The position numbers and the translations under genes were made by a program. A DNA stretch of 28,395 bases from a virus, in IMG/VR virus record IMGVR_UViG_3300034071_000435, positions 1-28,395 of that record, one strand, 5' to 3'. The notes under the pieces are model-generated. The model was not told the origin of the DNA, made no database searches, and worked only from the letters and a program-made list of their open reading frames with translations. This document shows positions 1 to 28,395 of this stretch, in pieces. Each line of letters opens with the position of its first letter. Positions within the stretch are counted from its first letter, which is position 1.

Positions 1-749
1 CTTTTGTCGATGGAATACTTCTCACCATTCCACATCAACGCCCGCGCAGACTCACCAACACGCTCAAGTACCCACTCACGCATCTTAGGCGAACGAACGG
101 ACTTAATTGCGCCGTCAGTTAGCTCCACGACGCGAGATTGAATTTCCTCAAGCTCAACACTGGCGTAACGCATGGCGGCACGGCACAAGTCAACGTCCAC
201 GAGAACCCCTGCGTCGTTAATGCGCTCGTTGACGTGATAGTCTGCAAGCTCGTCATTTGTCAACTGACGTAGCGACTGCGACACTGCTCGCATAGTCCGC
301 ACGTCCTGACGGCAATACTCAATAAGCTCAGGTAGCAATTTGGTGTTAAAAGGAGGAGTGCAGCACTGTTTAACTAACATCTTGCCACGGTGGTCTTTGC
401 GCATCTCGCTAGAGATAGCGCGACCAACATCTTCTAAACTGCCGGGAAGGCAATTTGCCCGTGCTTGCACAGCAGTGCAGTAAAACTGCTCAAGTTTAAA
501 GTCTATCTGTAGAACGTACCAGAATATTAAACGCTCAAACGCGGCGTTATGCGCCCGTATCTGACCCGTGAAGTTGCGAACGTTGTCAGGAAACGGCATA
601 TCAGGCGTCCACGTCTGCACTTCGCCATCATCAAAGGCGTAGCACATACACAGCACGTCAGTCGTTAGGTCTTGCGCGTAATTGTAAACGCCGTGCTTAG
701 GCAGGTCACATTCGCTTCTTGTTTCAAAATCGATATAAAGTATAGGCAT
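1..749 (-). CDS. DNA polymerase, family A, N-terminal part (3' end outside window)
   Basis: Phage replicative DNA polymerase of the Pol I type; only the first 249 codons lie in the window and the polymerase (palm/fingers) domain is beyond the left edge. The visible part is a 3'-5' proofreading exonuclease domain of the DEDDy type: ExoI is D7-F-E9 near the N-terminus, ExoII is N68-A-A-F-E72, ExoIII is Y145-C-R-Q-D149. The ATG at 747-749 directly follows a run of seven T's. It is the only plausible start because the in-frame upstream codons lead back to the stop codon of the preceding gene (789-791) with no ATG, GTG or TTG. It is the last visible gene of the leftward replication operon. Family assignment is based on the exonuclease motifs and operon context; confident for the exonuclease domain, slightly less so for the unseen polymerase domain. 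Confidence 0.9.
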   Translation of the reverse strand, partial: MPILYIDFETRSECDLPKHGVYNYAQDLTTDVLCMCYAFDDGEVQTWTPDMPFPDNVRNFTGQIRAHNAAFERLIFWYVLQIDFKLEQFYCTAVQARANCLPGSLEDVGRAISSEMRKDHRGKMLVKQCCTPPFNTKLLPELIEYCRQDVRTMRAVSQSLRQLTNDELADYHVNERINDAGVLVDVDLCRAAMRYASVELEEIQSRVVELTDGAIKSVRSPKMREWVLERVGESARALMWNGEKYSIDK

Positions 750-774
750 AAAAAAAGGCGGCCTTTTAGCCGCC
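750..774 (-). terminator. Terminator-like hairpin with T-tract just before the polymerase start
   Basis: On the minus strand, a perfect 6-bp G/C stem (GGCGGC at 774-769 with GCCGCC at 762-757, loop TAAAAG) is followed by seven T's (756-750) and then immediately by the polymerase ATG. This has the form of a Rho-independent terminator, but it lies inside an operon between the Shine-Dalgarno and the start codon of the next gene. It may be a partial terminator (attenuator), an RNA structure that brings the ribosome site close to the ATG, or both. Confidence 0.7.
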
Positions 775-783
775 CCTCTCCTT
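775..783 (-). promoter_or_regulatory. Displaced Shine-Dalgarno of the DNA polymerase
   Basis: AAGGAGAGG on the minus strand is the only good Shine-Dalgarno near the polymerase start, but it ends 25 nt before the ATG. If the intervening 18-nt hairpin folds, about 7 nt remain between the SD and ATG, a normal spacing. Looped-out SD sites of this kind are known for a few phage genes, for example T4 gene 38. Confidence 0.55.
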
Positions 784-788
784 ATCGG

Positions 789-1430
789 TTATGCGCGTCT
801 GCGGCGGGTGGCAGGCGCTTCATCCTCGACAGCTTCTTCTTCTTTTGGTGCAGGTTCACCGTCTAGGCTAATCCACTCCACAATGTCAAACATCGGTGTG
901 TAGATACGCCCGTAGGCTTTGTGCTGATAGTGTTCTTTACCAAGAGATACAACAGCAACAGGTTTAGTTTGGTCTGTTTCTACCTGATTAGCGATATTGA
1001 CTGCTAATGTTTGCACGGCGCGTTTACCGCCCACGCTGGTGACTGTGTAGCGTACTTCTTCACCTTTGTCTTCGCCGTCAATACATTTAAGCGAAAATCC
1101 CACTTGCGTTTCCCAACCGCGTTTAGCGGCGGCAGGCGCAGGTTCAACTTGTGGCAATGGCTCAGTGACGCTGACCATTTTCTCTCCAAGCACTTCGCCT
1201 TCACCCCACGCAATAAAACCGTGCGTGAAACTAAAAGGGTTAACTGCCCACACGCTATCGTTGTCCACTTCAGTTTCAGACGCGCCATATACCCAATGAC
1301 CTGTTCTGTCCATTTTAAGGATAGTCACGCCACCTGCGCTGTTAGTGTCAGTTTGGAGATTACGAAGTGCATTAGAGATGCTGTTAACTGCTGGAAGGTT
1401 GGCGTTGCCAAATACAGATACGTTGTTCAT
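789..1430 (-). CDS. Candidate ssDNA-binding/replication accessory protein
   Basis: A 213-residue soluble protein between the polymerase and the RecB/Cas4-like nuclease genes. The N-terminal two thirds look like a compact, beta-rich domain (alternating hydrophobic segments, many V/T/G, aromatic residues such as W46, W61 and W75). The C-terminal tail is low complexity, with an acidic stretch EEEAVEDE followed by a basic end RRRR. I do not recognise a named family. Its position is where phages with DUF2800-type nucleases usually carry a DUF2815-type single-stranded DNA-binding protein, so binding ssDNA during replication or recombination is an inference from context. The basic terminus differs from the purely acidic tip of bacterial SSB. 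Start ATG at 1428-1430 has AAAGGT upstream. Confidence 0.6.
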   Translation of the reverse strand: MNNVSVFGNANLPAVNSISNALRNLQTDTNSAGGVTILKMDRTGHWVYGASETEVDNDSVWAVNPFSFTHGFIAWGEGEVLGEKMVSVTEPLPQVEPAPAAAKRGWETQVGFSLKCIDGEDKGEEVRYTVTSVGGKRAVQTLAVNIANQVETDQTKPVAVVSLGKEHYQHKAYGRIYTPMFDIVEWISLDGEPAPKEEEAVEDEAPATRRRRA

Positions 1431-1442
1431 TTTAGATTACCT

Positions 1443-2561
1443 TTAAAGTTTATTGAGGGCGTTTGTTAATTGTTGCCCGATTAATAAGACAGTAGGGCGC
1501 GGGTCAGATTCGTGCGCCATTGTACTGCCAGAAGATACCACTGCGACAACATCATCCGGCATGGGCAGTTTCAGAGCCTTTAATTTCTTCTCTGCCTGTG
1601 CCGGCGAAACTAATTTGGAATCGTAGATGTCATCATTTGTCAGACCAAGAGCCAAAAGCGACTCTACCGCTTCTGATTCATTAGTCCATTTTCTTGTCCC
1701 CCGCTTTGCAACAAGTTTGTAGTTAGGGACTGGTTTGCCCGCTTCAAGCATTTGAAACGCTAATGCTCTCAAATCGGTAATCCATTGTTCCAGAATTTCC
1801 GCTTGTTGTAAATAGTTTGCAATAGATTCTGCATCAATATTATCGAGCGTTGCCTTCAGCGCCCTATCTACCTCACCTGTCATTAACGGACAAGTTGGTT
1901 TAGCCGCGCACCACTTGCAGTGTTTGCCACTGGCTAATGGCGCATTAGGTGTTTCAGACAAATCGATAGCTTTCTTAAGCGTTTTCTCAAACTCACGAAT
2001 GCGTTTAGCAGTAGTTTTCCAGCGTTTGACCGACGGAGGCTGAACAATCACAAGTTCAATAGACGCCGCGCCATCAAACACCCATTCTAACCCTTTTGTG
2101 CGCATAGCGGCGGCGGCGTAGAACATGAGCTGCTCGTTCTCCTCTACTTCTACACTAACACCACTGCCAAATTTCCAGTCAAGAATAACAGCGCGGTCCC
2201 CAAGTCTACCGATAAGGTCAACGCTACCAAACACGTCAGGCAAGAAATCACCGTAGCTTACATTAGCTTCAACGGTAAACTCCATCGATTTAGAAGGGTC
2301 AATTTCATCAAGCGCCGCCAGCGCCGGTTCAATCTTTTCCTTTGCCAACTCAGTCGTCATATCAATACCTGCATACGACAAACTGTAAATGTTAAAGTTA
2401 TCCTCAGTGAGTAGTTTTTCCATTGCAAGGTGGCAAAGCGTCCCTTCATCGGCATACGATGATGATGGTTTAGGTGGCATTTGTTGCACCAGCTTAACAC
2501 TGGCAGGACACGCGATAACACGTTTGGCGGTGCTACCGCCGGCGATACTTGAGTGGCTCAT
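1443..2561 (-). CDS. PD-(D/E)XK nuclease, DUF2800 / Cas4-AddB-like
   Basis: A 372-residue RecB-family nuclease, probably processing DNA ends in phage recombination or replication. Visible motifs: E39-G-T-x-x-H44 (RecB/Cas4 His region), G111-x-x-D114 with D127-W-K129 (catalytic D...DxK), and Q143-x-x-x-Y147 (Q-x3-Y). Four cysteines sit as in AddB/Cas4 iron-staple nucleases: C18 near the N-terminus and C214-x2-C217-x5-C223 after the catalytic core, predicted to hold a 4Fe-4S cluster. The C-terminal 150 residues look helical. The ATG at 2559-2561 overlaps the stop of the 39-codon gene upstream (ATGA) and uses AAGGAAG inside it as ribosome site. Family call is from motifs and is strong; the Fe-S cluster is inferred from spacing. 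A DNA-end-processing role fits its place beside the polymerase. Confidence 0.85.
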   Translation of the reverse strand: MSHSSIAGGSTAKRVIACPASVKLVQQMPPKPSSSYADEGTLCHLAMEKLLTEDNFNIYSLSYAGIDMTTELAKEKIEPALAALDEIDPSKSMEFTVEANVSYGDFLPDVFGSVDLIGRLGDRAVILDWKFGSGVSVEVEENEQLMFYAAAAMRTKGLEWVFDGAASIELVIVQPPSVKRWKTTAKRIREFEKTLKKAIDLSETPNAPLASGKHCKWCAAKPTCPLMTGEVDRALKATLDNIDAESIANYLQQAEILEQWITDLRALAFQMLEAGKPVPNYKLVAKRGTRKWTNESEAVESLLALGLTNDDIYDSKLVSPAQAEKKLKALKLPMPDDVVAVVSSGSTMAHESDPRPTVLLIGQQLTNALNKL

Positions 2562-2677
2562 TTTTTATCTTCCTTTACTTTTAGCGTATGTAGTTCACCA
2601 ATTCTAGCGGCATTCATTAGCCACGCTAATTGGCGCAATAACCCTTGTTGTTGTTTTATATATTGCTCTGCGGTCAT
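2558..2677 (-). CDS. 39-residue small protein, unknown
   Basis: A short gene filling the gap between the 154-residue protein and the nuclease. Its ATG (2675-2677) overlaps the TGA of the upstream gene as ATGA, and its own TGA (2558-2560) overlaps the ATG of the nuclease the same way. A good ribosome site, GGGAGAAG, precedes the start. The peptide begins MTAEQYIKQQQGLLRQLAW and ends KVKEDKK; it is probably one amphipathic helix with a basic end. Overlap at both ends and the RBS make it a real gene; function unknown. It may serve partly to couple nuclease translation. Confidence 0.75.
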   Translation of the reverse strand: MTAEQYIKQQQGLLRQLAWLMNAARIGELHTLKVKEDKK

Positions 2678-3138
2678 AACTCAACTTCTCCCATATTTAA
2701 CATATTACAAGCAAGTCTTGCTTGTTCTTCTGTTTTAAAACAAGGTGTAACAAAACTTTTATGTATTGCGGATAAATCCCATACGTTTTCAAAAGCGTTG
2801 TAAACAAGAAAATATTTAGGGGTGTTACTAGATTTCCAATCCATCACATCGTCCCCACACAACCCATCCCTCAATGCTAATAATCTATTAAACCTGCGCA
2901 TTTCAACTAATGCACGTTCGGCTTGTTGTCGTGTTGGGCGTTCCACTCCAAATTCTTTATGTGGAGTATCACTGCTGCCAACTGCTTCAGACACCCTCCC
3001 ATTACTCTGAATAAAAAAGTTCCCACCTTTAGGTTGCCACTTTACGGGTTCAGAAACAGCATTAACTGGTTGAATCAGTTGCTCTAATGCTCTAACTCTA
3101 TTCTGTAAAACTTCAATTGTTTTTTCATAGTCGTTCAT
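2674..3138 (-). CDS. Hypothetical protein with N-terminal coiled coil
   Basis: 154 residues. Residues 1-25 form a short coiled-coil segment (MNDYEKTIEVLQNRVRALEQ). The middle contains the segment KWQPKGGNFFI (about 34-44), then a basic helical stretch rich in R and A (about 69-90) and a C-terminal alpha/beta segment YFLVYNAFENVWDL...TEEQARLACNMLN. The pattern resembles uncharacterised proteins found in other phage early operons, but I know no function. It overlaps both neighbours by ATGA, so it is translated in step with them. It probably belongs to replication by context only. Confidence 0.75.
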   Translation of the reverse strand: MNDYEKTIEVLQNRVRALEQLIQPVNAVSEPVKWQPKGGNFFIQSNGRVSEAVGSSDTPHKEFGVERPTRQQAERALVEMRRFNRLLALRDGLCGDDVMDWKSSNTPKYFLVYNAFENVWDLSAIHKSFVTPCFKTEEQARLACNMLNMGEVEL

Positions 3139-3308
3139 TTTGAATCCTCTAATTTTTTTAATGTGTGTAACGTGGCAGCTAAAAAACTAATGTCTACTTC
3201 TTTGCGAGTTTTTTTAGCTTTGCGGAACGTATATCGTTTAGGTTGATAGTAATTTTCTACTATATAGTCGTAAAAACACTCTTGCGCTTCGGCAGGGTCG
3301 TCGTACAT
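3135..3308 (-). CDS. 57-residue first gene of the leftward replication operon
   Basis: The ATG at 3306-3308 is about 25 nt downstream of the predicted transcription start of the leftward promoter; the TGA (3135-3137) overlaps the next ATG as ATGA. The peptide starts MYDDPAEAQECFYDYIVENY, has a very basic middle (KRYTFRKAKKTRKE, about 24-37), and ends in a leucine-rich helix (FLAATLHTLKKLED). The acidic-basic-helical make-up would suit a small nucleic-acid- or protein-binding factor; no family recognised. The RBS is weak (AGAG 9 nt upstream). Being first in the operon it is likely the earliest leftward product. Confidence 0.7.
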   Translation of the reverse strand: MYDDPAEAQECFYDYIVENYYQPKRYTFRKAKKTRKEVDISFLAATLHTLKKLEDSK

Positions 3309-3339
3309 AAATTTTTCTCTAATTGTTTAAAGAGATTGC

Positions 3340-3348
3340 AGTATATCA
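3340..3348 (-). promoter_or_regulatory. Leftward extended -10 promoter
   Basis: On the minus strand the motif TGATATACT (TGn plus TATACT, 3348 down to 3340) matches an extended -10 element of sigma70 promoters. The expected start of transcription is near 3333, leaving a leader of about 25 nt before the first leftward gene. No good -35 is spaced 17 bp away, which is usual for extended -10 promoters. Confidence 0.55.
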
Positions 3349-3350
3349 AA

Positions 3351-3376
3351 AAAAGTTTGCAAAGAAAAGTTTGCAA
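3351..3376 (+). repeat. Two perfect 12-bp direct repeats (candidate operator)
   Basis: AAAAGTTTGCAA occurs at 3351-3362 and again at 3365-3376, 14 bp start to start. The first copy covers the -35 of the rightward promoter and both lie just upstream of the leftward -10, so a protein binding here could control both operons. Direct rather than inverted order and the spacing near 1.3 helical turns are seen in the sequence; a regulatory role is inference. Confidence 0.65.
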
Positions 3377-3385
3377 TGATAAACT
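3357..3385 (+). promoter_or_regulatory. Rightward early promoter, possibly giving leaderless mRNA
   Basis: TTGCAA (3357-3362), a 17-bp spacer, then TAAACT (3380-3385) with a TGA extension just before it. Transcription would begin close to 3392, which is the A of the VRR-NUC start codon. No Shine-Dalgarno is present upstream of that ATG, which agrees with a leaderless message. Confidence 0.5.
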
Positions 3386-3391
3386 TTAGCC

Positions 3392-3667
3392 ATGTTAGAA
3401 AAAGACATCGAAAAATATTTAGTAAAAGTCGTCAAAGAAATGGGCGGCAAATCGTATAAGTTCACCTCTCCAGCGTGTCGGGGAGTGGCAGATAGAATTG
3501 TATGTTTACCAAATGGGACTACATGGTTTATTGAGCTTAAAACCGCAGGTGGCAGTCTGTCAGCACTGCAAAAAGTCTTTGCATCAGATATGAGCAAACT
3601 TAATCAAAAGTACGCTTGTCTTTGGAGCAAAGAAGATATTAACAACTGGAGAGAGAACAATGTTTGA
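3392..3667 (+). CDS. VRR-NUC domain nuclease
   Basis: A 91-residue stand-alone VRR-NUC nuclease of the PD-(D/E)XK superfamily, as found in many phages and in the human FAN1 C-terminal domain. Diagnostic features: an N-terminal helix with E3/E7, the segment SPACRGVADRIVC (GV-x-D-R-I, D34), F46-I-E48-L-K50-T (the ExK catalytic pair), and G-x-L-S-x-x-Q (G53 to Q60). Small VRR-NUC proteins cut Holliday junctions or flaps, so a role in resolving replication or packaging intermediates is likely. First gene of the rightward operon. There is no ribosome site before its ATG. The following gene starts inside its last codons (8-nt overlap). Confidence 0.92.
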   Translation: MLEKDIEKYLVKVVKEMGGKSYKFTSPACRGVADRIVCLPNGTTWFIELKTAGGSLSALQKVFASDMSKLNQKYACLWSKEDINNWRENNV

Positions 3668-3806
3668 ATTTTTACACTACCTTGATGAAAGCAATTTGGC
3701 ATACCTTATTATGCTGTTTTGTTTCTTGCTAATGACGCGTTTGCACCTCAACGCTGTTGCTGAAATTACACGTCTTCGTAAAATTATGAAGCAGGTGGCA
3801 AGATGA
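3660..3806 (+). CDS. 48-residue single-pass membrane protein
   Basis: ATG at 3660-3662 lies inside the end of the nuclease gene with GAGAG just upstream; the TGA (3804-3806) overlaps the next ATG. The peptide has a short acidic N-terminus, one hydrophobic segment (LAYLIMLFCFLLM, about 13-25), and a basic C-terminus with TRLRKIMKQVAR, so an N-out/C-in inner-membrane protein is expected. No family recognised. Small membrane proteins in phage early operons sometimes act on host membrane or superinfection functions, but nothing here shows that. Confidence 0.7.
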   Translation: MFEFLHYLDESNLAYLIMLFCFLLMTRLHLNAVAEITRLRKIMKQVAR

Positions 3807-3988
3807 AAGATAAACTTCCACACTACCAAGACGGGCTGCGTCAAAACTTACCAAAAAACTTAAACGAAATTACTCATGTATTAGGTGGCGACAACGGCTC
3901 AGGTAAACCCAATGCAGTGATGGTTGCGTATAACACATACCAAGAACGTGAACGCCAAGACTGGGCAAGACTTTTAGGAGGGTTTTAA
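3803..3988 (+). CDS. 61-residue hypothetical protein
   Basis: Soluble, polar protein beginning MKDKLPHYQDGLRQNLPKN. It contains a G/N-rich turn HVLGGDNGSGKPNA (about 25-38) and a helical C-terminus with YQERERQDWARLLGGF. The GDNGSGKP stretch superficially resembles a P-loop but lacks the GxxxxGK[ST] pattern, so no nucleotide binding is claimed. ATGA overlap upstream; one base separates its stop from the next ATG, and its last codons hold that gene's strong GGAGGG ribosome site. Function unknown. Confidence 0.7.
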   Translation: MKDKLPHYQDGLRQNLPKNLNEITHVLGGDNGSGKPNAVMVAYNTYQERERQDWARLLGGF

Positions 3989-3989
3989 A

Positions 3990-4238
3990 ATGAGCGCAAC
4001 TTTACTACTTACTTTGAGCTTCCTTACTGTCGATACCAACATCGACAAGCGCGGCAGAACAACACAGGTTGAGCGCATTGCCTACACAACAACGGCAATA
4101 CCTTATGACACGCGCCAAGCATGCGTTAACGCTAAAGAAGAATGGCAGTTTGCTGTTGGTGCTTACCAGATGTCAAAACGCCCTGCGCGGGTGATTATGG
4201 CGGTGTGTAATGATAGTGCAACGGGAGTGGTAGAATGA
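3990..4238 (+). CDS. 82-residue hypothetical protein, possibly exported
   Basis: Starts MSATLLLTLSFLTVDTN, a hydrophobic stretch that could be a short signal peptide or buried strand, though it lacks an N-terminal positive charge. The rest is a small beta/alpha domain with two cysteines (C45, C73) that could pair if the protein reaches the periplasm. Similar short exported proteins with two cysteines are frequent in phage early regions, but no function is known to me. A strong Shine-Dalgarno (GGAGGG) ends 7 bases before the ATG. The stop overlaps the next start by 4 nt. Confidence 0.68.
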   Translation: MSATLLLTLSFLTVDTNIDKRGRTTQVERIAYTTTAIPYDTRQACVNAKEEWQFAVGAYQMSKRPARVIMAVCNDSATGVVE

Positions 4239-4735
4239 GCTTACTAACACAAAAACAACTAGAAGAAATACAAAATTTTCATGATGACATTGGTGAATGT
4301 ACTGAACCGCACGAGGAATGTTTTATAAAAAAATTGATTAAATGGAACGAAAAACAATCCGCTATGCCTAATCAAGAGGTTTCACCAGTTGGTTATCTAT
4401 ATAAGCAGAAAGATTGTTATGGCGGAATTCAAACAGTGTTTAGCTTTGATAAGCCTTATATCACATGGCATACCGTTACAGATGTTATTCCTGTTTACAC
4501 AGCACCACCAAAGCGTGAGCCACCAATTACATCGCGTGAGATGTATCAAAGAGGTTACGCAGCGGCAGAGCGTGATTTAAATCGTAAGCCTTTGAGTATA
4601 GATTGGGCTGAAGCCCCAGAAAACACCGCAATAGCAAAAGTAGCTTTATTTTGGGTAACTGAAGATAATTTGATGCTTGGGCGAAAAGATTTGGCGTCAA
4701 TTGAAAAGCCTGTAAATGGAGCAGATGGTGACTGA
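4235..4735 (+). CDS. 166-residue hypothetical protein with PVYTAPP motif
   Basis: The N-terminal 40 residues are charged and helical (EEIQNFHDDIGECTEPHEECF). The central part V50 to about P90 (SPVGYLYKQKDCYGG...DVIPVYTAPPKR) matches a motif repeated in many uncharacterised phage proteins of the Ea22/DUF551-associated type, typically read as 'VGYLY...IPLYTAPP'. A helical stretch SREMYQRGYAAAERDL follows, and the C-terminus (SIDWAEAPENTAIAKVALFWV) resembles DUF551-like 'W..APE.A..A.....W' repeats. Role unknown. It overlaps the next gene by up to 20 nt. Confidence 0.7.
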   Translation: MSLLTQKQLEEIQNFHDDIGECTEPHEECFIKKLIKWNEKQSAMPNQEVSPVGYLYKQKDCYGGIQTVFSFDKPYITWHTVTDVIPVYTAPPKREPPITSREMYQRGYAAAERDLNRKPLSIDWAEAPENTAIAKVALFWVTEDNLMLGRKDLASIEKPVNGADGD

Positions 4736-4928
4736 AATAACCTTAAAAGCCTACTGCGCGGCACATAAAGTTAGCCGCACCAGTATGGACTATCACATCG
4801 TTAAGATGGGGGTATATCCTGCCGGCAGCATAAGATTATCTGAAGCAGGCGCACCTTCATTCTTGTGGCGCGTTAAAGATTTAGACAAAGCCAGACTTAG
4901 ACTTGGCATTAGAGGGAATGGAAAATGA
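4716..4928 (+). CDS. 70-residue helix-turn-helix-like protein
   Basis: Sequence LKAYCAAHKVSRTSMDYHIVKMGVYPAG has the spacing of a winged-helix or MerR/excisionase-type DNA-binding helix-turn-helix, followed by a basic C-terminus (RLRLGIRGNGK). Possible early regulator, and so a candidate for binding the direct repeats at 3351-3376; this link is speculation. Start is uncertain: the ATG at 4716 gives the longest form but has no ribosome site, the ATG at 4725 has GGAG only 3 nt away, and the GTG at 4728 has GGAG at an ideal 6-nt spacing. The last choice would give a 66-residue protein starting fMet-TEITLKAY. Confidence 0.65.
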   Translation: MEQMVTEITLKAYCAAHKVSRTSMDYHIVKMGVYPAGSIRLSEAGAPSFLWRVKDLDKARLRLGIRGNGK

Positions 4929-5125
4929 AAGATGAATTATTTTATATCGCTATTGGCGCGTTCTTGATTGGCGCTATTGCATCAACGTTGACAATTTACG
5001 CCACGCACAGACATTATTACGAAATCACGAAGACAACTATTGGTGAATTCATCATTCACGACGGACGCATCTACTCAGTGTATGAAATGGAAAGAAATGT
5101 TCGTGGGGAGATGATAGCAAAATGA
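4925..5125 (+). CDS. 66-residue single-pass membrane protein
   Basis: One strongly hydrophobic helix near the N-terminus (FYIAIGAFLIGAIASTLTIYA, about 6-26) followed by a polar domain of about 40 residues with short beta segments (TIGEFIIHDGRIYSVYEM). Basic residues after the helix (ATHRHYY) suggest the C-terminal part is cytoplasmic. ATGA overlaps on both sides place it firmly in the operon. No family recognised. Confidence 0.7.
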   Translation: MKDELFYIAIGAFLIGAIASTLTIYATHRHYYEITKTTIGEFIIHDGRIYSVYEMERNVRGEMIAK

Positions 5126-5853
5126 TTCATTACCACGGAACGCCTATTGGCGGAACACGCCAAGATGTAGCACGGTTTTTAGTTGGCCGCCATGCTTTAA
5201 TCCCTTTTGGTAGGCAAGATGATACAGGCGCAGTTTTAGAATTTTGCCAATCGTTTGTGCTAGATAATGGCGCATTTAGTCATTGGAAAAAAGGGCATGG
5301 CGCAATTGATTTTGATGCGTATCTGGCTTGGGCGCAATCACTGTGCAAACACCCATCTTTTGACTGGGCGTTAATACCAGATATTATTGATGGAACAGAA
5401 GAAGATAATAGAGATTGGGTATTAAAATGGATTAGAACAGGAACAAAGGCAAAAGGCGTTCCTGTGTGGCATCTGCACGAATCTTTTGAGTATCTCGAAT
5501 GGCTTATTGATTGTTTTGAAATTGTAGCGTTAGGTAGTAGTGGAGATTATGCAACACCAAACACTAAAAAATGGTGGGGCAGGATGTCTGACGTAATGAA
5601 TGTTGTTACAGATAGCCAAGGCAGACCAAAGTGCAAATTACACGGGTTGCGTATGCTTAACCCAAAAGTGTTTACTAAACTGCCGTTATCGTCAGCAGAT
5701 TCAACTAATGCCGCTGTTAATTGTGGCTCACTTGATAGATTTGGAATTTACAAGCCTGCCACAGCAGCTCAGAGAGCAGCGGTAATTGCAGACAGAATCG
5801 AGCAGCATAACAGTGCCCCGTTTTGGTCGGTAGAAACGCTAGCAGAGGATTAA
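5122..5853 (+). CDS. dpdA: DpdA-like TGT-superfamily enzyme (7-deazaguanine DNA modification)
   Basis: A 243-residue TIM-barrel protein related to tRNA-guanine transglycosylase and matching the short phage DpdA-type proteins, which exchange guanine in DNA for a 7-deazaguanine base such as preQ0. Motifs in order: N-terminal HYHGTPIGG; F-V-L-D48-N-G-A-F (equivalent of the TGT 'DSGGF' substrate-binding Asp); F80-DWALIPD87-IIDGTEEDN; VPVWHLHES (113-121); VALGSSGDY (135-143, like the TGT glycine loop); WW-x-RM; HGLRMLNPKVF (174-184); and LPLSSAD193-STNAA, where D193 is the likely nucleophile. It lacks the C-terminal zinc site of bacterial TGT, as phage DpdA proteins do. No genes for preQ0 synthesis (folE, queD, queE, queC) are in the window, so the base would come from the host or from genes outside. 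ATGA overlap upstream. Family call good; activity on DNA inferred from the family. Confidence 0.8.
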   Translation: MIHYHGTPIGGTRQDVARFLVGRHALIPFGRQDDTGAVLEFCQSFVLDNGAFSHWKKGHGAIDFDAYLAWAQSLCKHPSFDWALIPDIIDGTEEDNRDWVLKWIRTGTKAKGVPVWHLHESFEYLEWLIDCFEIVALGSSGDYATPNTKKWWGRMSDVMNVVTDSQGRPKCKLHGLRMLNPKVFTKLPLSSADSTNAAVNCGSLDRFGIYKPATAAQRAAVIADRIEQHNSAPFWSVETLAED

Positions 5854-5855
5854 AA

Positions 5856-5990
5856 ATGACTAAAGACGAACTTTATAAACGCCTGACGATGGCGCAGAAA
5901 AACAAAAAGGAATTGAAGAAAATTAAACTTCAACTCCTCAAAGAAATCGAGCAACTGAAGTTAATGCTGAGAGCATTGGAGGAAGGGTAA
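5856..5990 (+). CDS. 44-residue coiled-coil peptide
   Basis: ATG at 5856 follows the DpdA-like stop by two bases; GAGG upstream acts as ribosome site. The peptide is almost entirely a charged helix (MTKDELYKRLTMAQKNKKEL then KKIKLQLLKEIEQLKLMLRA) with leucines in heptad spacing, so a homodimeric coiled coil is likely. Its final codons (GGAGGAAGGG) supply a very strong Shine-Dalgarno for the next gene, which starts within its stop (TAATG). Function unknown. Confidence 0.7.
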   Translation: MTKDELYKRLTMAQKNKKELKKIKLQLLKEIEQLKLMLRALEEG

Positions 5991-6067
5991 TGGAAATTGA
6001 TGACTTGGCAGCAATGGCGTTTTACATTGGCGTGTTATTTTTAACGGGGATTTGGCTATGTCATTAG
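5990..6067 (+). CDS. 25-residue membrane micro-protein
   Basis: A 26-codon gene starting at the ATG of a TAATG junction, with one of the best ribosome sites in the window (GGAGG 8-12 nt upstream). The peptide MEIDDLAAMAFYIGVLFLTG continues IWLCH: an acidic head and one transmembrane helix. Its stop overlaps the next gene, which begins 10 nt earlier in another frame. The RBS and tight packing support translation; it could be a leader coupling the next gene or a genuine membrane peptide. Confidence 0.55.
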   Translation: MEIDDLAAMAFYIGVLFLTGIWLCH

Positions 6068-6216
6068 TTAAACCTGTATCGCCAATAACACCTGCGCCAA
6101 CAGCCGTTGACTGTAAACATGACCATTGGCGCGTATATAATAGCCTTGGTTACCGCGAGTGTGACCGATGCAAAGAACAAAGACCCATTTTTAACGATAT
6201 ACGGCATCAAAGATGA
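6058..6216 (+). CDS. 52-residue putative zinc-binding protein
   Basis: Starts MSLVKPVSPITPAPTAVDCK. C19-x-H21-x-H23 and C35-x2-C38 form a likely Cys/His zinc site within a small domain (CKHDHWRVYN...RECDRCKE), so a treble-clef or zinc-ribbon-like fold is expected. The ATG at 6058-6060 lies in the end of the micro-protein gene; the TGA overlaps the next ATG (ATGA). Similar short proline-rich plus Cys4-type proteins are common among phage early proteins; function unknown. Confidence 0.7.
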   Translation: MSLVKPVSPITPAPTAVDCKHDHWRVYNSLGYRECDRCKEQRPIFNDIRHQR

Positions 6217-6446
6217 ACATTTCACAGATTTTTATTGGCTTGTCACCATTTTTAAAAGACAGATTTACAAGCGAAGTATTTACGCTTGGGCTAATTAACG
6301 AGCTAAACGAGCAACGCTTTCGTGCTAGATGCCGGCGCCTGATACGTCAGCACAACGGCGAAACGCGCAAGCTATACAAAGCACTAAACAATTTAACAAT
6401 GAATGACAGACTGCGGTTTTTTGATGTGGTGAGCGGACATGAATGA
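6213..6446 (+). CDS. 77-residue basic hypothetical protein
   Basis: A helical protein with a hydrophobic start (MNISQIFIGLSPFLKDRF) and a strongly basic middle (EQRFRARCRRLIRQHNGETR, about 33-52), ending in NNLTMNDRLRFFDVVSGHE. The basic helix could bind nucleic acid. ATGA overlap upstream and an 8-nt overlap downstream. An alternative frame open from 6107 to 6298 is rejected because it conflicts with two better supported genes. Function unknown. Confidence 0.68.
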   Translation: MNISQIFIGLSPFLKDRFTSEVFTLGLINELNEQRFRARCRRLIRQHNGETRKLYKALNNLTMNDRLRFFDVVSGHE

Positions 6447-7026
6447 CAAAGATTTAGATATAGTAAGAGAAGCGGTAAAGTACAACAGCGTGACCGGACA
6501 CTTTTACAAAGGCGGCGCATCTACACCTGCTGCGCTTAACTGGAAAAACAAAAACGCAACAATTAACGTTAAAAAGAGTGGGCTACACTCTAACTTTTTA
6601 GCGTGGAAGGTTGCGGTGTTTTTAGCCTACGGTTGGTATCCAGCGCATACTGACGCGGTAGAGTATTTAGATGACAATCCGACTAATTTGCGCATCAGCA
6701 ATATTAGGGTCATTAAAGCCTCTGAAGACGAGATGACCATGATTGACTTTTGCGACGAAAACGATTTGCGCTACCCCAGCGTGTCGGCGCTTATGCGCGG
6801 TGAGCCGTTTACCCGCCGAGTAGAAAACGGGTATTCAAGAGCGTATTTTAGCAAGAGCTTACTGGAAGCAAATTGCGCCAAATTGCTTGCTAAAAAACTT
6901 CGCGATGAAGAAATTAGAGAAAAGCCTAAAAAGCGTCCGATGGGCAGACGCCGAAATGAACATTTTATGCAATTCTTGAGAACGCACACTATCGTGCCTA
7001 AAGGTTGGGAGATGACGCTATGCTAA
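6439..7026 (+). CDS. HNH-like protein with degenerate catalytic residues
   Basis: 195 residues. The first 100 follow the layout of phage HNH endonucleases of the HNH_3/AP2 type: F/Y-x-x-x-T-G-x-F-Y-K near residue 16-24, an LAW-x-x-A-x-F-L-x-YGWYP segment (about 54-68), and a D-D-N-P-T-N-L-R-I-S-N-I-R-V segment (about 78-91). The usual 'DHIDGN' is here EYLDDN and the His normally before LAW is N, so both key histidines are missing and nuclease activity is unlikely. The C-terminal part has a possible helix-turn-helix (DFCDENDLRYPSVSALMRGEP) and a basic stretch (EKPKKRPMGRRRNEHF). It may be a DNA-binding protein derived from a homing endonuclease. Overlaps both neighbours. Confidence 0.7.
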   Translation: MNDKDLDIVREAVKYNSVTGHFYKGGASTPAALNWKNKNATINVKKSGLHSNFLAWKVAVFLAYGWYPAHTDAVEYLDDNPTNLRISNIRVIKASEDEMTMIDFCDENDLRYPSVSALMRGEPFTRRVENGYSRAYFSKSLLEANCAKLLAKKLRDEEIREKPKKRPMGRRRNEHFMQFLRTHTIVPKGWEMTLC

Positions 7027-7259
7027 AAGGCGACTCAGTACACGCAGGCGACCCCGTAGACGCGCCAGCGCACTATCAAGGTAACAAAATGCAGTGCATC
7101 GACGCAATGGAGGCAATGCTAAGTGTTGATGAATTCAGAGGGTATTTGCGTGGTAATGTTTTTAAGTACCAATGGCGTTTTAGAGATAAAGGTGGGCTTG
7201 AAGACTTGCGCAAAGCACGGTGGTATTTAGACAGACTAATCAAATTGGAGAATTTCTAA
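7020..7259 (+). CDS. DUF3310 family protein
   Basis: 79 residues, full length for the family. Characteristic sequence: DPVDAPAHYQGNKMQCIDAM, then EFRGYLRGNVFKYQWRFRDK and GGLEDLRKARWYLDRLIKLE. DUF3310 proteins occur in early regions of very many phages and are often labelled nucleotide kinase-like without experimental proof; the biochemical role is unknown. The ATG at 7020 has GGGAG (7007-7011) at 8 nt; an upstream in-frame TTG at 7005 has no such site and is rejected. The start lies inside the last codons of the HNH-like gene and the stop overlaps the next ATG (TAATG). Confidence 0.9.
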   Translation: MLKGDSVHAGDPVDAPAHYQGNKMQCIDAMEAMLSVDEFRGYLRGNVFKYQWRFRDKGGLEDLRKARWYLDRLIKLENF

Positions 7260-7420
7260 TGTACGCATTTAAAGGCTATCCAGTAGACCAAGACCCAACC
7301 ATCAAAGCGCTACGCGGCGAGGACATGGAAAACTACATGAATTTGCTTAAATGGTTAGACACTGTGCCGTTTATCCCTTTGAAGGTAAGCGACATTGTGT
7401 TGCCTTGGCGGGATAGATGA
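7259..7420 (+). CDS. 53-residue hypothetical protein
   Basis: Starts at the ATG of a TAATG junction with GGAG (7247-7250) upstream. The peptide MYAFKGYPVDQDPTIKALRG leads into a helical C-terminal half (EDMENYMNLLKWLDTVPFIPLKVSDIVLPW). A longer reading from 7220 would need an unsupported non-ATG start inside the DUF3310 gene and is rejected. No family recognised. Its TGA overlaps the next ATG. Confidence 0.68.
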   Translation: MYAFKGYPVDQDPTIKALRGEDMENYMNLLKWLDTVPFIPLKVSDIVLPWRDR

Positions 7421-7800
7421 AACCAAAGCTCAAAACGATGAATGGGGTGTGGATATGCTACACCCCTTGCTGCTCCATCCCGATGATGGCAGACCACCCC
7501 AAAACGGCGTATTTAAGATGGAAATTTATTAATGCTAAGACCCAACCAGATAGAAGCTGTTGCCTTTTTGAGCCAAATAGACAAAGGGATGATTCTTGCC
7601 CCAGTGGGGGCAGGCAAGACAGCAATAACACTGACAGCCATGAAAGAGGCGCTCGACACGGGCAGAGCACGTCGGTTCTTAGTGATAGCGCCAAAGCGTG
7701 TCTGCACGGACGTGTGGACGATAGAGCCGGCGAAGTGGGCACCAAGTCTGACAGTATCTATCGCCGTTGGCTCGCTAAATCAGCGTCTAGCGGCATTTGA
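7417..7800 (+). CDS. Small phage protein with unusually long C-terminal overlap of the helicase
   Basis: ATG at 7417 overlaps the previous stop (ATGA). The first 40 codons (MKPKLKTMNGVWICYTPCC...TAYLRWKFIN) look like a familiar class of 40-55 residue phage proteins that start 'MKPKLK...G.W.C' and end soon after an 'AY..W' motif. Here no stop follows, and the frame stays open for 269 nt inside the helicase gene, adding an arginine/serine-rich tail of about 89 residues with no recognisable fold (QPDRSCCLFEPNRQRDDS...). The tail is probably non-functional read-through after stop loss, but an overprinted product cannot be excluded. Start well supported, 3' boundary as given by the frame. Confidence 0.55.
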   Translation: MKPKLKTMNGVWICYTPCCSIPMMADHPKTAYLRWKFINAKTQPDRSCCLFEPNRQRDDSCPSGGRQDSNNTDSHERGARHGQSTSVLSDSAKACLHGRVDDRAGEVGTKSDSIYRRWLAKSASSGI

Positions 7801-8818
7801 CGCGCCTGCGCAGGTGGTTGTGACTAATTACGATACCCTTCAAACGCTACCGCCATTGTCTAAATTTGATGGCGTGGTGTTTGACGAGTTGACTGTTTTG
7901 AAGAACCCATCAGGCAAGCGCTTCAAAGCGCTGTTTGCGCGTATCAAAGATTTCAAGATTAAGTGGGGGCTTACCGGTTCGTTTACCAGTAACGGACTTG
8001 AGGACGTGTTTGGGCAATGCAAGATAGTGGACGCATCGCTACTTGGTAAGTCCAAAACCGCCTTTCTTCAGACATATTTTGTGCTACTCAATAAAGACTT
8101 TGGTGAATGGGTAGCCAAGTCCACTTCACTGCGTGACGTCATGGCGGAAATTAAACCCGCAACGTACCTTATCGACACGCAAGAGTACATGGACACTTTG
8201 CCCCCGCTTAACATCGTGCCAGTCAAATGCGCAATGGATATGAAGCAATACGGTGAGATGAAGAAAGACTTTGTGGTGTACTACGAAGACAAAGAAATCA
8301 TTGCGGTTAACGCCGCCGTAGTGGTCAACAAACTGCAACAAATGGCTAGCGGGTTCTCCTACATTGAAGGACACCCTACCACATGGTTCTCGCGCCACAA
8401 GTTTGACCGGCTTGACGAAATACTGGCAGAAAACCAACACGCGAACACCATTATCGTGTACAACTTTCAAGCAGAGCTTGAAGAACTTAAACGCCGATAC
8501 CCAAACGCGCGGACAATCGACCAGCAAGGCGTCATCTCGTCGTGGAACGCAGGGCGAGTGGAATTGCTACTGGTTCACCCTAAATCAGCAGGGCATGGGC
8601 TAAATCTTCAATTTGGCGGCAGTAAAATGGTCTTCCTGTCGCTTCCTTGGTCACTTGATAGATATGAGCAGACCATCGGACGGTTGCACCGTAGTGGACA
8701 AAAGAGCGCCGTATATTGCTATGTACTGCTAACAGATAAAACCGTAGACGAGCGCATATTCGCAAGTCTGCATGACAAACGCGCAATCTCAGATATTGCC
8801 TTAGAGGAATTAAAATGA
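7532..8818 (+). CDS. SNF2-type DEAD/DEAH helicase
   Basis: A 428-residue superfamily 2 helicase/translocase, a common component of phage replication modules. Seen in order: Q-motif region LRPNQIEAV (2-10); Walker A APVGAGKT (23-30); motif Ia VIAPKRVC (51-58); motif II V-V-F-D118-E119-L-T; motif III GLTGSF; C-terminal domain with motif V (SAGHGLNLQFG) and motif VI QTIGRLHRSGQK (380-391), the RSGQ form being typical of SNF2 proteins. About the length of compact phage SNF2 helicases; no extra nuclease domain. Starts MLRPNQ, as usual for the family; ribosome site is weak (GGAAA), and the start lies inside the preceding open frame, suggesting translational coupling. Likely unwinds or remodels DNA during replication or recombination. 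Confidence 0.92.
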   Translation: MLRPNQIEAVAFLSQIDKGMILAPVGAGKTAITLTAMKEALDTGRARRFLVIAPKRVCTDVWTIEPAKWAPSLTVSIAVGSLNQRLAAFDAPAQVVVTNYDTLQTLPPLSKFDGVVFDELTVLKNPSGKRFKALFARIKDFKIKWGLTGSFTSNGLEDVFGQCKIVDASLLGKSKTAFLQTYFVLLNKDFGEWVAKSTSLRDVMAEIKPATYLIDTQEYMDTLPPLNIVPVKCAMDMKQYGEMKKDFVVYYEDKEIIAVNAAVVVNKLQQMASGFSYIEGHPTTWFSRHKFDRLDEILAENQHANTIIVYNFQAELEELKRRYPNARTIDQQGVISSWNAGRVELLLVHPKSAGHGLNLQFGGSKMVFLSLPWSLDRYEQTIGRLHRSGQKSAVYCYVLLTDKTVDERIFASLHDKRAISDIALEELK

Positions 8819-8994
8819 ACAACTTAACATGGCGCGACATCTTCTTTAATTTGAACAATTACACAGAAGGTGAATTACAGGTGATGATTGAATCAGAGCG
8901 TCACGGTAAACGTAGACGCTCTATCTTGGTGCGGTTGCATCAGCGCTACTGCATACTCCGCGCTAATCGTGAGCGTGACGAATTACTCGCTTAA
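8815..8994 (+). CDS. 59-residue last gene of the rightward operon
   Basis: ATG overlaps the helicase stop (AAAATGA; GAGG upstream). The protein starts MNNLTWRDIFFNLNNYTEGE; it has a basic middle (ERHGKRRRSILVRLHQRYCILRANRER) and an acidic-leucine end. No family known to me, but position after the helicase and the 'T..ELEVMI..ERNGKRR..IL.RLHQR' style sequence recall small phage proteins following helicases. Its TAA (8992-8994) runs into the 3' end of the oppositely oriented lysozyme gene, so the two genes share 12 bp. Confidence 0.7.
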   Translation: MNNLTWRDIFFNLNNYTEGELQVMIESERHGKRRRSILVRLHQRYCILRANRERDELLA

Positions 8995-9429
8995 AAACAA
9001 TTCTGCTTCCGCATTTCTGCGTCGAGTAAGTCCAGCTAATACTTTACCGCCGGCCTTGTTCCACCGCAGAAATTGCTCTGCTATTTCAGATTTAGGTTCT
9101 TTTGCTTTTAGCATCTTAACAAGCGTTGACGAAACTAAATTTCCACTGCCAATGTTATAGCAGAGGCAAACAAGCGCATCGTACTCATTTTGAGTAAGTG
9201 GTTCGCCAATAGCGTTGACGGTATGCTCATACGGCGCTAGCGTTTGCGCAAGCAAATGCAAAGCCGCTGCTTCGGTTGGTAGCGCCTGATTGACTTTCAC
9301 AGGTGTTCCATCAGCGTAGCGAGTTGAGCCTATGCCAATCGTCCACACGCCCGCAGGGCATTTATAGCTTTGCAGCTTACAACCTTCAAATTCTTTAATT
9401 AGGGCTAACCCTTTTTCACCTATCTTCAT
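8983..9429 (-). CDS. Endolysin, GH24 lysozyme (T4/P22 type)
   Basis: A 148-residue muramidase that degrades host peptidoglycan at lysis. The GH24 catalytic triad is clear: E15 (in KEFEGC), C24 (in YKCPAG) and T30 (in VWTIGIG), with E-8-C-5-T spacing; Cys replacing Asp in the second position is common in P22-like lysozymes. Further conserved parts are L-T-Q-N-E-Y-D-A-L-V (about 78-87), FNIGSG-type YNIGSGN, and the C-terminal WNKAGGKVLAGLTRRRNAE. No signal peptide or SAR anchor is visible, so it should need the holin to reach the wall. Start ATG overlaps the preceding stop (ATGA). It is the last gene of the late operon and overlaps the end of the rightward operon by 12 bp. Confidence 0.95.
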   Translation of the reverse strand: MKIGEKGLALIKEFEGCKLQSYKCPAGVWTIGIGSTRYADGTPVKVNQALPTEAAALHLLAQTLAPYEHTVNAIGEPLTQNEYDALVCLCYNIGSGNLVSSTLVKMLKAKEPKSEIAEQFLRWNKAGGKVLAGLTRRRNAEAELFLSE

Positions 9430-9668
9430 TTCTTTTCCCGTAGCAATAGAATAGTGGTCAGTTTTTGCGTCAGTCTTATCATGTCGTTATCCAGCACCCG
9501 CACTTGGTCGATTAGCTCAATTAGCGCGTCTGTGGCTTCTTGCAGGATAGGCTTTACGACGGTGGTTGCCCAAAGCCATACAAAATAGACAATATAACCC
9601 ATGCCGCCAGCGGCAATAATTGGGAATCCATACTGGTTAATATATTTAGCGATTGCATCGGCGTCCAT
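9426..9668 (-). CDS. Putative holin (paralogue 1)
   Basis: 80 residues. An amphipathic start (MDADAIAKYINQYGFPIIAA) leads into a hydrophobic segment GGMGYIVYFVWLWATTVV (about 21-38). A coiled-coil-like charged C-terminus (EATDALIELIDQVRVLDNDMIRLTQKL) follows. The motif GFPI-x-A-A-x-G-G-M-x-Y is shared with the gene immediately upstream, so the two are tandem duplicates. One or two membrane passes, position directly before the endolysin and small size all support a holin or antiholin. Ribosome binding is coupled by TAATG at its start and ATGA at its end. Which of the pair is the pore former cannot be told from sequence. Confidence 0.65.
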   Translation of the reverse strand: MDADAIAKYINQYGFPIIAAGGMGYIVYFVWLWATTVVKPILQEATDALIELIDQVRVLDNDMIRLTQKLTTILLLREKK

Positions 9669-9937
9669 TAATCTTTCCTCTCAACAGGAGGTGGTCTTGG
9701 TCTGTCTTTTTCTTGCGGAATGTTAAGCGCCGTTGACGCCAAATCATCAATTTTGGTGATGTCACATGACATAGCGGTAACGCGCTTATCAAGTTGCTTG
9801 ATGATGCCTATTAGGCTTTTAATCTTCTCAAGCACACTATCGAGCAAGAATTTCTGCGTCAGGTAGACAAAATACATTCCGCCAGTCGCCGCCGCGATAG
9901 GAAATCCTACGTCCGAGGCAAACTGGAGGAATTCCAT
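9668..9937 (-). CDS. Putative holin/antiholin (paralogue 2)
   Basis: 89 residues with the same plan as its downstream neighbour: MEFLQFASDVGFPIAAATGG, hydrophobic MYFVYLTQKFLL, a helical charged region (SVLEKIKSLIGIIKQLDKRV), and an additional proline-rich, hydrophilic tail (RPRPPPVERKD). The GFPI-A-A-GGM-Y core aligns with the next protein. Likely the partner holin or antiholin; the charged C-terminus should be cytoplasmic. Overlaps neighbours by single bases (TAATG at both junctions). Strong ribosome site (GGAGG-type, TGGAGGAATTCC reading toward the gene on the opposite strand is internal and unrelated). Confidence 0.6.
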   Translation of the reverse strand: MEFLQFASDVGFPIAAATGGMYFVYLTQKFLLDSVLEKIKSLIGIIKQLDKRVTAMSCDITKIDDLASTALNIPQEKDRPRPPPVERKD

Positions 9938-10149
9938 TATTTACTCGTCCACCAAGCAATAAAAGAAAATATTGCGCCAATGGTAAATACGATACCGCCG
10001 ATAAAGCCTTTGTAACGCGTTTGCTCGGTTTTCATTTCGTCAAGCGCGGCTATGATAGCGTCTAGCTTTCTTCCTCTGTCATCAAACACTTCCTCAAGCG
10101 CGTCAATGCGCTGTTCTACTTTAGCAAGGCGGCAGGCTTCGTCGGGCAT
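9937..10149 (-). CDS. XhlA-like membrane protein of the lysis cassette
   Basis: 70 residues: an N-terminal coiled coil (ACRLAKVEQRIDALEEVF through LDAIIAALDEMKTEQTRY, about 5-46) and one C-terminal membrane helix (FIGGIVFTIGAIFSFIAWW, about 49-67) ending TSK. This topology is that of haemolysin XhlA-type proteins, which associate with holins. GAGG (5 nt before the ATG) is the ribosome site. With the two paralogues next to it, three small membrane proteins precede the lysozyme. Could also be a spanin-like accessory factor, but no lipobox is present here. Confidence 0.65.
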   Translation of the reverse strand: MPDEACRLAKVEQRIDALEEVFDDRGRKLDAIIAALDEMKTEQTRYKGFIGGIVFTIGAIFSFIAWWTSK

Positions 10150-10156
10150 CTCGACC

Positions 10157-10513
10157 TCACTTCAAGAATCTAAGTTTATAAAGAACGGTAAAATAGGTTT
10201 CCATAATACCATCAATCAAGTTTTGAATTGGCGTGTCATCTTTACCGCAGACTTTATAGCGGTTTTCATCAATCCACGTCACTTGTTTCTTCAAGAAGTC
10301 TTCAATATTATCGACATTTTTACTGCCAATAATTTCCAAGTCTTTTAGCAATTGATAACTGCCTTGATACGCTTCTGTAATGCCGTCCGCTTGCTCGATA
10401 ATCTCATGGTAGAAGTCGTTAAGCGCCATGTGCGCGGCAAAACTTCTAGTGCGGAGATGCTCACGGTGCGCAACATCTCTTGCAAGAAATAATAAAGAGA
10501 TAAAATGTTCCAT
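10157..10513 (-). CDS. Ferritin-like helical protein, DUF5856-like
   Basis: 118 residues, all helical. Start MEHFISLLFLARDVAHREHL, then TRSFAAHMALNDFYHEIIEQ (A-x-H-x-x-L-x-x-F-Y pattern), ADGITEAYQGSYQLLKDL, and a C-terminal helix PIQNLIDGIMETYFTVLYKL. The repeated H/E-rich helices resemble Dps/ferritin-like four-helix bundles, and proteins of this shape are annotated as DUF5856 in many podophages. No function proven. Located between the fibre and lysis genes; start TAATG-coupled to the preceding gene. Confidence 0.65.
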   Translation of the reverse strand: MEHFISLLFLARDVAHREHLRTRSFAAHMALNDFYHEIIEQADGITEAYQGSYQLLKDLEIIGSKNVDNIEDFLKKQVTWIDENRYKVCGKDDTPIQNLIDGIMETYFTVLYKLRFLK

Positions 10514-10758
10514 TATGAGAGGGCCTGTATTTGCTGTGTAAGCACCGTAAGCTGCGCAAGTAAGTCTTCTTTTGTCGGAGATTGAGGTATTGCTTCAGTT
10601 TCTGCAAAGCGGTTATCTACGAAAATACCGTTGATATAATCCCATCCAATACCCGCGCCAGAAGTTATTTCAACAAGCCCTTGTTCTTGCGCAAAATATT
10701 CATCAGCAACAACAACGTTAACAACTTTATCATTTTCAATGACTGCGTATGATTTCAT
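10513..10758 (-). CDS. Small protein downstream of the tail fibre (assembly-like)
   Basis: 81 residues from the ATG at 10758, which forms a TAATG junction with the fibre gene; a five-residue longer form from 10773 lies inside the fibre gene and is less likely. Sequence MKSYAVIENDKVVNVVVADE is a beta-hairpin-like start, followed by GIGWDYINGIFVDN, and a helical C-terminus (TKEDLLAQLTVLTQQIQALS). The 'GWxYxNGxF' plus C-terminal 'LLAQLxxLTxQIQAL' layout is typical of small phage tail fibre assembly/tail accessory proteins. The position after the fibre agrees. Role inferred. Confidence 0.65.
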   Translation of the reverse strand: MKSYAVIENDKVVNVVVADEYFAQEQGLVEITSGAGIGWDYINGIFVDNRFAETEAIPQSPTKEDLLAQLTVLTQQIQALS

Positions 10759-12065
10759 TATGCAATACCCCATATTCTAAATTCACCTCTAGCCCCTGCA
10801 CCAGATGTTCCTGTGGTATTAGCACCCCCGCCCCCTGCTGGCGCAGTTCCAGCAGTTCCAGCAGCCCCGCCATCGCCACCAAAATAAGACGTTCCGCCAT
10901 TAGAAACCGAATTGCTTCCGCCGCCCCCACCAAATGCAGAATTTCCCGAAATTAAATCACCATAAGTGGTGTTGTTTCTTCCTCCGCCACCGCCTCCATA
11001 TTGTGAAAATTTACCCGCATAACCAGAAGAAGATTGGTCTCCAGCACCTATTCCGCCACCAAATCCATTAGAAGAGCTTTCGTTTGTAATTCCCGTATTA
11101 ATTGTCGGTGCACCCCCAGTCCCAGAGCCTCCAGCACCTTGTGAACCCCCTCCGCCGCCGCCGCGTGAAGCATTACCGCCGCCTCCTCCATATGATGAAA
11201 CTACTTTAGAATTAGCCAGTGTAAATGAGCTAGTTCCTCCAACATTCCCTGTAGCAGTTGTAACCCCCACACCACCGGCTGCAATGGTTACGGTAAATGA
11301 TGATGATAGTTCACTACTGCTAACAGTAAACGGAACACACGCGCCACCACCTCCACCTGACCGTGTTGTAGCACTAACATTTCCGCTACCACCACCGCCC
11401 CATAATAATCCACCAAAAGTAGTATATCCCGGAGGCGTTACAAACGTACCTGTAGCAGTAATCGATAAGCTAAACGGGGATAAAACTGTGCTAAAAAATG
11501 ACGTGCCGCTACAAGTGATTAAGCGTGTTTCGTTTGGGTACATGATATAACTGGTCAAGCCGTCTATCGTTTCAGAAGCATTAGGGTCTAACGTAATGCT
11601 GCCTGTACCAGAATTTTTAACGTAGCAGTACCATCCATTTCCTAAAGTAGCCGCAGCAGTAAATGAAAGCGTAAAAGTGCCGCTAGTTACCTCTACTAAA
11701 GTCCCCGAATCAGCAGAAACTAAAGTATATGCGCTTGTTTTTGTACTTCTAGGTAAAGAAGAGTTAAATGTTTGCCCAGCAACAAACGTAATTGCGCCCG
11801 TCATCGTGCCGCCAGCAAGCAGTAATACTTGCTCATAGCGCACACTATCCCCCGCAGACGTGCCAGCGGCAAGACCTGTGAGTTTTTTAGCGTTCATTGG
11901 CAAGTTAGCCGACGGCGTAGACTGACCATCACGAGTGATGCAGTTAGTTAGCGCTGTTGCGATGTCACTGTTGGTTGTATTTGTCGTTGATGATGAAATC
12001 GTTGTGCCGGTGACAACGGGGTTGCCAGCAGGCAGATTGTAGGTTCCTGAGCCGTTAAAAGCCAT
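10758..12065 (-). CDS. Tail fibre with glycine-rich tip
   Basis: 435 residues, receptor-binding fibre candidate. Residues 1-100 contain a fibre-type segment N58-AKKLTGLAAGTSAGDSVRYEQV followed by GGTMTGAITF, common in phage side fibres. Residues 100-200 form a beta-rich domain (SADSGTLVEVTSGTFTLSF, then SGTGSITLDPNASETIDG). From about 205 to the end is a glycine-rich domain starting FVTPPGYTTFGGLLWGGGG, with more than ten blocks of GGGG or longer, separated by short N/S/T loops, ending GARGEFRIWGIA. This matches the Gly_rich_2 type and recalls polyglycine-II sandwiches in S16-like adhesins, where loops set receptor specificity. The high-GC glycine blocks stand out from neighbouring sequence. 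TAATG junctions on both sides. Confidence 0.8.
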   Translation of the reverse strand: MAFNGSGTYNLPAGNPVVTGTTISSSTTNTTNSDIATALTNCITRDGQSTPSANLPMNAKKLTGLAAGTSAGDSVRYEQVLLLAGGTMTGAITFVAGQTFNSSLPRSTKTSAYTLVSADSGTLVEVTSGTFTLSFTAAATLGNGWYCYVKNSGTGSITLDPNASETIDGLTSYIMYPNETRLITCSGTSFFSTVLSPFSLSITATGTFVTPPGYTTFGGLLWGGGGSGNVSATTRSGGGGGACVPFTVSSSELSSSFTVTIAAGGVGVTTATGNVGGTSSFTLANSKVVSSYGGGGGNASRGGGGGGSQGAGGSGTGGAPTINTGITNESSSNGFGGGIGAGDQSSSGYAGKFSQYGGGGGGRNNTTYGDLISGNSAFGGGGGSNSVSNGGTSYFGGDGGAAGTAGTAPAGGGGANTTGTSGAGARGEFRIWGIA

Positions 12066-15013
12066 TATTTTTCTCCACTATATGATGTGCTTGATTGCAG
12101 CGCTGAAAGACTTTGCCCAGCTAAACCGCCTGCGCCTATTCTAAGGTTTTGCTCGTTATAAGGCAAACGAGATTGCGCCCGTTCAATAGCGTTAGCAAAC
12201 GCTTCGGATGACATAAGCTCCCTAGATAACTTTTCGGCAATAGCTTTGTCGGCTTGTTTAGTTACCAAACCATGAATCCATCTAAGCGTTGCGCCTTCCG
12301 TTGTCAATTGATACGGCGTATGAGGCGTTGCTTCAGATGCCATTTTCTTTGTGTTTTCGCCTATCCGACGGCCTGTCATAGCAAGTGCTTCAAATTGTTC
12401 TTGGTCATTAAGCACAGACATAATTTTTTCTACTGTACGTTTTAACGCCGGTTTACCTTCAGTCAAATTGTCCAGCGCTTGCGCAGTATCATACGGATGA
12501 TTTGGCGCTTCTTTTTTAACCTTCTCAAGCATTGACTGAATATTTGCGGTTTCTTTAAAGTCAGCCAGTTTAGCCGCGCCTTCTTCTTTACCGTAAGTTG
12601 CTTTTAATAGCGTCGCTATACGAGAGTTATCCAGCGCTTTAGCTGTCTTAGCACCTGCATTTTCAGCGCCTGCTGTAATAGGCTCAAATGCGTTACTAAT
12701 CACTTGGTTTGCCAATTCAGGTTTTGCTTCAGGTGTTAGCTTGTGCAGTATGCGTCCCATCAAGCGAGCGTCGCCATTAACGGCTATTTTAGCTAAATTC
12801 TCTGCGTCAGATACACCACTTAAGTCTTTAGCTGATTTGCTAATAATACGCTGTTGATTAGCAACCGATTCATCAACCACTTTAGGGATTGCTTTAACTT
12901 GCGCGCCAAGCGCGGCTTGTTTAGCTTCAACGTCACCAAAATACCGAACAAAATTGCTTAGCCGGTCTTTAAGAAACAAACTAGCAGGCGCAGAATCTAA
13001 AGTATCTAGCGCTTCACTGTGTTTTTCTATAAAGTCTGCGCCTGCTTGACTGCCTTTCTTTAACGCGTTTTTAAACTTACCTTCGATACCTTCTTCAATA
13101 GTTTGCATGGCTTTAAGGTCACTGCCAAAAGCGTTAACAAAATCTATTGCGTGGTCGGGGTGAAGCGCTTTTTCGGTTACTTCCGACGGGCTTAAGCTAG
13201 GGCGAGAAAGCGTATTTTCTACGGTAAGTTTCTTAGCCATACCTTCCATATATGGCGCGGCAACAGACTCTCTAAATAGCTTATTTGCACCCGTAAAAGT
13301 TTCACCTGCACTTTCAGGTACGCCTTGCGCTATGGTTTGGTTAATCCCCGCTTCTAGCTTTTCTAAATTACTTTTTGTTAAATTAACTTGCCCATTAGTT
13401 GATTTTTTTATAGCCCTTAAATCTTCTAAAATAGCTGACCGCAAGCTGTGCGCATCTGCTAAAGTACCTTCAAAAGGTAAATCTCCTGCTTTAGGGTTAA
13501 GCGGTTTGCCATTAGCGCCTAGAATTTCAGGTACGTCGTTTTCCTTACCTTTAAGCGCTTTTAAAATCTCATGCACTTTAGGTGCAACGTTACGGTCAAT
13601 TTCCGTAGAAAGATGGTTTTTAATATCCCCCGCCACGTCAATTAAAGGCTGAAAGCTAAACTTTTGTGGCGCTTGCTCGTAAGCTGCGGTGTATTGTTTG
13701 CTTGGCTCTACGCGAGCCGCTTTTTCTAATTCTACTTTCTTGCCCGCAAGAGCTAACCCAACATCACGTTGAGCAGGTTGCGCTACTGCGCTAATTACGC
13801 CTTGTTTAGCTTCTTCAAGCCCCGCCTGTTGTGTTTCGGCTTGACGCAATAGCTCTGCTGTACGCGCCGCTTTAGTATTTTCAAGACCGCCTGCTTGCGC
13901 AATTTGCGCATCTCGCACGTTTTGATATGGTGCATTAGCGCTTACGTTGCTAACCGGCATCTCACCTTGATGCAGTGCATTGAGCGAGCTTTGCGCTTGA
14001 TTAACTCTTGACGCTAAGGCTTCTTCTTCAGCCTTACGTTTAGCTGACCACTCAGGTGCTGTCGCTTTGTTAATTTCTGACGATTGAATATTTGCTGCAA
14101 GGTCTGGGGATTGAATATCCACTGCAAGTTGCTCTGGCGTCATGCCGCCGCGTAATTTTTCAACCGCTTCAGGTGGCTTAGTGCCGCGTAAACTTTCTAA
14201 AATTTTAGCGTCTAAAATAGCTTGTCTTCCAGACTCATATAAAGGCTTACCTAGCATCGCTACACCACGAGCAACAGGTGCTAAAACGCCTGACGTTGCG
14301 CCTGCTAATGCGCCAAATCCAGCATTTCCCATAGCAGAGCTATTAGGGTCTAGTAGCTGACCCCCCGCAGTATTCATTAACGCGCCCGCGCCCACTTTAG
14401 CCACATAGTCTTTAAGATAGGTTTTAGATGGCCCTGTACTAAGCCCAAATGATTCGGCAGCAGCAGCGACATTTTCAGGCAGCTTTGCCATTCTAGCGCC
14501 AGCGCCTGCTGCGCCGCCAAGCCCCATCAAGGGTAGCGTTTCGCCGGCAAACTCACCTGTTTTGAACGCTGCGCTTTGAGGGTCTGCCCCGTACTCTTGG
14601 AGTTTTTGCTGAACCGCTGCTTTATAGTCGTCCGCAGTTGAGGTGTTAGATGGCGCAATTAAAGAGCTTAAATTTTGTTCTTTATTAGGCAACGCATTAG
14701 CTAAATCTGCGGCGTTAATAGCTATATTTGCCACGCCTTGTCGAGCACCATGACTTACGTTTAGGGGCGTCATAATTCCTCGCTCAACATACTCAGCGGG
14801 GGATTTAACTGCCGCCGATGCAAGCGTATCTAGCGGATGCTCCATAAACCGTTGAAGTGTTGATTTTTCTTCTGGTGGCGCTTCCAATGGCGCTTGTTCT
14901 TGGGTCTTCCAATTAGATTTAAAATAGTCAAGCGCCTGCTCTTGAGTTGCTCCTTGAGGCGCATCTATCTCATATTCTTTACCGTCAGGCGCGGATATTA
15001 CATAAGTAGCCAT
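12065..15013 (-). CDS. Large internal virion / DNA-ejection protein
   Basis: 982 residues, the longest gene of the window. N-terminus MATYVISAPDGKEYEIDAPQ with QGATQEQALDYFKSNW is a short domain found at the start of many phage ejection-type proteins. Residues about 130-270 are A/G-rich (GLGGAAGAGARMAKL, GNAGFGALAGATSG) as in membrane-penetrating segments. The remainder is a long alanine/lysine/glutamate-rich helical region with coiled-coil character (SRVNQAQSSLNAL, TAELLRQAETQQAGLEEA, ADAHSLRSAILEDLRAI). No peptidoglycan hydrolase motif found. Its position just before the fibre and after two other such proteins matches the T7 gp16 place, so a role in forming the DNA-ejection channel is inferred from order, size and composition. 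Confidence 0.65.
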   Translation of the reverse strand: MATYVISAPDGKEYEIDAPQGATQEQALDYFKSNWKTQEQAPLEAPPEEKSTLQRFMEHPLDTLASAAVKSPAEYVERGIMTPLNVSHGARQGVANIAINAADLANALPNKEQNLSSLIAPSNTSTADDYKAAVQQKLQEYGADPQSAAFKTGEFAGETLPLMGLGGAAGAGARMAKLPENVAAAAESFGLSTGPSKTYLKDYVAKVGAGALMNTAGGQLLDPNSSAMGNAGFGALAGATSGVLAPVARGVAMLGKPLYESGRQAILDAKILESLRGTKPPEAVEKLRGGMTPEQLAVDIQSPDLAANIQSSEINKATAPEWSAKRKAEEEALASRVNQAQSSLNALHQGEMPVSNVSANAPYQNVRDAQIAQAGGLENTKAARTAELLRQAETQQAGLEEAKQGVISAVAQPAQRDVGLALAGKKVELEKAARVEPSKQYTAAYEQAPQKFSFQPLIDVAGDIKNHLSTEIDRNVAPKVHEILKALKGKENDVPEILGANGKPLNPKAGDLPFEGTLADAHSLRSAILEDLRAIKKSTNGQVNLTKSNLEKLEAGINQTIAQGVPESAGETFTGANKLFRESVAAPYMEGMAKKLTVENTLSRPSLSPSEVTEKALHPDHAIDFVNAFGSDLKAMQTIEEGIEGKFKNALKKGSQAGADFIEKHSEALDTLDSAPASLFLKDRLSNFVRYFGDVEAKQAALGAQVKAIPKVVDESVANQQRIISKSAKDLSGVSDAENLAKIAVNGDARLMGRILHKLTPEAKPELANQVISNAFEPITAGAENAGAKTAKALDNSRIATLLKATYGKEEGAAKLADFKETANIQSMLEKVKKEAPNHPYDTAQALDNLTEGKPALKRTVEKIMSVLNDQEQFEALAMTGRRIGENTKKMASEATPHTPYQLTTEGATLRWIHGLVTKQADKAIAEKLSRELMSSEAFANAIERAQSRLPYNEQNLRIGAGGLAGQSLSALQSSTSYSGEK

Positions 15014-16642
15014 TTATTGCCCCTTTAATCTTATTGCCCAGCCGCCTTGCCCTGCGGGTTGTTGAGGTGCTTCTTCCTCGGTAGGCTTGTATCGGCCAAG
15101 CCCTTTTCCTTCGTAATCAAATTTTCTGCCAGTAGACTTCATTGCGTCGTTGTAGGTAGCTGCTATTGACTGAACGCGGCCGCCCAATAATTTATGCGTA
15201 TATTCTTTAAGTTGCGCAATTTGCTCAGGCGATTTAGCGGAGGAGAACATATTGGAGAATTCATTTCGCTCTCCAGCGGAGCTAAGGTTTCCTATTACCG
15301 CTTTAGATACCTCTGGCCCAACAATATGTGCAATCGATTCTGCCGTTTGAGGCCCTGAAACGCCAAATTCTTTAGCAAGTTTTTGCGCGGCAGCATTGGC
15401 GGTTTGCACATTTCCGTTTTGTAAGGAGTCAACCAAGTTCGTATATAAGTCTATATGCTGCCCCACTGTTCTAACAGAAGTTAAGTTTTGCCCATATACC
15501 CCAGTATTAAACATTTTTTCGGCATTTTTAGCACTTACAATATCTGCTTGACCACCTATATTTTTCTTAAAGTATTCTGGGTCTATAAGACTTGCGGCGT
15601 ATTGAGCTTGACCGCGAAGCCCTCCTTTTGTGGGGATATTAGTAATCGGCATTCCGCTAATGAGATTTTGTGCATACTCTTTAATTACAGGGTGCAGAGC
15701 TGCAATTGCCGCAGCATTATCTGGCGGCACAGAAACTCCACCTAAAGCTCCGCCAACAGACGGCGCTCCAGTAAGCTGAGGTTGAGGTGCGCCAGTAGGC
15801 GCTCCACCAGTAGGCTGAGGTTGAGGTACGCTAGTAGGCGTTCCACCAGTAGGTGTAGGCATAGGTGAAAGTGTACCTGTGCGACGGTTAAACACACCTG
15901 CTTCACCTGTGGGCGATTGATAAATCATATACGACGGGTCGCCTCCGCCTTGATTTTGTTGTCTTGCTGAGGCTGCTATAGCTGCAAGTGTTTCTCGAGT
16001 TTGGTTACTTTGGTCAGCAATAATTTTACGAAGTTCAATAGCTTCTTTTGCTCTTTCGTTCCTACCTTGTTCAGATATATCAAATTGTTCGCGTTTATCT
16101 ATTCTAAGCGCGTCTGCAATCTCTTTTTGAGTAGCCCTAGTGAATCTGTTATTAGCAATAGATGTTATTGTAGGCGCAAGCTCTGGCGACGTTAACGCCA
16201 TTGCGGGTGCAAATTGTTCAAATTGGTCAGGCGTAACATTCTGAGCAACATTTTGCTCTAAAGGTTTGGCAGGTACGGTTTGAGGTTGTTCACCGCCCGT
16301 AACAAACGCGGAGGTTTTATCCCACCAAGAAGGTTTTTGCTCAGGTGTTCCAGCTTGCAATGCCATTTCTTCAGGCACACGAATACCTGCTGAGTTAAAC
16401 ATCCGCATAGTAGCAGCCGTTTTTTCACGCTCTGCTTTGTCCAAATCTTCTTTAGCGCCTTTTTCTTCATACGCGCCAAGAACATTGTTAAGTGCGCCAA
16501 GCACTGCGCCGCCTGTGTTCGGGACGTACCATCCGCTAACCATTTGACCTGCTTGTTGATTAGCGCTTTGTTCTTGTAACTTACGAGCTAAAGCAATTCT
16601 ATCTTTAGCACCAAGCACTTTTTCATCGTATAAACTAGCCAC
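15014..16642 (-). CDS. Internal virion protein
   Basis: 542 residues from the GTG at 16640-16642, which has a perfect GGAGG five bases upstream; the earlier ATG at 16663 lacks a ribosome site. The N-terminal half is helical and Q/A/E-rich (ALARKLQEQSANQQAGQMVS; KEIADALRIDKREQFDISEQ). Then comes a Pro/Gly/Thr/Gln linker with repeats (about residues 265-293), and a C-terminal helical domain (about 315-520) with GGQADIVSAKNAEKMFNTGV and SSAGERNEFSNMFSSAKSPE. No catalytic motif seen. By position and composition it is the T7 gp15-like member of the ejection set. Overlaps the upstream gene by 8 nt. Confidence 0.6.
   Translation of the reverse strand: MASLYDEKVLGAKDRIALARKLQEQSANQQAGQMVSGWYVPNTGGAVLGALNNVLGAYEEKGAKEDLDKAEREKTAATMRMFNSAGIRVPEEMALQAGTPEQKPSWWDKTSAFVTGGEQPQTVPAKPLEQNVAQNVTPDQFEQFAPAMALTSPELAPTITSIANNRFTRATQKEIADALRIDKREQFDISEQGRNERAKEAIELRKIIADQSNQTRETLAAIAASARQQNQGGGDPSYMIYQSPTGEAGVFNRRTGTLSPMPTPTGGTPTSVPQPQPTGGAPTGAPQPQLTGAPSVGGALGGVSVPPDNAAAIAALHPVIKEYAQNLISGMPITNIPTKGGLRGQAQYAASLIDPEYFKKNIGGQADIVSAKNAEKMFNTGVYGQNLTSVRTVGQHIDLYTNLVDSLQNGNVQTANAAAQKLAKEFGVSGPQTAESIAHIVGPEVSKAVIGNLSSAGERNEFSNMFSSAKSPEQIAQLKEYTHKLLGGRVQSIAATYNDAMKSTGRKFDYEGKGLGRYKPTEEEAPQQPAGQGGWAIRLKGQ
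15770..15847 (-). repeat. Two 39-bp tandem repeats encoding a Pro/Gly/Gln linker
   Basis: Two adjacent 39-bp units (15770-15808 and 15809-15847) differ at only a few positions and begin with AGTARGCTGAGGTTGAGGT on the plus strand; a third partial unit follows. They encode repeated G-G-x-P-T-x-x-P-Q-P-Q linkers between helical domains of the internal virion protein. Low sequence divergence points to recent duplication. Confidence 0.7.
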
Positions 16643-16934
16643 TCGCACCTCCAAATAGCCCATTCCATTTGTTTTGCAAACCGTTCATAAAGCTACCCTC
16701 GTCAGGTGTTTTAGCTTGCATCGCCGCAAATTGAGGGTCATACCCGCCAAATTCATCCGCGTACTGCTGTGCATCGCTTTTGCCCGCATCTTTAATAGCC
16801 TGATAACCTTTGCCAAGCGCTTCCGCGTTTTCCATTATGGATTGCGCTGACGGCGCGGCATTACCTCGCGGGTATTGCGGTTGGTTTCTAAGTGCAGCCA
16901 CCAGCGCTGCGTGTTGGTCTTCACCTAGCATCAT
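16635..16934 (-). CDS. 99-residue virion-associated protein
   Basis: Sits between the S74 protein and the internal virion protein, coupled to both (TAATG at its start; its stop is inside the next gene). Starts MMLGEDQHAALVAALRNQPQ; the middle is low complexity (A/Q/G-rich, AQSIMENAEALGKGYQAIKD), and the C-terminus FMNGLQNKWNGLFGGASG contains a possible amphipathic helix. No family recognised; context suggests a minor internal capsid or ejection component. Confidence 0.6.
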   Translation of the reverse strand: MMLGEDQHAALVAALRNQPQYPRGNAAPSAQSIMENAEALGKGYQAIKDAGKSDAQQYADEFGGYDPQFAAMQAKTPDEGSFMNGLQNKWNGLFGGASG

Positions 16935-18937
16935 TACATTAACCCCAGCATTGAATAATTAACCATTTTAAACCCACTTGGGTGCATAACGATAGCTTCT
17001 GGCATGACTTGTTCCACTTCATCCGCCATAACGCCTGAGAACGGCTCACCCCACAAGTAATCCCATGTGTAAAGCCCAATGCCAAGAACGTGCGTACCAA
17101 TACGTTTAATGTTCTTTTTAAGCCTTCTGTCAGATTTAACCGCCGCGCCAATACCTGCGCCGCCAAGCGCACCCGCTGCACCAATCCCTGCGCTCACCAT
17201 TTGTGATTGAGCCGCTAATTGAGCGTTATACATGCTCTGGTCATATTGACCTTTAGCAGTAGCCGCGCCAAGAAAATCTGCGCCCTGCCAGTTAGCTAGC
17301 TGTGCGGGCTGAGATACGCCAACCGCAGGTAAATTAGCCGTATTAAGTTGAGCGCCTGTTCGCAAGGCTTGCAAAATATTCAATGGATTTTGTTGAATTG
17401 CTTGCTTTTGCGCAAGCTGTTGGTTACTGGCTTGGTTGCTTAATTGAGCGCTTTGCAGTTGTTGATTATATAGCTGCGATAGTTGTTCGTTATTTAAGTT
17501 AGCGTTGGCAAGGCCTGCATTAAACGTTTGCTGCTGCGCGTTATTACGCGACGCTTGGTTAGAGGTATCCATTCCAAAACGCTGGTTAAGGGCTGCGTTT
17601 TGCGCTTGCATATCTGACAAGTTTTGGCCATATTTTTGCGATTGCGCTGCATTAGCAAAAGTGCCACTGCCCAATGCTTGGTCGTACGCTTGTTGCTGCG
17701 CAGAGTTAGCAAATTGCCCTGTTTGCAAATTTTGCCCAAATTGTTGCCCTAATGCAGCATTAGTAAGCCCCATATTAGTTTGCATATTAGCGTTGTTTTG
17801 CCCTGCCGCTGAATTAGCAAGTTGTTGCGCTGTGACGTTTTGCCCAAACTGTTGCCCAAGTGCCGTATTCCCAAATTGAGCGCCTTGTAGCCCCATGCCA
17901 AACAGCCCCTGCGCCGCCGCCGTGCCTTGCCCAATTGCTTGATTTCGCGCGTCTGTATAGGCTTGTTGTTTCTGGTTGTTAAAGTTAGACATTGCGTTGT
18001 TATACGCCTCACTTCCTCGCGTAATGCCTTGGTTAGCCAATTGGCTTTCCATCTTTGCTTGGCTTTGCGCAAACTGTGGGTCTAGGTATTGCGTATTCGC
18101 TTTGTATAACGCATCTGTTGCGTTTTGGTTAAGTAGTGTTGGGTCTAACCCTAAACTTGTTTTAATGCTGGATGAATTATTTAACCCCGCCCCAAGTCCG
18201 AAAGCCTGTTGATTAGCGCCAGAGGAAGTTAAAATTTTGTCGCCATTATTATCAATAGCGTATTTCGCTTGTCCATTAACTTGACCAACGCTATTGTTAA
18301 TCCCTCCCGCATTATTAACCGCAAATTGAAGTCCGGTTGTGTCAAGGCCCCCCCCTACAAAAGATGGTGTGTTAACGCTTTTTGACATTAAATCAGCAGT
18401 AGACGCAGGGCCACCTTGAACTGCAATGCTAGGGTCTATTTTTTTATAGTCAGCGTGGGTAGGGTCTGTTGCTGCTCTTACGGCCTCAAGTCCTTTTAAA
18501 GATATACCAGATAACCCTAATTGCGCCGCTTGACTTTGGTCATAGAGCGTCCGGTCATTGCCACCTAATACAGACTCTTGCGTCCATTGCTGAGGGGTGT
18601 ATGCTTTAACAAAATCTTTAGGGAGCCCTTTTCCTGCGTTGTACGCATCTCTTTGTTTTTGAGTTAACGAAGACATATCAAAAGGTATGCTTCCTTGAGA
18701 ATCCAATGTTGCGTAAGGATTGTCATATTCGACGCCCGTACCACCTAACTTTATAGGCTTTCCATCCGCGTCTAATACTTGCGCCCCCGTAACAGGGTCT
18801 AGTTTAAATTGTTCAACGCCTTTTTGATTGGTCATATTTCCAATCTGATTGTATATAGCAGCGTTTTGATTTCCTGCTGCTGTTTGTTGCGCGGCAAGCT
18901 CATATTTTGGTGCGGCAGGCATAGTTGGGCTGCTCAT
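16934..18937 (-). CDS. Virion protein with Q/N-rich repeats and C-terminal S74 chaperone domain
   Basis: 667 residues. N-terminal 250 residues are mixed alpha/beta. Residues about 270-560 are extremely Q/N/A-rich with an irregular repeat containing N-A-A-L-G-Q-Q-F-G-Q-N (for example NTALGQQFGQN, NAALGQQFGQN, NAALNQRFGMD), probably long trimeric coiled or helical bundles. The C-terminus from S602 (SDRRLKKNIKRIG, GIGLYTWDY, GVMADEVEQVMPEAI, KMVNYSML) is an intramolecular-chaperone/peptidase S74 domain, in which the Ser of SDRRLKKNI is the self-cleavage nucleophile in relatives. The domain is only 66 residues and ends right after VNYSMLG, lacking the usual terminal helix. Ribosome site AGGAG precedes the ATG. 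First of the internal-protein set. Confidence 0.7.
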   Translation of the reverse strand: MSSPTMPAAPKYELAAQQTAAGNQNAAIYNQIGNMTNQKGVEQFKLDPVTGAQVLDADGKPIKLGGTGVEYDNPYATLDSQGSIPFDMSSLTQKQRDAYNAGKGLPKDFVKAYTPQQWTQESVLGGNDRTLYDQSQAAQLGLSGISLKGLEAVRAATDPTHADYKKIDPSIAVQGGPASTADLMSKSVNTPSFVGGGLDTTGLQFAVNNAGGINNSVGQVNGQAKYAIDNNGDKILTSSGANQQAFGLGAGLNNSSSIKTSLGLDPTLLNQNATDALYKANTQYLDPQFAQSQAKMESQLANQGITRGSEAYNNAMSNFNNQKQQAYTDARNQAIGQGTAAAQGLFGMGLQGAQFGNTALGQQFGQNVTAQQLANSAAGQNNANMQTNMGLTNAALGQQFGQNLQTGQFANSAQQQAYDQALGSGTFANAAQSQKYGQNLSDMQAQNAALNQRFGMDTSNQASRNNAQQQTFNAGLANANLNNEQLSQLYNQQLQSAQLSNQASNQQLAQKQAIQQNPLNILQALRTGAQLNTANLPAVGVSQPAQLANWQGADFLGAATAKGQYDQSMYNAQLAAQSQMVSAGIGAAGALGGAGIGAAVKSDRRLKKNIKRIGTHVLGIGLYTWDYLWGEPFSGVMADEVEQVMPEAIVMHPSGFKMVNYSMLGLM

Positions 18938-18951
18938 GATAAACTCCTAAA

Positions 18952-19359
18952 TTATCTTAAAAATCGGCATTGCTCTTTGGTCATGGAAAAGAGCCATAAG
19001 TCGCCATTATACCCTGCGTCTTTAATTATATGCTCACATACAAACCCTGCATTTATTGCAAACCGAATACACTTTTCATTATCCGCTTGAATAGGCGCTA
19101 TTATCTTTTTAACTTTTAGCTCTATAAAAGGATAGTGAAAAGCATACCATCGTATTTCTTTATTTCCTCTACCTTCTACTGCAATATGAAGGTGTATCGA
19201 CCCTTCCTCTATTAAGTTATTATACATAAAGACAACGTTTATCTCGTCTTTATGCTCAAGCGCTATGTAGACTGCGCTTTCATCGTTGCAGTATTTTTTA
19301 CCTTGTTTTTTAGCTATCCATTGACCGCATCTTTCTGACTGGTCAACTATAATTTTCAT
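18952..19359 (-). CDS. GNAT acetyltransferase-like virion protein
   Basis: 135 residues with a GNAT-like fold: beta strands NVVFMYNNLIEEGSIHLHIA and a C-terminal half WYAFHYPFIELKVKKIIAPI then QADNEKCIRFAINAGFVCEH and GYNGDLWLFSM. The 'N..C..FA...GF' segment matches the acceptor side of GNAT enzymes, but the acetyl-CoA pyrophosphate loop (Q/R-x-x-G-x-G/A) is absent, so catalysis is doubtful. Such proteins regularly lie between the tail nozzle and the internal virion genes in podophages and are believed to be structural. Overlaps the tail protein gene (TAATG). Confidence 0.75.
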   Translation of the reverse strand: MKIIVDQSERCGQWIAKKQGKKYCNDESAVYIALEHKDEINVVFMYNNLIEEGSIHLHIAVEGRGNKEIRWYAFHYPFIELKVKKIIAPIQADNEKCIRFAINAGFVCEHIIKDAGYNGDLWLFSMTKEQCRFLR

Positions 19360-20918
19360 TATAGTACGCCTCCGCCTTCAAATACATAGTCCGTTGCATA
19401 ATAGCGAATATCAGACGTTTTACTGGACGTTTTAATTCTAAACGTGCCGTAATAGCCCATGCCCGATGCCATTTGCCACCGTGAGAAAGGTGTTGTTACT
19501 CCGCCCCATAGCGCAGTATCCCAGACACCAGTATCCCAAACGCCTGCAGCAGTTTCTAAAATGTTATAGGGTTGAGGTGGCGCGGAAACTAAATCAAAAT
19601 TAAGACTAATCTGACCGGAAAACGCAAACGCATAATCGTAGCCCATTGACACTTTAGCCATCGTCCAACGTTTAATTTGACTTTGACTGCCAAAAGCAGA
19701 AAAAGCAGGCAAAAGGTCGGTATTGATGACTTCGCCATCATCAGTTGGCCCATCCCAAAACTTAAAGACTTTACCGCCTTGCCCGAAATACATTACGTTG
19801 TTAACAAACGCCCAACAGGTCGCATTAACACCTGTAAAGCGTGACCATGACCCGCTAATGGTGTTCATGACGTATTGGTCAAACTGCGTTGAGCTGACCG
19901 GCACGTTAATAAACAGCATATTGTTAGGAGGGCTTAATACAACCTGCCAACCGTAATTCGCCGCATAAGCTACGGTTGCATCAGTAATACGTTTTTGTAT
20001 TTTGTTTGTAATAGACGTTTTGACGTTAACACGGCTAGACATTAACCACTGTGACAAAGGGACTAAACCGTCTTTATTTAGTAGCAGTACGTCGCCGCCG
20101 TATTTAATTGTGCAATTGCGCCCTACGGGTGAACCACCGTAATACACGCCGTTAAGCGACCATGTATCGGCTGACGCAGGATTTGTGCCGCTATAAACCG
20201 CAATCTCGCCTACCGTAGTAATGACGACAAAATAGTCATCCATACCGTTACCGGCGTCAAGCGTCCATGTTTCAATTTTAGCGATACTGCCCCCATTGAT
20301 AAACAATGGCGCGAAGTCAAAAGATGTGGCTGCGCCAGCAATGGCATCAGTGTCTAAATACCAACATTTCATGCTGTCTTTTTGGACAAACCATGCGCGG
20401 CGGTGATGCACTAAAACGCCAACAAGAAGGCTAGTATCAACGCCTGTAATAGCGTAAGGCGTTGATACGTCCGTCACTTGTTGCCACGCAGTGCCGTCAT
20501 AAAGAAGCATATAATCTTCGCCATTTACGGCAAGCGTAAATGTGCCGCCTGACGTTGATACTTGACCAAAATACCATCGAGCGTTAGCAAGGCCTGTTAC
20601 CACTTCAGTTGGCGCGGTAGGCGTTTGCGCTGTTACGTTCCACACACTGCAATCGCCAGCGTCGTCAGCTACCGCAAAGACACGCGAAACGCCGTCTTGA
20701 CCATCATAGGTAATAAACGATTCAATATCACCTGCTATGCCACTTGACCACAATGTGTAGCCTTTGCGTGACTGCAATTCAGTAGGCAAGCAAAACCAGT
20801 TGTCGATGATAACCGCTTCATTAGGCGACATCGTGGCTAATTGATTAACCGCGTTCCACCCACCAATTGGCGCGGTGACAGTAACGGTTCCTGAAGTTTG
20901 GCGTTTAGGACGTAGCAT
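19359..20918 (-). CDS. Tail tubular protein B / nozzle-like protein
   Basis: 519 residues, beta-rich. Start MLRPKRQTSGTVTVTAPIGG leads into GWNAVNQLATMSPNEAVIIDNWF and LQSRKGY, a signature of a large family of podophage tail proteins occupying the T7 gp12 (nozzle) position. The rest has repeated beta-propeller-like strands (YDGQDGVSRVFAVADD, GEDYMLLYDGTAWQQVTDVS, GDVLLLNKDGLVPLSQW). A W-D-T-G-V-W-D-T-A-L-W motif near residues 460-472 also appears at the N-terminus of the repeat protein at 26357-27076. Role inferred from position between the tail-tube-like gene and the internal proteins. Confidence 0.7.
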   Translation of the reverse strand: MLRPKRQTSGTVTVTAPIGGWNAVNQLATMSPNEAVIIDNWFCLPTELQSRKGYTLWSSGIAGDIESFITYDGQDGVSRVFAVADDAGDCSVWNVTAQTPTAPTEVVTGLANARWYFGQVSTSGGTFTLAVNGEDYMLLYDGTAWQQVTDVSTPYAITGVDTSLLVGVLVHHRRAWFVQKDSMKCWYLDTDAIAGAATSFDFAPLFINGGSIAKIETWTLDAGNGMDDYFVVITTVGEIAVYSGTNPASADTWSLNGVYYGGSPVGRNCTIKYGGDVLLLNKDGLVPLSQWLMSSRVNVKTSITNKIQKRITDATVAYAANYGWQVVLSPPNNMLFINVPVSSTQFDQYVMNTISGSWSRFTGVNATCWAFVNNVMYFGQGGKVFKFWDGPTDDGEVINTDLLPAFSAFGSQSQIKRWTMAKVSMGYDYAFAFSGQISLNFDLVSAPPQPYNILETAAGVWDTGVWDTALWGGVTTPFSRWQMASGMGYYGTFRIKTSSKTSDIRYYATDYVFEGGGVL

Positions 20919-20926
20919 TTAGTTAC

Positions 20927-21403
20927 CTATTTAACATGTTTCCAAGTTCTTCCTTTTTCTATTCCCCTAATAGCTGAAGGACTTACGCCATAATCGGCTG
21001 CTATTGTTGAACACGACTCGTTTACTGCAAGCCTTGCTCTAATAGCGGGAATATCGTTTTCGTGCAACTTAGCGTCAGGTTGATTAGAGCCTTTTACAGT
21101 TACTCTACGGCCTTTTGCAACCATATCAGCTACATTATCAGCTACTGTACCATGTTTTAAATGCGCAGGGTTAACGCAATTTGGTCTATCGCAACTGTGC
21201 ATTATAACCCCTGTCATCTCAATATCAGGGTTATGGTGCTTAAACATTTCTCTGTGAATAAAGACATTTTTGCCGTCTTTACCTATTCTGCCATACCCAT
21301 CATGATTACGGCAGCCCATAAACAAATGGCACCCGTTTTCATCTATTACAACGTGTTTAGCTATTCTGTCCCAAAAAGTTTCGTGTCTATACGGTCTTGC
21401 CAT
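20927..21403 (-). CDS. Free-standing HNH homing endonuclease
   Basis: 158 residues. An HNH_3-type nuclease: GCHLFMGCRNHDGYGRIG (24-41), V-F-I-H50-R-E, then V-I-M-H69-S-C-D-R-P-N-C-V-N78-P-A-H81-L, the three HNH residues; C71 and C76 are usual companions. GTVADNVADMVAKGR follows, and a C-terminal helix-turn-helix (SCSTIAADYGVSPSAIRGIE, about 130-149) provides DNA binding. Inserted between two tail genes, in the same direction, with its own strong promoter and a GGAG site 9 nt before the ATG. Catalytic residues intact, so probably active and mobile. Not required for virion assembly by family knowledge. Confidence 0.92.
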   Translation of the reverse strand: MARPYRHETFWDRIAKHVVIDENGCHLFMGCRNHDGYGRIGKDGKNVFIHREMFKHHNPDIEMTGVIMHSCDRPNCVNPAHLKHGTVADNVADMVAKGRRVTVKGSNQPDAKLHENDIPAIRARLAVNESCSTIAADYGVSPSAIRGIEKGRTWKHVK

Positions 21404-21435
21404 TGTCTTACTCCAAAAGAATTTACGGAGATAAG

Positions 21436-21464
21436 ACTATACAATAAAAGTATTTCTAGTGCAA
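21436..21464 (-). promoter_or_regulatory. Sigma70-type promoter for the HNH gene
   Basis: On the minus strand, TTGCAC (21464-21459), a 17-bp spacer, then TATAGT (21441-21436): five of six matches or near matches to both consensus boxes at optimal spacing. Transcription would start near 21429, 26 nt before the HNH start codon. It begins 3 bp past the stop of the upstream tail gene and is the best promoter match I see inside the late operon. Confidence 0.65.
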
Positions 21465-21466
21465 CA

Positions 21467-22375
21467 TTAACTAGTAGTGTTTCCATAACCAGTGTCAGGC
21501 AGGTTGTTCTGGGTGAGTAGTATATTTGGGTAGCGTGGCGCGAGAGATAGCGTATCCGCCCCGCTCTCTGCTGCTTTCCATTTCTCCAGCTCACGAGTGT
21601 AATCTTGAAGCACTGCGGTGGTGTCAAAACCTTTAATTTCAAACAATTTGAGCTTTGTGCCAAGCACCATTACACGGTCAGGAAACAGCGTTGTGTCAGT
21701 ATCAACCGTTAAGCGTGTTTTAGGTGTTCCGTCAGCCGCTACAACCCATGCGTTAGAAACGTATTCAAAGCCCATTACTAGCACTGCGGTAGGTGCAGGC
21801 CAGATAGTGAACTTGTTACCCATCATTCTAAAGCGCATACGAGGGCCTGTTGTAACATAGCTTGCTTTAAGCCATTGCCATTCTTGGGCGTCTTTAGGAC
21901 CAATAATTGACCAACGATTTGATTTATTGTATTGGGTTTTGTCTACCATCCGCGCGAAGTCGCTAGGCATAGCATACTTAGCTTGACTAAACGTAATGGT
22001 AATGCCTGTTGCAGTGGCAGTAGCAGGAATAGAAGTTGTAGCCGTTGTTGTACCAACAAAAGTGACAAAAGTGTCTTGTGACAACCCTTCGCCAATGGCC
22101 ATAAAATCAGTCGATAGCCCTGTTACTGACGACAAATTGGTGATGGTGGTTGAACCTTCAGTAACGTCACCCGTATATTGATAGTAAACCGTTTCAAAAC
22201 GGTATTCTGCCGCTAAGGCTTGCCAGTCACGCTCAGTTGATAGCGTGTCGCCTGTACGGTTCATCAGCGCTTGAATTTGAAGCACTTGAGGGTCTGTTGA
22301 TGTCGCCACTTGCGTGGGGACAGGCAAACCTATTTCTAAACAGACATCTTGAACATTCGTAAGTAGGTTTGCCAT
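21467..22375 (-). CDS. Tail tubular protein A-like / head-tail adaptor
   Basis: 302 residues. N-terminal helical part MANLLTNVQDVCLEIGLPVP, QIQALMNRTGDTLSTERDWQAL, then a beta-rich, threonine-rich insertion (about 68-130, GSTTITNLSSVTGLSTDF...), the segment YAMPSDFARMVDKTQYNKSN, FTIWPAPT, and a helical end with VLGTKLKLFEIKGFDTTAVL and Y-T-R-E-L-E-K-W-K-A. 'LPSDF.R..D' and 'WPAP' are typical of podophage adaptor/tail tube A (T7 gp11 or P22 gp4-like) proteins. Forms the ring between portal and nozzle by inference. Spaced 5 bp from the upstream gene. Confidence 0.7.
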   Translation of the reverse strand: MANLLTNVQDVCLEIGLPVPTQVATSTDPQVLQIQALMNRTGDTLSTERDWQALAAEYRFETVYYQYTGDVTEGSTTITNLSSVTGLSTDFMAIGEGLSQDTFVTFVGTTTATTSIPATATATGITITFSQAKYAMPSDFARMVDKTQYNKSNRWSIIGPKDAQEWQWLKASYVTTGPRMRFRMMGNKFTIWPAPTAVLVMGFEYVSNAWVVAADGTPKTRLTVDTDTTLFPDRVMVLGTKLKLFEIKGFDTTAVLQDYTRELEKWKAAESGADTLSLAPRYPNILLTQNNLPDTGYGNTTS

Positions 22376-22380
22376 GCGTT

Positions 22381-22893
22381 TTATTCCTTAACGGTTCTAA
22401 CTCTTTTGACTTCAGGTGGTTGTGCATCCATCAAAATTTTCATTTGCGCTTGAAGCTCTGCAATTTGGTCAGATTGAGCTTTAATTAGTTCATCAGCGTC
22501 TATTTTACCACGATTTAAAAAGGCTTGTGCTTTATTGCGAAGTTGTGTGCCGCCCATAATACGGATAAACGCCGCGTCAGGTGCGCCTGCAACTTGTTCA
22601 ATATATCTAAACCCTTGGTAGGCTAGCTCAATGCGGAGTGTTTCGGCAATTTCTGGCCATTCCTCCATTGGCGTACCTTTAATATCTTTTAAGCCTTTAT
22701 AGGCTTGCCATTGCCGTGCAAAACGGGCTTTGTGGTTATCGTCGGCAATCGTGTCAATTGACAGTGATTTATCGCCGGGTACATTGATTCGGATAAAGTC
22801 GTATTCTTGCCCATCGTGCGTTCCAATGTAGAATGAAACGTCTAAGTAAGCATCGCCGCCGGTATCGCCGACATAAGAAAGTTGTTCGCTCAT
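22381..22893 (-). CDS. 170-residue virion/assembly protein
   Basis: Beta-rich N-terminus (SYVGDTGGDAYLDVSFYIGT, YDFIRINVPGDKS), followed by helices (DDNHKARFARQWQAYKGLKD, GTPMEEWPEIAETLRIEL) and a C-terminal coiled coil (IDADELIKAQSDQIAELQAQ with MKILMDAQPPEV). The 'F.RI..PGD' plus 'A.RF...W..Y' pattern is seen in conserved unknown proteins between capsid and neck genes of podophages. Role unknown, likely minor structural. The hairpin at 22912-22937 lies just upstream and AGGATT is the nearest ribosome site. Confidence 0.65.
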   Translation of the reverse strand: MSEQLSYVGDTGGDAYLDVSFYIGTHDGQEYDFIRINVPGDKSLSIDTIADDNHKARFARQWQAYKGLKDIKGTPMEEWPEIAETLRIELAYQGFRYIEQVAGAPDAAFIRIMGGTQLRNKAQAFLNRGKIDADELIKAQSDQIAELQAQMKILMDAQPPEVKRVRTVKE

Positions 22894-22911
22894 ATTTAAT
22901 CCTAGTTAGTT

Positions 22912-22937
22912 GGCGGTAAGCCGTCTAGCTTACCGCC
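22912..22937 (-). promoter_or_regulatory. Perfect 10-bp hairpin between capsid and neck genes
   Basis: GGCGGTAAGC (22912-22921) and GCTTACCGCC (22928-22937) form an uninterrupted 10-bp stem with a 6-base loop. It sits in the 51-bp gap after the decoration-like gene. In the leftward direction no T-run follows, so it is not a canonical intrinsic terminator; it could be an RNase processing or RNA-stability structure, or a weak attenuator lowering expression of the neck genes relative to capsid. Confidence 0.7.
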
Positions 22938-22944
22938 TTAAAAA

Positions 22945-23439
22945 TTATACTACTTGACCTTGGTGGAATGGACGGTTGATTTGAATCAACGCCAAGCCAG
23001 AGCTAGGAGTACCTGTTGTGGTAGATACTTTAGCATTCAAGATTTGCTCACCATTTACTTGAGCATCGTCAACGCTGCCCGGAGTTGCAGCTAACGCATA
23101 AACGTCAGCGCCAGCAGTCATTGCATTAGGTGCTTTAACAGCCGCGACGCCAGAAATTTGATACCAGCCGTATTGTGATGCCACGTTAGCTGACATTGCT
23201 ACAGCAACTGGGCCAACACCGCCAGTAGCAGGTGCTAATGCAGTTGTGGCTAAGTAAGAGTCATAATCAACTAATGAGCCAACAACAGTTGATGCAACGC
23301 CTTTCAAATAAATGAATTCGCCAGCGCCGTAAGTTGGGTCTACCGCAGTAACGATAGTGCCTAATGCGTGGTTCTGTGTGGTATCAGTAAGCGCGATACC
23401 TTGAAAACCCGCTAAAGGGGTCGTAATGTTATAAGCCAT
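22945..23439 (-). CDS. Probable capsid decoration (cement) protein
   Basis: 164 residues of beta-rich, A/G/V/T-rich sequence without charged helices: MAYNITTPLAGFQGIALTDT, YGAGEFIYLKGVASTVVGSL, GPVAVAMSANVASQYGWYQI and SGVAAVKAPNAMTAGADVYA. Located directly downstream of the major capsid gene with a very strong ribosome site further upstream region; length and composition are close to DUF2190-like and related decoration proteins of HK97-fold capsids. Ten bases separate it from the capsid gene. The AGGAGG site 5 nt before its ATG suggests high expression. Role inferred. Confidence 0.7.
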   Translation of the reverse strand: MAYNITTPLAGFQGIALTDTTQNHALGTIVTAVDPTYGAGEFIYLKGVASTVVGSLVDYDSYLATTALAPATGGVGPVAVAMSANVASQYGWYQISGVAAVKAPNAMTAGADVYALAATPGSVDDAQVNGEQILNAKVSTTTGTPSSGLALIQINRPFHQGQVV

Positions 23440-23448
23440 GAATGCCTC

Positions 23449-24447
23449 CTAGGTTGTGCTGAATGTTGCGTTGAATTGCGCACCAGAACAGGTTAACGCG
23501 CCAGAGAAGCCCATTAAGCGAACAATCGCGTCTTGGTTAACTGCTTGACGGTCGCCGCCGATTGGCACGAAATTACGGTCTTTGTGAGGACGGAAGTACA
23601 CATATTTTGTGTTAATAAAGTCCATACGAGTTGCAGTTTGGTTGCCGCCGATACCGCCACCAAGTACAACGTCAGCAGAGCCAGCGCCGCCGTAGAATTT
23701 CAACGCAGAGAAACCTGCCGCGCCTAATTTATCGTCAGTGATACGTTGGATTGCCTGCAAAGACGCTAAGTAAAGCGAATAGGCGGTTGAGCCTGCATAA
23801 ATTAAATCAACATGGTCTGTGCCACGAACAACTGATAACGCGACAGTGTTCATGCTGTTTTGAATGTTAGCCGCTGTTGCCGCTGCGCCAGTCAAACCAG
23901 TTGAAGTGTACGCGCCATTACGCCAGAAAGTCCATGTAGCACGGTCAATACCGCCGTAAGTACCTGTACTTGGTGAAGTGCTAATCATAGCCGCTAAACC
24001 AACTAAGTTTTTACCTGCGTTGCCTGTACCGTCACCATGTAAATCGATGTCGATTTTGTTGTTAAGTCTTGCTTCAGCAATTTCAACACGGGTAGCAAGC
24101 AATTCAATCATTGCTTCTTTGCCGCTGTTAGCAAGCATTTCAGGGCCAGAAATCGTTACAGCATCCGCATAATGTTTCAAATTGAACTGTGCAGCACTGA
24201 TTGGAGAATCAGGTGAAATGTTGATAGTTTCGTAACCGCTATAGCTTGACGCATAGTTGGTTGAAGGGTCGTTATAAAACAATTCTTGCAAAATGGTTGA
24301 ACCACCGCTAATTGTTTTTACGTTACCGCGTTCTTTCAAACGAAGTAATAACGCGTTGTTGTTTGTTAAGTTATCTTGAGCCGATTTGGTACGGCTTTCG
24401 ATGGTGGTTGCGATAATGTCACTAATCGCGCTGTTTGCAAATGCCAT
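23449..24447 (-). CDS. Major capsid protein (HK97 fold)
   Basis: 332 residues. Start MAFANSAISDIIATTIESRT, then LLLRLKERGNVKTISGGSTI (N-arm and start of E-loop region), ELFYNDPSTNYASSYSGYET, and QFNLKHYADAVTISGPEMLA, a pattern of a widespread phage capsid family in which 'K.....V..SG.E...N.G' precedes the spine helix (EAMIELLATRVEIAEARLNN). A-domain and P-domain follow (VVRGTDHVDLIYAGSTAYSL; DFINTKYVYFRPHKDRNFVP), ending with the tail MGFSGALTCSGAQFNATF. Same length as homologues; position after the scaffold gene confirms the role. GAGG ribosome site. Confidence 0.92.
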   Translation of the reverse strand: MAFANSAISDIIATTIESRTKSAQDNLTNNNALLLRLKERGNVKTISGGSTILQELFYNDPSTNYASSYSGYETINISPDSPISAAQFNLKHYADAVTISGPEMLANSGKEAMIELLATRVEIAEARLNNKIDIDLHGDGTGNAGKNLVGLAAMISTSPSTGTYGGIDRATWTFWRNGAYTSTGLTGAAATAANIQNSMNTVALSVVRGTDHVDLIYAGSTAYSLYLASLQAIQRITDDKLGAAGFSALKFYGGAGSADVVLGGGIGGNQTATRMDFINTKYVYFRPHKDRNFVPIGGDRQAVNQDAIVRLMGFSGALTCSGAQFNATFSTT

Positions 24448-24466
24448 TGCTTAATCCTCGTAAAAT

Positions 24467-25408
24467 TTAAAATCCGTGAAGGCGCATTGCCTGTCTAACG
24501 GCTTCTTCAGTAGTTGCAGGGATAACGGTTCGGTTCGCGCCCGCAGGTGAACCTTTAACCGATACCGCTGCTGCCTTTGCTGCCTTTGCAGCTTGGTCTG
24601 CCTGCGTTAAATTTTGACGATTCCCGCCGCCTTGCTGTTGAGCATAGACTTTTTGAAACGTATTATCGTTTAACCGCAATGCTTTTTCATAAGCATCATC
24701 TAAGTCATTTGCAAGTCCACGTTCTAGCAGGTCTGCCATCGTCGACTGCACCTCAGTAAAATACTCATGACGTTGCGCAAAATCCGAAATTTTAGACTGA
24801 ATTTGAGCGTCTTCGTGACTTTGTTTAAATTCCGAAGCCTCTCGCAATTGTCGTTCTTTTTCGTCTAGCTGCGCCTTAAGATTGTGCATGGTCGGGTCGT
24901 ATGGCAAGCCGGCTAGCTGGTTCATATCAATCTGATAATCATGCGCTAATTTCATTAGCATTTCCGCTTTTTCTTGGTATGACCCTCGACGAAGCGTGTG
25001 TTCTGTTTTTAGAAGATTGAAAAACGCGACGTCTGGCGCGACTTGCATCTCGTCTAAATAGCCCTTATACGGGGCAATCGACTTATCAATGCTTTTAGCA
25101 AAGTTAGCCGCTGATTTATACTGCTCTATCCCTCTGTGGAACTGTTCTTCACGCTCTATGATATGCTTCTGTACAGTTTCTGGCAACTTTTCTAACTCGG
25201 CTGCCGCTTCGGCTTTCCATGATTTCCACGGAGAACGTTCAGGAGGCGGTGCTTTTACTTCTTCTTTTACGGTTTCTTCAGCTTCGCTTGTAGATGTTGA
25301 TTCTTCAAGTTTATCCAGCTCACGCCCAATAATATCATGGGTAGATTGACTTTCTTCTTCTACTGCAACTTCTTCAACTGAGTCTTCAGTCGTCGTTTCT
25401 TCGCTCAT
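24467..25408 (-). CDS. Capsid scaffolding protein
   Basis: 313 residues, highly charged and helical, as scaffold proteins are. The N-terminal 55 residues are almost entirely E/T/S/V (MSEETTTEDSVEEVAVEEES). Then a conserved segment PERSPWKSWKAEAAAELEKL (about 54-73), long coiled-coil helices (LKAQLDEKERQLREASEFKQ), and a C-terminal low-complexity A/K region ending with a short helix (TTEEAVRQAMRLHGF) that likely contacts the coat protein. Directly upstream of the major capsid gene in transcription order. AAGGA ribosome site. Confidence 0.85.
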   Translation of the reverse strand: MSEETTTEDSVEEVAVEEESQSTHDIIGRELDKLEESTSTSEAEETVKEEVKAPPPERSPWKSWKAEAAAELEKLPETVQKHIIEREEQFHRGIEQYKSAANFAKSIDKSIAPYKGYLDEMQVAPDVAFFNLLKTEHTLRRGSYQEKAEMLMKLAHDYQIDMNQLAGLPYDPTMHNLKAQLDEKERQLREASEFKQSHEDAQIQSKISDFAQRHEYFTEVQSTMADLLERGLANDLDDAYEKALRLNDNTFQKVYAQQQGGGNRQNLTQADQAAKAAKAAAVSVKGSPAGANRTVIPATTEEAVRQAMRLHGF

Positions 25409-25421
25409 TTGGAGTCCTTAG

Positions 25422-25748
25422 TTAGTTTATTCTTGCGGCAATTTCTTGTCGCAACGTTTCTTTTTTACGCTTTTGCGCAAAATGGTCTACTTTGGGCGTC
25501 ATGTCCTCGTTACCGACTTCACTGCACCCATTGTTCTTTAAATGCCTACGATGCTGACCTCTATCAGAAATCATACTGCCATCAATTTGTGACCTATAAG
25601 GTGCAAACTCGGCGTGTACAAAAGACGCTGAAATAACTCGCGTCATTATCGTGTCGCAACACTCCGGCAAATTGTCATAGTCTGCCAGCTTTCTAAAGAT
25701 GTCTTGCGTTGCTCCGCATTCTTTACATTTGACTTCGTACAGCGGCAT
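25422..25748 (-). CDS. FmdB-type zinc-ribbon protein
   Basis: 108 residues from the ATG at 25746-25748, forming TAATG with the upstream gene; a longer in-frame form from 25769 is not needed. MPLYEVKCKECGATQDIFRK is the FmdB/zinc-ribbon signature (C8-x2-C11) with a second pair C30-C31 adjacent to each other rather than C-x2-C. The central part AEFAPYRSQIDGSMISDRGQ-H-R-R-H-L is a hallmark of phage homologues lying between portal and scaffold genes. Function unknown; probably a metal-binding accessory factor in head assembly. Confidence 0.8.
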   Translation of the reverse strand: MPLYEVKCKECGATQDIFRKLADYDNLPECCDTIMTRVISASFVHAEFAPYRSQIDGSMISDRGQHRRHLKNNGCSEVGNEDMTPKVDHFAQKRKKETLRQEIAARIN

Positions 25749-26344
25749 TACGCGGCGTCCTCTGTCCACTCAATTCCTAGATACAAACTAGCGCCAGTTG
25801 GTACGGCTTGCCCGTTAAAATTAATTGCTAAAGACTCTGAAGTGCCTCTAAGAACGATAGCTTTGTCATTACGAACGCCAAACTCGTAAGATGACGGCAG
25901 TGCTGCCGCGCCCGGCGTTGCGCTAGCGGATAAGTACGTTTTATGGGCTTCTATTGCAATGCCAGTGCCTAAGGCTGAAGGGTTTGCAGTATAGAGTTTT
26001 AATGTTGCTGTTTGCGCGTCATCGGCTGAATCTGCCTGTGCAGCGGTCACGTTAGTTGATGTACCTGCGGTGTTAGCAACGGTGCGCTTAATAATGTAAT
26101 GGTCATATATGGATGCTGTCGTAGCCGTACCCACAATCTCCACTTTTGTCACGCGAATAATTTTTGTCGCAGAACCAGATATTACAAGCACGTCTGTAGC
26201 GGTTGCCACAGGTGTAATGTCCTGCGCAACATATCGAAAAGTGGCGCGTGTACCGTTGGTGCTTATGCCTACAACGTTGCCGTCGGCTCTTGCAGCGACT
26301 GGAACACCAGTGCTACTGACAGCGGATATAATTTCGTACCCCAT
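25748..26344 (-). CDS. 198-residue beta-rich structural protein
   Basis: Start at the ATG of 26342-26344, preceded by TTGGAG six bases upstream; the longer frame starting with TTG at 26356 would include that ribosome site and is rejected. Sequence MGYEIISAVSSTGVPVAARA, RATFRYVAQDITPVATATDV, LVISGSATKIIRVTKVEIVG, THYIIKRT-like strands and GASLYLGIEWTEDAA at the end: regular beta strands and few helices. Resembles virion surface or decoration proteins carried between portal and scaffold genes in some podophages. Function by inference. Confidence 0.65.
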   Translation of the reverse strand: MGYEIISAVSSTGVPVAARADGNVVGISTNGTRATFRYVAQDITPVATATDVLVISGSATKIIRVTKVEIVGTATTASIYDHYIIKRTVANTAGTSTNVTAAQADSADDAQTATLKLYTANPSALGTGIAIEAHKTYLSASATPGAAALPSSYEFGVRNDKAIVLRGTSESLAINFNGQAVPTGASLYLGIEWTEDAA

Positions 26345-26356
26345 TTTAATCTCCAA

Positions 26357-27076
26357 TCATAATAGTAAAAGTATGGCTTCTTCGTCGTCACGCTCGTCTT
26401 CAAGCATTTGCGCGATAGCAAGCTCTAGTGCAGCTTTTTCAGTTTCCGTGCGGAGGATTGCTTCATAATCCTCAACAAAAGTAACAGGCTTTTCTTCAAC
26501 TTTAGGTGCAACCTTAGCCTTTGGTTTAGGCTCTCCAGTGACTGCTTCAACGGCGTCTTCAATTGCTTTCTTAACGTCAGCACTATTGTTTTTGTATTCT
26601 TTTTTCTTGGCTTTTAAGCCGCCGCGTCTAGTGTCAATTAAAAACGGTGGTATTTCTGAACCTGTAGCTGAAAAAATAATATCATCTAACGTAACCGCTA
26701 AAGTGCCGCTGTTAACTTTGCCGCCTGCGGCCTCAAACGCAATATCCTCTAACGTAATTGATAATACGCCCGTTTGAACCTCGTTCCCCGCAGCTACAAA
26801 TGTAATATCTTCAAGCGTAACGGCTAACGTGCCAATATGCGTTAGTATTCCCGTGCTAGCAAACGTGATGTCATCAAGCGTAATGGCTAACGCGCCATTG
26901 TGCTTTAACGTCCCTGCGCCAGCAAACGTAACGTCATCAAGTGTAACGGCTAACGTGCCGTTGTGCGTTAGCGTCCCCGCGCCAGCAAACGTAACGTCAT
27001 CAAGCGTTATGGATGCCGTCGCTTCAATGGTAGACCACTGCGCGGTATCCCATATTCCAGCATCCCATAATGCCAT
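26357..27076 (-). CDS. Repeat protein with six 21-residue repeats
   Basis: 239 residues. N-terminus MALWDAGIWDTAQWSTIEAT, then six tandem copies of a 21-residue unit (residues 24 to about 145) beginning T-L-D/E-D-V/I-x-F and containing A-G-x-L-x-H-x-G-x-L-A-V/I, followed by a basic stretch (RRGGLKAKKKEYKNN), a P/K-rich linker and an acidic helical C-terminus ending ILLLL. The repeats are predicted to be beta strands, so an elongated beta-solenoid or head-fibre shape is possible. The first three copies are nearly identical in DNA, the later ones more diverged. Position next to the portal suggests a virion component. Function unknown. Confidence 0.65.
   Translation of the reverse strand: MALWDAGIWDTAQWSTIEATASITLDDVTFAGAGTLTHNGTLAVTLDDVTFAGAGTLKHNGALAITLDDITFASTGILTHIGTLAVTLEDITFVAAGNEVQTGVLSITLEDIAFEAAGGKVNSGTLAVTLDDIIFSATGSEIPPFLIDTRRGGLKAKKKEYKNNSADVKKAIEDAVEAVTGEPKPKAKVAPKVEEKPVTFVEDYEAILRTETEKAALELAIAQMLEDERDDEEAILLLL
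26640..27007 (-). repeat. Six tandem 63-bp coding repeats
   Basis: Repeat unit of 63 bp, six copies (the leftmost diverged), in frame within the gene at 26357-27076. The right-hand copies share runs such as AACGTCATCAAG and GCCAGCAAACGTAACGTC on the plus strand. In-frame period suggests growth and loss of copies by slippage or recombination. Confidence 0.75.
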
Positions 27077-27447
27077 TACACGTTACCTTCCGTAATCGTT
27101 GCAGAAGAAATAGCCACGCTGTCGCCAGTTGTGACAGACGTACTTGACAAGTTAATATTGCTAGCTGACGTGCCAACCGTTAACCCTGACACAATCAAAG
27201 TTGTTCCGTCCGATTTATAAATACTTGCGTTAGCCGCTGTCCCTGTTGCGCCTGCTGTACCCGCCGTAATCGCGCTTAAGGTAAGCACACCGCTAGAGGC
27301 TGCGCCAGCAAACGGTGTACCGCAAACGCATTCCACTAATTGAGTTGCGCCAGAAGTATAAATTCTAAGTTTCGCGCCGTTGCCAGCAAAAGTGGTAATT
27401 GCATCCGCGCGTGAATTGCGCAAAGTGACGTTAAGTGTAACTGCCAT
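27076..27447 (-). CDS. 123-residue beta-rich structural protein
   Basis: MAVTLNVTLRNSRADAITTF, NGAKLRIYTSGATQLVECVC, then alternating T/S/A/G-rich strands to the end (SGVLTLSAITAGTAGATGTA, SSTSVTTGDSVAISSATITE). Small all-beta protein; the 'R....D.....G.G..LRIYTG..P' layout resembles phage proteins near portal and capsid genes of unknown function. TAATG junction with the repeat protein gene; starts directly after the portal stop. Likely a minor head or decoration component. Confidence 0.65.
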   Translation of the reverse strand: MAVTLNVTLRNSRADAITTFAGNGAKLRIYTSGATQLVECVCGTPFAGAASSGVLTLSAITAGTAGATGTAANASIYKSDGTTLIVSGLTVGTSASNINLSSTSVTTGDSVAISSATITEGNV

Positions 27448-28395
27448 TTATTGTACTCCCATAATTTTACCGTTTGCATCCCGAACAACTTGCTTTGGAC
27501 GTGTTAATTGTTGCGCCATTTGCGCGTGTTGATTTAAAACCGCTTGATTTTGTTGATTTGCCATTGCCATCATTTGCGTCATATTCATGTTTACCGCTTC
27601 CACGAGGCTAGATAACGCGCTATTTGGTTGCGTATCACCTGTATCGGTTAACTCAACTAAACCTTCTTCTTCCTTACCTGCGTTAAGCGATAAAACGTGT
27701 TGTTTCATGCTATTTTGAGCTTGAATCTGCGCGATGGCAATTCTAGTATCGTTATCAAGCTGTGTTTTCCACTTATCAAACTCAAGTTTAGCTTGTTCAA
27801 GTTGATTGCTAGCCTGAAGTTTAACTTGTTCAAGTTGCATTGTCGCTTGTTCTGATTGCTGTTGTGCTTGCATCTTCATTTGGGCAATTTGAGCCTCGGC
27901 TTGGGTGCGTTGCTCGTCTTTGCTTGGTGGTTGAGGTCCTTGTGCTTTTTTAGCCGCTTGGTCAACAAACTGTTCAAGTACACCTTCAAGTTCACGCCCT
28001 GCTTTAAATCCTCGAACACCATAAAGCAATAGCTCTCCAACTAACGGCGCTATGGCAGGGTCTTCTTTAACCGCGCCAATACCGTCTTTAATAAAGCTAC
28101 TCACCGCTTGCAAAAACTCCATGCGGTTTGCTTTTTCAGTCTGTTTATCAAGCTCAACTAACGTGTCTGTCTGTATGTCAACGTTAAAGACTCTAGCAGG
28201 CTCATTTTTAAGTAATTCAACTGCCTGCTGCGCAAATTGAGCGTCAGGCGTGTTCATAATACCTGACACTTCAATTAATGTCTGTGGTTGGTATTTTGAA
28301 CAGATAATCTCTGACTTCATGCGCAGGATTTCACGCGCAAAGCGATACAGCCCGTCTTTCATGTTGCCAAGACGTAGTGATGCAAACTGACTCTT
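27448..28395 (-). CDS. Portal protein, C-terminal part (5' end outside window)
   Basis: The frame is open to the right edge, so the gene begins outside the window; the internal ATG at 28362 is not the true start because 11 in-frame codons precede it without a stop. Visible: KSQFASLRLGNMKDGLYRFA, REILRMKSEIICSKYQPQTL (a pattern of P22-like portals: R/REIxRLKxEVIxxxFxPxTL), an inner helical section, then a long Q/M/A-rich coiled coil (QAEAQIAQMKMQAQQQSEQA, then SNQLEQAKLEFDKWKTQLDN), and a Q-rich C-terminus ending DANGKIMGVQ. The coiled-coil tail matches the barrel of P22-like portals. Forms the DNA-packaging vertex ring. Confidence 0.8.
   Translation of the reverse strand, partial: KSQFASLRLGNMKDGLYRFAREILRMKSEIICSKYQPQTLIEVSGIMNTPDAQFAQQAVELLKNEPARVFNVDIQTDTLVELDKQTEKANRMEFLQAVSSFIKDGIGAVKEDPAIAPLVGELLLYGVRGFKAGRELEGVLEQFVDQAAKKAQGPQPPSKDEQRTQAEAQIAQMKMQAQQQSEQATMQLEQVKLQASNQLEQAKLEFDKWKTQLDNDTRIAIAQIQAQNSMKQHVLSLNAGKEEEGLVELTDTGDTQPNSALSSLVEAVNMNMTQMMAMANQQNQAVLNQHAQMAQQLTRPKQVVRDANGKIMGVQ

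Follow-up and report, generated by a model that had tools for sequence, protein, structure and literature searches.

The singleton DpdA proteins were described as a group by Hutinet et al., and a host or salvaged precursor is thought to supply the base that they use (PMC6884629). With 76 phages, they outnumbered every other group in the 2019 survey, where the modification status of their DNA was judged hard to predict (PMC6884629). Published measurements exist for three singleton-DpdA phages. dADG is present at 50 per million nucleotides (0.02% of G) in the DNA of Salmonella phage 7-11 (PMC6884629) and at 354 per million nucleotides (0.13% of G) in that of Pantoea phage vB_PagS_MED16 (PMC8306585); converted from these values, a double-stranded genome carries ~9 and ~33 dADG, respectively. 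The DNA of the third phage, Orion, contains no deazaguanine, as expected for a host without the precursor (PMC6884629; PMC8306585). Of the enzymes tested on MED16 DNA, only two, both Dam-sensitive, failed to cut it, and HHpred with the MED16 DpdA as query matched T. maritima TGT at 99.2% probability (PMC8306585). In Escherichia phage CAjan (Queuovirinae), a DpdA of 306 aa is encoded beside folE, queD, queE, and queC and replaces about a third of G, and deleting dpdA abolishes the modification (PMC6884629).

A singleton DpdA-type gene and the precursor supply of its carriers

The window analyzed here spans an entire IMG/VR record (28,395 bp) and may be a genome fragment. The following features are referred to below.

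1443..2561, minus strand: exonuclease gene (phrog_69), in a DNA-metabolism region
4925..5125, plus strand: ORF of 66 aa with a predicted membrane stretch, upstream flank of the slot; its TGA overlaps the ATG of the DpdA-type gene (ATGA)
5122..5853, plus strand: singleton DpdA-type gene, putative DNA-guanine transglycosylase of 243 aa (phrog_887, DpdA homology, pLDDT 89.2)
5126..5855, plus strand: exchangeable cassette; empty alleles lack it, and others have a C5-cytosine DNA methyltransferase gene in its place
5856..5990, plus strand: ORF of 44 aa, downstream flank of the slot, placed by sequence and junctions
7532..8818, plus strand: helicase gene (phrog_62), anchor for sampling

The DpdA-type ORF starts with ATG and ends with TAA. 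The TGT-type motifs attributed to its product by the original prediction are all at the named positions: VLDNGAF with D48, HLHES at 117-121, GSSG at 138-141, and LPLSSADS with D193. On the model of TGT, whose mechanism is established, D193 would act as the nucleophile and D48 would belong to the base pocket. The proposed DpdA-like identity also holds. The protein has one strong PHROG match, phrog_887 "queuine tRNA-ribosyltransferase" (E 9.8e-63), and BLASTP aligns it with the DpdA proteins of MED16 (34% identity, E 3e-41), 7-11 (32%, E 8e-32), and CAjan (26%, E 5e-16); profile-profile comparison with CAjan DpdA by hhalign gives 98.3% (E 1.5e-14, 155 columns). Judged from these similarities, it is almost certainly a homologue in the DpdA family, and it is a further member of the already known singleton DpdA group.

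MED16 gp38 (261 aa) belongs to the same family and length class, is similar to the window protein over nearly its full length, and comes from a phage that has no preQ0 genes; none was found in the window record, which may be a fragment. Unlike for the window, dADG has been shown in the DNA of MED16, which also has a Dam-type methyltransferase, and its dpdA is not known as a gene of a swap slot. Gp32 of 7-11 keeps the D48, H117, and D193 positions, again in a phage without preQ0 genes, but has several motif differences, including HSEGS for HLHES and GCMG for GSSG. CAjan DpdA is homologous but differs from the window protein in its length, in its neighboring genes, and in lacking the aspartate at D87.

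At least 592 confirmed loci in IMG/VR encode relatives of the window protein, and others are found in phage records (213) and in bacterial genomes (32 loci, mostly of Pseudomonas, also of Burkholderiales, Nitrosomonadales, Acidobacteria, and Rhizobiales). Hypothetical proteins of Pseudomonas phage Epa33 and of the P22-like Salmonella phage BTP1 are 64% and 46% identical to it, respectively; in BTP1, the homologue is located within the early genes, where it has Ea22-like and ASCH genes as neighbors. The window gene is intact and evolves under purifying selection (dN/dS 0.03-0.10 against close relatives), and the active site is intact in more than 100 relatives. The key residues, D87 included, are unchanged across 41 sequences (the window and relatives), and D48, G58, P114, H117, G138, H174, D193, and S194 are among the invariant residues of 20 sequences that span the window protein and CAjan-type DpdA. 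The absence from CAjan DpdA of D87, which is invariant in the close family, counts against the explanation favored below.

The AlphaFold2 model, whose input alignment comprised 41 sequences (window and loci), has a mean pLDDT of 89.2 and a pTM of 0.88; strands and helices alternate, and the predicted fold is a confident TIM-type barrel. The barrel fold class, the D-x-G-x-F motif, and the presumed chemistry are those of canonical bacterial TGT (PF01702). Unlike canonical TGT, the window protein is ~130 residues shorter and gives no Pfam TGT match and no significant profile match. It also lacks the zinc-binding CxCxxC...H motif, as had been anticipated: CxCxxC is present in 10/10 TGTs aligned, whereas no cysteine is conserved among the 41 relatives. 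The expected TGT fold was recovered in part. The barrel was obtained, and many of the top matches among predicted viral structures are named queuine tRNA-ribosyltransferase; the top PDB fold matches, however, are general TIM barrels (tryptophan synthase alpha and others, E ~3e-4, TM ~0.55), and the 50 listed include no canonical TGT.

Sequence comparison with TGT gives a similar picture. Scans of the window protein against Pfam, NCBIfam, and PADLOC gave no significant match, and searching PDB sequences with a single sequence and with two profiles yielded no match. The Pfam result is uninformative, because the CAjan, MED16, and 7-11 DpdA proteins also miss the Pfam TGT model. Against ten bacterial-genome TGTs, hhalign reached 0.2%, with the D-x-G-x-F stretch alone aligned. 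The CAjan-type DpdA profile did little better against TGT, so shallow profiles are likely what limits this comparison; CAjan DpdA as an IMG/VR query returned three loci only, and its profile is therefore shallow. That similarity to canonical TGT was undetected by profile and among the listed PDB matches counts against the favored explanation.

The Queuovirinae-type preQ0/archaeosine cluster is absent from the window record: QueC, QueD, and FolE have no match in its 28,395 bp, in agreement with the original prediction, or in the nearest long relative (38,890 bp). QueC was found in 0/33 long IMG/VR relatives (28-327 kb), in a search that matched the CAjan positive control, and FolE in 0/17 IMG/VR records, the window counted among them. 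QueD was missing from 32 of the 33 long relatives. Its sole match is at the very end of one contig (G010, the contig of L037, 47057-47236), ~5 kb from the DpdA relative; it is probably a host queD flanking a prophage end rather than a partner gene, and the contig end is possibly an integration site. Among 21 bacterial genomes carrying a relative, all have a full TGT match and 19 a full-length QueC match. The other two, those of Rhizobium subbaraonis (G050, locus L111) and a Devosia MAG (G054, locus L116), have short, weak QueC matches beside a full TGT, and may reflect salvage of preQ0 or preQ1, or incomplete assemblies. The suggested dependence on a host or outside precursor is supported.

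No cultured relative was matched by Megablast when 25 kb of the window served as query. The major capsid protein (23449-24447, minus strand) has at most 48% identity to those of Myxococcus phage Mx8, Stenotrophomonas phage BUCT555, and Bradyrhizobium phage ppBjS10J-1, and these relatives are too distant to indicate the host.

Exchange with a methyltransferase gene in one slot

Sister phages were sampled through an IMG/VR search with the helicase encoded 1.7 kb downstream, so that the sample was not selected for DpdA. The slot was scored as the position between the 66-aa ORF and the 44-aa ORF. In 46 newly fetched loci with both flanks, it is empty in 26, holds DpdA in 8, and holds one ORF of 436-520 aa in 12; two further matches of the helicase search with DpdA in the slot (L009 and L014) are outside this count, as they had already been found by the DpdA search. 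Eight of the 12 ORFs were scanned with Pfam and are all PF00145 C5-cytosine DNA methyltransferases (E 1e-38 to 2e-41), and the sequences of the remaining four (L144, L166, L167, and L186) repeat scanned ones. None of the 46 loci has both genes together, or any other gene type, in the slot.

The junctions are gene-exact. They read "...GTAGCAAAATGACTAAAGACG" in empty alleles, "...ATAGCAAAATGATTCATTACC ... GATTAAAAATGACTAAAGACG" in DpdA alleles, and "...GTAGCAAAATGAAATTTGG ... GTAGCAAAATGACTAAAG" in methyltransferase alleles. The 66-aa ORF is kept in 18 DpdA-bearing loci and also stands beside empty and methyltransferase alleles; in empty alleles, the ATG of the 44-aa ORF overlaps its stop. To the right of the slot, empty alleles match the window at up to 94% identity across 1.6 kb. 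On the helicase tree, the three states require at least 14 changes, a number to be read as a guide rather than an event count, since recombination blurs the tree and the starred branches by themselves require fewer (4 for DpdA). The slot argument is also limited by loci that nearly duplicate one another, with 43 of the 47 helicase rows being different.

This swap slot, with its DpdA, methyltransferase, and empty states, is a new finding; a limited literature search found no report of DpdA and a C5-methyltransferase exchanging in one slot. The exclusion holds for the slot and not for the genome, because one carrier of DpdA (L018) has a PF00145 methyltransferase elsewhere in its genome. In Epa33, a PF00145 C5-cytosine methyltransferase gene follows the DpdA homologue after 13 bp, rather than taking its place. 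A PF00145 methyltransferase cluster, seven members of which were confirmed by Pfam, occurs in the fetched flanks of ~23 DpdA relatives, as a raw count. A strict motif scan for C5-methyltransferases near relatives gave 3/112 loci and was set aside as too strict in favor of clustering with Pfam.

The exchange suggests that DpdA and the C5-methyltransferase are interchangeable tools for marking DNA, and since the alternative occupant is a DNA methyltransferase, it favors DNA over tRNA as the substrate. It thereby provides a genomic argument that singleton DpdA marks DNA, and DNA is very probably the substrate of the window protein. For the same reason, the common annotation of phrog_887-type proteins as queuine tRNA-ribosyltransferase appears to be misleading. 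That annotation would fit an extra TGT acting on host tRNA or RNA and altering wobble-base modification during infection, and so would the chemistry common to TGT and DpdA and the production of precursors by the hosts of relatives. An RNA substrate is nonetheless unlikely: the zinc motif of all ten aligned TGTs is absent, the window protein is closer to DpdA than to TGT, the slot exchanges with DNA methyltransferases, the hosts already possess TGT, and no tRNA was found in the window.

A DNA-marking role also has to be weighed against the possibility that the slot is a general cargo site, whose alternation is uninformative on function, and that DpdA is a selfish or neutral passenger in it. The gene is indeed patchy, missing from most sister loci and from 17/18 long records of capsid or helicase relatives, and adjacent variable slots carry other genes. 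However, 20/20 occupied slots hold one of two types of base-modifying enzyme, and the low dN/dS and the intact active site described above also make a mere passenger quite improbable. For the DNA-marking role, the slot offers natural alleles (DpdA, methyltransferase, and empty) in near-identical backgrounds.

Modification level and proposed function

The original prediction held that G at specific sites could become resistant to restriction if the enzyme works on DNA. Virion DNA modified enough to block restriction is not supported by the measured singleton phages, in which 0-0.13% of G is modified: blanket protection is not to be expected, because dADG is a trace component and MED16 DNA is cut by most of the tested enzymes. 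Few chosen sites and a poor precursor supply in the laboratory are both possible reasons for the low dADG, and the trace modification could also be a side activity. By analogy with these phages, modification by the window protein would probably be sparse, not bulk, and host-fed.

The least probable reading is a base-removing or base-restoring enzyme, for example one that excises a modified or deaza base from DNA and puts guanine back or leaves an abasic site, as defense or counter-defense against modified DNA; transglycosylation can in principle run in reverse, little or no modification was measured in singleton phages, and the gene is located in DNA-metabolism regions, but dADG is present in both measured phages that have close homologues and a precursor-making host, and the invariant positions show no feature that distinguishes the window protein from an inserting DpdA.

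The likely function of the window protein is deazaguanine exchange in DNA; its substrate, base, chemistry, and purpose are all deduced from the comparisons above. In the proposed mechanism, D193 would attack C1' of deoxyguanosine in phage DNA, guanine would leave, and its place would be taken by a 7-deazaguanine base (preQ0 or a derivative) that the host queuosine pathway supplies, with D48, D87, H117, and G138 placed around the base pocket. The gene itself is an exchangeable single-gene cassette, in a presumed DNA-modification slot that in sister phages holds a C5-cytosine DNA methyltransferase or nothing. Sparse modification may then allow escape from particular host nucleases or mark particular sites, and we infer that marking of chosen sites is favored, because a methyltransferase occupies the same slot in sister phages. 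It can be proposed tentatively that this site-specific marking is interchangeable with methylation, the slot holding alternative anti-restriction base modifiers of which DpdA is host-fed. If so, singleton DpdA would be a sequence-specific modifier of limited sites, with a role equivalent to that of a methyltransferase.

Other genes near DpdA relatives

The slot region has further variable positions, one of which holds a 97-aa ORF without assigned function. In some sister phages, a 206-aa methyltransferase-like protein with an NPVCTEFSF motif and no match in Pfam is encoded between the counterpart of the window's HNH-like gene (6439-7026) and the one that follows (L202 4559-5179; L198 4716-5336; L163 733-1353); this position is a second variable slot, which may likewise carry DNA-modification genes. 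At a third variable position, L188 carries a different PF00145 C5-cytosine methyltransferase (3412-4470), between the counterparts of window 7005-7259 and 7220-7420.

Pseudomonas-type relatives have an 81-aa ORF (MNIYRHTF...) immediately before DpdA, whose start is overlapped by the end of this ORF (L035 4756-5001, L089 4759-5004, and ~29 similar loci; also L141 5756-6001), and it possibly encodes a small partner protein of DpdA. In Rhizobium and Acidobacteria, DpdA relatives have PP-loop ATPase-like genes with an SGGKDS motif, possibly of PAPS-reductase type, on their upstream side (L111 3913-4992; L102 3875-4780; L104 3938-4780). ASCH-domain (PUA-like) or similar genes recur near DpdA relatives (L141 9267-9938; L142 5725-6009; L035 7967-8938; and 15 other loci, a raw count). 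PUA-like domains bind modified nucleic acids or tRNA in other systems. In the window itself, an acetyltransferase-like gene (phrog_4470; 18952-19359, minus strand) lies among the virion structural genes, and a 158-aa ORF (20927-21403, minus strand) between virion genes resembles an HNH homing endonuclease by eye.
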